A stretch of 64,000 nt of DNA, from contig NZ_VTWS01000003.1 of assembly GCF_008727875.1 (NCBI RefSeq), positions 682,001 to 746,000 on the forward strand, read 5' to 3'. The DNA comes from Larkinella humicola (GTDB lineage Bacteria; Bacteroidota; Bacteroidia; Cytophagales; Spirosomataceae). A program made the translations under genes and the position numbers. Positions 1-64,000 of the stretch are shown here, piece after piece; positions within the stretch are counted from its first letter, which is position 1, and the number at the start of each line of letters is the position of its first letter. The notes below the pieces were generated by a model. It ran no database searches. It had not been told where the DNA came from and saw only the letters and a program-made list of their open reading frames with translations.

Positions 1-1948
1 AGTTGATCTGCATCTTCTGCGATTCGCTGGCGTTGTAGTTCAGGAAAACACTGGGAAACAGGTAGATATAATCCCGCTGGCTTTTCACGTTGGTGGTCCG
101 CTGATCCGTTGTGATGTTGGTATATTCGGTACGCAACCCCACCTGGTAGCTAAACTTTCTGATCTCGTTGCCGAAATTGACATAAGCCGCGCTGGTTCGT
201 TCGTCGTAAATGAAATTATTGCTGATGGCGGGGTTTATCGTCCAGATGCCGTCCAGCAGGTTCTCAAACGTATAGTCGGAAGCCAGCCGCCGGTAGGTGT
301 GTTTCAAGCCGGTTTCGAGTTTCTTCTTGTCTTTGAGCGGTTCCACAAAATCCAGTTGCAACACCGCCACCCGGTTTTCCCGGCCATTGTCGGCGCGCTG
401 CTGGCCAATCAGGAAATTGGGCGTCAACAACGTTTCGGGCAAGGTCGTGGTGTTGCTGAAGTTCTGGTATTCCGTGCTTTCGTTAGTCGATGTAGTGGCA
501 TCAAAGGTGAGTTCCCGCCCCTGTTTGTCGAACGTCCGGCGATACCCGAAAACGTAATCCAGTCCTCTTTCAGGTTCGGTTTCTTCGGTAATCCGCAGGG
601 TTCGTCCCAGCGACACCCGGTTAGCATCCAATGTATTGAAATTCTCCTCTTCCGAATCGCGGCTGTATTCAGGCCGGTAGAGAATCGAAGCGGTAATGTT
701 GTCGCGGGGCGACAGTGTGTAATCGAAACCGACGCGAAGGTTGTTGTTCACGCTCCTTCGGATGGCGTCGTTGCGTTGCGCCAGATAACTGATCGAGTCT
801 CCGAATATATTCTGCCGTTCCGAAATCCGGTACTGAAACCGCCGGTTTGCCCGGAAATTATAACTGCTGAATAGGTTCAATTTCTTAAACCGTGTGTTCA
901 GATTAATCGACGCATTGTATTTATCCCGCGTACCGACGTTCAGTTGCACATTGCCATTGAAACCCGCAGCACGTTCTTTTTTGAGAATAATGTTGATAAT
1001 CCCGGCCGCTCCGTCGGCATCGAATCGTGACGACGGATTGGTGATCATCTCGATTCGTTCGATGTTGCTGGCCGGAATCTGTTCCAAAATCGCCTGGCGG
1101 TCGAGCCCCGTCAAACCCGACGGTTTTCCATCGACCAGCACAATCACGTTGCTGCTGCCGCGTAAACTCAGTGTACCATCGACATCCACCGTTACGGAAG
1201 GTACATTCTGCAAAATATCGATGGCCGAACCGCCCTGCGCGATGGGCAACTGATCGACGTTCACAATTTTGCGGTCGAGGGAGTATTCATACGCCTGTTT
1301 CTGCCCCTGAACCACCACTTCCTGAAGCTGTTTGGCGGTTTCGGTCATCAGAATATTCCCCAGATCGACGATCGGTTTGTCCATACTGATCACAATGCGC
1401 GGCACCCGTTTGGCCGCGAAACCCAGGCTTTGAATGAGCAGGTAATAGGCATCCGGCGCCAGATTGTTCATCTGGAAAAACCCTTTTTCGTCCGTCAATG
1501 CGCCCGTCACCGAACTCGAATCCCGCGAGCGGAACAGGCCGATGCTGGCAAATTCGACGGGTTGGTTTTTTCCGGCTTGCGGAGTGAGGAGTTTTCCGCT
1601 GATTTTTCCGGAACCGACAACGGATTCCGGTGCCCCCGCATTGGCCCGACGACCCGCTGCTGTTCCTGTACCAGCCGGTTGGGTTGCCGACGTTGGCCCA
1701 TCCGTGGTTGGAAGGGCTGGTTGCAAAACCGGCTGCGTCGACGCGGAACGAACCGTATCAGGGCGGTCGGCCGAATTGTACTGCGTCGTGTCCGGACGAA
1801 TCGGAGCGGCTGGCTGGGTCGTATCCGCTTCCAGTCCAATGGCTTGCACCATCGCATTGGAAACCGGTGCTGGTTGCTGCGCCTGGGCGGTTCCCAACAC
1901 GAGCCAGAGGGCACAAATCACTAAAAAAGAAACCGGATCGGTCTTCAT
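1..1948 (-). CDS. TonB-dependent receptor, outer-membrane beta-barrel family (C-terminus cut by window edge)
   Basis: The reading frame opens at the ATG at 1948 with a signal peptide (MKTDPVSFLVICALWLVLG, then AQA-Q) and runs off the window after about 649 codons. A Thr/Pro/Ala-rich linker of about 100 residues is followed by a CarboxypepD_reg-like Ig fold (GKISGKLLTPQAGKNQPVEF ... LTDEKGFFQMNNLAPDAYYL), then a TonB plug domain (VDQLPIAQGGSAIDILQNVP, LRGSSNVIVLVDGKPSG, MITNPSSRFDADGAAGIINI) and the start of the barrel (NVQLNVGTRDKYNASINLNT). This is the Bacteroidota 'outer membrane beta-barrel family protein' layout. Substrate is unknown and no SusD partner is visible. The long low-complexity linker before the Ig fold is unusual. 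The family call is firm; the C-terminal barrel cannot be inspected. Confidence 0.9.
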   Translation of the reverse strand, partial: MKTDPVSFLVICALWLVLGTAQAQQPAPVSNAMVQAIGLEADTTQPAAPIRPDTTQYNSADRPDTVRSASTQPVLQPALPTTDGPTSATQPAGTGTAAGRRANAGAPESVVGSGKISGKLLTPQAGKNQPVEFASIGLFRSRDSSSVTGALTDEKGFFQMNNLAPDAYYLLIQSLGFAAKRVPRIVISMDKPIVDLGNILMTETAKQLQEVVVQGQKQAYEYSLDRKIVNVDQLPIAQGGSAIDILQNVPSVTVDVDGTLSLRGSSNVIVLVDGKPSGLTGLDRQAILEQIPASNIERIEMITNPSSRFDADGAAGIINIILKKERAAGFNGNVQLNVGTRDKYNASINLNTRFKKLNLFSSYNFRANRRFQYRISERQNIFGDSISYLAQRNDAIRRSVNNNLRVGFDYTLSPRDNITASILYRPEYSRDSEEENFNTLDANRVSLGRTLRITEETEPERGLDYVFGYRRTFDKQGRELTFDATTSTNESTEYQNFSNTTTLPETLLTPNFLIGQQRADNGRENRVAVLQLDFVEPLKDKKKLETGLKHTYRRLASDYTFENLLDGIWTINPAISNNFIYDERTSAAYVNFGNEIRKFSYQVGLRTEYTNITTDQRTTNVKSQRDYIYLFPSVFLNYNASESQKMQIN

Positions 1949-2141
1949 AAAACGTTGAAATAAATGGTATCTATTTAAGAAAGCAGGCCTGTTCATCCGG
2001 ATTTCCTACGCCGACCGTTTTTACCGAACAGGGTCGGCTTGAACGGTTTTTAGCAGGTAAACCAGGGCGTTATACCCGGAATTCATCCAAAATGAACCGG
2101 ATCAGACGTATAGGCTTGAGTAGATGGGGCTATAAAGAAAA

Positions 2142-2170
2142 AAGCCTGTCAGCCTAAGGCCGACAGGCTT
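2142..2170 (-). terminator. Intrinsic terminator of asd
   Basis: AAGCCTGTC pairs with GACAGGCTT, with an inner GCC/GGC stem. Read on the minus strand the hairpin is followed by TTTTTTC, 20 bases past the asd stop. Its arms share the CCTGTC/GACAGG word with hairpins at 40477-40517 and 62677-62704. Confidence 0.85.
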
Positions 2171-2189
2171 ATATGTCTATAACGGGATG

Positions 2190-3182
2190 TTAGACCAAAT
2201 TGTTTTCCGCTAAATATTCCGCAATCTGAACGGCGTTGGTAGCCGCGCCTTTCCGAAGGTTGTCGGCCACAATCCAGAGATTGAGGGTATTCGGCTGGCT
2301 TTCGTCGCGACGAATCCGGCCCACAAACACCTCATCTTTTCCGTGTGCCGTCAGCGGCATCGGGTACAGGTAGTTTTTCGGATCGTCCTGAACGATAACA
2401 CCTTCCGCTTCTTCCAGAATTTTAACGACATCGCCCACTTCGTAGTCATTTTCGAACTCGATGTTCACGGCTTCGGAGTGCCCGCCGATGGTCGGAATAC
2501 GCACGGTCGTAGCCGTCACCTGAATGGTGTCGTCGCCCATGATTTTCTTGGTTTCGTTCACCATCTTCATTTCTTCCTTCGTGTAGCCGTTGTCCAGAAA
2601 CACGTCAATGTGCGGCAACACGTTGAGGTCGATGGGGTGCGGGTAGACTTTCGGGTTGGAATAATCGCCCGAACGCTCGGAAAACAACTGATCGACGGCG
2701 GCTTTCCCGGTTCCGGTTACGGATTGATAAGTTGACACCACCACGCGTTTCACCCCGTATTTTTTATGCAGCGGGTCCAGCACCACCACCATCTGGATGG
2801 TCGAGCAGTTGGGGTTGGCGATGATTTTGTCTTCCAGCGTCAGCGTGTGGGCGTTGATTTCGGGAACGACCAGTTTTTTGGTCGGGTCCATGCGCCAGGC
2901 CGAGGAGTTATCGACGACCGTAATCCCGGCTTCAGCGAAGAGCGGAGCCAGTTTGAGCGACGTGCTGCCCCCGGCCGAAAAAATCGCAATAGCCGGTTTT
3001 GCCGCGATGGCATCCTCAAAGCTCACGATCGTAACCTGTTTACCCTTGAACGTAATCTGTTTACCCACCGAGCGTTCTGACGCGACAGGAATCAGTTCCG
3101 TTACCGGGAAGTTACGTTCTTCGAGCACTTTCAGGATTTCGCCACCGACAAGGCCGGTTGCACCTACTACTGCAATTTTCAT
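2190..3182 (-). CDS. asd: Aspartate-semialdehyde dehydrogenase
   Basis: Makes L-aspartate semialdehyde from aspartyl phosphate with NADPH; this is the branch point to lysine/diaminopimelate, threonine and methionine in the cytosol. The protein opens with the NADP-binding loop MKIAVVGATGLVGGE. The catalytic cysteine is in NPNCSTIQMV and the substrate-binding region includes GGHSEAVNIEFE near the C-terminus. About 330 residues is the usual length. I start at 3182 (MKIAVVG); an in-frame ATG at 3197 would add only MIGTE. The gene is single, with its own terminator downstream and a possible -7 box upstream. It supplies the meso-diaminopimelate branch used by the mur genes later in the window. Confidence 0.95.
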   Translation of the reverse strand: MKIAVVGATGLVGGEILKVLEERNFPVTELIPVASERSVGKQITFKGKQVTIVSFEDAIAAKPAIAIFSAGGSTSLKLAPLFAEAGITVVDNSSAWRMDPTKKLVVPEINAHTLTLEDKIIANPNCSTIQMVVVLDPLHKKYGVKRVVVSTYQSVTGTGKAAVDQLFSERSGDYSNPKVYPHPIDLNVLPHIDVFLDNGYTKEEMKMVNETKKIMGDDTIQVTATTVRIPTIGGHSEAVNIEFENDYEVGDVVKILEEAEGVIVQDDPKNYLYPMPLTAHGKDEVFVGRIRRDESQPNTLNLWIVADNLRKGAATNAVQIAEYLAENNLV

Positions 3183-3227
3183 TTCCGTACCAATCAATTA
3201 AGTGAAACAAGTCTTAAAAATTGGGTG

Positions 3228-3235
3228 CAAAAATA
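3228..3235 (-). promoter_or_regulatory. Possible -7 promoter element for asd
   Basis: Minus-strand TATTTTTG matches the Bacteroidota -7 consensus TAnnTTTG, 46 bases upstream of the asd start. No convincing TTG lies 17-23 bases further upstream, so the call rests on the -7 box alone. Confidence 0.4.
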
Positions 3236-3294
3236 CGGAGAAATGCTGAGAGAACCGGGAAAGATTCAAAAAAATCCGGATAAATCGCTCAGTG

Positions 3295-3939
3295 TCAAAA
3301 CCGCGCGACCAAACCCATTCCGGTATTGGTGTAGTCAATGTGCGGTTCCAGCCGGAAAGAGACGTCTTTCGTCCGCAATGCTTTATTATAATACTGAATG
3401 GAACGCCGGAAATGAAAACCGGGAATGCGGATTAACGAGCCCACCAGAAACAGACTAAGGCCGGTTGTCATGGTAACGAGTCCACCTTTTCTGACTTCTT
3501 TTTTCGTTTCTGTATTCGCGTATGGATTACCCAGGTAGACCAGCCCATTCCCGTACCAGGCACCATTGTAATACGTCAACCCTTTGGGAACCCCGTTTTG
3601 ACTTTGTACCTCTTTGGGATTGGCAGTAACAATTATTCCTACCAGCGACGCAACTCCGCCGACGAGCATCAGGCTGGTACCCAATTCACGCCCACTTTTG
3701 AACTGCCGGTATTCACGAATGGCATCCGGATCGCCGGAAGCCAGGATGTACTGGCCTAAATCCGTCGCCCGGCGGACTTCAATGCCGTCGTACAGATACT
3801 GCGAGGAAGGCTGGGTTCGGTAACCGTATTGGGTATAAATCGATGTTGAGTAAGTAACCGTTTCAATCGGTTTCAAGGGTTCAGACTGCGCCCACACTCC
3901 CACGGGCCAGGCCAGCAATAAAAGGTACAGTGTTTTCAT
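3295..3939 (-). CDS. Secreted or membrane protein of unknown function
   Basis: 214 residues with a clear signal peptide (MKTLYLLLLAWPVGVWAQ). Two hydrophobic stretches (about residues 85-106, LGTSLMLVGGVASLVGIIV, and about 150-170, GGLVTMTTGLSLFLVGSLI) look like membrane segments with a Tyr/Asn-rich loop between them. The C-terminus ends in GMGLVARF, a terminal aromatic as in outer-membrane proteins, so a small envelope protein is plausible. I do not recognise the family. It stands alone between asd and the symporter, on the same strand. Confidence 0.75.
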   Translation of the reverse strand: MKTLYLLLLAWPVGVWAQSEPLKPIETVTYSTSIYTQYGYRTQPSSQYLYDGIEVRRATDLGQYILASGDPDAIREYRQFKSGRELGTSLMLVGGVASLVGIIVTANPKEVQSQNGVPKGLTYYNGAWYGNGLVYLGNPYANTETKKEVRKGGLVTMTTGLSLFLVGSLIRIPGFHFRRSIQYYNKALRTKDVSFRLEPHIDYTNTGMGLVARF

Positions 3940-4131
3940 CGTCGAGATTTTTAAAGAAATCTACGAAAAAACGCTGTATACATGATTAAAGCTTGATTAT
4001 ATTTTTAGTAGAATGGTTTTGATTATACCAAGAGCTACTACCGACGCTGCGCTGTGGAGCCCCTCATGAGGCAACAACGGCTCGGTAATGAATAAATCAT
4101 GGGCCATTATTGAACCCGATACAACGTATCA

Positions 4132-5766
4132 TCACCAGAAATTGGCATACAAAACCACCAGAATCCCCAGAATCAGCGCCGAACCGGCGATGAACGAGGG
4201 CGTTACCTTGAACATTTGCCGGTCGATTTCCAGGCCTTTCTCGTTGTGGTGACTGGCCGGATCGGTCAGCGAAACGATGAACATGATGGCGATGTCGATG
4301 CAGAAAACCCACATCGTCCGGTGCAGAAACGGAATGTCAGCCGCCTGAACTCCGAACGTCTCCATCACTTCTGCCCAGAATTTGAGCAGCGTCGACAACG
4401 GAATGGTGACGATGGCCACCGTCAAAGCCGCCCGCGTGGTGGCGCGTTTCCAGAAAAAGCCCAGCAGGAAAATGGCGAAAACGCCCGGCGTAATGAAATT
4501 GGTGTATTCCTGAATATACTGATACACCTGATCGAACGACCGCAGCATGGGCGCAATGATGATGGCGATGATGAACGCCACCACCACCGCATACCGCCCC
4601 ACCCGCACCAGTTTCTGCTCCGACGCGTCTTTGTCGAAGAATTTCTTGTAAATATCGAGCGTAAAAATTGTCGAGATGCTGTTGCATTTCCCCGCCAGCG
4701 AAGCCACCACGGCGGCCGTCAAAGCGGCAAACGCCAGTCCTTTCATGCCCGTTGGCAGCAGATTCATCAAAACCGGGTAGGCATTGTCGGGCCGAACCGC
4801 CCCGTTGCTGGTCATTTCGGTCTGAAATGTGCCATTTTTGAACAGCACATAAGCCGCGATGCCCGGAATCACGACAATGAGCGGAATCATCAGTTTCAGA
4901 AAAGCCGCGAAGAGAATGCCGCTCCGAGCGGTTTTCAGGTCGGCTCCCAGCGCCCGTTGCACAATGTACTGATTACAGCCCCAGTACGACAGATTGTTTA
5001 CCCACATGCCGCCCGTTACCAGCGCCATGCCGGGCAACACGCTGTAGTGCGGATGACCTTCCGGAAAATACATGTGAAAATGCGAATCGGCTTCGGTGCG
5101 GAGCGACAGCAACCCATTCCAGACGCCGGAAATACCCAGTTTGTCGGACACCAGTTGCAAGGCCAGATACGTCACCACCAAACCGCCCGTAATCAGCACC
5201 ACCACCTGGATGACATCCGTATAGCCGATGACTTTCATACCGCCCAACGTGATAAAAATGGCGAAAAGAGCCAGCCCGATGGTGCAGGTCGTGAACGAAA
5301 TACCGGCCAGCGACTCGATGGCAATGGCGCCCAGGTACAGAATCGACGTCAGGTTAACGAGTACATAAACGACAAGCCAGAAAATAGCCAGAATCGTACT
5401 GACCGTGTCGTTATACCGCTGCGCCAGAAACTGCGGCATGGTGTAGATGCGGTTTTTCAGGTAAATCGGAATGAAATAAACCGCCACAACGATTAATACA
5501 GCAGCCGCAAACCACTCATACGATGAAATAGCGAGGCCCATGGCAAACCCCGACCCGGCCATGCCGATGAAGTGTTCGGCGGAGATGTTTGATGCAATCA
5601 GCGAAGCTCCGATGGCCCACCAGGTTAGCGATCCTTCGGCCAGAAAAAAGTCTTTGGTGTTGGTTTCAGCGGATTTTCGACGGCGGTAGATCCAATAACC
5701 GTAGCCGGATACTATGACAAAATACAGCAGGAACACCGCGTAATCGGCGGGTTGAAGGTGGTTCAT
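4132..5766 (-). CDS. Sodium:solute symporter family (SSS) transporter
   Basis: 544-residue inner-membrane protein with about 13-14 hydrophobic helices, starting with YAVFLLYFVIVSGYGYWIYRR. Family marks include the FFLAEGSLTWWAIGASLIAS segment at the end of the first loop, SNISAEHFIGMAGSGFA, and the core motif with LTAAVVASLAGKCNSISTIF. These resemble SGLT-like sugar/sodium transporters. The LAGKCNS region carries the usual conserved sodium-site small residues. The substrate cannot be read from sequence; sugar or inositol is a guess by family. No catabolic operon adjoins it. The stretch 3940-4131 downstream shows no clear terminator. Confidence 0.92.
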   Translation of the reverse strand: MNHLQPADYAVFLLYFVIVSGYGYWIYRRRKSAETNTKDFFLAEGSLTWWAIGASLIASNISAEHFIGMAGSGFAMGLAISSYEWFAAAVLIVVAVYFIPIYLKNRIYTMPQFLAQRYNDTVSTILAIFWLVVYVLVNLTSILYLGAIAIESLAGISFTTCTIGLALFAIFITLGGMKVIGYTDVIQVVVLITGGLVVTYLALQLVSDKLGISGVWNGLLSLRTEADSHFHMYFPEGHPHYSVLPGMALVTGGMWVNNLSYWGCNQYIVQRALGADLKTARSGILFAAFLKLMIPLIVVIPGIAAYVLFKNGTFQTEMTSNGAVRPDNAYPVLMNLLPTGMKGLAFAALTAAVVASLAGKCNSISTIFTLDIYKKFFDKDASEQKLVRVGRYAVVVAFIIAIIIAPMLRSFDQVYQYIQEYTNFITPGVFAIFLLGFFWKRATTRAALTVAIVTIPLSTLLKFWAEVMETFGVQAADIPFLHRTMWVFCIDIAIMFIVSLTDPASHHNEKGLEIDRQMFKVTPSFIAGSALILGILVVLYANFW

Positions 5767-5844
5767 TCCAGGGTAGTTTTAGGCTTAAAGAACGGCAAAA
5801 TAGAACTATTTCCATTCCCGTTCAACTACAGCACCATCTTCTTG

Positions 5845-5971
5845 CTCCCGGATTGCATTTGGAGTTATCCAGAGTCTACCTCGTTGGGGTTGGGTACGGG
5901 AGGTCGGCCCACGCTCACCCCAGGCCCCGGATTCTATCCGGGGTTATCCAGAGTCAACCCCGTTGGGGTTG
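5845..5971. repeat. Twin-hairpin REP-like repeat, two copies
   Basis: Two copies of about 48 bp (5845-5892 and 5924-5971) spaced 79 bp apart, 29/32 identical over the right part (GTTATCCAGAGTC...CGTTGGGGTTG). The second copy folds into two hairpins: CCCCGGAT/ATCCGGGG with a 3-base loop, and CAACCCC/GGGGTTG with loop GTT. The first copy is decayed in both. It lies between the end of the 5994-7487 gene and the symporter start. Confidence 0.75.
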
Positions 5972-5993
5972 TGGCGTTGGGTGTATTGCTCTT

Positions 5994-7487
5994 TTACTGG
6001 GGGCGTGGTTCCGTGGCTTCCTGGATCTGCGGGATTGTGGGTACGAATTCTACTTCGCACGGATAGCCAAACAGGCAGTTGTCTTTGATGATCTTGGCAA
6101 CGCCCTCGGGTACCATCGCTTCCCAGCCATCTTCCCCGGCTTTGACCATTTGCAGCACGCGGTCGGTCGAAATGTGCAGGTTTTCTTCGTTGTAATCGGT
6201 AATGTCTTCGATTTTGTCGTTGGCAATGAGGTATTGGTACAACGGTTGCAGGTTGGGCGGCAACTGAAAATCCTGACACCGGTAAATCACGCCGTCGGAG
6301 AGCAGCGTCGGATAGACAAAAAGTTTCACTTTCCGGCTGAACAGCGTGGCAAATGACTCCAGAATACCCCCCGGCAGGTTTTTGTAATGCTGCTCTTCAA
6401 ATATGTATTCCAGGTTGGGAATGCCCAGGATCAGGCCCACTTTCAGGCGGGTCAGCCGCGAGAGGTACGAAACCAGCCGGTAATATTCCAGAAAACTCGA
6501 AATCATCACCGTTTGCCCAAGCGAGCACAGAATATCGACGCGATCGAGAAAATCTTTCTCGTCGATCCCGTGATCGACGTTGGCCGCCAGGTTGTGAAGC
6601 GTTAACTCCGCGACAGTCACCACCCGGTTGGGGTCAATTTCGGGTTCTTCCAGAAACTGCTTCAGGCCGTTGCTGAGCATGTCGACATGAACGTTGGTGA
6701 CGGGCCGCAACCGCCCGCGCAACAACACAATATGGCGTTTATAGAGTGCTTCCGAGGGTTGCAGCACCCGCCCGTCCGGCCCAAACAGAGCAGCATTGGT
6801 AAAACCGTTCCGCACCAGATACAGGCTCATCAGCCGGTTATCGACGTTGGGAAAATCCGGCCCGTCGAAACGGATCATGTCAATTTCAATGCGCTCCGGC
6901 GACAGATCGTCCATGAGCGACAACAACAAGGTTTCCGGCGATTTATGGTAATAATAACAACCGTAGATCAGGTTGACGCCAATCACACCCAGCGCCTGCT
7001 GCTGCAACACGTTTTCGTTGTCGAGCATCCGGACGTGGATGATCACGTCGTTATAAGGCCCTTTGGGTTCAAGCTGAAACCGCAGGCCAATCCAGCCGTG
7101 TGATTCGTTGGTTTTCTGGTAATTTAGCGCAACGACGGTATTCGCAAAAGCAAAAAACGTGGTGGTTTCGCCACGTTGATCGGCCAGCCGCTTCTCCATC
7201 AGGCTGTATTCCTTGCTGAGCATTTTGATCAGCCGCGATTCGACCACATAACGCCCGCTTTCTTCCGGGCCATAAATCGCATCGCTGAAGGTCATGTCAT
7301 ACGCCGACATGGTTTTGGCAATGGTTCCCGACGCGCCCCCGGCTTTAAAAAACATGGCTGCGGTTTCCTGCCCGGCTCCAATTTCGGCAAAAGAGCCGTA
7401 AATCCGCCGGTCGAGGTTTATTCGCAGCCCTTTTTGTTTGGTTCCAATGGTTTTATCGTACATAGGTTGGCGAGTAGACGAGTTCAC
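5994..7487 (-). CDS. Conserved Bacteroidota protein of unknown function
   Basis: 497 residues, no signal peptide, predicted cytosolic. I recognise the N-terminal block GSFAEIGAGQETAAMFFKAG followed by SGTIAKTMSAYDMTFSDAIY from a conserved Bacteroidota/cyanobacterial family often labelled 'nicotinate-nucleotide adenylyltransferase' in databases. I see no HxGH or ISSTxxR nucleotidyltransferase motif, so I do not adopt that name. The middle carries many FxxxGR and VHVDMLSNGL-type segments. The start could be 7463 (MYDKTIGTKQKG) rather than 7487. The start is 64 bases from the divergent GGCT gene. Confidence 0.8.
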   Translation of the reverse strand: MNSSTRQPMYDKTIGTKQKGLRINLDRRIYGSFAEIGAGQETAAMFFKAGGASGTIAKTMSAYDMTFSDAIYGPEESGRYVVESRLIKMLSKEYSLMEKRLADQRGETTTFFAFANTVVALNYQKTNESHGWIGLRFQLEPKGPYNDVIIHVRMLDNENVLQQQALGVIGVNLIYGCYYYHKSPETLLLSLMDDLSPERIEIDMIRFDGPDFPNVDNRLMSLYLVRNGFTNAALFGPDGRVLQPSEALYKRHIVLLRGRLRPVTNVHVDMLSNGLKQFLEEPEIDPNRVVTVAELTLHNLAANVDHGIDEKDFLDRVDILCSLGQTVMISSFLEYYRLVSYLSRLTRLKVGLILGIPNLEYIFEEQHYKNLPGGILESFATLFSRKVKLFVYPTLLSDGVIYRCQDFQLPPNLQPLYQYLIANDKIEDITDYNEENLHISTDRVLQMVKAGEDGWEAMVPEGVAKIIKDNCLFGYPCEVEFVPTIPQIQEATEPRPQ

Positions 7488-7551
7488 CTGCGACGGGCAA
7501 GCTAACTTTTGGTTTAAATTTACAAATATCCTGGTGAATACCGCCTATCGC

Positions 7552-7941
7552 ATGTCTACTTCTACAACGTCTTTTGTCCGTCTTTTTGTTTACGGAACCC
7601 TGCTGAGTGCGTCAAAACACCCAATGGCGCAGAATTTACGTCAAAAAACCCGGCTTCTCGGGCCGGGTTTTTTCCCCGGTCGGTTATACGATCTTGGCAT
7701 GTATCCCGGAGCGGTTTATGACCCGGTTGCTCAATCGAATGTGTTTGGGGAAGTCTATTCGTTCACAGAATCAGGGTGGAAACGGGAGCGGAAAACGCTC
7801 GATGACTACGAAGGAGATGAGTATGTCCGGTCGGTTGTGCCGGTCCAAACCGCCGATGGTTTGGTCGATTGCTGGACGTATCTTTTCAAACCGCCAACAG
7901 ATTCGTTACCGCGTATTGAGTCGGGGCGGTATTTTGGGTAA
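7552..7941 (+). CDS. Gamma-glutamylcyclotransferase / AIG2-like family protein
   Basis: 129-residue cytosolic protein of the GGCT-like fold. It has the family's opening motif FVRLFVYGTLLS (YGTL glycine loop), then GRLYDLGMYPGAV and VFGEVYSFTESGW, with a putative catalytic Glu in the LDDYEGDEYVR segment. Members release 5-oxoproline from gamma-glutamyl compounds or act on related amides; the substrate here is unknown. I start at the ATG at 7552; the longer frame from 7438 would overlap the divergent gene's start and lacks family similarity. Confidence 0.88.
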   Translation: MSTSTTSFVRLFVYGTLLSASKHPMAQNLRQKTRLLGPGFFPGRLYDLGMYPGAVYDPVAQSNVFGEVYSFTESGWKRERKTLDDYEGDEYVRSVVPVQTADGLVDCWTYLFKPPTDSLPRIESGRYFG

Positions 7942-7960
7942 AAAGGAAATCAAAAATAAT

Positions 7961-8031
7961 AAATGATGAATTTTAAATGTAAAAGTGTGCGAAGAGCGCG
8001 TCTTTACTTTTACATTTAAAATTCATCATTT
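7961..8031. repeat. AT-rich palindrome between convergent genes (P1)
   Basis: Perfect 26-bp inverted repeat: left arm 7961-7986 begins AAATGATGAATTTTAAATG, right arm 8006-8031. The loop 7987-8005 holds GTGCGAAGAGCGCG. It lies between the GGCT gene and the S41 protease gene and could terminate both. Its arm words ATTTTAAATGTAAAA recur at 62085-62174. Confidence 0.85.
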
Positions 8032-8068
8032 TACATTTATGATTCACTGTATTTGACGTCCAGACCCA

Positions 8069-9511
8069 TCACAAAGTCAACGGACTCCGGTCGTCGAACA
8101 TATTGCTGCCGCCTGCCCGGCGTTCAACCGAGGAACCGATGGCGGGTAATTGCGGACCCTGATCGGCGGAGATGCGGGCACCACTGCCGGTAATCTGCGA
8201 CAGAGCCGTACTGAGATAAATCTCTTCGATATCGCCCAGTTGCTTCACCCCGAGCGGTTCGCTTTTGGCAATTGTGGGTGTAAAACCGGTCGAATAATCA
8301 GACTGGTTCTGGGCGTTAAACGACTTGAAAACAATGGGTTGCATACCCCACTTGATTTTGCCGGTTTCATCCGAAATCGTGATGGAGCCAACGTTTTTGC
8401 CGTAGGTGGTTTCACCGATGGTGATGACCGGCATAAAAGGCTTCAAACCATTGATAATCAATTCACTGGCCGAAGCGGTTCCGCCCGTGGTCAGGACGAA
8501 CACCCGCGACAGATTGCCGCCAATGTTTTGGGCTTTGGTCTGAAAGCGGGTCGTTAACTGAGCGGTTTGATTTTGGCTCTGGAGTTCCGCCATCACGTCC
8601 TTGTTGTATTCCGTGCGGTAAAACGTCTTCGTGTTATCGACTCCCTTGGCTATCATACTCGCCAGTTTGACCGACGACGACACGTAACCGCCCGGATTGT
8701 AGCGCAAATCGAGCACTAATTCATTGACACCCCGCGCCTTGAATTTGCTAAAAATCTGCTCCAGTTTCTGATCGTAGGTGGGCGTTGTGCTGCCATTCGG
8801 GCCGGGGATAAACTGATTATAGACGAGGTAGCCAATCGTTTTTCCACCAATTGCATAAATCGAATCCAGAAAAACCGGGTTTTGCTGAAAGACTTCCGCC
8901 GTAACCGTTTTCACGACTTCGGTATCCACGATTTTGCCACTTTCCAGTTTGGCCAAACCGTAGTTGAAAGTCGTGGGGTCATTGGCCAGAGAAGCATAAT
9001 TGCTGGTGGTCAGCTTCTGCCCGTTGATGGTGGTAATAATATCGCCCCGTTTCAGACCGGCCTTATAGGCGGGGGAACCGGGCAAAACGTACAGAACCTT
9101 GATGATCACATCCGTCGAACCCGTCGTCCGCAGAAAATACTTGACCTCCAGACCGGTTGTTTTTTCTTCTCCGCTCAACGACGACTTCAGTTCATCGGCG
9201 CTTTCCTGAATCCACGAAAACCGGTCGCGCTCCGGGTTGGCTTTGTTGTTGTAATCGTAAAGCAGCGAGTAAAAAAACGGGCTGGGTGCCAGCGTCGTAT
9301 CCGGACTAGCCGGAATTTTGTCATTCCAGTAATACACCGTCCGCATATTTTCCAGAATCCAGTTGTTCACCGATTGGTCGGCCTTTGCAGGTGTGCCACT
9401 CACCGGCGACTGCGGGGTAACGGACGGGTCTTTCGTACAAGCAGTCATCCAAAAACCAAGCCCTCCCACTACCATCCAAACAGACTGCCGTACGTTCACA
9501 GAAATTTTCAT
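8069..9511 (-). CDS. S41 (tail-specific/C-terminal processing) protease, lipoprotein
   Basis: 480 residues. The N-terminus is a lipoprotein signal with Cys25 in WMTAC, so it is probably membrane-anchored in the periplasm. A PDZ domain spans about residues 120-200 (GSPAYKAGLKRGDIITTING). The S41 core follows (LVLDLRYNPGGYVSSS at 265-280). The catalytic pair is probably Ser347 in GGTASASE and Lys372 in TTYGKNVGS; the 25-residue spacing is the same as in Tsp and CtpA. The C-terminal tail (about 440-480) is disordered-looking. Likely cuts unfolded or C-terminally tagged envelope proteins; the target is unknown. Confidence 0.93.
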   Translation of the reverse strand: MKISVNVRQSVWMVVGGLGFWMTACTKDPSVTPQSPVSGTPAKADQSVNNWILENMRTVYYWNDKIPASPDTTLAPSPFFYSLLYDYNNKANPERDRFSWIQESADELKSSLSGEEKTTGLEVKYFLRTTGSTDVIIKVLYVLPGSPAYKAGLKRGDIITTINGQKLTTSNYASLANDPTTFNYGLAKLESGKIVDTEVVKTVTAEVFQQNPVFLDSIYAIGGKTIGYLVYNQFIPGPNGSTTPTYDQKLEQIFSKFKARGVNELVLDLRYNPGGYVSSSVKLASMIAKGVDNTKTFYRTEYNKDVMAELQSQNQTAQLTTRFQTKAQNIGGNLSRVFVLTTGGTASASELIINGLKPFMPVITIGETTYGKNVGSITISDETGKIKWGMQPIVFKSFNAQNQSDYSTGFTPTIAKSEPLGVKQLGDIEEIYLSTALSQITGSGARISADQGPQLPAIGSSVERRAGGSNMFDDRSPLTL

Positions 9512-9690
9512 TAGGTGCGTTTTGTTGATGCGAATTGAAAGAAGTGTGTAAATCTAACGCGTGATTCGTTACTATATTTTAACGCTCCGACCATCCATTT
9601 GTTCTACTAAACCTCGTGGTTAATTGTATTTTAATCAGAATTTACAGCCGTTTGCGGTTTTCCTTGTAACGCTTACAGCCCATAAAAACG

Positions 9691-9726
9691 CCCACCGGGG
9701 ATTCGCGCTGACGAATCCCCGGTGGG
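9691..9726 (-). terminator. Intrinsic terminator
   Basis: Perfect 15-bp stem (CCCACCGGGGATTCG with its complement, 6-base loop). On the minus strand it is followed by CGTTTTTATGG, 20 bases after the stop of the 9747-10415 gene. Confidence 0.9.
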
Positions 9727-9746
9727 CGGAATCAGTTTGGTGGGTA

Positions 9747-10415
9747 TTATTTGTCTTTTTTAGCCGAATCTTTGCCCCAGCTCACCTTAAATTTGCCTTC
9801 GGTGATTGAGATTTCACCGCTGCCTTCAGTGCGTTTGGTGTTGTCGTGGTCGTGCGGCCCCGATTTCGTCAGCATCCCGCCACCGGCTGCCGTGATGGCT
9901 TTGTCTTCCAGATTCTGCCGGATTCCAAAACCAGAAATGGTAGCCAGGGCGCGTTTTTTATACGTTACTTCTTTTAACGTGGCTTCAAACGTCCCTTCAA
10001 TGCTGTTATCTGTCACACTGGTAATCGTCACCGTCCCTTTCCACGACTCCCCATCACGGAACGCGTGGCCCAGTCCTTTCGATTCCTCCGTGTAATCGAC
10101 CAGCGCCCAAATCACGTTGCCGTTCGATTCCTTGTATTTCTTTTCCATCTCCCGGTCATTTTCCGCAATAACCGGATAGGTGCCCGGTTTCAGTTGGTCG
10201 ACATACACAAAACGAATCCAGGTCTGCACATCCGGGCTCACATTCATCCCGGCAATGGCGAGGTATTTGACACCGGTAAAGGGCAGATTGAGCCGCTGGG
10301 CTTTGGCTTGCCACTCTTTCCCGTTAATTTTGGCAGAAACCACATTCTCCGGCGCTTGTGCATACGTCAGTACGCTCCAGCCGAAGGCTACGATAAGGGC
10401 GAAAATCTTTTTCAT
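9747..10415 (-). CDS. Secreted protein of unknown function
   Basis: 222 residues with signal peptide MKKIFALIVAFGWSVLTYAQ. The mature part begins NVVSAKINGKEWQAKAQ, a motif common in small secreted Bacteroidota proteins of the DUF6252-like/lipocalin-like kind, and continues as beta-strand-rich sequence (GTVTITSVTDNSIEGTFEAT). The C-terminus is rich in charged residues (SITEGKFKVSWGKDSAKKDK). No catalytic motif is seen. A single-gene unit with a strong terminator. Confidence 0.78.
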   Translation of the reverse strand: MKKIFALIVAFGWSVLTYAQAPENVVSAKINGKEWQAKAQRLNLPFTGVKYLAIAGMNVSPDVQTWIRFVYVDQLKPGTYPVIAENDREMEKKYKESNGNVIWALVDYTEESKGLGHAFRDGESWKGTVTITSVTDNSIEGTFEATLKEVTYKKRALATISGFGIRQNLEDKAITAAGGGMLTKSGPHDHDNTKRTEGSGEISITEGKFKVSWGKDSAKKDK

Positions 10416-10453
10416 AAGGTATTCTGTTCGTTGTTGTTAGCAGTATTTCGGAA

Positions 10454-10461
10454 CAAACATA
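10454..10461 (-). promoter_or_regulatory. Possible -7 promoter element
   Basis: Minus-strand TATGTTTG fits TAnnTTTG, 39 bases upstream of the 9747-10415 gene start. No TTG is found at the usual distance. A second -7-like TATTTTTG lies at 10507-10514. Confidence 0.4.
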
Positions 10462-10590
10462 CGTGAATCGGCACCAATCCGGTTACCATTCACGAAAAGC
10501 CGTTTACAAAAATAAACTACCTTGCCGGTTCTGGTTTTCAAAACCGGTCTGTATTGCTATTTAATCCTGTTAAAACCGCTCTTTTCCCGT

Positions 10591-11628
10591 ATGAAACTGC
10601 TTTTGTTCTTACTGCTCCCCTCCCTTGTTTTTGCGCAATGGCAACCCCAAACCAGTGGCACCGACGCCAACTTCCGGGCCGTCAGCGCGGTGAGCCGGAA
10701 GGTGGTTTGGGTGGGCGGCAGCAAAGGCACCTTCGTCCGCACGGCCGACGGCGGAAAAACCTGGAAAACCGGAACCGTGCCGGGGGCCGAAAGCTGCGAC
10801 TTTCGCGATGTCCAGGCTTTCAGTGCCAAAGAAGCCATTCTAATGGCTGCCGGCCCCGCCGAAAAAGGCCAGGCGCGATTGTATCGCACCAACGACGGCG
10901 GCAAAAAATGGCAGCTCATTTACCAGACCAAACAGCCCGGCGTTTTTTTCGACTCGATGGACTTCTGGAACCGCTGGGAAGGCATGGTTTTCAGCGATCC
11001 GGTTAATGGAACCTGGTATGTGATGACAACGACGAACGGCGGAAAAAACTGGAAACGGGTTCCGGCGGACAATTTGCCCCTCCTTCCCACAGGTGAAGCC
11101 GCCTTTGCCGCCAGCGGAACCAGCCTGATCACGCGGGGGTATAAATGGCGCATGAATAGTTACCAGCGGGCCTGGATTGCATCAGGGGGCGTCGGCAACG
11201 GGCGATTGTATACGGCGGCAACGCCCGAATCGACCTGGCAAATGATCGAAACGCCCATTCCGGCGGGTCCAACGGCCGGCATCTTTGGGCTTTGGTTCGA
11301 TGCGCAGGGCCAGAATGGCATGGCCGTTGGGGGCGATTATAAAAATGAAAAAGGCGTCTGGCAGAATGTGGCCGTAACCACCGATGGCAGTAAAACCTGG
11401 CAAGCCGGCACCCCCACCGACCCACCGGGGTTGAAAGAAGCCGTCGGGCGATTGTCGGGCAAGCGGCTCATTGCAGTGGGGCCGTCGGGAACGGGTTACA
11501 CCGACGATTTCGGCAAAACCTGGACCAAAATTGACGATTCGGCTTTTCATTCCATCGACTGTTCGGGCGGTCAATGCTGGGCGGTGGGTGCCAAAGGAGC
11601 GATTGCGGTGATCAGGGAGGTGAAGTAG
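10591..11628 (+). CDS. Ycf48-like / BNR-repeat beta-propeller protein, secreted
   Basis: 345 residues starting MKLLLFLLLPSLVFAQW, a signal peptide; the longer frame from 10522 has no signal and is not used. The body holds repeated propeller blades with the Asp-box/Ycf48 signature: VWVGGSKGTFVRTADGGKTW, LYRTNDGGKKW, VMTTTNGGKNW, VTTDGSKTW, YTDDFGKTW. Bacteroidota relatives are often called 'oxidoreductase' or 'photosystem II stability factor-like' without evidence of that role. It probably binds a ligand or partner in the periplasm or outside the cell. Confidence 0.85.
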   Translation: MKLLLFLLLPSLVFAQWQPQTSGTDANFRAVSAVSRKVVWVGGSKGTFVRTADGGKTWKTGTVPGAESCDFRDVQAFSAKEAILMAAGPAEKGQARLYRTNDGGKKWQLIYQTKQPGVFFDSMDFWNRWEGMVFSDPVNGTWYVMTTTNGGKNWKRVPADNLPLLPTGEAAFAASGTSLITRGYKWRMNSYQRAWIASGGVGNGRLYTAATPESTWQMIETPIPAGPTAGIFGLWFDAQGQNGMAVGGDYKNEKGVWQNVAVTTDGSKTWQAGTPTDPPGLKEAVGRLSGKRLIAVGPSGTGYTDDFGKTWTKIDDSAFHSIDCSGGQCWAVGAKGAIAVIREVK

Positions 11629-11688
11629 CGGTTTTGTGCGCTCTTTGTCGTCCGGTTTTATCCCAATTTTATCTTCATTTCTTCAATA

Positions 11689-11702
11689 GTATGCTTGCAT
11701 AA
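11689..11702. promoter_or_regulatory. Predicted MarR operator upstream of marR
   Basis: GTATGCTTGCATAA, 13 of 14 bases identical to the operator at 18827-18840. The TTG inside it (11695-11697) sits 21 bases before a near-consensus -7 box TAGCTTTA (11719-11726), so the operator would cover the -33 element. This predicts autoregulation. Confidence 0.7.
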
Positions 11703-11762
11703 TACCTCGTCTATATTGTAGCTTTACAGTTGATGGCCCCTAACGAGCAACGAGAACTGAAG

Positions 11763-12233
11763 ATGAAGAAAGAGAAAACCGTCGATTATCACATTAAAAC
11801 GGGTTGGCACGCCATTTCGCGCATGTACAATGCCTACGCAATCCGCTACGATATGACGATGGCAATCGGCTATGTGTTGCTAAATATCGACACCGAACAA
11901 GGCACACCCGCTACCAAAATCGGGCCGTTGCTGGGCATGGAGCCCCGCAGTCTCGTCCGGATGCTGAAAAGCCTGGAAGAACGCGGCTGGATTCGGCGCG
12001 TCATCGACGAAAACGATAAACGGTTTGTCCGTATCCTGCTGACGGATGCCGGGAAAGAGAAACGCGAAGTAGCCCGTGAAGGCGTTATCCAGTTCAATAA
12101 CCTGATCCGGGACAATATTCCGCTGGAAAAACTGGTGGTTTTCTTCGACGTGATGAAGGACATCAACCGGTTGGTGGAGGATGAAAATGCCAAAATGAAA
12201 GCGAGCGGAATTACCGAATTCGTAATGAAGTGA
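11763..12233 (+). CDS. MarR-family transcriptional regulator of beta-oxidation genes
   Basis: A 156-residue winged-helix regulator. The HTH (TPATKIGPLLGMEPRSLVRM) is followed by the wing with the family's Asp-x-Arg (VIDENDKRFVRILLTDAGKE) and C-terminal dimer helices. Two starts are possible: ATG 11733 (adds MAPNEQRELK) and ATG 11763; I prefer 11763 because the predicted promoter would start transcription at about 11732. It is first in line with the FadN-type enzyme and thiolase. The 14-bp palindrome in its promoter recurs twice at the acyl-CoA dehydrogenase gene, so it probably represses both units, presumably relieved by an acyl-CoA. The ligand is inference. Confidence 0.88.
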   Translation: MKKEKTVDYHIKTGWHAISRMYNAYAIRYDMTMAIGYVLLNIDTEQGTPATKIGPLLGMEPRSLVRMLKSLEERGWIRRVIDENDKRFVRILLTDAGKEKREVAREGVIQFNNLIRDNIPLEKLVVFFDVMKDINRLVEDENAKMKASGITEFVMK

Positions 12234-12321
12234 AGGAGAGTAAAGAAATGAGACCAGAGAGGTAAGACAATTCGTCGGACGACCCAGTCTTTCTTCTCTG
12301 GTCTCATCGCTCTACTCTTCC
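12234..12321. repeat. Purine-rich palindrome between marR and the FadN gene (P3)
   Basis: Left arm 12234-12268 and right arm 12287-12321; the core ATGAGACCAGAGA (12248-12260) is perfectly mirrored at 12295-12307, with imperfect outer pairing. Loop includes TTCGTCGGACGACCC. The core differs by one base from ATGAGACAAGAGA in the repeat flanking the four-helix-bundle gene 2.5 kb downstream. Confidence 0.8.
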
Positions 12322-12349
12322 ATAAAGATCCAGACCCTATTTCAATACC

Positions 12350-14803
12350 ATGGAAGCAACCCTTGCAAAACCACAATCAGAAGGTCGAACTCCAACGGCC
12401 AAAAACCGCAGCATCCGCCGGGTAGCCGTCCTGGGCTCCGGCATTATGGGCTCGCGCATTGCCGCTCATTTTGCCAACATCGGCGTCGATGTGCTGCTGC
12501 TCGACATAGCCCCCAACACCCTCACACCCGCCGAGGAAGCCAAAGGACTGACGCTTGAAAAACCCGCCGTCCGCAACCGGATTGTGAACGACGCGTTTCA
12601 GAATCTGCTGAAAGCCAGCCCGGCTGCGCTCTACAGTTCGAAATTTGCTCAACGGATTACGCTGGGGAATTTTGACGATAATCTGCCCGAAATCGGCAAA
12701 TACGACTGGATTATCGAGGTGGTGGTCGAACGGCTGGACATTAAAAAATCGTTGTACGAGCGCGTCGAGCAATACCGTAAACCGGGCACGCTGATCACGT
12801 CGAATACCTCCGGGATTCCGATGCACCTGCTGACCGAAGGCCGGAGTGAGGATTTTCGGCGGCATTTCTGTGGAACCCACTTCTTCAATCCGCCCCGGTA
12901 TCTGCGCCTGCTCGAAATCATTCCCGGCCCCGAAACTGACCCGGCGATCATCGATTTTCTGATGAAATACGGCGATTTGTATCTGGGAAAAACCACGGTT
13001 TTGTGCAAAGACACGCCCGCGTTCATTGCCAACCGTTTGGGCATCTACGCCATGATCCAGACCATTCGCGTGGCTGAAGAAATGGGGCTGACCGTGGAGG
13101 AAGTCGATAAACTGACCGGCCCGGTGGTGGGTCGCCCGAAATCGGGAACATTCCGGCTCTCGGATGTCGTCGGTTTGGACACGACGGCGAATGTGGCCAA
13201 CAACCTGCTGAACGTGCTGACCAACGACGAGTCGAAAGACACCTTCCAGTTGCCGCCCGTCATGCAGAAACTGATGGAAAACAAGTGGCTGGGCGATAAA
13301 ACCGGGCAGGGCTTTTACAAGAAAATCAAGGACGAAAAAGGACAGTCTGTTATTCTGGCGCTCGACCCGAAAACGTTCGAGTACAAACCGTCGCAGAAGG
13401 TCAAATTCGCGACGCTGGAAGGCACCAAAAGCATCGACAACCTCAAAAAGCGGTTTTCGGTTCTGCTGGCTGGTCAGGACAAAGCCGGGGAATTTTACCG
13501 CAAAACCTTCGCCGACCAGTTCCGGTATGCCAGTCTCCGCATTCCTGAAATCGCCGACGAACTCTACCGCATCGATGCCGCCATTACCGCCGGTTTTGGC
13601 TGGCAACTGGGTCTGTTCGAAACCTGGGATGCCATCGGCATTCGCAAGGGAATCGAACTGATCGAGTCGCAGGGGTCAAAACCGGCGCAGTGGGTCTACG
13701 ATCTGCTCGATGCCGGTTTTGACAGTTTCTACAAAGTGGAAGCCGGTATTCGTAAATACTACGACATTCCGACGAAAAGTTACAAGGCCATTCCGGGAAC
13801 CGAGCAGTTTATTTTGCTGGAAAGTTTGTCGAACAATGTGGTTTGGAAAAATGCCGGTTCGGTCATCTACGACCTGGGCGACGGGATTCTGAACCTGGAA
13901 TTCCGCAGCAAAATGAACACGATGGGTGCCGAGGTAATCGAAGGCATCCACAAAGCCATCAGCCTGGCGGAAAAGGATTTTCGCGGCCTGGTGATCGGCA
14001 ATGACTCGTCGGAAGCCTATTCGGCGGGAGCCAATCTGGCGACGCTGTTCATGTTTGCCATCGAGCAGGAATTTGACGAGATCAATCTGATGATTGCGCA
14101 GTTCCAGCAGACGATGATGCGGGCGCGGTATTCGTCCATTCCGGTCGTGGGCGCTCCGCATTCCCTAGCCCTCGGCGGGGGCTGCGAACTGAACCTGCAC
14201 GTTGACCGCGTGGTGGCCCATTCCGAACTGTACATGGGTCTGGTGGAAGTGGGCGTCGGCCTGATTCCGGCGGGGGGTGGCACAAAAGAAATGGCCGCCC
14301 GCGCCAGCGATCTCTACCAAACCGGCGACCCCGAACTGAACATTCTGCAAAGTATGTTCATGAACATTGCCACTGCCAAAGTCTCGACTTCGGCGCAGGA
14401 AGCCCGCGAAATGAATTACCTGTTGCCCTCAGCGCAAATCGTGCTGAACCGCAGCCGCCTGATTGCCGAAGCCAAGCAGGTCGCCATCGAACTGGCTGAA
14501 AACGGCTACACGCAACCCAAACCGCGCAAAGACATCAAGGTGCAGGGAAAAACCGGGATTGCGCTCTTCAAAGCCGGGATTACCGCCATGCGCATGGGCC
14601 GCTTCATTTCCGACCACGACCAGAAAATTGCCGAAAAGCTGGCGTATGTTATTTGCGGTGGAGATTTGAGTTCTCCGCAAAACGTTAGTGAGCAGTATTT
14701 GATCGATCTGGAAAGGGAAGCTTTTCTTTCGTTAACCGGCGAGAAAAAGACGCTGGAACGGATTCAGGGGTTATTGAATGGGGGGAAACCGCCTAGGAAT
14801 TGA
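12350..14803 (+). CDS. 3-hydroxyacyl-CoA dehydrogenase / enoyl-CoA hydratase, FadN type
   Basis: 817-residue bifunctional beta-oxidation enzyme. The dehydrogenase half comes first: the NAD-binding loop RRVAVLGSGIMGSRIAAHF, then the HFFNPPRYLRLLEIIPGP catalytic-His segment and the 3HCDH C-terminal region (KDTPAFIANRLGIYAM, GQGFYKK). The crotonase half follows from about residue 510, with oxyanion-hole segments SAGANLATLF and ALGGGCELNLHVDRVVAHSE, and Glu in VEVGVGLIPAGGGTKE. This order is that of FadN rather than E. coli FadB. It hydrates enoyl-CoA and oxidises 3-hydroxyacyl-CoA in the cytosol, handing over to the thiolase downstream. Probably transcribed from the marR promoter. Confidence 0.95.
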   Translation: MEATLAKPQSEGRTPTAKNRSIRRVAVLGSGIMGSRIAAHFANIGVDVLLLDIAPNTLTPAEEAKGLTLEKPAVRNRIVNDAFQNLLKASPAALYSSKFAQRITLGNFDDNLPEIGKYDWIIEVVVERLDIKKSLYERVEQYRKPGTLITSNTSGIPMHLLTEGRSEDFRRHFCGTHFFNPPRYLRLLEIIPGPETDPAIIDFLMKYGDLYLGKTTVLCKDTPAFIANRLGIYAMIQTIRVAEEMGLTVEEVDKLTGPVVGRPKSGTFRLSDVVGLDTTANVANNLLNVLTNDESKDTFQLPPVMQKLMENKWLGDKTGQGFYKKIKDEKGQSVILALDPKTFEYKPSQKVKFATLEGTKSIDNLKKRFSVLLAGQDKAGEFYRKTFADQFRYASLRIPEIADELYRIDAAITAGFGWQLGLFETWDAIGIRKGIELIESQGSKPAQWVYDLLDAGFDSFYKVEAGIRKYYDIPTKSYKAIPGTEQFILLESLSNNVVWKNAGSVIYDLGDGILNLEFRSKMNTMGAEVIEGIHKAISLAEKDFRGLVIGNDSSEAYSAGANLATLFMFAIEQEFDEINLMIAQFQQTMMRARYSSIPVVGAPHSLALGGGCELNLHVDRVVAHSELYMGLVEVGVGLIPAGGGTKEMAARASDLYQTGDPELNILQSMFMNIATAKVSTSAQEAREMNYLLPSAQIVLNRSRLIAEAKQVAIELAENGYTQPKPRKDIKVQGKTGIALFKAGITAMRMGRFISDHDQKIAEKLAYVICGGDLSSPQNVSEQYLIDLEREAFLSLTGEKKTLERIQGLLNGGKPPRN

Positions 14804-14810
14804 TTTTTTA

Positions 14811-15284
14811 GATGCGAGATGTGAGACAAGAGAATAAAGACCTTTCATTATAATCTCACATTTAGAAGATGGAAACACACAATTTCAGAAATTTAAAAGT
14901 ATGGCAGTTATCGGTAGATTTTGTGACAGCTATTTACCAATTGACTACCCTGTTTCCAAATGACGAGAAATTCGGTTTGTCTTCACAAATTAAACGCTCG
15001 GTAGTTTCCATTCCTTCCAATATCGCGGAAGGATCTGGACGGGGTAGTAATAAGGAATTCGCCCGTTTCTTATCTATATCGCTGGCTTCATCCTACGAAT
15101 TAGAAACACAACTAATCGTTGCAGATCGTCTAAATTTCCTGGCAGAAACTATTGTTCAAGAAATAATCCGGAAACTACATGAGATACAGAAAATGATATT
15201 CTCACTCCACAAAAAGTTTGAAAGTCAAATTTCTTCCTAAACTTAAGAGTTTCTCTTGTCTCATGTCTAACCTCTTTAATCTCA
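14811..15284. repeat. Inverted-repeat arms flanking the four-helix-bundle gene (P2)
   Basis: Left arm GTGAGACAAGAGA (14821-14833) is mirrored by TCTCTTGTCTCAT (15252-15264), 418 bp away, with weaker pairing beyond (AGAtGTGAGAC against AGACATGAGAC). The left side can also form a local hairpin with AATCTCACATT just before the start codon. Everything between the arms is the 14869-15240 gene. Confidence 0.7.
14869..15240 (+). CDS. Four-helix-bundle protein (S23 / 23S rRNA intervening-sequence protein family)
   Basis: 123 residues, all helical, with the family signature NFRNLKVWQLSVDFV, then SSQIKRSVVSIPSNIAEGSG and EFARFLSISLASSYELETQL. These pentameric-bundle proteins (IVP/S23, related to the Avd protein of diversity-generating retroelements) are known from 23S rRNA intervening sequences and as orphan genes; their function is unknown, perhaps nucleic-acid binding. 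Here it sits inside a beta-oxidation operon between FadN and thiolase, is more AT-rich than its neighbours, and is enclosed by inverted-repeat arms, which suggests it was inserted. Confidence 0.93.
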   Translation: METHNFRNLKVWQLSVDFVTAIYQLTTLFPNDEKFGLSSQIKRSVVSIPSNIAEGSGRGSNKEFARFLSISLASSYELETQLIVADRLNFLAETIVQEIIRKLHEIQKMIFSLHKKFESQISS

Positions 15285-15291
15285 ATAAAAA

Positions 15292-16467
15292 ATGGACGCA
15301 TACATCGTAGCTGGCTATAGAACCGCCGTCGGGAAAGCTCCCCGGGGCGGATTGCGGCTCACCCGCCCCGACGACCTGGCGGCTGAAGTCATCAAACACC
15401 TGCTGGCGCAGGTTCCGAATTTTGACCCCGCGCGCGTCGAAGACCTCATCGTCGGCAATGCCGTGCCGGAAGCCGAGCAGGGCATGCAGATTGCCCGGTA
15501 TATTGCCCTGCTGTCGCTGCCCAACAGCGTGCCGGGCATGACCATCAACCGGTATTGTGGATCAGGACTCGAAGCCATCGCCATCGCATCCGCCAAAATC
15601 CACGCCGGACTGGCCGACTGCATCATTGCGGGTGGTACCGAGTCAATGTCGCTGGTGCCGGTGATGGGCTGGAAAACCGCCCTGAACTTCGAAATCGCGC
15701 AGAAACACCCGGATTATTACATTGGCATGGGACTAACCGCCGAGCAGGTGGCCGAGCAGTTTAAAATTGGCCGCGAAGAACAGGATCAGTTTGCCTACGA
15801 ATCACACCAGAAAGCCCTGGCGGCCCAGGCAGCCGGAAAATTCGACGGTGAAATTGTGCCAATTGCGGTGAAAGAGACGTATTTCGATGCCGATTCGGGC
15901 AAAAAGAAAACCCGCGAGTGGACCGTTGGCAAAGACGAAGGACCCCGCGCCGACACCAGTTTTGAAGCCCTGAACAAGCTGAAACCGGTTTTTGCGGCTG
16001 GCGGCTCGGTCACGGCAGGAAATTCATCGCAAACATCCGACGGTGCCGCGTTTGTCATCGTGATGTCCGAAAAGCTGGTCAACGAACTGGGGTTGAAACC
16101 CAAAGCCCGGATGGTGTCTTATGCAGCCGCTGGCGTAGAACCGCGCATTATGGGCATCGGGCCGGTGAACGCCATTCCGTTAGCCCTGAAAAAAGCCGGG
16201 TTAAAACAGGATGATATCGATCAAATTGAACTGAACGAAGCCTTTGCGGCCCAATCGCTGGCGGTTATTCAGGAACTTGGGCTGGATCGCAGCAAGATCA
16301 ATCCGAACGGCGGGGCCATTGCCCTCGGTCACGCGCTTGGTTCGACCGGCGCGCGCTTGTCGGTGCAACTCCTGAATGAAATGGAACGGCAGAACCAGAA
16401 GTACGGCATGGTTTCGGCCTGTGTCGGTGGCGGGCAGGGCGTCGCCGGGATTTTTGAGCGGCTTTGA
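15292..16467 (+). CDS. fadA: Acetyl-CoA C-acyltransferase (3-ketoacyl-CoA thiolase)
   Basis: 391 residues, usual thiolase length. Nucleophile Cys89 in NRYCGSGLEAI, His347 in GGAIALGHALGSTGAR and Cys377 in SACVGGGQGVA form the thiolase active site. It opens with YIVAGYRTAVGKAPRGG. It cleaves 3-ketoacyl-CoA with CoA to acetyl-CoA, the last beta-oxidation step, in the cytosol. It follows FadN in the MarR-headed operon, with the four-helix-bundle insert between. Assignment as FadA/FadI-type rests on context with FadN and the acyl-CoA dehydrogenase; a degradative role is likely. Confidence 0.95.
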   Translation: MDAYIVAGYRTAVGKAPRGGLRLTRPDDLAAEVIKHLLAQVPNFDPARVEDLIVGNAVPEAEQGMQIARYIALLSLPNSVPGMTINRYCGSGLEAIAIASAKIHAGLADCIIAGGTESMSLVPVMGWKTALNFEIAQKHPDYYIGMGLTAEQVAEQFKIGREEQDQFAYESHQKALAAQAAGKFDGEIVPIAVKETYFDADSGKKKTREWTVGKDEGPRADTSFEALNKLKPVFAAGGSVTAGNSSQTSDGAAFVIVMSEKLVNELGLKPKARMVSYAAAGVEPRIMGIGPVNAIPLALKKAGLKQDDIDQIELNEAFAAQSLAVIQELGLDRSKINPNGGAIALGHALGSTGARLSVQLLNEMERQNQKYGMVSACVGGGQGVAGIFERL

Positions 16468-16481
16468 CAACCGCCCGATAC

Positions 16482-16554
16482 CCCTAAATCCCCTAAAGGG
16501 GACTTGGACACAGCTTACTCCAAATGCAGAAAGTCCCCTTTAGGGGATTTAGGG
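16482..16554. repeat. CCCCTAAATCCCC-family inverted repeat, copy A
   Basis: Perfect 24-bp arms (16482-16505 beginning CCCTAAATCCCCTAAAGG; 16531-16554) around a 25-base loop. It lies between the convergent thiolase and LysM genes. A second copy with the same arm words is at 54578-54671. Each arm contains a nested CCCCTnnAGGGG hairpin. Confidence 0.9.
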
Positions 16555-16585
16555 ACATCATCAAATACAGGGGCTTCGGCCCCTT

Positions 16586-18664
16586 TTATTTTTTCCGGAT
16601 CACCAACCGTGCCCCCACAACCGCCGTCAAATCCGGCAAATGATTCCATTGGCGAACCTGCTCCGGTTTTACGTTGTAGCGCAACCCAATCCGGTACATA
16701 TTTTCGCCGGGTTTCACCACATGAATGAGTTCATCCGTTGAAAGGGTTGGTACTATGGCCGGTGCTGCCGGTTTTGCCACGGGCGGACGGGCCATTGCGG
16801 GTTTGGTGGGTTTCGCGGCCAGCGGAACTAAACCGGTTTTCGTGGGCGACTTCGATTGATCGATCAACAATGCCTGACCGGGCCGGAGCGGTTTTTGGGC
16901 CGACAAATTATTCCAGAGATACAATTGGGAAACCGTCACGTTGTATTTCCGGGCTACCGTTGCATAGGTATCACTTTTTTCCGCCACGTGCATAATCAGC
17001 GGACCACTCACCTCTTCCGGCTCTTCTTCGGCTTCCTTCACCGGAACCGCTTTCTCTGTTACGCGAACGGGCTGAATGGTTTTGGCGGCACTCGAACGGA
17101 ACTGCGGGGCTTCCGGTTCGTTCAATGCCGCAATCATACTGTCCAGCGTCGACAGGGTGCTTCGGCTCGGAACGGTGGTCAGGGGCTTTTCGGCAACCGC
17201 CAGCCGCTCGGGCTGCTCAGTCGGCTCCGGTTTCAAAACGACGGGTTTCTGATCGGCGGAGTCCGGTTTGGTAACGGCCAGGACGGGTTCGGTTTTAGGT
17301 GTCAAAGGCGGTTCGGCGGGTGTCCGGTAATATTCCACCGGCAGGTTGGAGGGGCGCTTTTTCTGCAACCATAAAATCCGGTTCACCGCGGGTTGCTGCT
17401 CGGGATTGACCCCATTGTACGCAATCAGTTTGTGAAGTTTAATCCCGTATTGCTGGGCAATGGCCCACAGCGACTGCCCGCGTCTGACAATGTGAAACGG
17501 CACGTTGGCCCGTTTCTTTTTTTTCCGCAGGTAATAAATTTCGCCGGCCACAATCGGGCGGTCGCTCCGCAGGTCGTTATACCGCTGAAACTTTTCCACC
17601 TTTATTTTGCCCTCATAAGCCAGCGTAATCCGGTTGTCGAATAACTGCGCCTGAATCCCTTTTTTTCCGTTGATCTGGTAGAATGTCCCACCCCGTTTAC
17701 CGGGTTCCGCCGTACTTTTTTGCAAAACCGGGAAACCGGCATCCTGAAGAGCGGCCTGCGTGTCGCCTGACAAACCGGTTTGCTGCTTCAACCCGGCATA
17801 CTGTTCCGGCGTTGTCGGGACATAAACTGTATAATCCTCATTGTCCGGTATGCGGGAGGCTTTTAGCCACGTGTTGTATGGACTGACCAGGGCTTCACTA
17901 ACCCGACACGTTTCCGCAATTTGCGAAAGGCTTTTCCCCCGGGTCTCTTCATACGGAAACAAAACCGTTTGTTTTTGCGGATGATAAACCGACAAGGCGC
18001 GCTCCAGAACCATTTTAGACGCCAGCAACCGGATCAGAAACACATCCTGCGGATCATTGAGGGCGTAAGTTTTCCCATCTACGGGGTCTTGGGCCAAAAG
18101 CTGGGTCGAGTCTCCGCGCAACAGTTGATCGTACCGGTGGATGACCGACACCCAGTTCGGCTTTCGGTTATACAGTTGTTTTAACCGGGTCAAAACGGCC
18201 CGCGTCGATCGGACGGGATGCCGCCGTTCATCCACAAAAACATCAGTTCGCAGATCGTGCAGGGTCGTCTTATCCAAAGCCCAAAAACCGGAGGATGCTT
18301 CATCAGAAGCCGATACCGAATGATGAAGGGCCAGAAATAAAAAATCGTCGGATAGGGAATGTTGAGCCAGAAGAGGCCGGATAATCGGAAAGTAGGCATT
18401 CATTCGTTCCAATCGGGCCGTCACCAATGCCCGATTGACATACAATAATTCTGCTTCCTGTTGAACGGAATGCTGCGTGGCCGGGGTCAACAGAATCGTT
18501 ACCCCGGCAAATTCCAGTCGGTTATCAATCCGGGGAACACCCTGAGCATGAACGGCTCCACCCTGAAGCAGAAGACCTAAACTCAATCCAAACAGTCGCC
18601 TGATGAACGACGGATTCAGGCCGCGCCGGAATACCGCTGGTCTGAATGTATTTTCCTGGATCAT
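16586..18664 (-). CDS. LysM-repeat protein with a degenerate MltD-like transglycosylase domain
   Basis: 692 residues. A signal peptide (RRLFGLSLGLLLQGGAVHAQ) precedes an MltD-like SLT domain at about 95-190: SLSDDFLFLALHHSVSASDE, SGFWALDKTTLHDL, VDERRHPVRSTRAVLTRLKQ. In active MltD enzymes the first block reads LALxES with the catalytic Glu; here that position is His115. Three LysM repeats follow, at about 410-450 (VRRGQSLWAIAQQYG), 570-610 and 650-692 (VKPGENMYRIGLRYN), separated by Pro/Glu/Lys linkers. Probably a periplasmic peptidoglycan-binding protein that has lost hydrolase activity. It is divergent from the acyl-CoA dehydrogenase gene. Confidence 0.85.
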   Translation of the reverse strand: MIQENTFRPAVFRRGLNPSFIRRLFGLSLGLLLQGGAVHAQGVPRIDNRLEFAGVTILLTPATQHSVQQEAELLYVNRALVTARLERMNAYFPIIRPLLAQHSLSDDFLFLALHHSVSASDEASSGFWALDKTTLHDLRTDVFVDERRHPVRSTRAVLTRLKQLYNRKPNWVSVIHRYDQLLRGDSTQLLAQDPVDGKTYALNDPQDVFLIRLLASKMVLERALSVYHPQKQTVLFPYEETRGKSLSQIAETCRVSEALVSPYNTWLKASRIPDNEDYTVYVPTTPEQYAGLKQQTGLSGDTQAALQDAGFPVLQKSTAEPGKRGGTFYQINGKKGIQAQLFDNRITLAYEGKIKVEKFQRYNDLRSDRPIVAGEIYYLRKKKKRANVPFHIVRRGQSLWAIAQQYGIKLHKLIAYNGVNPEQQPAVNRILWLQKKRPSNLPVEYYRTPAEPPLTPKTEPVLAVTKPDSADQKPVVLKPEPTEQPERLAVAEKPLTTVPSRSTLSTLDSMIAALNEPEAPQFRSSAAKTIQPVRVTEKAVPVKEAEEEPEEVSGPLIMHVAEKSDTYATVARKYNVTVSQLYLWNNLSAQKPLRPGQALLIDQSKSPTKTGLVPLAAKPTKPAMARPPVAKPAAPAIVPTLSTDELIHVVKPGENMYRIGLRYNVKPEQVRQWNHLPDLTAVVGARLVIRKK

Positions 18665-18826
18665 ACCTACGCAATAGTCGTACCCAATAATAGACGAAAT
18701 ATACAGTTAAATCATACATGTACAAGCAAAATGGCATTAATTTTATACTCTATAGCTACCAAGTGATCCATTCCATTAACAAACCGAAGGACTACTACCG
18801 GCAAAAACCGTCGTCAAATTAAACCC

Positions 18827-18840
18827 GTATGCTTGCATAC
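18827..18840. promoter_or_regulatory. Predicted MarR operator 1 of the acyl-CoA dehydrogenase gene
   Basis: GTATGCTTGCATAC, a 6-bp perfect inverted repeat with a 2-base centre. It contains the TTG (18833-18835) that lies 20 bases before the -7 box at 18856, so binding would block the -33 element. Confidence 0.78.
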
Positions 18841-18855
18841 TATTTCTACTTTTTT

Positions 18856-18863
18856 TACTTTTG
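18856..18863 (+). promoter_or_regulatory. -7 promoter element of the acyl-CoA dehydrogenase gene
   Basis: TACTTTTG is an exact TAnnTTTG match, with TTG 20 bases upstream inside operator 1. Predicted transcription start is at about 18869. Confidence 0.7.
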
Positions 18864-18873
18864 CATGGGAACA

Positions 18874-18887
18874 GTATGCCTGCATAC
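18874..18887. promoter_or_regulatory. Predicted MarR operator 2 of the acyl-CoA dehydrogenase gene
   Basis: GTATGCCTGCATAC, differing from operator 1 by one base in the spacer only. It lies 47 bp from operator 1 and just downstream of the predicted transcription start. Confidence 0.78.
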
Positions 18888-18919
18888 CAACCTGTAAACC
18901 CCTATTCGACCTACACATC

Positions 18920-20719
18920 ATGATTGCAACAGACCATAAAGCATCGCTGAAAGGCGGAGAGTTTCTGATCAAGGAAACCGATGCTTCGCAGGTGTTCATT
19001 CCGGAGGAATTTTCGGAAGAGCAACAAATGATTGCCGCGACTTGCCGCGAGTTTCTGGAGCGCGAAATCTGGACTCGTCTGGACGAAATCGACCAGGCCA
19101 AATCGCCGGACCTGATTGCTTCATTGATGGACAAAGCCGGTGAACTGGGTCTGCTCGGTACGTCGGTTCCGGAAGAATACGGCGGTTTTGGCATGAATTT
19201 CAACACGTCGATGCTGGTAACGGAAGTAACCGGTGCCGGGCATTCGTTCTCCGTGGCGCTGTCGGCCCACACCGGTATCGGAACCCTGCCGATTGTGTAT
19301 TATGGCAACGACGACCAGAAATCGAAATACCTGCCCAAACTGGCAACCGGCGAATGGAAAGCTGCCTACTGCCTGACTGAGCCAGATTCGGGTTCGGACG
19401 CCAACTCCGGCAAAACGAAAGCTAAATTGACCGAAGATGGTAAGCACTACATCATCGACGGTCAGAAAATGTGGATCACGAACGGCGGCTTTGCCGATCT
19501 GTTCATTGTTTTTGCCAAAATTGATGAGGACAAGAACCTGAGTGCCTTCATCATCGAAAAGGATTTTGGTGGCATTACGATGAACGAACCGGAGCACAAA
19601 ATGGGGATCAAAGGCTCCGACACCCGCCAGATTTTCTTTAATGATTGCAAGGTACCGGTCGAAAATCTGCTGTCGACGCGGGGCAACGGTTTCAAAATTG
19701 CCGTCAATATTCTCAACATTGGCCGGATTAAACTGGGCGTGGCCGCAGTCGGAGGTTCAAAAGAAGTGATCAATAACGCCATTCGGTATGCCAACGAACG
19801 CAAGCAGTTCAACACGCTGATTTCGAGCTTTGGCGCAATCAAGCACAAGCTGGCCGAAATGGCGGTGAAAGTATATGCCTGTGAAACCGCCTGTTACCGC
19901 GCCGGACAGAACATCGACGACCTGATCGAAAACTTGAAAGCCAACGGCCTGGGTGACTCTGAAGCCAAACTGAAAGCCCTGGAGCAGTTCGCCATCGAAT
20001 GTGCCATGATGAAAGTTCACGGTTCCGAAGCACTGGATTACGTGGTCGATGAAGGCGTTCAGGTCTATGGAGGCATGGGGTATTCGGCCGACGCGCCGAT
20101 GGACCGTGCTTACCGCGACGCCCGCATCAACCGGATTTTTGAAGGTACGAACGAAATCAACCGGATGCTGACCGTCGACATGATTCTGAAGCGAACCATG
20201 AAAGGCGAACTCGATCTGATGGGTCCGGCGATGGCGGTTTCCAAAGAAATCATGTCGATCCCGGATTTCAGTGCCGACGAAGAAGACGTGCTGTTTGCCG
20301 CCGAGAAAAAAGTGCTGCGGAACCTGAAAAAAGCCATCCTGATGGTGGCCGGGGCGGCTGTTCAGAAACTGATGATGAAACTGTCGGATGAGCAGGAAAT
20401 CCTGATGAATCTCGCCGATATGGTCATTGAACTGTACGTGGCCGAGTCGGTTTTGCTGCGGGTTGAAAAGCTGACGGGCCTCAAGGGCGAATCCTCGGTC
20501 GCGTTGCAGAAAGACCTTGCACTGGTCTACTTGCACGAAGCCGTCGAGAAAATCAACAACGCCGGTCGGGCCGCCATCTCGTCGTTTGCCGAGGGCGACG
20601 AACTCCGCGTGATGCTGATGGGCCTGAAACGCTTTACCAAAATTGAACCGCTGAACCTGAAAGACACCCGCCGTCGCATTGCCGATGCGATGATTGCGGA
20701 GAATAAATATATTTTCTAA
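18920..20719 (+). CDS. Acyl-CoA dehydrogenase, FadE-like with C-terminal extension
   Basis: 599-residue flavoenzyme that makes trans-2-enoyl-CoA from acyl-CoA, the first beta-oxidation step. Family marks: AYCLTEPDSGSDANSGKTKA (FAD/substrate loop), MWITNGGFADLFIVFAKI, the MGIKGSDTRQIFFNDCKVP strand, and the catalytic-Glu segment RINRIFEGTNEINRML. About 190 residues beyond the usual core give the long form seen in VLCAD/ACAD9-like and Bacteroidota enzymes. I start at 18920 (MIATDHKASLKGGEF); the longer frame from 18833 would begin inside operator 1. Electrons presumably go to ETF, which is not in this window. Likely repressed by the MarR protein at 11763-12233. Confidence 0.95.
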   Translation: MIATDHKASLKGGEFLIKETDASQVFIPEEFSEEQQMIAATCREFLEREIWTRLDEIDQAKSPDLIASLMDKAGELGLLGTSVPEEYGGFGMNFNTSMLVTEVTGAGHSFSVALSAHTGIGTLPIVYYGNDDQKSKYLPKLATGEWKAAYCLTEPDSGSDANSGKTKAKLTEDGKHYIIDGQKMWITNGGFADLFIVFAKIDEDKNLSAFIIEKDFGGITMNEPEHKMGIKGSDTRQIFFNDCKVPVENLLSTRGNGFKIAVNILNIGRIKLGVAAVGGSKEVINNAIRYANERKQFNTLISSFGAIKHKLAEMAVKVYACETACYRAGQNIDDLIENLKANGLGDSEAKLKALEQFAIECAMMKVHGSEALDYVVDEGVQVYGGMGYSADAPMDRAYRDARINRIFEGTNEINRMLTVDMILKRTMKGELDLMGPAMAVSKEIMSIPDFSADEEDVLFAAEKKVLRNLKKAILMVAGAAVQKLMMKLSDEQEILMNLADMVIELYVAESVLLRVEKLTGLKGESSVALQKDLALVYLHEAVEKINNAGRAAISSFAEGDELRVMLMGLKRFTKIEPLNLKDTRRRIADAMIAENKYIF

Positions 20720-20794
20720 GAAACTCAGGTCTACCGGTTTACGTAAACCGCCAGACCGACCGATTAACTTCACAACTAAAAACCAAAACTGTAT

Positions 20795-20822
20795 AAGCCG
20801 ACTGCGGGTTCGCGGTCGGCTT
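20795..20822 (+). terminator. Intrinsic terminator between convergent genes
   Basis: AAGCCGAC pairs with GTCGGCTT, with an inner GCG/CGC, followed on the plus strand by TATTGTTTG. It follows the acyl-CoA dehydrogenase gene and may also serve the converging gene at 20858. Confidence 0.8.
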
Positions 20823-20857
20823 TATTGTTTGTTACCTTTCAACAAACGCAGCGAAAA

Positions 20858-21382
20858 TCAGACCTTTAGCTCGCCTTCTACGCCGTCGTCCATCGTTTTG
20901 CCGGTCACCAGCGAAGCCGCCATCTTGATGAACGACACCGCGCGGTTGTTCTTCGTATCCCAGTAGCGGCAACTTTCGGGCTGCACACGAATCACCGTCA
21001 GATCCGGATCGTCTTTGCCGCCCTGAAACCAGATCTTTGCGAAGGGCGTCCAGTATTCTTCAATTTTTTGCCGGTCTTGCGAAACGGTAGCCGTGCCATA
21101 CAAACTGAGGTATTCGGAGGGGCCTTCCTTGCAGAAGAAAAGCTGCACCGCCGGGTCGGTGGCCAGTTCCTTGTTTTTATTTGAGGAAGCCGCGCTGAGG
21201 AAATAGAGTGCGCCATCGTCGTCTACGCCCTGCAACGCCATCGGGCGGCTGGGGGCCGGGCGGCTGTCGGTGAAGGTCGTAAACATACACATGCCTTCGG
21301 CGAGGTCTTTTAATTTTTCGAGGGCTTCTGCTCCGGCGAGATTCTGGATATGGCCGTCTTCGTCGTGTCGGGGATCTTGCAT
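20858..21382 (-). CDS. Pyridoxamine 5'-phosphate oxidase-like general stress protein
   Basis: 174 residues of the split-barrel flavin-binding fold (PF16242-like, 'general stress protein 26'). The core reads MCMFTTFTDSRPAPSRPMAL, DDDGALYFLSAASSNKNKEL and VQLFFCKEGPSEYLSLYGTA. The C-terminal part has KIWFQGGKDDPDLTVIRVQP and the ending AVSFIKMAASLVTGK, typical of the family. It probably binds FMN or FAD; the reaction is unknown. Single gene; 21383-21620 upstream holds no recognisable feature. Confidence 0.88.
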   Translation of the reverse strand: MQDPRHDEDGHIQNLAGAEALEKLKDLAEGMCMFTTFTDSRPAPSRPMALQGVDDDGALYFLSAASSNKNKELATDPAVQLFFCKEGPSEYLSLYGTATVSQDRQKIEEYWTPFAKIWFQGGKDDPDLTVIRVQPESCRYWDTKNNRAVSFIKMAASLVTGKTMDDGVEGELKV

Positions 21383-21620
21383 GACTCCGTTGAGATAAGG
21401 GTGAGTCGGCAGAACGGCTTGTGCGTGCTTTATGTTTTTGCGAACTGGCGAGACCGATTGTGTGGCCCCTCATTCCGTAGAACCGATCCGGGTTTCCCTT
21501 CCTGCCATCTGTGATATAGCGGTGATTACCAGCCTGAAACCGCCATTTATTCATTCCTATTGCAAAATGCCAACTATTTTTAAGACCTTTCGCCGTTCTT
21601 CTCCGTAACAATTCCAAACC

Positions 21621-24600
21621 ATGAAGACGTACCTGCGTTCGTTAACGGCCCTTAGCGTCCTGTTTTTTTTAAGCACCTGTTCCCACCTCAGTAATTCCGT
21701 CCGGCTGATCAATCAAAACTTTGAAGAGGAAGTGGGCCGGAACCAGAATCTGGTTTTCACGTTCAGCAAAGACCTCGTGCCGGAAGGCCGACTCAACGAA
21801 TGGGATTCGACGCAATACGTGGTTTTTGAACCGGCGGTTGCGGGCAATTTCAAGTGGACTGCCCCCAACGAACTGGTGTTTTCACCGGCAGTTGCGTTTA
21901 AACCAGCCACGGAATACAAGGCCGAACTGGACAACGCCCTGGTTCGTCAGCAGAAAGACGCGCAACTCTCTCTCGATAATGAAACCATTGCCTTTCATAC
22001 GCCGTATCTCCAGCTCGCCGACACCGAATTCTGGTGGACGCGGGGCGAGAACGGCCGCCCGGTTGCCAAAGCAAAACTGAATTTCAATTATCCGGTGAGC
22101 GGAGCCGAACTGGCCGGTTTACTGAAAATTGAAGCCGAAGCTGAAAAATCGCTGACAACGCAGGTTCTGCAAACATCGCTGAACGAAACCATCCCGGTTA
22201 CACTCGCCAACGCCCCCGCTTCCCGCAGCGAAACGCCACTGAAAATTCAGATCGGGCAAGGCCTGAAAGTCCCGAATACCGCTTTCAGCACGAAAGAAGC
22301 GTTTGAACAAACGACCGCGCTGCCCTCGCAATACAGCCTGGAGGTGGTAGACGTCAAAACCGGGTTTGAAAACAACGAAGGCGTTATCCGGGTCATCACG
22401 ACGCAGGAATTGCAGGCAAATCAATTAAGCACGTATTATACGCTGACACCGGAAGCCGAAAGTCGTGCCGAACTCACCGAGAACGGTTTTGTCATTCGCG
22501 GCAATTTCAACGAAACCGAAACCTACGTGCTGACGCTCACCGACCAGCTAAAAGGCGTTCTGGGCGCACGACTGGACGAAGCGGTTTCGAAAGACGTGTT
22601 TTTCGGAAAAATGCCCGCCGGTATTTCCTTCGTCAACAAGCGGGCCGTGTATCTTTCATCGAAAGGCGCAAAAAACGTGGGCGTCAACATCGTCAACGTG
22701 CCGAAGGTGGACGTGAAGATTGCGAAGGTGTACGAAAATAACATTCTGCACTACCTGCGCTCGGGTCGCTACGAAGAAAGTGGCGAAATCGACGGCGAAT
22801 GGAAACCGCTGGGAACGCACTATTATTACGACGATGAACAACAGAATTACAGCGATATCATCGTTCAGAAAACCGTCGAAACAACCAATTTACCCAAAGC
22901 CAAAGGCGTTTCGGCCTTAAACCTCTCCCTCCCCGACCAAACCGCGTCCAGCCCAAATCCGCCCCGGGGAATTTACCTCGTTACGGTCAGTTCGAAAGAC
23001 GATGCGTACATCAGTGCGACCAAACTCATTTCGGTGTCGGACATTGGTCTGATCACCAAACAGGGCAACGACGAAGTCTGGGTGTTTGCCAACTCCATCA
23101 AAACCGCCGAGCCGCTGGCGAACGTCGATATCACGCTGATTAGCAGCAACAACCAGATCATTGCCACGGTGCAAACCAACGGAAAAGGTGTCGCGCATTT
23201 CGAAAAAATAGCAGAGAAAACGCCCGGTTCCAAACTGGCGATGGTGCTGTCAAAAACCGAAGATGATTTCAATTACCTGTTGTTGCAGGACGCGAAAGTC
23301 GAGACGTCGCGGTTTGAGGTGGAAGGCAAACGCGACAACCCGACCGGTTTTGACGCGTTTGTCTACGGCGACCGCAACATTTACCGCCCCGGCGAAACGA
23401 TTCACTTCAACACCATCATTCGAAACCCGGTTTGGGAAAGCGTCGGCGAGATTCCGCTGAAGATTAAAGTGCTGTCGCCCAACGGCAAAGAATACCGGGC
23501 GCTGCGCCAATCGACCAACGAGCAGGGCGCCGTGGCCACCGACGTACCCATTGATCCGGCGGCCGTCACGGGAACGTACGTCACGGAGATTTACAACGCC
23601 AACGACGTTTTGCTGGCATCGCGGACCATCAGCATCGAGGAATTTATTCCCGACCGCATCCGGGTGGAAGCCCGCACCGACCGCGACGCCTATAAAACCG
23701 GCGAAACCGTTACGATGACCGCTACGGCCACGAACCTATTCGGCCCGCCAGCCACCGGGCGAACCTACGAAATGGACCTGCAACTGAAGCAGCGGGCGTT
23801 TACGGCCAAACAGTTTCCAGACTACACCTTTGCCATCGAGAGCAACACCTCGTTTGAAAAAAACCGGCGCCAGGGCGTGACCGACGCCAACGGCCAAGCC
23901 GTTGAACGCTTCCCGATTTCGACCAGTTACCGCGACATCGGTGTGCTGGAAGGCAAACTGTTCGTCACGGTTTTTGACGAAAACAGCCGCCCGGTCAATC
24001 GTTTGAAACAACTCGATGTATTCACGCAGGAAACGTTTTATGGCATTCGGCTGGCGGATTCGTACGTCGGCACCAACGTTCCGCTGCCCGTCGATGTGGT
24101 GGCTGTTGACCGAAACGGTAATCTGCAAAAAGGCGCTACGGCGCAGGCCGAGGTGGTGCGGTTTGATTACCAGACGGTCGTTGAAAAACAGTACGACCAG
24201 TTGCGGTATGTCTCAAAAAAACGCGAGAAGGTCGTTTACACCAATAACCTGACGTTCGGCGACGGCCGGGCGAAATTCAGTTACGTGCCGACGGTTTCGG
24301 GCGAATACGAGGTGCGCATCCGACGGACGGGCAAATCCGGCGACGTGGCTGCGGCTTACACAGCGGTTTCGTATTATGCTTACGGTTTTGGCACCACGCA
24401 AAGTTCATCGTTCGAAGTCAGCACCGAAGGGCAGGTGTTGATGGAGTTCGACAAGGAAAAGTATCAGGTGGGCGATAAAGCGAAAGTGTTGTTCAAAACG
24501 CCGTTTGCCGGAAAACTGCTGGTGACGCTGGAGCGCAACAAAGTCCTGGAAACGCATGTGCTGGAAACCGACCAGAAATCCGCCGAACTGACCTTTAGTT

Positions 24601-27080
24601 TGTCCAGTGAACACCTGCCAACGGTGTACGTGACGGCTACGCTCATTCGCCCCGTTGATGGGTCCAACCTGCCGCTCACGGTCGCCCACGGTTTTGCACC
24701 GATTTCGGTAGAAGACCCGGAAACGAAATTGCCGGTGGAAATTACGGCGGTGACCCAATCCCGCTCCAAAACGAAGCAGCACGTTTCGGTTAAAACCAGC
24801 CCGAATGCCGAACTGACCGTGGCCGTCGTCGATGAAGGAATTCTGCAACTGAAGAATTTCCAGACGCCCGACATTCACGGTTATTTTTACCAGAAACGCG
24901 CTCTGGAAGTTAATAGCCACGATTTGTATGCCTTCCTATTCCCGGAATTAGCCCTTTCCGGCCGTTCGTCGTTTGGTGGTGACGGCTATAATCTGGGCAA
25001 ACGCATCAATCCGTTGAGCAACGGACGCGTTAAACTGGTGGCCTTGTGGAGTGGTGTTTTGAAAGCCAACGGCAGTGGAGAAGCCAGTTTCGACGTGGCG
25101 ATTCCGCAGTTTTCGGGCGATTTGCGGGTCATGGCCGTCGCGTATAAAGGCAAGGCGTTCGGTTCGGCGACGAAGAACATGAAAGTGGCTGATCCGCTCG
25201 TCATCAGCACCGGCGCATCCCGGTTTTTGAGTCCGGACGACGAGCTGAGTCTGCCCGTGACGATCAGCAATACCACCAAAAAATCGGCAACCGTGACGGC
25301 TTCGCTGAAACTGAGCGGGGCTTTACTGGCCAACGGCGCGACTACGCAGCAACTCACCATCGGGCCGGGGCAGGAAGCCCGCGCGACCTTTGCTGTGAAA
25401 GCGAAAACCGCCATCGGAACGGGCAATATAACGGTTCTGGTGAAAGGCCTGAACGAAACATTCAGCGAAAGCATCGACCTGACGGTTCGTCCGGTAACGA
25501 CTTTGCTGAAAACCGCCCAATCGGGCGTTGTGGCGGCCAACCAATCCCAAACCATCGATCTGGCCAATGCCTATATTCCCGGTACGGTGCGGAGCCAGTT
25601 GACCGTCAGCCGGTCGCCGATGATTCAGTTGAGCAAGGAGTTGTCGTACCTGCTTGGCTATCCGTACGGTTGCATGGAACAAACCATTTCCAAGGCGTTT
25701 CCGCAGTTGTATTTTGCCGAAGTGCTCAAAACAATGGGCAAACCGGGCACCTATTTCGTGCGTTCGGGCGACAGTGATCTGAATCCGAATTATACCGTTC
25801 AGGAAGCCATCCGGCGCGTGGAATCAATGCAACTGGCCGACGGTGGTTTTAGTATGTGGCCCGGTTTGCCCACGGAAGACGGTTGGGCGTCGGCTTACGC
25901 GGTTCATTTCCTGACCGAAGCCCGACGCGCCGGTTTTGAAGTGAGTCCGTCGGTGTATAGCAAAGCCTTGGATCGTCTGAATGTCCGCACGAGCAGCCCC
26001 GCGCTGGAGGATGAAATCACTTACGAAGAAACGGGTAATACGATTCGTAAAGTGGTGAGCCGGCAGAATCTGTACGGTTTATATGCCCTGGCACTGGGCG
26101 GGCAACCCAATCGTCCGGCGATGAATTATTATAAAACAGCCGCCCTGCGGCCGAACGAAAATTCGATAACACCAGACAGTCGGTATTTGCTGGCAGCAGC
26201 GTTTTACCTCACCGGTGATACGCGGAGTTACACGGCTTTGCTACCCAAAAAATTCACCAATACGACCAGCCAGCGGCAATCGGGCGGCAGCTATGCGTCA
26301 CCGATTCGGAATCTGGCGCTGGTGCTGAACACCTTGCTGGAAACTGATCCGGACAATTTGCAGATTCCGACCCTGGCCCGGCAATTGTCGCTGGCCTTGA
26401 ACACCAGCTCGTATCTGAACACGCAGGAGTCGGTTTTTGCCGTGCTGGCGCTGGGCAAAATGGCCAAAAAAGCCGCGACCTCGACGGCCACCGCCACGCT
26501 GTCGGCGGACGGAAAAACCGTGGGGCAGTTTACCGGCAAAACGCTGAATCTGACGACCGGTATTGCCAACCGGAAACTGAAGCTGATGACGCAGGGCACT
26601 GGTAATCTGTACTGGTTTGCCCAAACCGAAGGATTGAGTGCCACGGGAAACTATACCGAAGAAGATGCGGGTTTGCGGGTTCGCCGGGAATTTCTGGACC
26701 GCGACGGTGCGCCGATGGCATCGTTCAAGCAAAATGACCTGGTGGTGGTCCGAATTTCACTGGCAAGCGACAACGGGATTGCGGTCAACAACGTGGTGGT
26801 GACGGACATGCTACCCGCCGGTTTTGAGATCGAAAATCCGCGCCTGACCGAACCGCGTGAAATGCCCTGGATCAAAGGGGCTTCGACGCCGGAACACTTC
26901 GATGTGCGCGACGACCGCATTCATTTTTTCACCTCGACCGCAACAACCGTTAAAACATTTTATTACCTCGTCCGGGTGGTGTCCAAAGGTCGTTTTGCGC
27001 TGGGGCCGGTCTCTGCCGACGCGATGTATGACGGCAGTTTGCGGAGCTATTCGGGTGGCGGAAGCCTGACCACATACTAA
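21621..27080 (+). CDS. Alpha-2-macroglobulin family lipoprotein (MG1/MG2, A2M, thioester domains)
   Basis: 1819 residues. Lipoprotein signal with Cys in FFLSTCSHLS. Macroglobulin domains fill the first two thirds, including the MG2-type FVYGDRNIYRPGETIHFNTI. The A2M domain signature is near 1140-1200 (LVALWSGVLKANGSGEASFD). The thioester motif CMEQ lies in YPYGCMEQTI with Cys1351 and Gln1354, followed by the alpha-alpha thioester domain (DGGFSMWPGLPTEDGWASAY). The last region (MLPAGFEIENPRLTEP) is the bacterial A2M C-terminal domain. It traps proteases by covalent capture in the periplasm. The family is often paired with penicillin-binding protein 1C; no such gene adjoins it here. Confidence 0.95.
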   Translation: MKTYLRSLTALSVLFFLSTCSHLSNSVRLINQNFEEEVGRNQNLVFTFSKDLVPEGRLNEWDSTQYVVFEPAVAGNFKWTAPNELVFSPAVAFKPATEYKAELDNALVRQQKDAQLSLDNETIAFHTPYLQLADTEFWWTRGENGRPVAKAKLNFNYPVSGAELAGLLKIEAEAEKSLTTQVLQTSLNETIPVTLANAPASRSETPLKIQIGQGLKVPNTAFSTKEAFEQTTALPSQYSLEVVDVKTGFENNEGVIRVITTQELQANQLSTYYTLTPEAESRAELTENGFVIRGNFNETETYVLTLTDQLKGVLGARLDEAVSKDVFFGKMPAGISFVNKRAVYLSSKGAKNVGVNIVNVPKVDVKIAKVYENNILHYLRSGRYEESGEIDGEWKPLGTHYYYDDEQQNYSDIIVQKTVETTNLPKAKGVSALNLSLPDQTASSPNPPRGIYLVTVSSKDDAYISATKLISVSDIGLITKQGNDEVWVFANSIKTAEPLANVDITLISSNNQIIATVQTNGKGVAHFEKIAEKTPGSKLAMVLSKTEDDFNYLLLQDAKVETSRFEVEGKRDNPTGFDAFVYGDRNIYRPGETIHFNTIIRNPVWESVGEIPLKIKVLSPNGKEYRALRQSTNEQGAVATDVPIDPAAVTGTYVTEIYNANDVLLASRTISIEEFIPDRIRVEARTDRDAYKTGETVTMTATATNLFGPPATGRTYEMDLQLKQRAFTAKQFPDYTFAIESNTSFEKNRRQGVTDANGQAVERFPISTSYRDIGVLEGKLFVTVFDENSRPVNRLKQLDVFTQETFYGIRLADSYVGTNVPLPVDVVAVDRNGNLQKGATAQAEVVRFDYQTVVEKQYDQLRYVSKKREKVVYTNNLTFGDGRAKFSYVPTVSGEYEVRIRRTGKSGDVAAAYTAVSYYAYGFGTTQSSSFEVSTEGQVLMEFDKEKYQVGDKAKVLFKTPFAGKLLVTLERNKVLETHVLETDQKSAELTFSLSSEHLPTVYVTATLIRPVDGSNLPLTVAHGFAPISVEDPETKLPVEITAVTQSRSKTKQHVSVKTSPNAELTVAVVDEGILQLKNFQTPDIHGYFYQKRALEVNSHDLYAFLFPELALSGRSSFGGDGYNLGKRINPLSNGRVKLVALWSGVLKANGSGEASFDVAIPQFSGDLRVMAVAYKGKAFGSATKNMKVADPLVISTGASRFLSPDDELSLPVTISNTTKKSATVTASLKLSGALLANGATTQQLTIGPGQEARATFAVKAKTAIGTGNITVLVKGLNETFSESIDLTVRPVTTLLKTAQSGVVAANQSQTIDLANAYIPGTVRSQLTVSRSPMIQLSKELSYLLGYPYGCMEQTISKAFPQLYFAEVLKTMGKPGTYFVRSGDSDLNPNYTVQEAIRRVESMQLADGGFSMWPGLPTEDGWASAYAVHFLTEARRAGFEVSPSVYSKALDRLNVRTSSPALEDEITYEETGNTIRKVVSRQNLYGLYALALGGQPNRPAMNYYKTAALRPNENSITPDSRYLLAAAFYLTGDTRSYTALLPKKFTNTTSQRQSGGSYASPIRNLALVLNTLLETDPDNLQIPTLARQLSLALNTSSYLNTQESVFAVLALGKMAKKAATSTATATLSADGKTVGQFTGKTLNLTTGIANRKLKLMTQGTGNLYWFAQTEGLSATGNYTEEDAGLRVRREFLDRDGAPMASFKQNDLVVVRISLASDNGIAVNNVVVTDMLPAGFEIENPRLTEPREMPWIKGASTPEHFDVRDDRIHFFTSTATTVKTFYYLVRVVSKGRFALGPVSADAMYDGSLRSYSGGGSLTTY

Positions 27081-27235
27081 TAAAAAAAATCGAAAAGTGA
27101 CTTTTGGGACTAAGTTGCGTCTATTAAGTATATCCTACCATTTTATCGGGTGGGACGAGTACATTCCAAGTCGGTTAAATCATTCGTTTTCCCCTGATTA
27201 GGAGCGGGTTGATCCGAATAAACTGTTTTAACGGG

Positions 27236-27266
27236 TTGGAGAAGGGCGTTTTGTAGTCTACCTTTG
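27236..27266 (+). promoter_or_regulatory. Promoter of the 66-residue protein gene
   Basis: TTG (27236-27238), 20 bases, then an exact -7 box TACCTTTG (27259-27266), 26 bases before the ATG at 27293. This is the cleanest -33/-7 pair in the window. Confidence 0.72.
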
Positions 27267-27292
27267 TATCACCGAAAAGATTAAGTAATCGT

Positions 27293-27493
27293 ATGCAATA
27301 CAATCGCTATTACCTCTTATCCAGCATGATGGGCGATGAATTATATCGTCAGCATTCATCTAAAAAAGATCAACCTATTGAGGAGAGTCTGGAAAAGCGG
27401 TTTAATCTCCTTTCGGAGATTCCGCTGGATCAATTTATACGCAGCGGCATGCCGTGGCTGCGTATTCTCGAAATGCTCGAACGGCGCTACTAA
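27293..27493 (+). CDS. Small protein of unknown function
   Basis: 66 residues, no signal peptide or membrane segment; begins MQYNRYYLLSSMMGDELYRQ and ends SGMPWLRILEMLERRY, with a likely amphipathic C-terminal helix. I do not recognise it. It is supported as a gene by a full promoter match upstream and a strong terminator 40 bases downstream, so it forms its own transcription unit between the A2M and GH9 genes. Confidence 0.65.
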   Translation: MQYNRYYLLSSMMGDELYRQHSSKKDQPIEESLEKRFNLLSEIPLDQFIRSGMPWLRILEMLERRY

Positions 27494-27533
27494 CGGTACG
27501 GGTAGCTTATCCCTTATACTATATCCATCCGAG

Positions 27534-27580
27534 AACCCATTCCTGACGATTTTTAGCCAAAGTCGGGAATGGGTTTATTT
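27534..27580 (+). terminator. Intrinsic terminator
   Basis: AACCCATTCC(t)GAC pairs with GTC(g)GGAATGGGTT across a 14-base loop; the plus strand then reads TATTTC. It ends the small-gene unit at 27293-27493. Confidence 0.8.
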
Positions 27581-27632
27581 CATTTAACGGGACCTTCCTC
27601 CACAAACGGTAAAAGTTGTAACTTGCCTATCG

Positions 27633-29570
27633 ATGAGGAAATTATTTTTGCTGATTGGTTTTATTGTTTGGCTTTTTGCTTTCAAATCCACCGTTGACGA
27701 ACAGGCCTGGATCCGAATCAATTCCCTGGGATACCGGCCCGCCAGTACGAAAGTAGCCATCTGGGTCGGAAAAACGGAGGAAGCCGTCACACAGCCTTTT
27801 CAGGTCATTGACGCGCAAACCGGAAAAGTTGTTTATGAAAATCCGGTTGGGAAAGACTTTGGTGCGTACGGCCCCTTTGTGCAAACCCACCGACTGGATT
27901 TTTCCGGCGTTCGCAAACCGGGTACCTACTACCTCAAAACCGGAACCATTCAATCGCCGGAATTTCGGATTGCGGACGACGTATACAACGGGGCGGCTGA
28001 TTTCTGCCTGCGCTATATGCGCCAGCAACGCAGTGGTTACAATCCTTTCCTGAAAGATTCGTGCCATACCCACGACGGTTATACGATGTATGGCCCCATG
28101 CCCGACAGCACCCACATCGATGTGTCGGGCGGCTGGCACGATGCCTCCGACTACCTGCAATACGTTCCGACCTCCGCCAACGCCACCTACCACCTGCTGG
28201 CCGCTTTCCGCGATTTTCCGAAAGTTTTCGGTGATCAGCACCTGGCCAACGGGCTGGAAGGAAGTAACAACCAGGCCGATGTGCTGGACGAAGCGCGCTG
28301 GGGCCTCGACTGGTTGCTGAAAATGCACCCCAAAGACGACTGGATGTTCAACCAACTGGCCGACGACCGGGATCATTCCGGGTTGCGCATTCCCAAACGG
28401 GACTCGGCGTATGGAAAGGGCTATGAGCGGCCCGTGTATTTCGCGACCGGAAAACCGCAGGGGCTTTTCAAACACAAAAACCGCGCAACGGGCGTTGCTT
28501 CCACGGCGGGCAAATTCAGCAGCGCGTTTGCGTTGGGCTACCAGGTACTGCGCAAACGGGATCTGGATTATGCCGACAAATTGTGGGAACGGGCGCAAAG
28601 TGCTTACATGCTCGGCCTGCAAAAACCGGGGGTTTGCCAGACCGCGCCGGGTCGGGCACCCTATTTTTACGAAGAAGACAATTACGTCGATGACATGGAA
28701 CTGGCGGCTGTCGAGATGTACAATGCCGCCCGGGTTCAGGGCTATAAAGCCGCCGACTACCTCAACAGTGCCTACGCCTACGGCTTGATCGAACCGGTAA
28801 CGCCCTGGCTGGGAGCCGATACGGCCCGGCATTACCAGTGGTATCCGTTCATTAACATCGGCCATTTCGAGGTGGCCAAGCGGGTTGTCGATACCCGTCG
28901 GCAACACATGGTCGGTTTTTACCGGGATGGGATTGAAAAAGTCTGGCAGAAGGCGCAGGGCAACGCTTTTTACCGGGGTGTTCCGTTTATCTGGTGCAGC
29001 AACAACCTGACGACGTCTTTCGCCATTCAGTGTTACTGGTACCGCAAACTAACCGGCGATACCCGCTATCTGCAACTTGAGCAGGCCTGTTTCGACTGGC
29101 TGTTTGGCTGTAATCCGTGGGGAACCAGTTTTGTGTACGGTTTGCCCGCCGGAGCGGATACGCCCGCCGACCCGCACTCGGCCTTTACCCACCTCAAAAA
29201 CTACCCCATCGATGGCGGTCTGGTCGACGGGCCGGTGTATGGCCGGATTTACAAAAATCTGATCGGGATCGAGCTGAAAGAACCGGATGAATACGCGGAG
29301 TTTCAGAGTGATCTGGTCGTTTATCACGATGATTATGGCGACTACAGCACGAATGAGCCAACGATGGACGGCACGGCTTCGCTGATTTACCTGCTGGCCG
29401 CCAAACAGGGCGAAACGGCAGCGGAAGCCACGGTTGCTGCTCCGGCAAAAACGAAAGTGATTAAAAAGAAGACCTCGTCCCGCAAAAAGACGGTTCGCAA
29501 AAAGTCCTCCGGACGAAAAAAGGCCTCTGCCAAACGTTCGTCGGGGAAAAAGAAGAAACGGAGACGGTAA
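27633..29570 (+). CDS. Glycoside hydrolase family 9 (endoglucanase-type) with Lys/Arg-rich tail
   Basis: 645 residues, signal peptide MRKLFLLIGFIVWLFAFKST. The CelD_N Ig-like domain is at about 24-115 (WIRINSLGYRPASTKVAIWV). The GH9 alpha6/alpha6 barrel follows. Asp170 and Asp173 in VSGGWHDASDYLQY are the water-activating residues and Glu575 in YSTNEPTMDG is the proton donor. It acts on beta-1,4-glucan or related glucans outside the cytoplasm. The last 40 residues (606-645) contain 23 Lys/Arg with Ser/Gly/Thr only, resembling histone H1-like tails, and there is no T9SS sorting domain. That tail is not part of known GH9 architecture. Confidence 0.92.
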   Translation: MRKLFLLIGFIVWLFAFKSTVDEQAWIRINSLGYRPASTKVAIWVGKTEEAVTQPFQVIDAQTGKVVYENPVGKDFGAYGPFVQTHRLDFSGVRKPGTYYLKTGTIQSPEFRIADDVYNGAADFCLRYMRQQRSGYNPFLKDSCHTHDGYTMYGPMPDSTHIDVSGGWHDASDYLQYVPTSANATYHLLAAFRDFPKVFGDQHLANGLEGSNNQADVLDEARWGLDWLLKMHPKDDWMFNQLADDRDHSGLRIPKRDSAYGKGYERPVYFATGKPQGLFKHKNRATGVASTAGKFSSAFALGYQVLRKRDLDYADKLWERAQSAYMLGLQKPGVCQTAPGRAPYFYEEDNYVDDMELAAVEMYNAARVQGYKAADYLNSAYAYGLIEPVTPWLGADTARHYQWYPFINIGHFEVAKRVVDTRRQHMVGFYRDGIEKVWQKAQGNAFYRGVPFIWCSNNLTTSFAIQCYWYRKLTGDTRYLQLEQACFDWLFGCNPWGTSFVYGLPAGADTPADPHSAFTHLKNYPIDGGLVDGPVYGRIYKNLIGIELKEPDEYAEFQSDLVVYHDDYGDYSTNEPTMDGTASLIYLLAAKQGETAAEATVAAPAKTKVIKKKTSSRKKTVRKKSSGRKKASAKRSSGKKKKRRR

Positions 29571-29587
29571 GCGGTTTTCGTTTCTTT

Positions 29588-30325
29588 TTATCGGGTCCGA
29601 ATCACCCCCAATTTTCTTAACAGCTCGGTCCGGTTGCTTTCCGGAACAGAAATGGGCGTGCTCTGGTTGCGCATAAACAACTGGTTTCGTTCCAGACGTT
29701 CAATGTGGTTCAGATTGATCAGTAGCGAGCGTGACAACCGGTAGAAGTAGGAGATGGGGAAATACTGAGCCAGATAACCCAGGTTCATGGACAACAGATG
29801 CGGTTTTTCTTCATTGACCATAAAAACCTTAACGTAGGCTCCCTCGGCCAGCAGATAGAGAACCTCCCGGAGCAATACTTTTTCATACCCCTTGTTGATC
29901 GGTAGAAACAACGTCTCGGCAACCGCTGTGTGGCTGGCCCGCTGGCTCAATGAACGATTCGTATAGGCCAGTTCGATCTGAAAGACAATTTCATTTTGGT
30001 GAAAGGGTTTGATCAGATAGGCAATCGGTTCGGTTTCTTTGGCCCGTTGAAACGTCGGCGTTTCTGAATTGGCGGTCAGGTAGATAATGGGCATCCAATG
30101 CATGGCCAGGATATCCCTCGCCGTCGTAATGCCGTCAGCCGTGGATCGTTCCAGATGAATATCAACCAGCGCCATATCAGGGGGGTGTCGCCGGACAGCG
30201 GCCATCGCTTCCTGGTAATTCCGGGCGATCGTCGGCACCCGGTGCCCGGCACTTTCCAACGCTCCTTTGAGGTCATGAGCTGTCAACAAATCATCTTCAA
30301 TAATCAGGATGGTTAAGGATTCCAT
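29588..30325 (-). CDS. LytTR-family response regulator
   Basis: 245 residues. The receiver domain begins MESLTILIIEDDLLTAHDLK with acidic Asp11/Asp12 and phospho-acceptor Asp55 in DMALVDIHLE; the Lys of the receiver is in YLIKPFHQNE. A LytTR DNA-binding domain occupies about 150-245 (GYEKVLLREVLYLLAEGAYV ... YRLSRSLLINLNHIERL). I start at 30325; the longer frame from 30493 would run into the kinase gene. It is the second gene of a two-gene unit, 7 bases after the kinase stop, so it is the likely partner of that kinase. Confidence 0.93.
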   Translation of the reverse strand: MESLTILIIEDDLLTAHDLKGALESAGHRVPTIARNYQEAMAAVRRHPPDMALVDIHLERSTADGITTARDILAMHWMPIIYLTANSETPTFQRAKETEPIAYLIKPFHQNEIVFQIELAYTNRSLSQRASHTAVAETLFLPINKGYEKVLLREVLYLLAEGAYVKVFMVNEEKPHLLSMNLGYLAQYFPISYFYRLSRSLLINLNHIERLERNQLFMRNQSTPISVPESNRTELLRKLGVIRTR

Positions 30326-30332
30326 GGTACGT

Positions 30333-32063
30333 TCAAATTTTAAACTGCATCTCAAACCGGGTGCCTTCTTCCGAATGAAACTGACAGGAGCCATACAACT
30401 GATCGACCTGGATCTGAATGAGACGCATTCCGAAGGTCTTACTTTCCCTAAAAATAGCCGTACCGGTTTGCGAAAGCGGTAGTCCCGGTCCATTATCGGT
30501 GACGATCAGCAGCAGCGCGTTGCCCTGCCGCCGGCTCATCACCCGGAAAACCGGGTCAGGATGATCCGGGAACGCATATTTACAGGCATTGGTGGTTAAC
30601 TCATTCACAATCAATCCCAACGACAACGCATGGGTGGCTGGTAATTCAATCTCTTCCAGGTTGTATATCGTCTGAATCCCGGAATAACCAAAGGTACGGA
30701 TGACACTCTCGACCAGTTCAGGAATAAAATCAGGCAGATTGACGGTCACCAGCCCTTCGCCATCGTAAAGCCGGCGATGCAGCAGGGCCATTGCCTGCAC
30801 CCGCAACTGACTTTCTTCCACGGCTTTTCGGGCGGTTTCGTCGACAAGCTGTCTGGAATGCAGGTTGAGCAGGCTGGATACTACTTGCAGGTTGTTCTTC
30901 ACCCGGTGGTTCTGCTCTTTCACCAACTCGGCATTCCGGGCGCTGATGCGCTGATTTTTGCGATAGAGCCGAAAAAAAACGACGCTCGTGACGACCGTCA
31001 CGAGCAGGAGAGCCGAGACGGCCCAGGTCAGGCGTTGCTGAAAGAACAGGGTTTCCGAACGCAACGCCAGTTCCTGCTGCTGGGCTTTCAGGAGTGCATC
31101 TTTTTGCCCGGCTTTATACTCCATGTTCAGGCGGGATATAGCCCCTGCGTGATCAACCGTGTAATTATCACGTTCAATCTGACGCAATTTTTCGCTGTGC
31201 ACATACGCCCGTTTCCAGTCGCCAATGGATTGATAATACGATTGGTAATTGCTTTCGAAACTATAATTGATAAAATGGTCGATGAACGGACTCTGGTTGA
31301 GTAGATGCTGGGCCTGAGAAAGAAATGACCATGCCTGCCTGGGCTGGCCCATACTGGTATACGCCGAAGCCAGTTCCAGCATGAGCCTCATCCGACTTCC
31401 CTGCTCTTTCTGCTGCGTTGCCAGTTCCAGCGCTTTTTTCAGGTAGTCTGTTCCGGTCTGATTCTGCCCCACACTTCTCCAAAAGCGGCCAACCGCCAAA
31501 TGGTTTTCAATGCGGGTTACGGTATCTTTCAGTTTATGAGCAAGCTGGTTTATTTTCCGGTAGTAATGCATGACACTGTCTGGCTGTGGTTTAGCTCCAT
31601 CGGGGCCGTTATAGACATAAAAGCCCATCAGGCACCCGTACGCTCTGATCAAGGCTTTATCAGAGTGAATACGCCCGGCCATCTCCAGTGCCCGATACGC
31701 ATACGAGAGCCTATCCTGGCGGTTTTCCTGAGTGCCGCTCAACCGAACGTACAATCTGACCAGATCAAAGGAGTCGCCACGGGGTTCTGTGATTTTTAAT
31801 GATTTGAGAAACCAGCGGTGAGCGGTTAGAAGATCGCCGGAGGCTTCATAGGTTTTTCCATACAGGTAATACGCTTCAGCCAGCAACATCGAATCTTTTT
31901 TCGCAGTGGCTTCCCGGTATACCGTATCCGCATAGAGCAGTTTATGCGACTGGAGTTTCAGGTAGTGGGGTTGCTGTGCCCTGCCTGCCACCAGCGTCAA
32001 TCCAAGGATCAGCAAAAGCCCAGTGAGCCGCGCCGTCGTAGGCCAAAGGGAAAGAGAGGACAT
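30333..32063 (-). CDS. TPR-containing sensor histidine kinase, HisKA_2 type
   Basis: 576 residues: signal peptide (LTGLLLILGLTLVAGRAQ), periplasmic TPR-like helical repeats at about 55-300, one membrane helix at 345-365, then a HisKA_2 domain with phospho-acceptor His386 (EQNHRVKNNLQVVSSLLNLH) and a HATPase_c domain (LIVNELTTNACKYAF N-box, VTDNGPGLP G-box). HisKA_2 kinases usually signal to other regulator types; pairing with a LytTR regulator downstream is less common. The signal sensed is unknown; TPR sensors of this kind are frequent in Cytophagales. Confidence 0.93.
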   Translation of the reverse strand: MSSLSLWPTTARLTGLLLILGLTLVAGRAQQPHYLKLQSHKLLYADTVYREATAKKDSMLLAEAYYLYGKTYEASGDLLTAHRWFLKSLKITEPRGDSFDLVRLYVRLSGTQENRQDRLSYAYRALEMAGRIHSDKALIRAYGCLMGFYVYNGPDGAKPQPDSVMHYYRKINQLAHKLKDTVTRIENHLAVGRFWRSVGQNQTGTDYLKKALELATQQKEQGSRMRLMLELASAYTSMGQPRQAWSFLSQAQHLLNQSPFIDHFINYSFESNYQSYYQSIGDWKRAYVHSEKLRQIERDNYTVDHAGAISRLNMEYKAGQKDALLKAQQQELALRSETLFFQQRLTWAVSALLLVTVVTSVVFFRLYRKNQRISARNAELVKEQNHRVKNNLQVVSSLLNLHSRQLVDETARKAVEESQLRVQAMALLHRRLYDGEGLVTVNLPDFIPELVESVIRTFGYSGIQTIYNLEEIELPATHALSLGLIVNELTTNACKYAFPDHPDPVFRVMSRRQGNALLLIVTDNGPGLPLSQTGTAIFRESKTFGMRLIQIQVDQLYGSCQFHSEEGTRFEMQFKI

Positions 32064-32284
32064 GGATTGATCTGGCTAGATTTACGTATTAAAGCAAAAG
32101 AAAGAGGGTTTGTCATTCTAATCAGAAATCCTCACTGAGAGAATCGGCGACTCCGCATAGGCATCCCCTTCATTGGTAAAGTTACCGATAATTCACTTCT
32201 GGCAATCAAGTACATTCGACAAAACAAACCAGCGGTTTTCTTCCGCACCATCCCGTCGATTCCAACGATTCCTTCCAGTTAATT

Positions 32285-33607
32285 ATGAAACGCATCTGCT
32301 TGCTCTGTCTTGTAATTGCCCTGCTGGGTAATGCCTGTGTATCGCATAAACCGGTCGCACTCGGCACGGAGAATCTCCATGATGGAGCCATACGGGTGAC
32401 TCCATCCTGGCAATCGAAACGGACGGTTTGGAGCAAGGCCTGGCCTTTCATCGTGGGTCCGTTGGCCATGGGCACTTTTTTTGCCGTACGTCAAAATGCG
32501 GATCCACAATTTTATTCGAATAAAAATACGGGCGCACCCTATCCGGTGGGTACCACCGCGGCAGTAGGGGCCGGATTGGGGCTGATGGTACCCGGTTATA
32601 TCCCCTTTGCCTTTTTTCGAAAGAAAAACGTTCGGTCACGTCCCTACCAAACCAGTGAGGAAGACAAATGGGTGTCGGCCTTTGGCAATTATGTAGTCAG
32701 GGAGCGCGATCCGGGCGGACGGCTGTTGCTTATTCCCCACAAACAAGTTAAAGACTACGACCAAACGGAACAGCAAATCAAAGAGAAAGCCGAACGGGAG
32801 CGTCGGGAAGCGGAAGAAAGAGCCCGACAAGCCGAAATAGCGCGGGAAGAAACCGCTTATCAGAATTTCGTAAAGTATGATTCCTGGCAATACTACCTCG
32901 ATCACTTCCCGAACGGCCGGTATAAAAATGAAGTACTCCAAAAAGGAGAGGTACTGGCGTATAAAAGAGTGACGACTGGCTCCAATGATTCCTGGGAAAC
33001 CTACATTAACTATTTCGCTCGGGGTGAGCATAGTCAGGCCGTTCGGCAGGTAAAATCTGAAATCATTCAGGTCCAAAATTTACGGGCTCAGTATTATGAA
33101 GCCAATACGCTTGAAGCTTACAACAAGGTCGTGGAAACGGGACGGAAACTGCAAACTGAACTCACAGAAAAGCGGGGTAAGATCCCGGACGCCGACGGAT
33201 ATGCCGGCCAAATCATTTCCGGATTGGCCAATGCAACGGGCATTCTCATTACCAGTGCAGACGAGCGGTTAAGCAAGAAACAGATTGAACGCACCCGCAG
33301 GCTGGAATTAGCCAAAGAATGGGTGATTGGGGAAAGTTTGTGCTGGACCACCAGCAGCGTCAAACTTGACGAAAATGGAAAAGAAGTGCCGGGCACCAGT
33401 GCTAAAATGGCCATTCGGGTAGTTATTGAAGAGATCAATCCGGAACGCACCCGGTTCAAAGTCCGGATTAAAGAGCTTTTTAGTTACCGACTGAACAAGA
33501 ATGTGGACTCATTCCGCATGGAAGCCGCCAACCGGGTTTGGCAACCCGAAGAAGTTGACTGGCTCGACCCTACCAGTGAAGAGTTCGATTTCAAAAAGTG
33601 TAATTGA
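32285..33607 (+). CDS. Lipoprotein of unknown function with coiled-coil region
   Basis: 440 residues. Lipoprotein signal with Cys18 in ALLGNACVSH. Two hydrophobic stretches follow (WPFIVGPLAMGTFFAV and VGAGLGLMVPGYIPFAFF). A charged coiled coil lies at about 155-200, rich in Glu/Arg (EQQIKEKAERERREAEERAR). Then come two short repeats resembling half-TPR units (SWQYYLDHFPNGRYKNEVL and SWETYINYFARGEHSQAV), and a C-terminal beta-rich domain. I do not recognise the family. It is in a single-gene unit. Confidence 0.75.
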   Translation: MKRICLLCLVIALLGNACVSHKPVALGTENLHDGAIRVTPSWQSKRTVWSKAWPFIVGPLAMGTFFAVRQNADPQFYSNKNTGAPYPVGTTAAVGAGLGLMVPGYIPFAFFRKKNVRSRPYQTSEEDKWVSAFGNYVVRERDPGGRLLLIPHKQVKDYDQTEQQIKEKAERERREAEERARQAEIAREETAYQNFVKYDSWQYYLDHFPNGRYKNEVLQKGEVLAYKRVTTGSNDSWETYINYFARGEHSQAVRQVKSEIIQVQNLRAQYYEANTLEAYNKVVETGRKLQTELTEKRGKIPDADGYAGQIISGLANATGILITSADERLSKKQIERTRRLELAKEWVIGESLCWTTSSVKLDENGKEVPGTSAKMAIRVVIEEINPERTRFKVRIKELFSYRLNKNVDSFRMEAANRVWQPEEVDWLDPTSEEFDFKKCN

Positions 33608-33629
33608 TTCAGCCCGGGTTTCTGTTCCC

Positions 33630-33962
33630 TCAAAACACCACTTCTATTCCAAAATCATTAATTTGCACCATCGAAGGGGCCTGCTGGTTGCGCAGTTCGG
33701 TGGCAATGCGCTGAATGATTTCGGTTCGGCGTGGGGTGGCGATTTTGGCGCCCGCGCTCCGGCAATAGGCAGGCCATTGTTCGTTGCCCGGTACGAAAAC
33801 GTAGATGGAGGTCAGCATGCGTTCGTACGAAAACCGCAACGTCAGCATGGATTCACGGTAGCTGATCCACCCGGATAAACCGGTGTGTTCCATTTCAACG
33901 GTGTAAGTGGTCAATGGAGTGGCCATAGGGGTCCGGGTAGCCCAAGAGTTCATCAAATTCAT
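33630..33962 (-). CDS. Small cytosolic protein of unknown function
   Basis: 110 residues from ATG 33962 (MNLMNSWATRTPMATPLTTY); an alternative ATG is at 33953. The core has alternating hydrophobic and polar residues (YTVEMEHTGLSGWISYRESM) and an ending VQINDFGIEVVF, suggesting a small alpha/beta fold. No known motif. Its start is only 34 bases from the divergent deacetylase gene, so the two share a promoter region. The longer frame from 34154 would overlap that gene. Confidence 0.65.
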   Translation of the reverse strand: MNLMNSWATRTPMATPLTTYTVEMEHTGLSGWISYRESMLTLRFSYERMLTSIYVFVPGNEQWPAYCRSAGAKIATPRRTEIIQRIATELRNQQAPSMVQINDFGIEVVF

Positions 33963-33996
33963 GATACGGTGTTTTTGGAAGTAATGGTGTCCCGCT

Positions 33997-34812
33997 ATGC
34001 TGATCGTTTGGTTGTGTTTACTGTGTTGGACTATCGCTCCTGGGATCGATAATTGGGTAAAAGATGCAGTCCGGGTCGCCGACGTTGCACGCAACGACAC
34101 AAACCCCGAAAAATATATTGCGCGGCACCGGGGGGCCATCATTCGGGGCGACACAACCGCCCGGCGGCTGGCGATCGTCTTTACGGGGGACGAATACGCC
34201 GATGGTGGTGAACCAATCCGGCAGAAACTAGCGCATCACCGGGTTGCTGCCTCGTTTTTCCTGACGGGCCGCTTTTATCGCAATCCGGTTTTCCAACCCC
34301 TGATCCGCAGCCTGAAAAAAGACGGGCATTACCTCGGTGCTCATTCCGACGCCCATTTGCTGTATTGCGACTGGACAAAGCGCGACAGCTTGTTGGTAAC
34401 CCAAACGCAGTTTTGCAACGATCTGGAGCAGAATTACGCAGCCATGCAATCCTACGGTATTCGAAAACAAGACGCCCGTTTTTTTCTGCCGCCCTACGAA
34501 TGGTATAACGACACGATTGCCGCCTGGACCAAAACCGCGGGTTTCCAACTTATCAACTATACACCCGGAACCCTCAGCCACGCCGATTATACGACGCCCG
34601 ATCTAAAAAATTACCGCAGCAGCCGGGCCATTTTAGCGTCCATTTACGCGCAGGAGCAGCGGCATCCGACCGGCCTGAACGGTTTTATTCTCTTGTTCCA
34701 CATTGGAACACACCCCGCCCGAACCGATAAACTGTATGCACACCTGGACGAACTTCTTGTGTATTTACAGCAGAAAAAATACCGGCTGGTGCGGGTAAAT
34801 GAATTAATTTGA
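33997..34812 (+). CDS. NodB-like polysaccharide deacetylase family protein
   Basis: 271 residues; the N-terminus (MLIVWLCLLCWTIAPGI) is a signal peptide or anchor. Motif 1, usually TFDDG, reads IVFTGDEYADGG with Asp65/Glu66. Motif 2 is GAHSDAHLLY with His116 and His120, the usual metal ligands. Later motifs are FFLPPYEWYN and GFILLFHIGTHPARTDKL, with a terminal His. This set matches a Bacteroidota subgroup. It probably removes acyl groups from a polysaccharide or glycan in the envelope; the substrate is unknown. Confidence 0.88.
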   Translation: MLIVWLCLLCWTIAPGIDNWVKDAVRVADVARNDTNPEKYIARHRGAIIRGDTTARRLAIVFTGDEYADGGEPIRQKLAHHRVAASFFLTGRFYRNPVFQPLIRSLKKDGHYLGAHSDAHLLYCDWTKRDSLLVTQTQFCNDLEQNYAAMQSYGIRKQDARFFLPPYEWYNDTIAAWTKTAGFQLINYTPGTLSHADYTTPDLKNYRSSRAILASIYAQEQRHPTGLNGFILLFHIGTHPARTDKLYAHLDELLVYLQQKKYRLVRVNELI

Positions 34813-34971
34813 TAAGGAACATATAACAAAGTATATTTTCTCCGTTTTTCTGTTGATTCATGCAACAGTCCGCTGTGAATCAATGTCTTTCCCTTGTTTT
34901 TCAGAATTGCCCCGCCCGTTTGCTAACCCGGCATTGCTTCTATAAAAATATTTTTTTAACTATATGCATAG

Positions 34972-34999
34972 TTGCAACTATTAAAATTTGTTAACTTTC
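34972..34999 (+). promoter_or_regulatory. Possible promoter of the TonB receptor / GLPGLI unit
   Basis: TTG (34972-34974), 17 bases, then TAACTTTC (34992-34999), 7 of 8 matching TAnnTTTG, 63 bases upstream of the receptor start. The region is AT-rich. Confidence 0.4.
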
Positions 35000-35062
35000 A
35001 GCAACGGATGTTAATTCTTTCCAACTTGCCGATCCTTATTCGTCAATCGATTCCTATTCCCC

Positions 35063-37891
35063 ATGAGAAAACTTTTCCTGCTGCTGTTATTAACGGTATG
35101 CTGCCAGGCGGCTTTTGCCCAACAGTCGAACCGGATCACCATCCGGGGTTCCATTACCGATACGTCCAAAGCCATCATGCCCGGAGCAACGGTGATGCTT
35201 CTGACTCCGAAAGACTCCGCACTGGTCAATTTCGGCCGAACCAACGACAAAGGGGCGTTTGAATTCCGGAATGTAAAGCGGGCTCCCTACATTCTGAAAG
35301 TATCGTACGTCGGTTTTTTGCCTTTGCAGGTGGAAGTGAATCCCGACAACAGCGAGGTGACCGACCTGGGGGCCTTGCCCATCAAGCCCATTCAGAAGGA
35401 ATTGCTGGAAGTGGTCATTAAAGCGGCCAAAGCACCGCTGAGCATTCGGGGCGATACCATCGAGTACAATGCCGCTTCGTTCAAGGTACCACCCGGATCG
35501 ACGGTAGAAGAATTGCTCCGCAAGCTGCCGGGGATGCAGGTCGATCAGGAAGGAAACATCAAAGCCCAGGGCGAAAACGTCACGAAAGTTACCGTTGACG
35601 GAAAAACGTTCTTTGGCTCAGACCCCAAATTAGCCACCAAAAACCTCCCCGCCGACGCCATTTCAAAGGTGCAGGTGTTCAACGATAAAACAGAAGCGGC
35701 CAAGACGACGGGTATCGACGACGGAAAACGGGAAAAGGCTGTTAACCTGGAACTGAAGGAAAGCCACCGCAAAGGCGGTTTCGGGAAAGTGACGGCGGGC
35801 GTCGGAACCAAAGACCGGTTTCAGCTCCGGGGAAATTACAACCGCTTCAATACCAAAGAACAAATGTCGGTGATTGGTCTCGGCAATAACATCAACCAGA
35901 CCGGTTTATCGTTCGATGATTACCAGGATTTTCGGGGAAGCCAGTCCTTTAACTGGGAAGATCAGGGTGATTTCGGGTTCTACAGCGGAGGGGTCTACTT
36001 CTTTGGGGGCGACGATGGCATCGGGGTTCCCATCACGGGCGGGGGGAGCAACAGCCGGGGCTTTTCCCGCAACTATGCCGGTGGTGCGAATTATAATTAC
36101 GATACCAAAAAGACCAAACTCAGCTCCAATTATTTCTACAACCAGAGCGGTTTGACACTGAACTCCGATCTGGAAAAGGAAACCTTTCTGCCCAACAGTT
36201 CTTTTTTGAATACGGATCACAAGAGCCAGGGTAGCCTGACCCGAAACCATCGGGGCAGTGCCCGGTTTGAACAAAAGATCGATTCGCTCAATACGCTGGT
36301 CATCATCGGCAACCTGCGCGCCAACAACGGCAACACGGCCCTGTTCAGCGATCAGAACTTTTTTGAAGGACCCAATCAGGAGACGCGCACCAGCCAGACC
36401 AATTTCGCCAACTACAACCAGTTCAACGGTTTTCAGCTTGCGACAACGGCGATTTACCGGCACACCTTCCGGAAGAAAGGGCGCAACTTTGCCGCCAGCC
36501 TGGCCTATAACGTAAACGATACCGATGGCTCGGCCCAGCAACGCTCGACCAACACCTATTTTAATGATACCACCGCCACCGGCCCGTCGGTCTTCCGCAT
36601 CAACCAGGACAACGTCACCAGCAGTTTACGGACCGAAATCAAGTCCAGTCTGGATTATACCGAACCGTTATCAAAAACAACGTTCTGGGAAACGTTTTAC
36701 AATTTTAGTTTACGCAACGACAAGGTCGATCGCGACGTTTTCAATGTGGGCGATCAGGGTTCTGTCCGGAATGAAACCCTGAGCCGGTATTACACCAATG
36801 ATTTTACCTACAACCGGATTGGCTCTCTGATCCGGTATTCCGACAAAGGATTTAATGTGTCGGGCGGTTTGGCGGGGATGTGGTTTCATCAGGCCGGGCA
36901 ATTTGCCTCGAATCAGGGGTCCCCGAATTTTACGAAAGTCGACCGCAATTATTTCTCAGTCGTTCCCAACATCAGCGTAAATTATAACAAGAAGAACAAA
37001 CGGTTCAATGCCGGTTACAATGTCAATGTCAACCAGCCGCAAACCAGTGATTTGCAACCGGTTGTCGACAACAGCAATCCCCGTTTCATCCGGGAAGGAA
37101 ATCCCAACCTGTTGCCATCCCTCACACACCGGGTGAGTGGCGGATTCGGGGTCTTCAATCCTGGTAGCTTTGTCAACGTATTTGTCAATGTCAACTACGG
37201 GTACAACATCAACCAAATCGTTTACAATCAAACCGTTAATGAATTACTGGTAACGACAACCCGTCCGGAGAACATCAGCGGAGGAACGAGCAAGGGCGGA
37301 AGCGTCTATTTTAGTTTCCCGATAAAAAAGACGAAAGCGGTGTTGAATACGAATTTTTACACCAACCTCAACAAATTCCCGACGTTCATCAATGGTATCC
37401 CGAATCAAACCAACAACAACAATTACAACGCCTACATGAGCCTGGATTTGACGCCGAGCGAAAAATTTACGTTCTATCCGACGTTTAATTTTAGCATCAC
37501 GGATACGAAGTATTCCGTCAATACGGCGCAAAACCTGACCATTTATAATTACAATTACGGCGGTAACATGAACGTTCAGTTGCCAAAGGGGATTTTCTTC
37601 AACGGGCGGATGAGTTACCAGATTTACAAAAATCCCAAGTTTGACTTCAGACAGGAGTTGCCGATTTTGAACCTGGCCGTTTATAAACTCTTCCTGAAAG
37701 ACAACAAAGCGGAGGTACGGCTGACGGCCTATGACGTTTTCAACAAAAACCGGGGCATTACGCAACAGGCTTACCAGAATTACGTTCAAACCGAGCGGGT
37801 TCAAACCCTAGCGCGGTATTTCATGCTCTCTTTTTCGTATAACCTGCGGGGCCTGAAGTCGCAAATGCGTCAAAACAACTACATTTATTAA
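35063..37891 (+). CDS. TonB-dependent receptor-like outer-membrane protein
   Basis: 942 residues with signal peptide MRKLFLLLLLTVCCQAAFAQ. A CarboxypepD_reg-like domain (about 24-105: ITIRGSITDTSKAIMPGATV, RAPYILKVSYVGFLPLQVEV) precedes a plug-like segment (EELLRKLPGMQVDQEGNIKA, VTVDGKTFFGSDPKLATKNL) and a large Asn/Gly/Tyr-rich outer-membrane barrel ending LSFSYNLRGLKSQ. Proteins of this type form pairs with GLPGLI proteins; here one follows 16 bases downstream. The cargo is unknown; no SusD is present. Confidence 0.93.
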   Translation: MRKLFLLLLLTVCCQAAFAQQSNRITIRGSITDTSKAIMPGATVMLLTPKDSALVNFGRTNDKGAFEFRNVKRAPYILKVSYVGFLPLQVEVNPDNSEVTDLGALPIKPIQKELLEVVIKAAKAPLSIRGDTIEYNAASFKVPPGSTVEELLRKLPGMQVDQEGNIKAQGENVTKVTVDGKTFFGSDPKLATKNLPADAISKVQVFNDKTEAAKTTGIDDGKREKAVNLELKESHRKGGFGKVTAGVGTKDRFQLRGNYNRFNTKEQMSVIGLGNNINQTGLSFDDYQDFRGSQSFNWEDQGDFGFYSGGVYFFGGDDGIGVPITGGGSNSRGFSRNYAGGANYNYDTKKTKLSSNYFYNQSGLTLNSDLEKETFLPNSSFLNTDHKSQGSLTRNHRGSARFEQKIDSLNTLVIIGNLRANNGNTALFSDQNFFEGPNQETRTSQTNFANYNQFNGFQLATTAIYRHTFRKKGRNFAASLAYNVNDTDGSAQQRSTNTYFNDTTATGPSVFRINQDNVTSSLRTEIKSSLDYTEPLSKTTFWETFYNFSLRNDKVDRDVFNVGDQGSVRNETLSRYYTNDFTYNRIGSLIRYSDKGFNVSGGLAGMWFHQAGQFASNQGSPNFTKVDRNYFSVVPNISVNYNKKNKRFNAGYNVNVNQPQTSDLQPVVDNSNPRFIREGNPNLLPSLTHRVSGGFGVFNPGSFVNVFVNVNYGYNINQIVYNQTVNELLVTTTRPENISGGTSKGGSVYFSFPIKKTKAVLNTNFYTNLNKFPTFINGIPNQTNNNNYNAYMSLDLTPSEKFTFYPTFNFSITDTKYSVNTAQNLTIYNYNYGGNMNVQLPKGIFFNGRMSYQIYKNPKFDFRQELPILNLAVYKLFLKDNKAEVRLTAYDVFNKNRGITQQAYQNYVQTERVQTLARYFMLSFSYNLRGLKSQMRQNNYIY

Positions 37892-37907
37892 TCAGCAGGA
37901 ACTGGAA

Positions 37908-38660
37908 ATGATAATGAAAAAGCTTCTGATTCTTCTTCTCGTAACGATCGGTGCTCCGTCAATGGCCCAAAAAATGGAAGGTGTCGTTACGTATGACCGC
38001 ACGCAGGATTACGTTAAAATCATGTCCCGGATGACGTTTCTGAGCCTGGATCAGAAAGAGCGCATGAAGGCCACCAACAAAAACTACAGCAGCCGCCCCA
38101 CCCAAATGGTGCTGTATTTTAATGAAGATCAAAGTCTGTATACAAACGAAAGTGAGTACTGGCGGAGCGAAAACGGTCAGTGGTCCTACCGAAACAGCGA
38201 TTACATCATCCGTCGTGATTTCAAACAGGAAACCAAGTCGGACGTGATCGAAATGTTGGGAAGAACCTACCTCATCGACGATTCCCTGAAAACGCCCCAA
38301 TGGAAGATTCTGAACCAGTTGAAAGACATTGCGGGCCATATCTGCATGAAGGCCGAAACCGAAGACCCCATCAAGCAACAGAAAGTCGTCGCCTGGTTTG
38401 CCCAGGACATTCCGGTTTCGGCCGGGCCCGAGCAGTATTTCGGCTTACCGGGCCTGATTCTGGAACTGGATTTGAACGACGGTGACGCGGTCATTACCGC
38501 CAGCAAGATTGAGATGCGGGATGTCTCGAAGGAATTGACCGCTACCAAAAAGATCAAAGGCAAGAAAATCAAAACCGCCGACTACGATAAATTGATCAAA
38601 GACCATATCCAGACCAGCACCAAAGCCCAGGAAAACCCGTATTGGACGATACGGTATTGA
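37908..38660 (+). CDS. GLPGLI family protein
   Basis: 250 residues with signal peptide (KKLLILLLVTIGAPSMAQ) and the naming motif EQYFGLPGLILELDLNDGD. The mature part is beta-rich with DYVKIMSRM and YSSRPTQMVLYFNEDQ segments typical of the family. Function unknown; the family is confined to Bacteroidota and is often encoded next to an outer-membrane receptor, as here, suggesting that the two work together at the outer membrane. Start could be 37908 or the ATG two codons later (MKKLL). Confidence 0.9.
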   Translation: MIMKKLLILLLVTIGAPSMAQKMEGVVTYDRTQDYVKIMSRMTFLSLDQKERMKATNKNYSSRPTQMVLYFNEDQSLYTNESEYWRSENGQWSYRNSDYIIRRDFKQETKSDVIEMLGRTYLIDDSLKTPQWKILNQLKDIAGHICMKAETEDPIKQQKVVAWFAQDIPVSAGPEQYFGLPGLILELDLNDGDAVITASKIEMRDVSKELTATKKIKGKKIKTADYDKLIKDHIQTSTKAQENPYWTIRY

Positions 38661-38678
38661 ATTTAATGATGAGTTATG

Positions 38679-38723
38679 AATGATGAACGATGAATGGGGC
38701 TGACGCATTCATCGTTCATCATT
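38679..38723. repeat. Low-complexity palindrome (P5)
   Basis: Perfect 18-bp arms (AATGATGAACGATGAATG, 38679-38696; mirror at 38706-38723) with a 9-base loop. The loop and its first flanking bases read GGCTGACGCA (38698-38707), which recurs reversed at 46956-46965 in another such palindrome. It lies between convergent genes. Further ATGA-rich sequence extends left to 38661. Confidence 0.85.
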
Positions 38724-38727
38724 AAGT

Positions 38728-40440
38728 TTACAGCTTCCCTTTCTTCAACTCCGCAGCCGCGTAATTGGCCGCCCGGGCCGTCAGGGCCATAAACGTAATG
38801 GACGGGTTTTGGTTGCCAACCGACGTCATGCAGGCTCCATCGGTGACGAAAACGTTTTTGACGTTGTGAAACTGATTCCACTTGTTCAGCAGCGACGTTT
38901 TGGGGTCTTTGCCCATCCTGACACCGCCCATTTCGTGAATGTCCAAACCCGGATTGCGGTTATCGTCATAAGACGCGATGTTTTTACACCCTGATTTGTC
39001 GAGCATCTCGGCCCCCTGCACCAGAAAGTCTTTCAAGATTTTTACGTCATTGTCGTCGTACCCCACCGACGTAATCAGTTGCGGAATGCCCCAGGGATCT
39101 TTCTGATCGGCACTCAATCGAACGTGGTTTTCGTATTTCGGAACGGTTTCGGCCTGCATCATCATGTACACGCTCCAGTCGCCGGGCGTCAGCAGACTTT
39201 CTTTAAATTCCGCCCCGAACCCTTCCTGTCCGTTGCCGCGTCCCCAACCGGCGCGGCTGGCGCTAAAGGCCACCATGTAGCCCCGCTGAAAGTCGGTTTC
39301 CTGTTTTTTCACGTTCCGGAAGGAAGGCATAAAAGCCGTGGTCGGTCGACGTCCGTAGAAATACTGGTCCTTATAACCCTCGAACGAAGCCGTCAGACTG
39401 CCCCGGTAATTATGGAAGGCCACGTAACGGCCCAGCAGCCCGTTGTCGTTGCCCAGGCCATTCGGAAAGCGTTTCGAGGTCGAATTCAATAACACCAGGT
39501 TGGAATTCAGACAGGCCGCATTCACAAAGATGATTTTGGCAAAATACTCGGTCGTTTGCTTCGTATGGGCGTCGATCACCCGCACCCCCGTTGCCTTGCC
39601 TTTCTGTTCATCGTAAATGATGGAGTGAACGACGGAGTCGGGCCGAATCGTCAGGTTACCGGTTTTGGCCGCCCACGGCAAGGTCGCGGAGTTGGAACTG
39701 AAATACCCGCCAAACGGACAGCCCCGGTAGCAAAGATGACGTGCCTGGCATTGCCCTCTGCCCTGCTGCAAGTGAATGGGCTGCGGTTTGGTCAGGTGGG
39801 CGCAGCGCCCAATGATCACATGCCGGTCAGCGTAGTTGGTTTTAACCGCCGTCTGGATGTGTTTTTCGACGCAGTTCAATTCAAAAGGCGGCAAAAACTC
39901 GCCGTCGGGCAGGCTGTCGATCCCGTCTTTGTTGCCACTGATGCCGACAAACTTCTCGACCCGGCTATACCAGGGGGCAAGGTCGGCGTAGCGAATGGGC
40001 CAGTCGACGGCGAAACCGTCGCGGGCCGGGGCGACAAATTCATAGTCGCTCCACCGCTGGGTTTGCCGCGCCCAGATCAGCGATTTTCCGCCCACCTGAT
40101 AGCCCCGAATCCAGTCGAACGGTTTTTCCTGAATGTAGGGATGCTCGGCATCTTTCACGAAATACTGCTGCGTTGCCTCGTCCAGCGCGTAACATTTGGT
40201 AGCTACGGGATTGGCCACTTCAAACGTGTCGGGCATCCGGTTGCGGTGGGGCAGGTCCCACGGATTGGCCATAGCAGTCGGATAATCCGTGATGTGTTTT
40301 ACCATGCGGCCCCGTTCCAGCACGAGAGTTTTCAGACCCTTTTCACACAGTTCTTTGGCGGCCCAGCCCCCGCTGATTCCCGAGCCGATGACGATGGCGT
40401 CGTAGCTCATTTGTTCTTTGGCCTTTCCGTTGAGGTTCAT
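38728..40440 (-). CDS. GMC-family FAD oxidoreductase
   Basis: 570 residues, cytosolic or twin-arginine independent; no signal peptide visible. The FAD-binding loop is DAIVIGSGISGGWAAKELCE. A Cys-rich segment QCQARHLCYRGCPFGGYFSS follows the nucleotide-binding domain, then the GMC_oxred_C region with GMGGVRMGKDPKTS-like sequence (here EMGGVRMGKDPKTS) and VTDGACMTSVGNQNPSITFM with the conserved His/Asn region. This is the glucose/gluconate-dehydrogenase-like subgroup common in Bacteroidota. It oxidises a sugar or sugar alcohol; the substrate is unknown. It is usually paired with a small DUF subunit, not seen here. Confidence 0.9.
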   Translation of the reverse strand: MNLNGKAKEQMSYDAIVIGSGISGGWAAKELCEKGLKTLVLERGRMVKHITDYPTAMANPWDLPHRNRMPDTFEVANPVATKCYALDEATQQYFVKDAEHPYIQEKPFDWIRGYQVGGKSLIWARQTQRWSDYEFVAPARDGFAVDWPIRYADLAPWYSRVEKFVGISGNKDGIDSLPDGEFLPPFELNCVEKHIQTAVKTNYADRHVIIGRCAHLTKPQPIHLQQGRGQCQARHLCYRGCPFGGYFSSNSATLPWAAKTGNLTIRPDSVVHSIIYDEQKGKATGVRVIDAHTKQTTEYFAKIIFVNAACLNSNLVLLNSTSKRFPNGLGNDNGLLGRYVAFHNYRGSLTASFEGYKDQYFYGRRPTTAFMPSFRNVKKQETDFQRGYMVAFSASRAGWGRGNGQEGFGAEFKESLLTPGDWSVYMMMQAETVPKYENHVRLSADQKDPWGIPQLITSVGYDDNDVKILKDFLVQGAEMLDKSGCKNIASYDDNRNPGLDIHEMGGVRMGKDPKTSLLNKWNQFHNVKNVFVTDGACMTSVGNQNPSITFMALTARAANYAAAELKKGKL

Positions 40441-40476
40441 CGAATAAAAGCGGTTAAATCCTTTCGCAAGTTAAAC

Positions 40477-40517
40477 AAAAACCCCTGTCGGGTTTTGAAA
40501 ACCTGACAGGGGTTTTT
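40477..40517. repeat. Terminator-like hairpin between divergent genes, upstream of the RAYT gene
   Basis: AAAAACCCCTGTC pairs with GACAGGGGTTTTT, with an inner GGTTTT/AAAACC stem. It is followed by a T run in both directions. It lies upstream of both neighbouring genes, so it does not end either; it is more likely a REP-type element or a leader hairpin. Confidence 0.85.
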
Positions 40518-40543
40518 ACGTCTAAACAGATAAAACTTCCACT

Positions 40544-41140
40544 ATGTCAGTTAGTCCCCTTCCCCTGCTGCCTGATCAGTATTATCACATCTATAACCAT
40601 GCAAACGCATCGAACTTATTGTTTCGGAAAATCCCTAATTACCAGTATTTTCTGAAAAAATACGCAGAACACTGCGCGCCTGTTGTCGATACCTTCGCCT
40701 ATTGTTTGATGCCTAACCATTTTCATTTATTTGTTCGCATAAAGTCTGAAAGCGAGCTGGTATCTTATTTTGAAATGCCTATAAATCTGAGTTCTCTGGA
40801 ATTACAGGATAAAATAACCTGGCAACTCAGTCAACTATTTTCGAATTTCTTCAATGCATACGCCAAAGCCTATAACCGGCGATTTGGGCGAAAAGGAGCC
40901 TTATTCCTAAATCCTTTCAAAAGAAAAGAAGTCAGCGATGAACGCTATTACAACCAGCTTATTTACTATATCCACCATAATCCCGTCAAACACGGTTTTT
41001 GCAGGAAATTGGCTAAATGGCCGCATTCTTCTTTTCAATCGTTGATTTCTGAAAAACCGACTTTATTGTGTCGCGATGAAGTTTTGAGTTGGTTTGGTGG
41101 GCGGGCTGCCTTTATTGCTTTTCACGGAGATACGGCTTAA
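40544..41140 (+). CDS. REP-associated tyrosine transposase (RAYT), IS200-like Y1_Tnp domain
   Basis: 198 residues of the HUH single-strand transposase fold. HUH motif is His59-Phe-His61 in CLMPNHFHLFVRI; the Tyr helix is in FFNAYAKAYNRRFGRKGALF, followed by the RAYT-type ending YYNQLIYYIHHNPVKHGF. It opens YYHIYNHANASNLLF. RAYTs are single-copy, non-IS relatives of IS200 transposases that cut and move REP hairpins. This gene is bracketed by strong hairpins (40477-40517 and 41134-41169), and its stop codon lies inside the second. Several REP-like families elsewhere in the window may be its substrates, which is inference. Confidence 0.9.
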   Translation: MSVSPLPLLPDQYYHIYNHANASNLLFRKIPNYQYFLKKYAEHCAPVVDTFAYCLMPNHFHLFVRIKSESELVSYFEMPINLSSLELQDKITWQLSQLFSNFFNAYAKAYNRRFGRKGALFLNPFKRKEVSDERYYNQLIYYIHHNPVKHGFCRKLAKWPHSSFQSLISEKPTLLCRDEVLSWFGGRAAFIAFHGDTA

Positions 41141-41169
41141 ACTAGACAGGTGTCTGTCTAGTTTAAGCC
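41134..41169. repeat. Perfect palindrome overlapping the RAYT stop
   Basis: 16-bp perfect stem GGCTTAAACTAGACAG (41134-41149) with its complement at 41154-41169 and tetraloop GTGT. The TAA stop of the RAYT gene (41138-41140) lies in the left arm. The plus strand continues GGTTATTATTT, so it may also terminate transcription. Confidence 0.9.
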
Positions 41170-41193
41170 GGTTATTATTTACGTTCCTATACC

Positions 41194-41910
41194 CTACTCC
41201 ACCGGCGAATCGATCACCCGCACGATTTTCCAGATGCCGCGAATGTCTTTCAACGGAACCGTAACACTGCCACCGTTTGGGTTATCAGAATGCAGCGTGA
41301 GCCGCTGCTTGGTCAGTAATTCGTTGTCTTTGATGCGTTTAACGACAAAAAAGTCGCGATAAATCACCGCAAAGATGCCGCCCGACTGGTATTCCCAATT
41401 GTTCGGGTCCACCAGAATCGCCAGCACTTTCGCTCCGTTGGCCAGTTGTGGCGTCATGCTGTTGCCCGAAACCTCGATAACAACCGGGTCCTTGTGATTG
41501 CCCACCAGATGAACCGGAACGCGGTACGTTTCCATCTGTGCCATGCTGATTCCTTCAATGTAGGTCTCGATGAAGCTCGCGTAGAAACGCGTCGGCACAA
41601 AAGGAAGGTCGGTATACCGTACTTCCAGTTCAATAATTTTTCCGTTCTGCTCCGGCTCGTCCAACACGGGTTTCTGCCCCCGCAACAGAAAGTCGGCCCG
41701 TACCTGCGGATATTGCTCCAACAACCGCATGATGGTATCATACGATGGTTTAGCGCGGCCGTTCAGGATGTTATAAAACTTCGATGAGTTCTCACCCAGG
41801 TCTTTGGCAGCCTGGTAGATACTGATTTCCAGCGCGTCAAATACTTGCCGCAACCGCTCCTGAATCGGTTCTAAACCCTCCTCAAAAGATTTTCCGGGTT
41901 CGTTAAACAT
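41194..41910 (-). CDS. XRE HTH regulator with S24 (LexA/UmuD-like) C-terminal domain
   Basis: 238 residues. N-terminal helix-turn-helix (VFDALEISIYQAAKDLGENS ... FYNILNGRAKPSYDTIMRLL) of the XRE type, then an S24 domain with Ser151 in VSGNSMTPQL and Lys191 in DFFVVKRIKD, the Ser/Lys pair of LexA-fold proteins (spacing 40, against 37 in LexA). I do not see an AG or CG cleavage pair about 34 residues before Ser151. I start at 41910; the longer frame from 41979 would include the AT-rich operator region. It is divergent from a Y-family polymerase, as an SOS-like control gene would be. Confidence 0.9.
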   Translation of the reverse strand: MFNEPGKSFEEGLEPIQERLRQVFDALEISIYQAAKDLGENSSKFYNILNGRAKPSYDTIMRLLEQYPQVRADFLLRGQKPVLDEPEQNGKIIELEVRYTDLPFVPTRFYASFIETYIEGISMAQMETYRVPVHLVGNHKDPVVIEVSGNSMTPQLANGAKVLAILVDPNNWEYQSGGIFAVIYRDFFVVKRIKDNELLTKQRLTLHSDNPNGGSVTVPLKDIRGIWKIVRVIDSPVE

Positions 41911-41928
41911 AATATAGTTGTTGACTTT

Positions 41929-41946
41929 TATAATATAAGTATTATA
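41929..41946. promoter_or_regulatory. Predicted operator in the S24 regulator / polymerase intergenic region
   Basis: TATAATA-TAAG-TATTATA, a 7-bp perfect inverted repeat, lies just downstream of a minus-strand -7 box (TAAATTTG, 41956-41963). A second palindrome, ATAATATTAT, is at 42000-42009 before the polymerase gene. Both could bind the S24 regulator. The AT-rich sequence makes chance matches possible. Confidence 0.5.
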
Positions 41947-41955
41947 TATTGTGAT

Positions 41956-41963
41956 CAAATTTA
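41956..41963 (-). promoter_or_regulatory. -7 promoter element of the S24 regulator
   Basis: Minus-strand TAAATTTG is an exact TAnnTTTG match, 46 bases before the ATG at 41910. No good TTG partner at the usual spacing was found. Confidence 0.5.
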
Positions 41964-42028
41964 CTAAATAAAACAACAAATCCGATGAAAACTACCAGAA
42001 TAATATTATACGATAGCTAAAAAACAGG

Positions 42029-43306
42029 ATGAAGCGGCTGGGGGAATACACAAAACCGACGGTTCTGTTCGTCGATATGAACAGTTTTTTTGCCAGTTGC
42101 GAGCAACAGGTGAATTATTACCTGCGCGACCGCCCGATTGCGGTGTGCGTCTATACCGGAAAACAGGGTTGCGTGATTGCGCCCTCCATCGAAGCCAAAC
42201 GACTGGGAATCAAGCTCGGGATGCGGCTGGACGAAGCCGTAAAGATTTGCCCGGACCTGGTTCCGGTTGAAACGAATTCCAAGCGCTACCGCGAATTTCA
42301 CGTTGCCATCATCGACGTGCTCCGCCAGTTTACGCCCGATGTATTGCCGAAAAGCATCGACGAAGCGGTGGTCGACCTCACGCACTGCCAGTTGATGTAC
42401 AAGGATGTGCGGGAAGTTGCCCAGCAGATCAAACGGGATATTCGCGAAAAAGTCGGTGATTACCTGCGCTGCTCCATCGGGATTGCGCCCAATGCGTTTC
42501 TGGCCAAATTAGGCTCTGATCTCCAGAAGCCCGACGGTCTGGTGATGATCACGCCCGAAACCATCGACGACGTTTTACGGAATCTGAAACTGACCGATTT
42601 GCCCGGCATTGGAACCCGAATGGCAAAACGACTCGAAGACAAAGGCATTCTGACGCCCCTGAATCTGCGGTATGCGTCGCCCGAGCGGCTGCGGGCGGTT
42701 TGCCAGAGCGTCATCGGCTGGCACTGGCATTTGCGGCTGAACTTCGGGGGCGAAGTGGATCTGGAAACCAGCGCCTACAAAAGCATGCAGGCCATGCGAA
42801 CCATTTCGACGGCCCAGCGACGATCCGAAGAGCAACTGGATGAATTGCTTCAGTCGCTTTGCCTCACGCTCGAGCGCCGGATGGTGCGCCAGGATGTCTT
42901 TTGCCAGATCGTGACGTTCTATTGTCGGTATCATGACGGCCGAAACTACAGCGACGAAGTCCGGCTGCCCGAACCGAAGCAGGACAGCATGGAACTCTAC
43001 CACCTGATCCGGCAACGCTTCGAGCGGTTTCAGAAACTTAACCAGTGCGAACCGATTTTAAACCGCTCGATCCGGAGCATGAGCGTCAGTGTATTTCGTT
43101 TCATCCCTGCCCAACTGGTTCCCTTCAGCTTATTTGAAGACAGTACCCGCAAAAACACCCTTCGGAAAACGGTTTATGAAGTGAAAGCAAAGTTCGGGAG
43201 CGATAAGCTGATGCGTGCCACCGAACTCCGCGATAACCCGGTATTCCGGGATGTCATCGGTTTTGGATCGATCAAGGACTTGCACGATGACCAAAATCCG
43301 TTTTGA
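42029..43306 (+). CDS. Y-family DNA polymerase (DinB/UmuC-like)
   Basis: 425 residues. Catalytic acidic residues Asp16 in LFVDMNSFFASCEQQ and Asp111/Glu112 in KSIDEAVVDLT fit the Y-family active site. RPIAVCVYTGKQGCVIAPS and KRLGIKLGMRLDEA are in the palm/fingers. The thumb has LPGIGTRMAKRLEDKGI, a helix-hairpin-helix, and the little-finger domain follows (RTISTAQRRSEEQLDELL). The length is close to UmuC. It copies past DNA lesions with low fidelity in the cytosol. No beta-clamp motif was checked in detail. Likely induced with DNA damage through the divergent S24 regulator. Confidence 0.92.
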   Translation: MKRLGEYTKPTVLFVDMNSFFASCEQQVNYYLRDRPIAVCVYTGKQGCVIAPSIEAKRLGIKLGMRLDEAVKICPDLVPVETNSKRYREFHVAIIDVLRQFTPDVLPKSIDEAVVDLTHCQLMYKDVREVAQQIKRDIREKVGDYLRCSIGIAPNAFLAKLGSDLQKPDGLVMITPETIDDVLRNLKLTDLPGIGTRMAKRLEDKGILTPLNLRYASPERLRAVCQSVIGWHWHLRLNFGGEVDLETSAYKSMQAMRTISTAQRRSEEQLDELLQSLCLTLERRMVRQDVFCQIVTFYCRYHDGRNYSDEVRLPEPKQDSMELYHLIRQRFERFQKLNQCEPILNRSIRSMSVSVFRFIPAQLVPFSLFEDSTRKNTLRKTVYEVKAKFGSDKLMRATELRDNPVFRDVIGFGSIKDLHDDQNPF

Positions 43307-43397
43307 ATGACGAAACCGATACATCCAATAGTTTTTTAGCGAAAACGCGTTACTCTTCCTCCTTTTTGAAGTCAAAACAAGGAGCACGAACTTCGCG

Positions 43398-43427
43398 TTG
43401 TGCCACACGGTTTCCTTCGTATCTTTC
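43398..43427 (+). promoter_or_regulatory. Possible promoter of the thioredoxin-family gene
   Basis: TTG (43398-43400), 19 bases, then TATCTTTC (43420-43427), 7 of 8 matching TAnnTTTG, 55 bases before the ATG at 43483. Confidence 0.45.
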
Positions 43428-43482
43428 GTTATCTAATTTGGTACAGCAACCCGGAAGCGGTTTTGCCTAAATCATCAGACTT

Positions 43483-44049
43483 ATGAATAAATTATTCACC
43501 GTTATTGTAACCATGCTGCTTATGGCAGTGACACTGGTTTCGTTTCGGCCCCGCCCGGAAGCCGCCAAAGAAGAGGCCAAAATCAAGTGGCTCACGATTG
43601 AGGAAGCCTTTGCGCTGAATCAGAAAACCCCGAAAAAGGTTTTCATCGACGTCTATACCGATTGGTGCGGCTGGTGCAAGGTTATGGATCGCGAAACCTT
43701 CACCAACCCTTCCGTCGTCGACTACATCAATAAAAACTACTATGCCGTCAAGTTGAACGCCGAACAGAAGGCCGACATCGTGCTGGGAACCGATAAGTTT
43801 GTGTATGTTGCGCAGGGTGGCCGGGGCTATCACCAACTGGCGGCTGCGTTGTTGCGCAACCAGTTAAGCTACCCGACTGTCGTATTTCTGAACGAGAAAT
43901 TCCAGCCAATTCAACCCATCCCCGGATACATAAAAGCCCCGGAATTTCATCAGATCATTACCTTCATCGGGGGAGACCATTACAGCAAAGAGCCCTTCGA
44001 TCAGTTCAAAACGAAGACCTATCAGCAGAAATATTCCGTGAAGATTTAA
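43483..44049 (+). CDS. Thioredoxin-family protein, exported
   Basis: 188 residues with a signal peptide or anchor (MNKLFTVIVTMLLMAVTLVS) and a thioredoxin-like fold. The active-site motif is WCGWC in DVYTDWCGWCKVMDRETF, with the DsbD/thioredoxin-related cis-Pro in SYPTVVFLN. The sequence resembles DUF255/'thioredoxin family' proteins of Bacteroidota. It probably reduces or isomerises disulfides, or handles envelope redox stress. Followed by a strong terminator, so a single-gene unit. Confidence 0.88.
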   Translation: MNKLFTVIVTMLLMAVTLVSFRPRPEAAKEEAKIKWLTIEEAFALNQKTPKKVFIDVYTDWCGWCKVMDRETFTNPSVVDYINKNYYAVKLNAEQKADIVLGTDKFVYVAQGGRGYHQLAAALLRNQLSYPTVVFLNEKFQPIQPIPGYIKAPEFHQIITFIGGDHYSKEPFDQFKTKTYQQKYSVKI

Positions 44050-44067
44050 CGGATTGACCATCCTCCG

Positions 44068-44110
44068 ACGCAAAAGCGACCCCGGTTTTAAAGCGGGGTC
44101 GCTTTTGCGT
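44068..44110 (+). terminator. Intrinsic terminator
   Basis: Perfect 17-bp stem, arms beginning ACGCAAAAGCGACCCCG and its complement, with a 9-base loop. It lies 19 bases after the thioredoxin gene stop. The T run is inside the stem rather than after it. Confidence 0.82.
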
Positions 44111-44224
44111 TCAACCGTACAGAAAATAATTCGTTTACTCCTGAAAAACGAAGAACAATTTCACAGAAATTGAAGTTAGGAAAGCTTGAGCAATTTAAAA
44201 CCGACGCTCGCATCCTGACAATTT

Positions 44225-45016
44225 ATGAAACTTTTCGCCGGCTGTGAACTCCTCTACCAAGTTCCGGCTCCAGCACCTGTTGTGCTTATGTTACGCCCCC
44301 GCTCCGGTGCCGGGCAATGGGTAATTTCCGAAGAATACCAGATCGAACCGAGCATTCCGGTGATCGAATACACCGACCCGTACGGCAATCTGTGTCAGCG
44401 GCTGATGGCCCCGGAGGGCCAGTTTAAGATCCAAATATCGCTGGTGGTCGAAACTGCCGACGAAATTGATACGGCTCCCGGCGCGCCCTTTGTGCCCGTG
44501 CAGGATTTGCCCGACGACACCCTGCAGTTTTTACTGCCCAGCCGCTACTGCCAGTCGGACCGGCTGGGAGCCCTGGCGGCCGAAATTACGGAAACCGCCC
44601 TCCCCGGTTACGACCAGGTTGAAGCGATCCGGAGCTGGATTCAGACCCGCGTGACGTACCAGTATGGCACCAGCGACGCCAGCACGTCGGCCGTTGAAAC
44701 CGCCGAAAAGCGCATTGGCGTCTGCCGGGATTTTGCGCACCTGGGCATTTCGCTCTGCCGCAGCATCAACATTCCGGCCCGCATGGTGGTAGGCTACCTG
44801 CACCTGCTGGAACCGATGGATCTGCACGCCTGGTTCGAAGCGTTCATCGATGGCCGTTGGTATACGTTCGACGCCACCCAGAAAGAACCCCGTGGCAATC
44901 GGATCGTGGTCGCCTATGGCCGGGATGCGGCCGATGTGGCCCTGGCAACACAGTATGGCGCCATGACTTTAGAAGAAATGCGGGTGTGGGTGGAAGAAAA
45001 GAAAACAGACGCATAA
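44225..45016 (+). CDS. Transglutaminase-like family protein
   Basis: 263 residues. A Bact_transglu_N-like beta region (to about 110) precedes a transglutaminase core with Cys167 in KRIGVCRDFAHL, His201 in PMDLHAWFEAF and Asp216 in WYTFDATQKE, the papain-like triad. No signal peptide; probably cytosolic. Bacterial members act as peptidases or amidases more often than as cross-linking enzymes. The function is not resolved. It is 105 bases upstream of mscL on the same strand. Confidence 0.9.
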   Translation: MKLFAGCELLYQVPAPAPVVLMLRPRSGAGQWVISEEYQIEPSIPVIEYTDPYGNLCQRLMAPEGQFKIQISLVVETADEIDTAPGAPFVPVQDLPDDTLQFLLPSRYCQSDRLGALAAEITETALPGYDQVEAIRSWIQTRVTYQYGTSDASTSAVETAEKRIGVCRDFAHLGISLCRSINIPARMVVGYLHLLEPMDLHAWFEAFIDGRWYTFDATQKEPRGNRIVVAYGRDAADVALATQYGAMTLEEMRVWVEEKKTDA

Positions 45017-45121
45017 GTTGCCAGACAGGCGAAATAAGACCGGTTTTCTTTTTTTGTAAATAAATTTGACAAAACGGTTACATTTCATAACTTCCTGCCA
45101 ATCAACTTAACCACTCAATCC

Positions 45122-45445
45122 ATGCTGAAAGAATTCAAAACCTTCATTGCTCAGGGCAACGTACTGGATTTGGCCGTGGGTGTCATTATTGGTGCGGCTT
45201 TCGGAAAAATAACCACCTCTCTGGTTGAAGATATTATCAACCCGATCCTGGGGCTCTTAACGGGCGGTGTCGATTTCAGTAATTTGAAAGTTGTTCTGAA
45301 GGAAGCCGTCGGTGAAACGCCGGAAGTCGCCATTCGGTACGGCAATTTCCTCAACATTGTCATTCAGTTCTTGATCATTGCCTGGGTGGTGTTTCTCATT
45401 GTTAAGGCGGCCAACCGATTTAGGTCGCAGGAAAAGAAAGAGTAA
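45122..45445 (+). CDS. mscL: Large-conductance mechanosensitive channel MscL
   Basis: 107 residues. The N-terminal amphipathic helix [20 protein letters not shown] continues into TM1 ([20 protein letters not shown]) and TM2 ([20 protein letters not shown]), with a short basic C-terminus RFRSQEKKE. It is shorter than the E. coli protein (136), mainly in the periplasmic loop and C-terminal bundle. As a pentamer it opens at high membrane tension to release solutes on osmotic downshock. The Gly/Ala-rich TM1 pore constriction is present. Confidence 0.97.
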
Positions 45446-45470
45446 CCTTTCCACTGTACCCACTCCATCG

Positions 45471-45499
45471 ACCCCGCTCCAGAGCGGGGTTTCTTTTTT
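45471..45499 (+). terminator. Intrinsic terminator of mscL
   Basis: ACCCCGCT-ccag-AGCGGGGT stem-loop followed by TTCTTTTTT, 26 bases after the mscL stop. Confidence 0.95.
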
Positions 45500-45547
45500 A
45501 GAAACAAAAAGATTGGTGAAGGGGCGAACAGACTACGGTGAAACCTC

Positions 45548-45555
45548 TATTTTTG
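45548..45555 (+). promoter_or_regulatory. Possible -7 promoter element of the murD-ftsZ cluster
   Basis: TATTTTTG, an exact TAnnTTTG match, 23 bases before the murD ATG and downstream of the mscL terminator. No TTG lies 17-23 bases upstream; the nearest is 32 bases away. Confidence 0.45.
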
Positions 45556-45577
45556 TCTCCGGTTTGCACATAAATCT

Positions 45578-46936
45578 ATGAAAGGTATTAGGGAATTGAT
45601 GGTTGTTTTGGGCGGAGGAGAAAGTGGTGTGGGTGCGGCTTTGCTGGCAAAAGCAAAAGGATACACGGTTTTTTTGTCGGACAAAAGTCTCTTACAGGAA
45701 TCCTATCGTCAGATTCTCCAGCAAGAGGGCATCCCGTTTGAAGAAGGGCAACATACCGAAGAAACTATTTTTCAGGCCGACGAAGTGGTGAAAAGCCCCG
45801 GCATTCCCGAAAAAGCACCCATTATTCAGAAGCTCCGGGAAAAGAAAATCCCGGTTATTTCGGAAATCGAACTGGCTTCGCGCTACACGAAGGCCCAACT
45901 GATCGGCATTACGGGCAGCAACGGAAAAACCACTACGACCCTCCTGACCTATCATCTGCTGAAAACCGCCGGCTTCGACGTCGGTCTGGCGGGGAACATC
46001 GGTGACAGTTTCGCGCAACAGGTTCTCGACCATTCATTTGACTATTACGTTCTGGAACTGAGCAGTTTCCAGTTGGACGATATGATTCAGGCCCGGATGA
46101 ATGTCGCCATCCTGCTCAACATCACGCCCGATCACCTCGACCGCTACGAGTACCAGTTTTCAAAATACGTCGACTCGAAATTCCGTATTTTGCAAAACAT
46201 GACTCCCGATGACACGTTTATCTACTACCAGGAAAGTCCGGTGATCAGCGAGGCCCTGCCCGTTAAAAAACCGGTGCCCCGGCTGTTGCCCGTATCGCTG
46301 GTCGATGCGCCCAAACCAGGGGCGTATCTGAAAGACGGTTTGCTGGTAATCGACAATGGTTCTCAGTCCCTTGAGATTCCACTGGCTGATCTGCCGTTGA
46401 AAGGCCAGCATAACGCGATCAACATGCTGGCGGCAACGCTGGCGGCTCTGGCGGTCGGCGTCAAACCGGACGCACTGCGGGAAGGATTACTGACGTTCCA
46501 AAATGCTGCTCACCGGCTCGAACCGGCGGGCGAAATCAGGGGCGTGCGGTTCATCAACGACTCCAAAGCGACGAACGTCGATTCGGTTTACTACGCGCTG
46601 GAAAGCCTACCAACGCCGGTGGTGTGGATTGCGGGCGGGTTAGACAAAGGAAATGACTACGACCAGCTTGAGCCGTTGGTTCGGGAAAAAGTAAAAGCGT
46701 TAATTTGTCTGGGAAAAGATAACCGGAAACTGGTGAGCTATTTTGCGGCCCGCGTTCCGACTTTGTTCGAGACGCAGGACGTTAACGAAGCCGTTGCCAA
46801 AGGACTGGAGCTGGCCAATCCGGGCGATACGGTTCTGTTATCCCCCGCCTGCGCCAGTTTTGACCTGTTCCGTAATTACGAAGACCGGGGTAATCAGTTT
46901 AAAGAAGCCGTAAAAAGAATTATGAATGATGAGTGA
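45578..46936 (+). CDS. murD: UDP-N-acetylmuramoyl-L-alanine:D-glutamate ligase
   Basis: 452 residues, usual MurD length. The N-terminal Rossmann part has VLGGGESGVGAALLAKAKGY; the ATP-binding loop is LIGITGSNGKTTTTLL; the Mur signature LNITPDHLDRYEYQFSKY follows, with the C-terminal FINDSKATNVDSVYYALESL and the domain containing LSPACASFDLFRNYEDRG. It adds D-glutamate to UDP-MurNAc-L-Ala in the cytosol. First gene of the dcw block here. Its last residues (IMNDE) are encoded at the edge of the low-complexity palindrome 46929-47004. Confidence 0.97.
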   Translation: MKGIRELMVVLGGGESGVGAALLAKAKGYTVFLSDKSLLQESYRQILQQEGIPFEEGQHTEETIFQADEVVKSPGIPEKAPIIQKLREKKIPVISEIELASRYTKAQLIGITGSNGKTTTTLLTYHLLKTAGFDVGLAGNIGDSFAQQVLDHSFDYYVLELSSFQLDDMIQARMNVAILLNITPDHLDRYEYQFSKYVDSKFRILQNMTPDDTFIYYQESPVISEALPVKKPVPRLLPVSLVDAPKPGAYLKDGLLVIDNGSQSLEIPLADLPLKGQHNAINMLAATLAALAVGVKPDALREGLLTFQNAAHRLEPAGEIRGVRFINDSKATNVDSVYYALESLPTPVVWIAGGLDKGNDYDQLEPLVREKVKALICLGKDNRKLVSYFAARVPTLFETQDVNEAVAKGLELANPGDTVLLSPACASFDLFRNYEDRGNQFKEAVKRIMNDE

Positions 46937-47004
46937 AGAGTGAAGAGTTAACGTGTGCGTCAGCCATTTTCACTCTTCACTCTTCACTCTTAACTCTTCA
47001 CTCA
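46929..47004. repeat. Low-complexity palindrome between murD and ftsW (P6)
   Basis: Left side made of GAGTGAAGAGTGAAGAGTTAA words, right side of CACTCTTCACTCTTCACTC words (46971-47004). The centre holds TGCGTCAGCC (46956-46965), the reverse complement of the P5 loop core GGCTGACGCA. The left edge overlaps the murD stop (46934-46936) and the right edge is 3 bases from the ftsW start. Confidence 0.85.
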
Positions 47005-47007
47005 GAT

Positions 47008-48150
47008 ATGACGATCTCTCCAACAGACTGGTTGAAAAGCAACATCAAGGGCGACTACCACATTTGGGGGGTCGTACTTTTTCTATCGATTATGAGCGTT
47101 GCGGTGGTGTATAGTGCCACGGGGACGATGGCCTATCAGAAACTGCAATCAACGGAACATTACCTCTTTAAACACGGCGCGCTGGTGGTGCTGGGGCTGG
47201 CCTGCATGTGGGTGGCTCACCGGTTCAACTACGTCTACTACGCCCGGTTGTCGCGCTTTGGCATGTGGCTGTCCGTTCCCCTGTTGCTGTGGGCTTATTT
47301 CAAAGGGACAAATCTGAACGAAGCTTCACGCTGGATCACCATTCCGTTGATCAACCAGACTTTTCAGCCCTCGGATTTGGCCAAACTGGCGCTGATCTCC
47401 AATCTGGCCGCCATGCTGGCCAAACGGCAGCACATCAAAAAGGAACAGTATGACCCCAGCGTTCTGGTCAACATGATTGGCTGGATCGGGATTATTTGTG
47501 CCTGTATCGTTTTGAGTAACGCATCGACAGCGGCTTTGCTGGCCGCCACCTGCTTTCTGCTGATGTTCATCGGACGCGTACCCAGCAAGTATTTGCTCAT
47601 CATGGTGGTGGTTTGCATGATCATGGGTAGCTTTGCTCTTTTGATCGGGCAGCGGGCTAAAACATCGGGCAGTCGTCTGACCAATTACTGGGAGACCTTC
47701 AACGGAAGGCGACCGCCCGAATTTCAGGTTGAACAATCGTACATCGCGCTGGCACACGGCGGAATTTACGGACAAGGGCCGGGCAACAGCCACCAGCGGA
47801 ATTTCCTGCCCCACTCCTATTCCGACTTTATTTTTGCCATGATCGTGGAAGAATACGGGCTGATCGGCGGCATTGTCATCATTGCGGCCTATCTCTATCT
47901 GCTCTGGCGAGGAATGCGGGCCATTCGAAAGGCCAACCGGGCGTATGGCGGTTTGCTGTCGGCCGGTCTAACGTTCAGCATCGTGATTCAGGCGATGATC
48001 AACATGGCGGTTTCGGTCGGATTGGTTCCCGTGACGGGCCAGCCGTTGCCTTTGCTGAGTATGGGCGGCACATCGCTGCTCTTCACCGGCACGGCCATCG
48101 GCATTATCATCAGTGTGAGCCGGGGAGAAGCCGACGAAAGTAAAATATAA
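47008..48150 (+). CDS. ftsW: Septal peptidoglycan glycosyltransferase FtsW
   Basis: 380 residues from ATG 47008 (MTISPTDWLKSNIKGDYH); the longer frame from 46933 reads through the palindrome. A SEDS-family polytopic protein with about 10 helices: SVAVVYSATGTMAYQ, then the SEDS signature ASRWITIPLINQTFQPSDLA, QSYIALAHGGIYGQGPGNSH, and PVTGQPLPLLSMGGTSLLF in the C-terminal loop/helix. With its partner class B PBP it polymerises glycan from lipid II at the septum. That PBP (ftsI) is not in the window. Confidence 0.96.
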   Translation: MTISPTDWLKSNIKGDYHIWGVVLFLSIMSVAVVYSATGTMAYQKLQSTEHYLFKHGALVVLGLACMWVAHRFNYVYYARLSRFGMWLSVPLLLWAYFKGTNLNEASRWITIPLINQTFQPSDLAKLALISNLAAMLAKRQHIKKEQYDPSVLVNMIGWIGIICACIVLSNASTAALLAATCFLLMFIGRVPSKYLLIMVVVCMIMGSFALLIGQRAKTSGSRLTNYWETFNGRRPPEFQVEQSYIALAHGGIYGQGPGNSHQRNFLPHSYSDFIFAMIVEEYGLIGGIVIIAAYLYLLWRGMRAIRKANRAYGGLLSAGLTFSIVIQAMINMAVSVGLVPVTGQPLPLLSMGGTSLLFTGTAIGIIISVSRGEADESKI

Positions 48151-48215
48151 CGTAAACCAACTGATTACGAACGGTTTTTAACACATTCGTAATTTCAATT
48201 TGGAGTCAACCCACT

Positions 48216-49313
48216 ATGCCAAAACGCATCATCATCAGCGGTGGAGGAACCGGCGGACACATTTATCCGGCGATTGCCATTGCCAATGAGCTGAAAACCA
48301 TCGATCCAACCACCGAAATTTTGTTCGTGGGAGCGGAAGGAAAGATGGAAATGGAAAAAGTGCCACGGGCAGGCTACCGGATCATCGGCTTGCCGGTGGT
48401 CGGGATTAAACGGAAGCTGACGCTGGAGAATCTGGCTTTCCCGTTCAAACTGGGGCGGAGTTTTCTGAAGGCGCAACAGGTCGTCCGCGACTTCGGGCCG
48501 GATGCGGCCGTGGGCGTGGGGGGCTACGCCAGCGGCCCGGTTTTGCTGGCGGCTTCGCTGAAGGGCATTCCGACCCTGATTCAGGAGCAGAATTCATACG
48601 CCGGGTTAACCAACAAGCTATTGTCGCGCGGAGCCAAAACCATTTGCGTGGCTTATCCTGGCATGGAAGCATTTTTTCCCGTTCAAAAAATCAAGCTGAC
48701 CGGCAATCCCGTCCGGACCGACATTATGCAGGCCAAAGGGAAACGACCGGAAGGCCTGTCTTTTTTTAAGCTGGAACCCGATCGCAAAACGTTGCTGATC
48801 ATTGGGGGCAGTCAGGGAGCGCGTACCATCAACGAAAGCATCGAAAAAGACCTTCGGCTGCTGGTCGATTCCGGCCATCAGGTTGTCTGGCAAACCGGGC
48901 CGCTGTTCATCGAACGCGCCCGCAAAGCCATTGCCGATGCCGGGGCCAGCCGGGTCAAAGCGTTTGATTTTATTTACGAGATGGATCTGGCCTACGCAGC
49001 CGCCGACGTGGTGGTGTCGCGGGCGGGAGCCTTGTCGGTTTCCGAGCTTTGCCTGGTCGAAAAACCGGCGATTCTGGTGCCGTTTCCGGCGGCTTCAGAA
49101 GACCACCAGACCAAGAATGCGATGAGTCTGGTGAACCGGCAGGCGGCTTTGCTGGTCAACGACCGTGCAGCCCCCACCGATCTGGTTCCGGCGGCTCTGC
49201 GGCTTTTGGCCGATCCCGGGCAGCAGCAAACACTCAGTCAACAGATTCGCGAACTGGCCCGGCCCAAAGCCGCGCGGGAAATTGCGGAAGAAGTTTTAAA
49301 CTTGATAAAATAG
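48216..49313 (+). CDS. murG: UDP-N-acetylglucosamine:lipid I GlcNAc transferase MurG
   Basis: 365 residues. The GT28 N-terminal motif is IIISGGGTGGHIYPAIAIAN and GVGGYASGPVLLAASLKGIP; the C-terminal half has LLIIGGSQGARTINESI and the UDP-GlcNAc-binding segment YAAADVVVSRAGALSVSELC, with PFPAASEDHQTKNA. It converts lipid I to lipid II on the inner face of the membrane. It lies 65 bases after ftsW. The murG-murC gap holds an unusual palindrome rather than a terminator. Confidence 0.97.
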   Translation: MPKRIIISGGGTGGHIYPAIAIANELKTIDPTTEILFVGAEGKMEMEKVPRAGYRIIGLPVVGIKRKLTLENLAFPFKLGRSFLKAQQVVRDFGPDAAVGVGGYASGPVLLAASLKGIPTLIQEQNSYAGLTNKLLSRGAKTICVAYPGMEAFFPVQKIKLTGNPVRTDIMQAKGKRPEGLSFFKLEPDRKTLLIIGGSQGARTINESIEKDLRLLVDSGHQVVWQTGPLFIERARKAIADAGASRVKAFDFIYEMDLAYAAADVVVSRAGALSVSELCLVEKPAILVPFPAASEDHQTKNAMSLVNRQAALLVNDRAAPTDLVPAALRLLADPGQQQTLSQQIRELARPKAAREIAEEVLNLIK

Positions 49314-49474
49314 ATGGGTAGAAATGGTTTGACTGGTGTAAATGGCTGCATGGTTGAATGGTTAAAAATGGTTGGATGGTTTATTAGACCTGTAACATTT
49401 TTAACCATTTAACCATCGAAACCATTTTTAACCATTCAAACCATCATAGCCATTTAACCATCGTAGACCATTAA
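49314..49474. repeat. Low-complexity ATGGTT/AACCAT palindrome between murG and murC (P8)
   Basis: Left half (49314-49380) repeats words such as AAATGGTT, ATGGTTGAATGGTT and AAAATGGTTGGATGG; right half (49397-49474) repeats AACCATTTAACCATCG and AACCATTCAAACCATC. Arms pair in several registers, with a turn near 49385-49395. It fills the whole intergenic gap. It is by far the longest of the drifting-arm palindromes in the window. Confidence 0.85.
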
Positions 49475-49476
49475 AA

Positions 49477-50859
49477 ATGAATAACATCCGTTACGTTTAT
49501 TTTCTGGGAATTGGCGGTATTGGCATGAGTGCCCTGGCGCGATGGTTTCTGGTCAACGGGTATGAAGTTGCGGGTTACGACCGCACCGCCACCGCCCTGA
49601 CCAACGCCCTGCAACAGGAAGGCATGGCCATTCACTTTGAGGAGGATGTCGAACAGATTCCGGCGCATTTTCGGGAAAACCGGGACGAAACCCTGATCAT
49701 TTACACGCCTGCCGTACCCAAAACCCATCAGGAATACATTTACCTGACCGAACACGGTTTTACGTTGCAGAAGCGGTCGCAGGTGCTGGGTTTGCTGGCC
49801 GGGCGGATGACCACTGTGGCCATTGCCGGCACCCACGGCAAGACGACGACGTCGTCGATGGTGGCTCACATTCTGAAAGATTCGGGCGTGAACTGTGCGG
49901 CTTTTCTGGGCGGCATTACCCAAAATTACGGTACCAATTTTCTGCTAAACGAACCCACCGACGATCTGTCGAAGGTCATTTGCGTGGTGGAAGCCGATGA
50001 GTTTGACCGGTCTTTTCTGACCCTGTTTCCGCAGGTGGCCATCGTCACCTCGACTGATGCCGACCATCTGGATATTTACGGCGACCACAACGCGGTTCTG
50101 GATTCGTTCAGTGCTTTTGTCGGCCAGATTAAACCGGATGGCACTCTGTTCATGAAACGCGGGCTGGCACTGGCCGACCGAACCCCGGCAACCGTTTATG
50201 AGTACGCGTTAGACGCAGGCTCGTTCTACAGTAAGAATTTGCGCATCGAAAATGCCTGCTTCGTTTTCGACATCGTTTATCCTCAGGGCGTTATCGAAAA
50301 TATAGCTTTACAGATGCCCGGTTTTCATAACGTCGAGAATGCCGTGGCTGCCGCGGCAGCAGCTTTGCAGGTGGGTGTCGCACCGGAACAGATCCGGCAG
50401 GCACTCGGAAATTATAAGGGGGTAAAACGTCGCTTCGAGTATATACTCAAATCAAAAAACGTTATATTTATCGATGATTACGCCCATCACCCCGCCGAAG
50501 TATTTGCCTTTTTATCGTCATTGAAAGCGTTGTATCCGGAACGGAAGGTAACGGCCATTTTTCAGCCGCACCTCTTTAGCCGGACCCGTGATTTCGCCGA
50601 TGAGTTTGCAAAGAGCCTTTCACTGGCCGATCGGGTTATTTTGCTCGATATTTACCCCGCCCGTGAATTGCCCATCGAAGGGGTAAGTGCCGACCTGATT
50701 TTCAAATCGATTTTGTCTGAAAATAAAGTTCAATGCACCAAAGCGGACCTGCCCGATCTGCTGCGAAACGAACCGCCGGAATTGGTGGCCACCATCGGCG
50801 CAGGCGATATTGATCAGATGATTCCGGTGTTGCGAAACCTATTTGAGACCAATCAATAA
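49477..50859 (+). CDS. murC: UDP-N-acetylmuramate:L-alanine ligase
   Basis: 460 residues, usual MurC length. Starts NNIRYVYFLGIGGIGMSALA (Rossmann loop), with the ATP loop TVAIAGTHGKTTTSSMVAHI, then VVEADEFDRSFLTLFPQVAI and TSTDADHLDIYGDHNAVLDS, and the C-terminal FIDDYAHHPAEVFAFLSSLK and IFQPHLFSRTRDFADEFAKS. It joins L-alanine to UDP-MurNAc, the first peptide-stem step, in the cytosol. Order murG-murC matches the conserved dcw order. Confidence 0.97.
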   Translation: MNNIRYVYFLGIGGIGMSALARWFLVNGYEVAGYDRTATALTNALQQEGMAIHFEEDVEQIPAHFRENRDETLIIYTPAVPKTHQEYIYLTEHGFTLQKRSQVLGLLAGRMTTVAIAGTHGKTTTSSMVAHILKDSGVNCAAFLGGITQNYGTNFLLNEPTDDLSKVICVVEADEFDRSFLTLFPQVAIVTSTDADHLDIYGDHNAVLDSFSAFVGQIKPDGTLFMKRGLALADRTPATVYEYALDAGSFYSKNLRIENACFVFDIVYPQGVIENIALQMPGFHNVENAVAAAAAALQVGVAPEQIRQALGNYKGVKRRFEYILKSKNVIFIDDYAHHPAEVFAFLSSLKALYPERKVTAIFQPHLFSRTRDFADEFAKSLSLADRVILLDIYPARELPIEGVSADLIFKSILSENKVQCTKADLPDLLRNEPPELVATIGAGDIDQMIPVLRNLFETNQ

Positions 50860-50891
50860 AAATTCATCTCTTTTAAAGTTAATAAACACGG

Positions 50892-51668
50892 ATGTTTTCT
50901 ATTTTTCCCTTAAATAGAACTTTCATTCTGACCGTAGCCGGTTTGGCTATTTTGGTGGGGCTAATTGCTTTTACCGAACACCGCCAAAACCACCGCCAGT
51001 GTGAAGGCATCGACATCCGGATGGACGAAGTTGATGGCCACCGGTTTTTGAACCGGAACGACGTACTGAAAACGCTGACCAACGAAGGCGCTGATCCACT
51101 CCTGGGCGACGACTATGCCGACCTGGATTTGAAGCTTTTGGAAAGACGGCTGAAACAGAATGGGTTGATAAAAAGTTGTCAGTTGTATCGGGATCTGAAA
51201 GGCATTCTGATCGCTGATATCAAGCAGCAGCGGCCGTTGGCGCGGCTGGTTCCGGATGGCGATGAGGACAAATCAGCGTATGCTGGCTATTATTTGACCG
51301 AAGAAGGGCACTGGTTTCCGCTGTCTATGAATTACACGGCACGGGTTGTTCTGGTGTCCGGTTCGTATTTTAGCGAACGGAAATCACTGACGACGGAGCA
51401 AAACCAACCGTTGATTGAATTACTGAAGCAGATTGAAAAAGACCCGTTCTGGAAAGCGCAGGTGGCCCAGGTGGTAGTCGACAGAAATCGCGAGGTTACG
51501 CTGATTCCGCAGGTGGGTGACTGTCTGATCGAAATCGGGCAACCCGTCGAACTGGAGTCTAAATTTGAAAAGATTAAATTGTTTTACAAGCATATTCTGC
51601 CCCTGAAAGGGTGGGAACGATACCGGAGGGTTAGTGTGCAGTACCGTAACCAGATTGTGTGCGAATGA
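50892..51668 (+). CDS. ftsQ: Cell division protein FtsQ
   Basis: 258 residues: single TM helix near the N-terminus (TFILTVAGLAILVGLIAF), then a POTRA-like domain (GIDIRMDEVDGHRFLNRNDV ... LLERRLKQNGLIKSCQLYRD) and the FtsQ domain (ADIKQQRPLARLVPDGDE, PQVGDCLIEIGQPVELESKF). It links the cytoplasmic Z ring to the periplasmic divisome. Sequence is divergent, as usual for FtsQ in Bacteroidota; position between murC and ftsA supports the call. It overlaps ftsA by ATGA. Confidence 0.9.
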   Translation: MFSIFPLNRTFILTVAGLAILVGLIAFTEHRQNHRQCEGIDIRMDEVDGHRFLNRNDVLKTLTNEGADPLLGDDYADLDLKLLERRLKQNGLIKSCQLYRDLKGILIADIKQQRPLARLVPDGDEDKSAYAGYYLTEEGHWFPLSMNYTARVVLVSGSYFSERKSLTTEQNQPLIELLKQIEKDPFWKAQVAQVVVDRNREVTLIPQVGDCLIEIGQPVELESKFEKIKLFYKHILPLKGWERYRRVSVQYRNQIVCE

Positions 51669-53089
51669 TACCTAAGCAGGAAGAAATTATAGTTGGACTG
51701 GACATCGGCAGCACCAAAGTGTGCGCCGTGGCCGGTCGCCTTATCCGCAGTAACGATCACGCTCGCCTGGATGTTCTGGGCGTGGGAAAAGCCGTTTCCA
51801 AGGGAGTCACCAAAGGCTCCGTCGTCAATATTGGGCAAACCGTCGAAGCCATCAACCGGGCGGTTGAAGAAGCTGCCGGGCAAGCCAACATCGATATTCA
51901 CGTCGTGAATGTCAGTTTTTCCGGGCAAAACGTAACCGCCCGCCGACAACACGGCAGCATTACGCGCACGTCGCCCGGTGACGAGGTGGTGGCCGACGAC
52001 ATCGACCACCTGGTGGGCGATATGTACCGTTCGGTTCTGCCGGCCGGTGCAGAAATTGTCCACGTCCTGCCAATGGATTTCACGGTCGACAGCGAATCGA
52101 ACATCGACTACCCCGTTGGGCGGATTGGTGTTAAGCTGGAAGCTGATTTTCAGGTCATTACCGCCCAAACGAGTTCCGCTTCCTACACCCGGAAATGCAT
52201 TCAGCGTGCCCGTTCGGTATCTCCCCAGAAAGAACCGCTGGAAAACGACAAATTCCTGCTGGCGCCCCTCGCGTCGGCTTTGGCGGTTTTAACCGATGAG
52301 GAAAAACACGCGGGTGTCGCTCTGGTCGATATTGGCGGTGGAACCACTGAAATTGCGATTTATCACAAAAATGTGCTGCGGCATGTTGCCGTGGTTCCTT
52401 ATGCGGGAAATAGCCTGACGGCCGACCTGGAAGTCGGTTGCCGGGTGTTGCCAACCCAGGCCGAACTGCTGAAAACGAAGTTTGGCAGTGCCGACCCCAC
52501 CGATTTCCGACTGAACGAAGTTGTGGCGGTTCCGAACCTGAGCGGTCGGCCGCCCAAAGATATTCTGCTGAAAAACGTGGCTCTCGTCATTGAGGCCCGT
52601 CTGAAAGAAATCGCAGCGATGGTACAGGCCGAAATTATCCGCTCCGGCTACCGTGACAAACTGGTCGGCGGTGTGGTTTTGACCGGCGGAACAGCTTCGA
52701 TCTCAGGCATCGAGCGGATTTTTGAGCGCGTTACGGGCCTCGACGTCCGGATCGGTTTTCCGGATCAACTGGAACACAATGTCAAGGCGGACCTGGTCAG
52801 CGACCCGGCGTTTGCCACGGCAGTGGGTCTGGTGTGGGCCGGGTTCAAACGGTTGGACGACCGCATTCCCTTGCAGCACATGGTTTTGAATCCGGTGATT
52901 GGTTCCGGCACAAACGGACATGGTCACGGTCATGGACATGGTACAAACGGACAGACATCCGGGAAGAATACGAAGGACACGGGCAAAGGAGAAGAAAAAG
53001 GGGGTGGAGGATTTATGACCTGGGTTCGGAAGTTTCTGACCGATGACATCGGCAAAGACCTCGGCCCCGACGACCGGTACAATCAGTAG
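51665..53089 (+). CDS. ftsA: Cell division protein FtsA
   Basis: 474 residues from ATG 51665, which overlaps the ftsQ stop as ATGA; the GTG at 51659 is less likely. Actin fold marks: EIIVGLDIGSTKVCAVAGRL, VALVDIGGGTTEIAIYHKNV and GGVVLTGGTASISGIERIFE. Between the fold and the C-terminus is an insert with Gly/His repeats (GTNGHGHGHGHGTNG), then the amphipathic membrane helix GGGFMTWVRKFLTDDIGKDL. It anchors FtsZ to the membrane. The His-rich insert is not a standard FtsA feature. Confidence 0.95.
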   Translation: MIPKQEEIIVGLDIGSTKVCAVAGRLIRSNDHARLDVLGVGKAVSKGVTKGSVVNIGQTVEAINRAVEEAAGQANIDIHVVNVSFSGQNVTARRQHGSITRTSPGDEVVADDIDHLVGDMYRSVLPAGAEIVHVLPMDFTVDSESNIDYPVGRIGVKLEADFQVITAQTSSASYTRKCIQRARSVSPQKEPLENDKFLLAPLASALAVLTDEEKHAGVALVDIGGGTTEIAIYHKNVLRHVAVVPYAGNSLTADLEVGCRVLPTQAELLKTKFGSADPTDFRLNEVVAVPNLSGRPPKDILLKNVALVIEARLKEIAAMVQAEIIRSGYRDKLVGGVVLTGGTASISGIERIFERVTGLDVRIGFPDQLEHNVKADLVSDPAFATAVGLVWAGFKRLDDRIPLQHMVLNPVIGSGTNGHGHGHGHGTNGQTSGKNTKDTGKGEEKGGGGFMTWVRKFLTDDIGKDLGPDDRYNQ

Positions 53090-53167
53090 TACTCAATTTT
53101 GACGGCACAACGTACTGGCTATCCAGCGTTACCAAATATATATTTATAGCAACAAACATTAGCAGGT

Positions 53168-54580
53168 ATGCCAGAGGCATTGGAGTACGGCATGAGGTTT
53201 GAATTCCCCGACGAGGAGGATGACCCAATCATTAAAGTAATAGGCGTCGGTGGCGGTGGCAGCAATGCCGTCAACCACATGTTTCGAATGGGCGTGAAGG
53301 ATGTGGATTTTATTGTCTGCAACACCGACCGCCAGTCCCTGACCAATAGCCCGGTAAAGACCAAAATCCAATTGGGTGCGCTTCTGACTTCCGGACTGGG
53401 AGCCGGAACAAACCCCGAAGTAGGCCGTCAGGCCGCGCTGGAAAACACGGACGACATCCGGCAGTTACTGGGCGAACCCACCAAGATGGTTTTCATCACG
53501 GCGGGGATGGGGGGAGGCACCGGTACCGGAGCCGCACCGGTCATCGCACAGATTGCCCGGGAAATGGGCCTGCTGACAATTGCGGTTGTTACGGCACCGT
53601 TCGACTTCGAAGGCATCGAGAAGCTGGATCAGGCCATGCGCGGTATCGAAGAGTTGAAGGAATACTGCGACACGGTTCTGGTCATTCTGAACGACAAACT
53701 GGCGGAAATCTTCGAGGATTTCCCGATGGATCAGGCATTTGCCAAGGCCGATGACGTGCTGGCGAATGCCGTTAAAAGTATCGCGGAAATCATTACCGTT
53801 CAGGGCGAAATCAACGTCGACTTCATGGACGTCAAACGCGTACTGGAAGGTGCCGGTCAAGCCGTGATGGGCTCCGCCGATGCCGAAGGCGAAACCCGCG
53901 CACTGACCGCCATTCAGGATGCGCTCAACTCGCCGTTGCTCAACGACCGCGACATTCGGGGTGCCAAACGGATTCTGCTCACGATGGCGTCGGGTCCGGA
54001 TGCCCGTACGACCATGCGGGAATTGCAGATCATTACCGGTTATATCAAGGAAAAAATCGGCAAAGACAAGCAGGCGCATCTCTTCAAATACGGTACGATC
54101 AAAGACAAGTCGCTGGGCAAAAATCTCCGCGTTACAGTGATTGCTGCCGGTTTTGATTTGCCCGCCGAACGGCCGGATTTTCCGCCAACGAACTGGAAAC
54201 AGCCGGAGCCGGAGCTGAAAAAAGAGGAAGTAACCGACGAATTACCCGTTGACGAAGAAGAAGATACGGAACTGGTAACGGAGGATCAACCCCAGGGAGC
54301 AGACACCCTGACACGGGGCGGTGGGAACGTTGAAGTAGCACCGATACCCGATCCGGTAACGCGCCCGCATCTGACCAGCATCGACGACATTCTGATTGAC
54401 GAAAAGCGGGAAGATGACTTGCTGCTGATCCAGAAAATGGTCGAAGGATTTTCGCAGGGGCGGTATTCGGAGCGGGAACGGGAATTGGAAACACCGGCTT
54501 TTGCTCGCCAGAAAGTGAATTTATACGAAATACCGCTTCTCGATGAGCGGGATATTATTCGTACCCGACTGAATGATTGA
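53168..54580 (+). CDS. ftsZ: Cell division protein FtsZ
   Basis: 470 residues, longer than E. coli FtsZ (383). GTP-binding residues: [16 protein letters not shown] near 25-40 and the tubulin signature GGGTGTG at 115-121. T7-loop part [17 protein letters not shown]-like sequence is present. After the GTPase domain comes an acidic linker (about 340-440), then [14 protein letters not shown], resembling the conserved C-terminal peptide that binds FtsA, followed by about 19 further residues ending in RTRLND. Forms the Z ring. The gene is the last of the dcw block; its stop codon begins the palindrome 54578-54671. Confidence 0.97.
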
Positions 54581-54671
54581 ATGATTGCCCCTAAATCCCC
54601 TGAAGGGAACTTGTACGCGGCACTATCCGGATCAGAAAGTCCCCTTCAGGGGATTTAGGGGCAATCATTCA
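54578..54671. repeat. CCCCTAAATCCCC-family inverted repeat, copy B, bounded by two stop codons
   Basis: 35-bp arms with one mismatch. The outermost triplets are the TGA stop of ftsZ (54578-54580) and, on the minus strand, the TGA stop of the converging reductase gene (54669-54671). The arms carry CCCCTAAATCCCCTGAAGGG; the loop (24 bases) contains CGGCACTATCC. The same arm words occur at 16482-16554. Confidence 0.9.
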
Positions 54672-55229
54672 AAAATCAATTAATTGCTGCGCCTGTTGTT
54701 GCAGGAGCAGGTTGTAAAGCTCGTTGTGCAGAGCGCCTTCTTTCCAGTAATTTCGGATCTGCGCCAGCTTCACGCGCAACGCCAGTGTATTCGTCCCCAG
54801 GTAGCTAAAAATATCATTCAAATGGCTGAGAGCCAGGGCGCCACCCTGGTGATTGGCGGATAGGCCGACGAGAGCCACTTTCTTGTTTGATAAACCGCTG
54901 GGATAGCTCATCCCGTCGATAAATGCTTTCAGGACGCCGGGGTACGAATTGTTGTATTCCGGAACGATAAACACCATTTTCTTCGCCCGCTCGACCACTT
55001 CCTTATACTGGTTGAATTCAGGATTTTTTCCCGTATTTTCGTACAAAGCCGTCGTCATAAAATCGGGGGGAAGTCCGCTTAAATCCAGAATATCACTCGG
55101 TTTACCCAGTTGCTGCAAAATGAGGTGGTAATAATCGGCAATATGGCGCGACATGGAGTCTTTCCGATTGGTTCCGACGATGATGACGATGGGATTTTCA
55201 CGTACCGGTTCGGTAGGATTTGTATTCAT
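54669..55229 (-). CDS. NADPH-dependent FMN reductase family protein
   Basis: 186 residues of the flavodoxin-like fold. FMN-phosphate loop is IVIIVGTNRKDSMSRHIADY (G-T-x-R-x-x-S), with the flavin/NADPH contact MVFIVPEYNNSYPGVLKAFI and LVGLSANHQGG. It opens MNTNPTEPVRENP. I start at ATG 55229; a GTG at 55259 would add ten residues. It reduces FMN, quinones or azo/chromate-like compounds with NAD(P)H; the substrate is unknown. The gene is convergent with ftsZ. Confidence 0.9.
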   Translation of the reverse strand: MNTNPTEPVRENPIVIIVGTNRKDSMSRHIADYYHLILQQLGKPSDILDLSGLPPDFMTTALYENTGKNPEFNQYKEVVERAKKMVFIVPEYNNSYPGVLKAFIDGMSYPSGLSNKKVALVGLSANHQGGALALSHLNDIFSYLGTNTLALRVKLAQIRNYWKEGALHNELYNLLLQQQAQQLIDF

Positions 55230-55307
55230 ATCCTTGTTTTCGTTCTGCTGAATAGACACTCAGTTGCAGCAATAACAACCCGTTCGGGTTTTAGTTCAAG
55301 TACAGAA

Positions 55308-56006
55308 ATGACTCACCAGGACGTTAAGGATGAGCTATTGGCTCTGGCGGTTCCCGAAAAAGCCGTCTTTTTCAAACGATTTTTTAAAACCGGGCCGGGT
55401 CAGTACGGCGAAGGCGATGAATTTCTGGGCGTGACGGTTCCGCAACAACGCATCATCGCCCAAACTTACCGGCTGCTGCCGCCGGAGGAGACGGAAAAAC
55501 TCGTGCGGGATCCGTTTCACGAATGCCGTCTGACGGGTCTGATCATCTGGACCAACCAGGCCAAACGGCCCGGGGAAGAAAACCGGCGACTGATTTTCGA
55601 CTACTACCTCCGAAATAAAAACGTTGTCAACAACTGGGACCTGGTGGATACGAGCTGCCCCGGAATCGTTGGCAACTACCTGCTGAACAAAGACCGCAGC
55701 GTTTTATACGAACTGGCTCGGGAAAACCACCTGTGGTCGCAGCGGATCGCGATGGTGTCTACGCTGGCTTTTATTCGTAAAAACCAGTTTCAGGACACTT
55801 TTCAGATTGCCGAACTGTTGCTCAGTCACCGGCACGACCTCATTCACAAAGCCGTTGGCTGGATGCTGCGGGAAGTAGGAAAGAAAAATCCGGACGCGCT
55901 CGAAGAGTTCCTGCACGACCATGCGGGGCGGTTTCCGCGGACGGCTTTGCGGTATGCCATCGAGCGGTTTGACCCCGCCCGGCGAAAGTACTACCTTGAT
56001 CTATGA
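55308..56006 (+). CDS. DNA alkylation repair protein, AlkD-like HEAT repeat family
   Basis: 232 residues of HEAT-like helix pairs. Family segments: VFFKRFFKTGPGQYGEGDEF near the start, LTGLIIWTNQAKRPGEENRR, NNWDLVDTSCPGIVGNYLLN (with the Trp/Asp of the AlkD active surface), LWSQRIAMVSTLAFIRKNQF and HKAVGWMLREVGKKNPDALE. AlkD removes 3-methyl- and 7-methylpurines from DNA without base flipping. I start at 55308; the frame from 55110 has no family similarity before the ATG. It is divergent from the reductase gene, with 78 bases between their starts. Confidence 0.92.
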   Translation: MTHQDVKDELLALAVPEKAVFFKRFFKTGPGQYGEGDEFLGVTVPQQRIIAQTYRLLPPEETEKLVRDPFHECRLTGLIIWTNQAKRPGEENRRLIFDYYLRNKNVVNNWDLVDTSCPGIVGNYLLNKDRSVLYELARENHLWSQRIAMVSTLAFIRKNQFQDTFQIAELLLSHRHDLIHKAVGWMLREVGKKNPDALEEFLHDHAGRFPRTALRYAIERFDPARRKYYLDL

Positions 56007-56027
56007 GCAGCCCTGCCGTTTTCTTAC

Positions 56028-56035
56028 TATCTTTG
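56028..56035 (+). promoter_or_regulatory. Possible -7 promoter element of accD
   Basis: TATCTTTG, an exact TAnnTTTG match, 59 bases before the accD ATG. The nearest TTG is 29 bases upstream, too far for the usual spacing. Confidence 0.4.
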
Positions 56036-56094
56036 CCCCCTGCCTGAAAAGCAAAGTTATTGATTGCGAACTGTTAACTGGAGACTGACCCCCT

Positions 56095-56937
56095 ATGTCG
56101 TGGTTTATCCGTAAAGAAAAAGGTATCAACACGCCAACCGAAGAGAAGCGCGAAGCGCCGGATGGCTTGTGGTACCAATGCCCGAATTGCAAGAAAATTA
56201 TGCATTCGCGGGAACATAAGCTGAATGCCTATACCTGCGTACACTGCAACTACCACGAGAAAATCGGTTCGGATGCCTATTTCTCCATCCTGTTCGATGA
56301 CGGTGTGTTCACGGAACTGGATGCGAACATGACCTCGGGTGATCCGCTGAAGTTTGTCGACACGAAGCCGTATCCGGAACGCGTGAAAGCGACCATCAAC
56401 AAAACGCAGCTAAAAGATGCCGTTCGGTCGGCCTACGGGCAGATGAACGAACTGGAGGTTACGGTGGCCTGTATGGACTTTAATTTCATCGGTGGTTCGA
56501 TGGGATCGGTGGTGGGCGAAAAAATTGCCCGGGCCATCGACCATTCGATCAAAACCCGGACACCGTTCGTAATGATTTCGAAATCGGGCGGGGCGCGGAT
56601 GATGGAAGCCGGTTATTCGCTGATGCAAATGGCCAAAACCTCGGCCAAACTGGCGCTGTTGTCGAACGAGAAAATACCGTACGTTTCCCTGCTGACCGAC
56701 CCAACCACCGGCGGTGTGACGGCGTCCTTTGCAATGCTGGGCGATTTCAACATTGCCGAACCGGGAGCACTGATCGGTTTTGCCGGGCCACGCGTCATTC
56801 GCGAAACCATTGGAAAAAACCTGCCCGAAGGGTTCCAGAGTGCCGAGTTCGTGCTGGAACACGGTTTTCTGGATTTCATCGTCGATCGGAAAGATCTGAA
56901 AGACAAGCTGACCGGGTTGTTTAAAATGTTGCAGTAG
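56095..56937 (+). CDS. accD: Acetyl-CoA carboxylase carboxyltransferase beta subunit
   Basis: 280 residues. An N-terminal zinc ribbon with Cys29/32 and Cys48/51 ([10 protein letters not shown] and [10 protein letters not shown]) precedes the crotonase-like carboxyltransferase domain ([80 protein letters not shown]). With AccA it moves CO2 from biotin to acetyl-CoA to make malonyl-CoA, the committed step of fatty-acid synthesis. No other acc or fab gene adjoins it. Confidence 0.97.
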
Positions 56938-56946
56938 CTCTTCGGT

Positions 56947-57177
56947 ATGCCTACTGTTTAGATTCAGGATGGTGTTCGGTTTTTCTTTTTCAGCAACGAA
57001 CATGAGCCTTTACACGTTCATGTTGAAAAGGGAGACTCGGCAGCAAAATTTAATTTGATTCCGGTCTCTCTTGTGAAGAATGAGGGGATGAAAAATAAAG
57101 ATTTAAAAAGAGCCGAAGCGATCATTGCTGAACGACAACAGGAATTCATTGCAAAGTGGAAAAGCTATTTTAGTTGA
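56947..57177 (+). pseudogene. Broken DUF4160 gene
   Basis: Reading from ATG 56947 gives MPTV, then TAG at 56959-56961, then IQDGVRFFFFSNEHEPLHVH and VEKGDSAAKFNLIPVSL to the TGA at 57175. This is a complete DUF4160 protein of 76 codons (usual start MPTVxRIxxxRFFFYSNE, with EPPHVHVEKG), apart from the in-frame stop at codon 5. Compared with the usual V-F-R-I, one codon is missing and the remaining bases form TAG. No alternative ATG restores the N-terminus. DUF4160 genes are often followed by DUF2442 genes, as here, and the pair has been proposed as toxin-antitoxin-like; that role is inference. Confidence 0.75.
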
Positions 57178-57184
57178 AGCTCGT

Positions 57185-57442
57185 ATGGATACCGCAACCT
57201 TATTAAGGAGTCTGAAAGTAAATTCTGTCTGGTTCGATAGCGAAAAGGTCTATTTTGACCTTACGGACGGAAAAACGATTGGAAGTCCGCTTAGCTGGTT
57301 TCCCAGACTCAAAAAAGCCAGCGATAGCCAACGGCAAAACTGGCGTCTGATTGCAGGCGGTTATGGCGTTCACTGGGAGGAAATTGACGAAGATTTATCG
57401 GCGGAAGGAATGTTGCTCTACAATCTTCAACCAACATTCTAA
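57185..57442 (+). CDS. DUF2442 family protein
   Basis: 85 residues from ATG 57185 (MDTATLLRSLKVNSVWFDSE). Family core: DGKTIGSPLSWFPRLKKASD followed by WRLIAGGYGVHWEEIDEDLS and EGMLLY, a DNA-binding or antitoxin-like small beta/alpha fold. It starts 7 bases after the DUF4160 stop; that partner is broken by an early TAG, which would leave this gene without its usual partner. The frame from 57125 would overlap the DUF4160 gene. Confidence 0.85.
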   Translation: MDTATLLRSLKVNSVWFDSEKVYFDLTDGKTIGSPLSWFPRLKKASDSQRQNWRLIAGGYGVHWEEIDEDLSAEGMLLYNLQPTF

Positions 57443-57446
57443 GTAC

Positions 57447-58424
57447 ATGCGCCTAGTCTCCCATCCCGTTCTCTGCAATTACTACATCACCTATCGCTGC
57501 AACGCGACCTGTAGTTTCTGCGACATTTGGGAGCGTCCCTCGCCCTACGTGACGCAGGAGAACGTGCGCGACAACCTGCGGGATTTGAAACGGCTGGGCG
57601 TCCGGGTGATCGATTTTACGGGGGGCGAACCCCTGCTGCACCGCCAACTGAACGACCTGCTCCGCGAAGCCAAAAACCTGGGGCTCATTACAACCATTAC
57701 GACCAACGGGCTGCTCTACCCCAAATATGCCGAACGGCTGCACGGGCTGGTCGATATGCTGCATTTTTCGCTGGATTCGCCGATTGCGGAAGAACACGAC
57801 AAATCGCGGGGCGTCAAGTGTTTCGACAAAGTGATGGAATCCATCGCCATTGCAAAACAATTGGGCGAACGGCCGGATATTCTGTTTACGGTTTTTGAAC
57901 ACAACGTTCACCAGATCAAGCAGCTACACGAAGAAATTTGTCTCCCCAATGATCTGGTGCTAATTCTGAACCCGGTTTTTGAATACAACGACGTTGAAAC
58001 CGGGGGCGGTTTTTCGGAGAAAACCTTGCAGGAAATGACGTGGTGGGGCAAGCAGAAAAATGTGTACCTCAACGATGCCTTCATTCAACTCCGGCGCGAT
58101 GGCGGCAACCATGTCGACGATCCGATTTGTCTGGCAGGCAGCACCACCCTGGTGATCTCCCCCGAAAACAAATTGGTTCTACCTTGCTACCACCTCGGCC
58201 TGAAAGACCTGCCCATCGACGGCAAGCTGTATGATCTCTATCGCTCTGATGAAGTGCAGAAACTGATTGCACTGGAAGGTCGGCTGCCGGGTTGTGAAGG
58301 CTGCGCCATCAATTGCTACATGCAACCTTCCTTTGCCGTTGAAATGAACCGGTACTGGTGGAAAGCCCTCCCCAGCACCTTGAAATACAACCGCATCAAG
58401 GGCACCTGGAAGCAGTTGTTCTGA
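57447..58424 (+). CDS. Radical SAM protein with SPASM-like C-terminal cysteines
   Basis: 325 residues. The 4Fe-4S motif is Cys18, Cys22, Cys25 in YRCNATCSFCDIW, followed by IDFTGGEPLLHRQLNDLLRE (GGE motif) and LITTITTNGLLYPKYAERL. The C-terminal part carries CYHLGLKD and GCEGCAINCYMQP cysteines, suggesting an extra Fe-S cluster as in SPASM/twitch proteins. It makes a 5'-deoxyadenosyl radical; the substrate is unknown. The start is 4 bases after the DUF2442 stop, so co-transcription is likely. No precursor peptide is visible nearby. Confidence 0.9.
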   Translation: MRLVSHPVLCNYYITYRCNATCSFCDIWERPSPYVTQENVRDNLRDLKRLGVRVIDFTGGEPLLHRQLNDLLREAKNLGLITTITTNGLLYPKYAERLHGLVDMLHFSLDSPIAEEHDKSRGVKCFDKVMESIAIAKQLGERPDILFTVFEHNVHQIKQLHEEICLPNDLVLILNPVFEYNDVETGGGFSEKTLQEMTWWGKQKNVYLNDAFIQLRRDGGNHVDDPICLAGSTTLVISPENKLVLPCYHLGLKDLPIDGKLYDLYRSDEVQKLIALEGRLPGCEGCAINCYMQPSFAVEMNRYWWKALPSTLKYNRIKGTWKQLF

Positions 58425-58465
58425 GGTCATAGAGTCGACTTGAAGGGTCACTGAAGTCTTGCGCC

Positions 58466-59917
58466 TTACTCAGATTCAGGCCTTGCCGATTGGATGGGTA
58501 AGTGAATCTCTACCTTCGTACCGGTTGGCTTCTGTTCGGCGTCCACCTTATCCAGAATGACGACCTGGCTTGGTTGGCCGGTTTGCTGGCGAATGAGCTG
58601 CAACCGTTCTTCGGTTACCTTTAGTCCCACACTCGTATGCGAGGAAACGGTTTTGCTCTTTAGTTCAGCTGACTTCTGACGGCCCACTCCATCATCTTCG
58701 ATGCTGCAATCCAGTCCATGCTGGTTGGGCTGGATGCAAACGGTGATGTTGCCCCGGCTTTTCTTATAGGCAATGCCGTGCAGAATAGCATTCTCGATGT
58801 AGGGCTGGATAATCATAGGCGGAATCGACACCGCATCTTGAAACAGGGCAGGGTCAGTCCTAATCGAAAAGTCAAATTTATTACTGAAGCGGAGCTGCTC
58901 TAATTCTAAATACAACTGCAACTGTTCGAGCTCACTGGCTAAGGTCACCCACTCCTGCCGGGAATTCTCCAGAATGAGTCGCATGAGCCGGGAGAACTTC
59001 ACCAAAAACTTATCAGCGTTGTCGCTGTCATTTTGGAGAACAAATAACCGAATAGCGTTCAGTGAGTTATAAAAAAAATGTGGGTTCATTTGTGACCGCA
59101 ACGCCTTTATCTGAACAGCCGAAATCTGCTGCTGTAATTTTTCGGCCACCAACTCCGCTTCGATCTGTTCACGTTGGTGCCGCTCGCGTTCGCGGGCAAG
59201 TTCCTGTTCAACAATGGCACTCTTGATGGCCCCCTGTCGCTGGCTATAGCCCAACAATAAGGTAAAGCAGGTTAATTCCCCCATAATACCAAATTCCAGA
59301 TAGGTTAGCGGAGCGAACAAAAACGAGTTGGGATTTATTGTATAAACCTGCCCCGTTGACATGATCATGGACGCAACAGCGCCTGCCAGCAACAGACCGG
59401 AACCCAAGGCCAGGTAGCGCGGTACAACGCCCTTCAACCGACTGATTTGCGGAATGGCGTAAGTAGCCAATCCAATGATAATCAGACGTATAACAGCATG
59501 AGCACTGGTATAGAGCGGTTCGTTCCAATGGGCAAAACACACCACGCCAATCAGCACAACGTAGCCCAGAATTAGGAATCGGGTCCAGTCAAACAGCCAC
59601 AGCAAGCGTGGAATAGTCCGGCGGAGTTGAAGCAAAGAATCAATAAAACTGAAATACACCACATACGCCAGCATAGGGACCGTGGCACGAACAAAATTTT
59701 GGGCATTTGTCGAAAGGGACGCGTTTAAACCGTCTACCCGCAGGCTGAAATAAACCAGCCAGGCCAGCATGTATAAGGCATAAAAACCGTAGATACGCTC
59801 CCGGTAGATATTCCACTGCACCAGGTTTAGCAGCAGTATCGAACTGACCATACCCGTAAACAGCAGGTTCCAGGTAGTGAAATGCATGAAGTGAGAATAA
59901 GTAAAGCTACGGATCAA
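58466..59917 (-). CDS. LytS-type sensor histidine kinase (7TM sensor)
   Basis: 483 residues: seven-helix membrane region (about 12-225), e.g. NLLFTGMVSSILLLNLVQW and VIRLIIIGLATYAIP, resembling 7TMR-DISM. A coiled-coil linker (RERERHQREQIEAELVAEKL) leads to a His_kinase domain with His280 in ALRSQMNPHFFYNSLNAIRL and a HATPase_c domain (IIQPYIENAILHGI, CSIEDDGVGRQ). This family usually signals to LytTR regulators, but none is next to it; an ATG at 59887 is an alternative start. Signal unknown. Confidence 0.92.
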   Translation of the reverse strand: MIRSFTYSHFMHFTTWNLLFTGMVSSILLLNLVQWNIYRERIYGFYALYMLAWLVYFSLRVDGLNASLSTNAQNFVRATVPMLAYVVYFSFIDSLLQLRRTIPRLLWLFDWTRFLILGYVVLIGVVCFAHWNEPLYTSAHAVIRLIIIGLATYAIPQISRLKGVVPRYLALGSGLLLAGAVASMIMSTGQVYTINPNSFLFAPLTYLEFGIMGELTCFTLLLGYSQRQGAIKSAIVEQELARERERHQREQIEAELVAEKLQQQISAVQIKALRSQMNPHFFYNSLNAIRLFVLQNDSDNADKFLVKFSRLMRLILENSRQEWVTLASELEQLQLYLELEQLRFSNKFDFSIRTDPALFQDAVSIPPMIIQPYIENAILHGIAYKKSRGNITVCIQPNQHGLDCSIEDDGVGRQKSAELKSKTVSSHTSVGLKVTEERLQLIRQQTGQPSQVVILDKVDAEQKPTGTKVEIHLPIQSARPESE

Positions 59918-60021
59918 AATAAAGTGTAATATAGAGCCTACCTACTCAAAAGTGCAATTTTCCTGCGGTTGCTGGACAAACTCTTTACCGGACGACTCGT
60001 ATTTCATCCGGGACAGGACCG

Positions 60022-61134
60022 TTATTGCTTGATTACTTTGTTCGTATACACCCGCCCACGCACCAACGTCCGGATCAAATACAATCCCGGAGCCAGTTGC
60101 TCGTTGCCGATGGCCTGCTGGTGTTCAGAAACCTTCTTATTTTCAGCGATCTCCTGAATAATTCTCCCCTGACTGTCCAGCAATTGAAACGTTGCGGTGG
60201 TCGGTTTATGGTTTTTCAGGATAATCTGAAAACGGCTTTGCGAGGGATTTGGGTAAACCACAATGGATAAATCCCGGTCGTTGATGCGGTTTTCCAAAGC
60301 CGTCAGTAAACCACGCTCCAGAACCGGTTCGTAGGCTGGAATGGCACCGGGATTGCCGCCGGATTGGTCGATTACCCGCGTTACCAGATCGAAGAGTGTT
60401 GAGCTGATCCGCTGGCCGTTTCGCCACTCTTCGGCCACAACGGCAAAGTCGTAAGTCCCAACCTGCGCGGGTGCATCCCAGGTCACCTGCCCGGTTTTTA
60501 CATCAACTTTAAAGGTTCCTTTTCGGGTTATATCGTTGGGAAAGCTGTAGTCGGGAAGCGCCTGACTGCTTTTGCCACAATCGCCGTTCCGAACCCGAAT
60601 CAAATGATGCACAACACTGTCTCCATCGGCGTCTTTTGCCTGAAAATTGTACACGGCTTTTTGGTTGACCGGAACCGTCAGACTACTGAGGGCTGGTCCC
60701 TGAAAAACCGGAAGGTTATTAACGACCGCTGCCGAAAACGTAGTTTCCAGATAAAGTGGTACAGTGAGCGCATTGGGCAGATTGCTGAGTTCAGAACGAC
60801 TGCGAAGTTGTGTGGAAACCGTATACATTCCCGAGCCCGTTCCGCTGTACGTATGCGTAACTTTATAGACATTTAAGCTAATCCCGTTTTCAAGCCGTGT
60901 TCTGGAATACCGCGGAATTTCTAAATTGCCGGAACCGTCGCCGGTACAAAACAAAATCAGGTCACTTTGATCAACAGCTGTTTTGCCGTAAACTTCATCC
61001 ATGTACACCTGAACCGAAAACTCGAAGGTAAGCGAAGCCGAAACCCGTTTAACCTGAATATAGCCCCCGATCAGGTGGGTACCGAACACGGGAAATGCGC
61101 TCAAAAACAGCAAAAGAGTAGTGATCTTTTTCAT
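60022..61134 (-). CDS. Secreted protein with type IX secretion sorting domain
   Basis: 370 residues from ATG 61134 (MKKITTLLLFLSAFPVFGTH, signal peptide); the frame from 61227 adds non-signal sequence. A middle Ig/cadherin-like region (ITRKGTFKVDVKTGQVTWDA ... GTYDFAVVAEEWRNG) suggests an adhesive or structural role. The last about 80 residues are a T9SS type A C-terminal domain (SIVVYPNPSQSRFQIIL, GLYLIRTLVRGRVYTNKVIK). It should be exported by the type IX system to the cell surface or medium. Function unknown. This is the only clear T9SS cargo in the window. Confidence 0.88.
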   Translation of the reverse strand: MKKITTLLLFLSAFPVFGTHLIGGYIQVKRVSASLTFEFSVQVYMDEVYGKTAVDQSDLILFCTGDGSGNLEIPRYSRTRLENGISLNVYKVTHTYSGTGSGMYTVSTQLRSRSELSNLPNALTVPLYLETTFSAAVVNNLPVFQGPALSSLTVPVNQKAVYNFQAKDADGDSVVHHLIRVRNGDCGKSSQALPDYSFPNDITRKGTFKVDVKTGQVTWDAPAQVGTYDFAVVAEEWRNGQRISSTLFDLVTRVIDQSGGNPGAIPAYEPVLERGLLTALENRINDRDLSIVVYPNPSQSRFQIILKNHKPTTATFQLLDSQGRIIQEIAENKKVSEHQQAIGNEQLAPGLYLIRTLVRGRVYTNKVIKQ

Positions 61135-61257
61135 ACAGGAGGGGATAAGGAAGGATAGGGTAATACCAGCAATGGAATCATTTATTTTGAAACGGAGAAC
61201 GCAATTTCGTAGTATTACAACCGGCAACTATTGACGACCTTTTACGATTGATACAGA

Positions 61258-62079
61258 ATGCTTTACACGCCCGGGCAAATCGCCGGTTTTTCAACTCATC
61301 CGTTTCAGCATTTGCTGACGAACCTGGACGATCATGTGCTGACTCTGACGCTCAACCGCCCTGAGAAGAAAAATGCGTTGAACCCGACGCTGTTGAACGA
61401 GCTGGCCTTTGCGCTGGCCTACGCGCACTTCGAAAACGACGTCTGGCTGGTGGTGTTGGCGGCTACGGGCGATGTGTTCTGCGCCGGTATGGATCTGAAA
61501 AGCCTGTCGTCCAGCGAGCCAAATGCGCAAACCGTTCCTCCACCCTCCGGCCCGGTGCGGCTGGGTGAGTTGCTGGCGGGTCTGCATAAACCGTGTATTG
61601 CCAAAGTGCAGGGAGCCGTGTATGCCGGCGGTTTTCTACTGGTGGGCGGCTGTACGCACGTTGTGGCCGCCGATACCGCTACGTTCAGTTTACCGGAAGT
61701 AAAACGCGGGCTGTTTCCGTTTCAGGTCATGGCAGTTCTGCTAGACATCATGCCCGCCCGAACGGCGTTGGATCTGTGCCTCCGCGCCCGGACGCTGTCG
61801 GCAGCCGACGCCCGGGAAGTGGGTTTAGTTACGGAAGTGGTGTCGGTAAATGCGTTGAATCGGGCTGTTCAGGGGTTAGTCGATGAGCTAAAGCAGTATT
61901 CGCCGACCGCCATGCAGTTTGGCTTACGAGCCTTCCAGCAATTAAAAAACCTGTCTGCGGATCAGCAACAGGCCTTTTTGCAGGAACAGTTCCAGCAGAT
62001 TCAACAAACCGCCGACGCGAAAGAAGGGATGGTGGCTTTTTTGGAGAAGCGATTGCCGAAGTGGGGGAAAGAAAAATAA
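61258..62079 (+). CDS. Enoyl-CoA hydratase/isomerase family protein
   Basis: 273-residue crotonase-fold protein. HVLTLTLNRPEKKNALNPTL opens the fold; oxyanion-hole segments are DVFCAGMDLKSLS and GAVYAGGFLLVGGCTHVVAA, and a Glu lies in SLPEVKRGLFPFQVM. It hydrates enoyl-CoA or acts in a related CoA reaction; the substrate is unresolved. No palindrome of the MarR operator type was found upstream, so it is not part of that regulon by sequence. The N-terminus, MLYTPGQIAGFSTHPFQHLL, is a little longer than usual. Confidence 0.9.
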   Translation: MLYTPGQIAGFSTHPFQHLLTNLDDHVLTLTLNRPEKKNALNPTLLNELAFALAYAHFENDVWLVVLAATGDVFCAGMDLKSLSSSEPNAQTVPPPSGPVRLGELLAGLHKPCIAKVQGAVYAGGFLLVGGCTHVVAADTATFSLPEVKRGLFPFQVMAVLLDIMPARTALDLCLRARTLSAADAREVGLVTEVVSVNALNRAVQGLVDELKQYSPTAMQFGLRAFQQLKNLSADQQQAFLQEQFQQIQQTADAKEGMVAFLEKRLPKWGKEK

Positions 62080-62084
62080 TTTTA

Positions 62085-62174
62085 AATGTAAAATGATAAA
62101 TATTAAATACCAAAGTGTTTCAGAAGCGCCTAACCACTTTTGCATTTAGCATTACGCATTTATTATTTATCATT
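62085..62174. repeat. AT-rich imperfect palindrome between convergent genes (P7)
   Basis: AATGATAAATA (62092-62102) is mirrored by TATTTATCATT (62164-62174), with further ATTTTAAATGTAAAA and TTTTGCATTTAG words between. The centre reads GTGTTTCAGAAGCGCC, similar to the P1 loop. It lies between the enoyl-CoA hydratase gene and the converging NTF2-like gene. Confidence 0.75.
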
Positions 62175-62178
62175 CTCT

Positions 62179-62637
62179 TTACAAATCCGGACAGCCTTCC
62201 CGTCGTCGGGTATCGATGATGGACTGAATTTTCCAGCTACCGTTCAGTTTTACCAGCGTGAAAACATTGACCCCACAATGGCTTTTCTGGCCGTTGAAGT
62301 AAAAAACGTACGGCGTCCAGGCGATGGCCAGTTCGGCGTCGATCTTGACGTCATAGGCCGAAAGCCGTTCGTCGAGTGCCCCCGGTTTCTGTTTGCCAAC
62401 CGACGTAACGAAGTTGGGAATCGATTCACTCCGCACACTGATCACGCCCTCTTTGTTTTTCGCAATACTCTGGAGCGATGCCGTGGGGGCAAAAACCGCT
62501 TTGAAGAGCGTCGTGTCGGCCTTCCGCATACCGTCGAACAGTTGCGTGATGGCAGCACGTATACCCTTTTCGTCGTCAGACTGCGCAAAAGCGGAGGCTG
62601 AAAACAAACCAAGAAGAAGGAGAAGACTTGTTTTCAT
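62179..62637 (-). CDS. NTF2-like family protein, secreted
   Basis: 152 residues with signal peptide MKTSLLLLLGLFSASAFAQS. The mature part is an NTF2/SnoaL-like cone: IRAAITQLFDGMRKADTTLF, VRSESIPNFVTSVGKQKPGA, YDVKIDAELAIAWTPYVFYF and FTLVKLNGSWKIQSIIDTRR. Such proteins bind small ligands or act in simple isomerase/hydrolase reactions; function unknown. It is in the periplasm or outside the cell, unlike most SnoaL proteins. Confidence 0.85.
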   Translation of the reverse strand: MKTSLLLLLGLFSASAFAQSDDEKGIRAAITQLFDGMRKADTTLFKAVFAPTASLQSIAKNKEGVISVRSESIPNFVTSVGKQKPGALDERLSAYDVKIDAELAIAWTPYVFYFNGQKSHCGVNVFTLVKLNGSWKIQSIIDTRRREGCPDL

Positions 62638-62676
62638 AGGTTGATGAAGTTAAAGGGCATAACTAAATAGCATTAC

Positions 62677-62704
62677 CCTGTCAGGGCCTCTGGCCGCTGA
62701 CAGG
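62677..62704 (-). terminator. Hairpin downstream of xylA
   Basis: CCTGTCAG pairs with CTGACAGG and GGCC with GGCC around a TCT loop, 9 bases after the xylA stop. The minus-strand T run is weak (GGTAATGC). The arm word CCTGTCAG is shared with hairpins at 2142-2170 and 40477-40517. Confidence 0.7.
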
Positions 62705-62713
62705 ATAAATAAT

Positions 62714-64000
62714 CTAAATATACTGATTCAGAATCATTTCATAGAACTCCTGCTTGCCGCTGGTCTGCTTCGGTTCGCCGTTGGCCAGGGCGAATTCGCG
62801 CAAATCTTCGAGCGTCAGTTCGCCTTTTTCGAAACGGGCTCCTTCGCCACTGTCATAACTGGCGTAACGGTCGGCGCGGAGTTTTTTGTATGGCGATTTG
62901 CTCAGGATGGTTTCAGCCACAATAGCGGCCCGCGCAAACGCATCCATCCCGCCAATGTGCGCAATGAAAATATCGTCCAGATCGGTGGAGTTCCGGCGGG
63001 TTTTGGCGTCGAAGTTCACCCCGCCCGATTTCAAACCACCCGCTTCCAGAATCACCAGCATGGCTTCTGTCAGTTCATACAGATCCATCGGAAACTGGTC
63101 GGTATCCCAGCCATTCTGGTAGTCTCCCCGGTTGGCGTCGATACTGCCGAGCATGTTGTTGTCGGCGGCCACCTGCAACTCGTGCGCGAAGGTATGGCTG
63201 GCAAGGGTTGCGTGGTTGGTTTCGACGTTCAGTTCAAAATCATCCTGCAAACCGTATTTATTCAGGAAACCAGCCACGGTAGCGGCATCGAAGTCGTACT
63301 GGTGTTTGCTGGGTTCCATCGGTTTGGGTTCGATGTAGAACGCTCCTTTGAACCCCTGTTTGCGGGCATAATCGCGGGCCATTGTCAGGAAGCGGGCGAG
63401 GTGTTCCTGCTCCCGTTTCATGTTGGTATTCAGCAATGACATGTAGCCTTCACGACCTCCCCAGAACGTATAGCCCGAACCTCCCAATTCAATCGTGGCA
63501 TCGATGGCATTCTTAACCTGCCAGCCACCGTGGGCCAGTACGTGAAAATCAGGGTTGGTCGATGCGCCATTCATGTAGCGGCTGTGCGAGAACAGGTTGG
63601 CCGTTCCCCACAGCAACTGAACACCACTGGCCTGTTGTTTCTGTTTCGCGTAATCGACAATCTTCCGGAAGTTGCTTTCAAATTCGGCATTGGAACTGCC
63701 TTCCGGTGCCACATCCGTATCGTGAAAGCAATAGTATTCCATCCCCATTTTCGTGATGAACTCAAAAGCAGCATCCATCTTGTCAAAAGCAGCTCCCAGC
63801 GGATCGGCATTCGTACTCCAGGGAAACTGCTTGACGCCCGGCCCGAAGGGATCGGCACCCGTGCCACAGAACGTATGCCAGTAGGCAACCGCAAACCGGA
63901 ACAGTTCATTCATTGGTTTGCCCAGAATCGTGCGGTTTTGGTCGTACCATTTAAACGCCAGGGGATTATCCGATTCGCGGCCTTCGTACGGAATAGGTTC
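62714..64000 (-). CDS. xylA: Xylose isomerase (N-terminus cut by window edge)
   Basis: 429 codons in frame from the window end; compared with E. coli XylA (440 aa; RVRYEGSKSSNPLAF against [15 protein letters not shown]) only about ten residues are missing. Active-site segments: [13 protein letters not shown] (catalytic His/Asp), [31 protein letters not shown] (metal Glu), [20 protein letters not shown] and [19 protein letters not shown], with [18 protein letters not shown] near the end. It converts D-xylose to D-xylulose with Mg, Mn or Co. Upstream genes (perhaps xylB) lie beyond the window. Confidence 0.97.

Follow-up and report, generated by a model that had tools for sequence, protein, structure and literature searches.

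An S23 gene between inverted heptad arms in the fad operon of Larkinella humicola: a likely small element of the same kind as 23S rRNA intervening sequences

REPIN-RAYT systems combine dispersed palindromes with a gene that is itself bracketed by palindromes and codes for the RAYT, a Y1-type transposase, and the heptanucleotide repeats of cyanobacteria go by the name of STRRs. Genes annotated as coding for a 'four helix bundle protein' have, to our knowledge, no known role. The intervening sequences (IVSs) of 23S rRNA carry members of this S23 family, are about 0.45 kb long, replace a small hairpin loop and are closed by terminal inverted repeats that form a stem (PMC4990558); the available part of that 2016 account describes their function and origin as still unclear over 25 years on from the discovery, and makes no mention of a heptad build, lineage-specific arms or gene-less relatives. 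G-rich heptameric repeats, namely GGGAATC in Xanthomonas and GGGGA(T/C)T in Nostoc, have been treated as quadruplex-forming, with 70 cases of inverted heptad pairs in X. campestris and few inverted pairs in Nostoc (PMC4692102); 'S23' is absent from the main text of that paper, and the part of it available to us gives no origin for these repeats. In the accessible portion of a further paper Avd, the accessory protein of diversity-generating retroelements, and 2GSC are suggested to be homologous (PMC10053308). Among the matches listed for titles and abstracts of the open-access literature, none joined S23 genes with heptad arms.

We analysed a window of 64,000 nucleotides from a Larkinella humicola contig (NZ_VTWS01000003.1, positions 682,001 to 746,000) and compared it with S23 loci elsewhere. 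Within the window a single element carries the gene, its arms being decayed, and several relatives lack one, including the palindrome between marR and fadN (Table 1). We consider it likely that the S23 gene and its inverted arms constitute one small element of about 0.45-0.5 kb, of the same kind as the 23S rRNA IVSs.

Table 1. Features of the window, with coordinates, strand and supporting evidence
Feature	Coordinates	Strand	Evidence
Whole S23 element (arm, gene, arm) between fadN and fadA	14799..15286	+	inverted-repeat search, RNA fold
5' arm of the fad S23 element, decayed heptads (..GCGAGATGTGAGACAAGAGAA)	14799..14834	+	inverted repeat, score 27
S23 / IVP four-helix-bundle gene, 123 aa	14869..15240	+	PF05635, TIGR02436
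3' arm of the fad S23 element, 75% complementary to the 5' arm	15251..15286	+	inverted-repeat search
Palindrome without gene, AAATGnA heptads; by eye, of the arm type seen at S23 gene C13:555863	7948..8044	.	
Gene-less palindrome between marR and fadN, same arm family as the fad S23 arms	12237..12318	.	32-nt arms, RNA fold
Palindrome without gene, TGAAnnA heptads; by eye, of the arm type seen at S23 gene C17:349889	38679..38723	.	
Gene-less palindrome, heptads GAGTnAA	46915..46998	.	
Palindrome without gene, made of ATGGTTAAAA units; by eye, of the arm type seen at S23 gene C13:81474	49354..49439	.	

The product of the S23 gene matched PF05635 in a Pfam profile search (2e-39) and the NCBIfam model TIGR02436, 'four helix bundle protein' (6e-37), its other NCBIfam matches being two hypothetical models and an Avd model; relatives with solved structures are 2gsc and 2rld. 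The Avd and bAvd profiles are related (PF22296 at 7.5e-6, NF033474 at 4e-5), but both matches lie below the curated cut-offs, by which the protein is not an Avd. Neither this protein nor the S23 protein of Azospirillum lipoferum matched PADLOC families at E 0.01. The gene has a G+C content of 0.37 against 0.52 for the window, and has as its neighbours a fadN/fadB-like gene at 12350-14803 and a thiolase at 15292-16467. As the preliminary description proposed, inverted arms enclose it; they measure 36 nt each at a spacing of 416 nt and are predicted to form the terminal stem of the RNA, in its MFE and centroid structures alike (z -3.65). Their inverted-repeat score was equalled by 0.27% of 1500 random window positions, and the orthologues L041 and L042 score 23. 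In relatives whose fad slot holds other genes the gaps score 16, 16, 24 and 18, a control that separates weakly given that S23-bearing gaps score only 23-24 in the same comparison; the gap sequences of this slot cannot be aligned across relatives. The fad copy thus shares with IVSs an S23/IVP reading frame and closing inverted repeats, weak in this instance, and differs in location: an Rfam scan of the window gave no match, so the element sits outside 23S rRNA, in the fadN-fadA gap.

The palindrome between marR and fadN, which had been described as an 'empty relative' of the gene-bearing copy, is likewise real, with 32-nt arms (12237-12268 and 12287-12318) that are 84% complementary and a predicted RNA fold of z -7.9 for 12234-12325; for the palindrome at 7948-8044 the predicted fold has z -9.2 (7940-8050). 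Comparison of the 13-mers at 14821-14833, 15252-15264, 12248-12260 and 12295-12307 bears out the reported difference of one base in 13 for the 3' arms, whereas the 5' arms differ by two. The kinship of the fad S23 gene to gene-less palindromes is drawn from two observations: the genome contains 57 occurrences of ATGAGACNAGAGA at no more than one mismatch and 7 of its reversed control, and the 5' arm region matches two palindromes elsewhere (89% and 87% over 37-38 nt; E-values 4.5e-6 and 3e-5), so that the similarity does exceed a purine-rich background. Moreover, ATGAGACNAGAGA stands in both arms within 100 nt at 12 places, and the arm family of the marR-fadN palindrome has at least a dozen gene-less members in the genome. 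The 'empty relative' is thus one of many, and the two copies in the window are better regarded as belonging to a family dispersed through the genome than as a filled/empty pair by descent. Among relatives the palindrome is common to G007 and G004 and absent from G003, while G005 and G008 have different palindromes. Relative to G003, TAAAGA is repeated at its ends, which would fit either a target duplication or slippage.

Across 172 S23 loci, flanking inverted arms scored at least 30 in 117 (24/31 in the genus set, 37/49 in the family set, 46/80 in the named set and 10/12 in the plasmid set), against 3 of 298 control small genes, from which only the window S23 gene had been purged, so that other S23 genes may remain among them. 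In the null, 0.97% of 1438 random positions in the same loci reached this level for the named set and 0.3% of 674 for the family set; 55 of the 172 loci scored below 30 and 11 below 20. Inverted arms are thus general, but identical arms, for which the preliminary description suggested looking, are not the rule: S23 genes within one genome mostly have different arm types, and what they share is the heptad build. The arms are degenerate tandem heptads (lag-7 match 0.595 versus 0.309 when shuffled, z 32; z 24 and 18 at lags 14 and 21), with a best lag of 7 for 83 of the 117 armed loci and of 8 for 25, and a unit of roughly AGWnnTn. They are polar, the 5' arm having more G than C in 73 of 81 cases, more C in 2 and equal amounts in 6; gene-less palindromes show the same bias on their 5' side (35 of 40, with 1 opposite and 4 equal). 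The heptads of Xanthomonas and Nostoc resemble these arms in being degenerate and intergenic and, in Xanthomonas, often in inverted pairs, as far as the available part of PMC4692102 describes them. On cyanobacterial plasmids, G-rich heptads are found among the S23 arms.

Several observations point to gene and arms as one unit. S23 pairs at 70-80% protein identity without homologous flanks have like arms in 10 of 12 cases, against a background of 0.1% of 4131, and arm similarity follows protein similarity across S23 loci (Mantel test, 0 of 500); arm sequence varies from one S23 lineage to another yet remains associated with its lineage. The slot at C13:81 kb holds the gene-bearing element in two species and, in a third, sister species, a gene-deleted version in which both arms are kept but the gene is lost except for roughly its final 48 nt. 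Palindromes are also present in relatives at sites where one species has an S23 element; at the G004 slot the direction of exchange was assigned by parsimony. 'Filled and empty versions of one element', in the words of the preliminary description, accordingly holds as a kind, on the strength of the C13:81 kb slot and of the gene-arm unit at non-homologous sites. Within the genus set most S23 sites are common to several species, and no two S23 proteins at different sites are more than 60% identical; no match to S23 was found in 50,697 phage records.

Gene-less heptad palindromes outnumber S23 genes in L. humicola, with 27 in 464 kb sampled against six S23 genes in all. Ten of the 27 match the arms of the genome's own S23 genes, where random equal-sized sets of other S23 arms gave a mean of 0.31 and a maximum of 2 in 200 draws; the remaining 17 have no match to resident arms at the cut-off, and the fad S23 arms reach a similarity of at most 0.41 to any of the 27. 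In G047, 11 of 13 gene-less palindromes match no resident S23 arm at the cut-off, and a near-complete pairing of arm types with palindromes made by eye in that genome was abandoned, since the scored test yielded only 2 of 13. Such an excess of mostly unmatched palindromes would fit a scenario in which heptad palindromes are independent repeats, produced by slippage and palindrome correction, whose loops captured S23 genes by accident; the arms change in steps of whole heptads (21 nt) and through paired changes, which also fits slippage with template switching. We regard this scenario as unlikely, given that arms stay with their S23 lineage even where the neighbouring genes are not homologous, that the S23 genes of G042 and G091 have heptad arms although the stretches sampled from these genomes are free of such palindromes, and that G065, in which no S23 gene was found, has no inverted repeat scoring at least 40 in 200 kb. 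If, as we favour, gene and arms form one element, some of the gene-less palindromes strewn through S23 genomes look like its relics. Their number does not track that of S23 genes, because a sample of 100 kb from each of G042, G055 and G091, which have 3-5 S23 genes, contained no heptad palindrome without a gene; a dosage rule by which more S23 genes bring more palindromes likewise failed on stretches of 12 genomes. All heptad palindromes compared between G000 and G007 are shared (4/4 and 2/2 in two comparisons), and no recent movement of gene-less copies was seen there.

The tie to rRNA comes from one case, A. lipoferum 4B, in which an S23 element flanked by heptad arms occupies one of the 23S rRNA copies and two other copies have a 19-nt hairpin tip at that position. 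This IVS shares the heptad-arm build and is therefore built like the S23 elements elsewhere. The site shows replacement without target duplication, and target-site duplication as a general sign of S23 elements was found neither there nor in palindrome-bearing relatives. rRNA insertion does not account for the named loci, none of the 80 lying inside an Rfam rRNA match in a scan of the named set and the window; these loci and the window element differ from IVSs in this respect. S23 elements are here found mostly between co-directional genes: among 159 loci for which both neighbours were called, 133 have the gene in sense orientation between such genes and 11 have it antisense, compared with 66 and 24 of 172 control small genes; the named-set count is 67/76 by the first gene-calling rule and 72/79 when genes cut by the locus edge are kept. 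This context, the stable folds predicted for the arms and the sharing of most genus sites by several species would agree with arms that act only in cis, as a terminator or processing stem of the S23 transcript co-evolving with the gene, and not as part of a mobile element. That account appears improbable in view of related S23 genes with like arms adjoining unrelated genes across cyanobacterial orders and different genera, of the element being present in one 23S copy and absent from two others of the same strain, and of dispersed gene-less palindromes of matching types.

A REPIN-RAYT-like transposon, with S23 as the transposase of dispersed palindromes, would resemble REPINs in having a gene inside a palindrome and related gene-less palindromes elsewhere in the genome, but is very unlikely, as the S23 protein is a four-helix bundle without a Y1 (HUH) match or any nuclease or transposase family match in Pfam (PF05635 and bAvd only) or NCBIfam, its arms are heptad arrays, the rRNA site lacks a target duplication and palindrome number does not track S23 number.

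The S23 elements can accordingly be read as a widespread kind of IVS-like element, one that enters transcripts by swapping into their hairpins. Their arms, tandem degenerate units of 7 and sometimes 8 nt that are polar and G-rich on the 5' side, would fold into a long hairpin whose loop contains the gene, and the element may enter by substituting its own hairpin for one already present. RNase III would probably cut the stem in the transcript, as reported for IVSs, whereby the host operon could tolerate the element. As to whether the S23 protein is cargo or helper, the evidence leans towards a helper, because arms and protein co-vary; an S23 oligomer might recognise the heptad type of its own element. 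Decay of the gene would leave the palindrome behind, and such palindromes could be numerous in some genomes.

S23 elements may thereby tie together several old puzzles, namely the IVSs, the role of S23 and the heptad repeats. If all of these are a single element, any one of them would offer tests of the rest: the binding of S23 to the heptads of its own element could be assayed, and naturally occurring sites with and without the element could reveal the rules of entry. In annotation, S23 genes could be labelled as element genes instead of members of the operons they interrupt, which include fad in the window and cas and nrd genes on cyanobacterial plasmids. A broader proposal, quite possible and offered tentatively, is that S23 elements are a mobile class spanning several phyla that moves by hairpin swap, with a pentameric-ring protein reading AG-containing heptads at about five units per arm, and that the rRNA IVSs and much of the unexplained cyanobacterial and Xanthomonas heptads are members or relics of it. 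In the one case tested, a GGGAATC-rich genome did, as expected, have GGGAATC heptads flanking its S23 gene.

The region between fadN and fadA bears out what the preliminary description reported, namely an S23/IVP gene (coding for a four-helix-bundle protein) that lies within this operon between imperfect inverted arms, together with a gene-less palindrome further upstream. The flanking inverted repeat has a score of 27, a value equaled or exceeded at 0.27% of 1500 random positions. Allowing at most one mismatch, we counted 57 occurrences of its arm 13-mer in the 7.86-Mb genome, compared with 7 of the reversed control, which places the arm similarity above the random background, and 12 places carry the 13-mer on both arms within 100 nt. 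No Rfam family matched anywhere in the window; the predicted fold of the element RNA pairs the arms as a terminal stem (z -3.65). This copy is a partly decayed member of a class of elements, and it is the class that matters.

Positions of the S23 gene, its arms and selected palindromes (window coordinates unless a locus, L, is named)
Feature	Position	Basis and context
S23 gene	14869-15240	PF05635/TIGR02436 matches; neighbors a fadN/fadB-like gene and thiolase
Imperfect arms of the S23 gene	14799-14834 and 15251-15286	inverted-repeat search
Gene-less palindrome	12237-12318	inverted-repeat search
Palindromes with tip GGCTGACGC	38679-38723; L096 5907; L106 5312 and 10310	
Palindromes of the TTTCGCAGAGTTAAGCGGAG family	L095 19260; L096 12330; L103 13166; L373	

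To score the arms we aligned the sequence upstream of each gene locally against the reversed sequence downstream of it. The genome under study (G000) has six S23 genes and the nine genus genomes 31 loci, 24 of which score at least 30, the 99% level of random window positions being 24. The same score is reached at 36 of 51 family loci from 30 genomes (null, 0.3% of 674), at 46 of a named set comprising the best 80 of at least 579 confirmed loci (0.97% of 1438 random positions in those loci), and at 10 of 12 plasmid loci, drawn from 27 S23-matching plasmid records and cyanobacterial in eleven cases. Pooled at one flank length throughout, with two family fragments dropped (family 37/49, the other three counts as before), 117 of 172 loci score at least 30, compared with 3 among 298 small genes taken as controls; the pooled loci are non-independent, several genus loci being orthologues. 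The flanking-arm pattern is therefore general. The idea that S23 genes share the same arms holds for the presence of inverted arms but not for their sequence, as the repeat unit is mostly element-specific, even between elements of one genome. By record title the named carriers are mostly Bacteroidota, with Planctomycetota, Nitrosomonadales, Clostridia, Gastranaerophilales, Patescibacteria and Chlorobiota, though outside Bacteroidota the carriers come from metagenome bins or uncultured records, any single assignment of which may be wrong; the Azospirillum and cyanobacterial carriers are complete plasmids. A ~0.6 Mb assembly titled Patescibacteria (G120, the genome of L263) has three S23 genes, and pairs of S23 genes ~2.7-2.8 kb apart recur (G024 C1, G058 C12, G073 C1, G092 C22 and G096 C138).

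The arms are built of tandem degenerate heptads. Across 81 arms (those scoring at least 30 in the named set, 46, and in the family set, 36, minus one exceeding 120 nt) the letter match at lag 7 is 0.595 against 0.309 in shuffled sequence (z 32), followed by lags 14 (z 24) and 21 (z 18); lags 8 and 16 are weak (z 4.4 and 2.7) and the remaining lags do not exceed the shuffled level. Of the 117 pooled arms, 83 repeat best at lag 7 and 25 at lag 8; the median length is 33 nt and five units form the commonest class (41/117). The unit, from 53 lag-7 arms, is roughly A-G-W-n-n-T-n. In gene sense the 5' arm is G-rich in 73 of 81 cases, C-rich in 2 and equal in 6, and gene-less palindromes share this polarity in 35 of 40 (opposite in 1, equal in 4).

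The S23 gene and its arms are one unit. Across 116 loci, the more alike two proteins from different genomes are, the more alike are their arms (Mantel 0 of 500). When pairs with tblastx-homologous flanks are left out, the share of pairs with like arms falls from 10/12 at 70-80% protein identity through 9/36 at 60-70% and 3/88 at 55-60% to 0.1% of the 4131 pairs under 40%; examples are Calothrix and Pseudanabaena plasmids (74%) and the genera of G000 and G024 (62%). Six species share one genus site, where protein identity runs from 100% down to 56% or below and the arms vary along with the proteins.

At one rRNA site an element stands in place of a hairpin. The S23 locus of A. lipoferum 4B plasmid AZO_p2 lies inside 23S rRNA (RF02541, 2545 bits), and its arms, which score 47, are made of heptads (lag 7); the 23S copies on AZO_p3 and AZO_p1 of that strain have 19 nt where AZO_p2 carries 473 nt, with compared flanks identical throughout (286 nt left, 291 nt right) and no target duplication at the AZO_p2 site. 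These 19 nt form a hairpin in the predicted fold, the whole 67-nt region folding no better than shuffled (z -0.85). The exact anchors were not found in a third 23S copy, from A. ramasamyi. Slots also differ within the genus: one slot compared in five of nine genomes holds an S23 element in G004, one palindrome kind in G000, G007 and G008, and another in G005; the gene-less slot at 7948 holds a palindrome in G000, G007 and G004, terminator-like hairpins in G005, G003, G001 and G002, and such a hairpin plus another palindrome in G008; the gene-less slot at 38679 shows three palindrome types over five genomes. Elements thus probably enter by replacing a hairpin. The portions of PMC4990558 dealing with 23S rRNA intervening sequences (IVSs) describe stem-loops that replaced small tetraloops of 23S helices and are excised by RNase III, and mention an earlier proposal of a mobile-element origin.

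The fadN-fadA gap (14804-15291 and its orthologues) is itself a slot for alternative inserts: an S23 element in G000, G004, G005 and G007, a PIN-type toxin-like gene in G002, G003 and G008 and a RelE-type-like gene in G001 (both by eye), and 70 nt without insert in G006.

The S23 gene can be lost while its arms stay. At the slot of S23 gene C13:81474, compared in six of nine genus genomes, the gene is present in G000 and G005, G008 keeps both arms, enclosing roughly the final 48 nt of the gene and no more, and G007, G004 and G003 keep arm units with the gene absent. Moreover, stop codons occur in 6 of 31 genus S23 genes, whose arms nonetheless score 29-50. Gene-less palindromes can therefore arise by gene loss, which upholds in part, as a kind, the earlier pairing of the upstream palindrome and the S23 element as empty and filled versions of one element. 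At our cut-off 10 of 27 sampled gene-less heptad palindromes in G000 match arms of resident S23 genes and 17 do not (1 matches arms of G047; random equal sets of named arms, mean 0.31, maximum 2). In G047, 2 of 13 match its own arms and 11 do not, 1 matches those of G000 and the random count is 0. Palindrome number does not simply follow S23 number: 100 kb each of G042, G055 and G091 yielded no gene-less heptad palindrome despite 3-5 S23 genes, contradicting such a dosage relation. In G065, where no S23 gene was found, 200 kb held no inverted repeat of score 40. Orthologous palindromes keep pairing: of 227 base pairs compared, 191 are unchanged and 11 changed on both sides yet paired, 6 still pair as G-T, 12 are broken and 7 gapped. 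Compared with G007 and G004, G000 has the loop of the palindrome at 7948-8044 in the opposite orientation, as though it had flipped between the arms, and the inner tip GGCTGACGC is common to palindromes of different heptad types, as though tips or arms were exchanged.

A further case was examined with an expectation set beforehand, that a GGGAATC-rich genome should carry GGGAATC-type arms at its S23 gene. The S23 relative in PDB entry 2gsc carries the name XCC0516, presumably from Xanthomonas campestris. Parts of PMC4692102 report 186 GGGAATC-type heptad repeats in that species, with 70 convergent pairs. In 369 genomes from the class to which Nitrosomonadales locus L305 belongs, matches turned up in six, and G488 alone was rich (36 matches; next best 4). 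The one S23 gene found there, broken in frame between biotin-carrier and biotin-carboxylase genes (by eye), has inverted GGGAATC-type arms scoring 48; the expectation held in this one case.

We consider it probable that the S23 gene with heptad arms is a widespread IVS-like element, our confidence being very slightly lowered because palindrome matches to resident arms are a minority and the fad-slot control separates weakly. In such an element the S23 ring would bind the heptads, RNase III would cut the stem and new sites would be entered through hairpin replacement. Five chains are listed in both 2gsc and 2rld, and we take the family to be pentameric. The TRAP ring recognizes (G/U)AG triplets set at a fixed spacing; by analogy, we suggest, each subunit of an S23 ring could read one heptad.

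Where both neighbors were called, the S23 gene lies in sense between co-directional genes at 133 of 159 loci (named 72/79, family 40/49, genus 21/31) and antisense at 0 named, 7 family and 4 genus loci; for 172 control small genes the figures are 66 and 24. The eleven annotated plasmid loci comprise 7 sense, 3 antisense (L343, L347, L350) and 1 mixed. This bias is consistent with an element tolerated inside transcripts. On cyanobacterial plasmids (L344, L345, L351) S23 genes lie inside CRISPR-Cas operons (cas6-S23-cas4, cas10-S23-cmr3), where they may be misread as Cas accessory genes.

Other palindrome families are also present. The period-10 family TTTCGCAGAGTTAAGCGGAG recurs in G000, and no S23 gene with arms of this type was seen among the loci examined. 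For the non-heptad family CCCCTAAATCCCCTAAAGGGGACTT, found at 16482-16554 and 54577-54672, we know of no gene; it looks recently mobile, since the G000 copies at 16482, C13:293304 and C13:331906 are absent from the ~93% identical G007.
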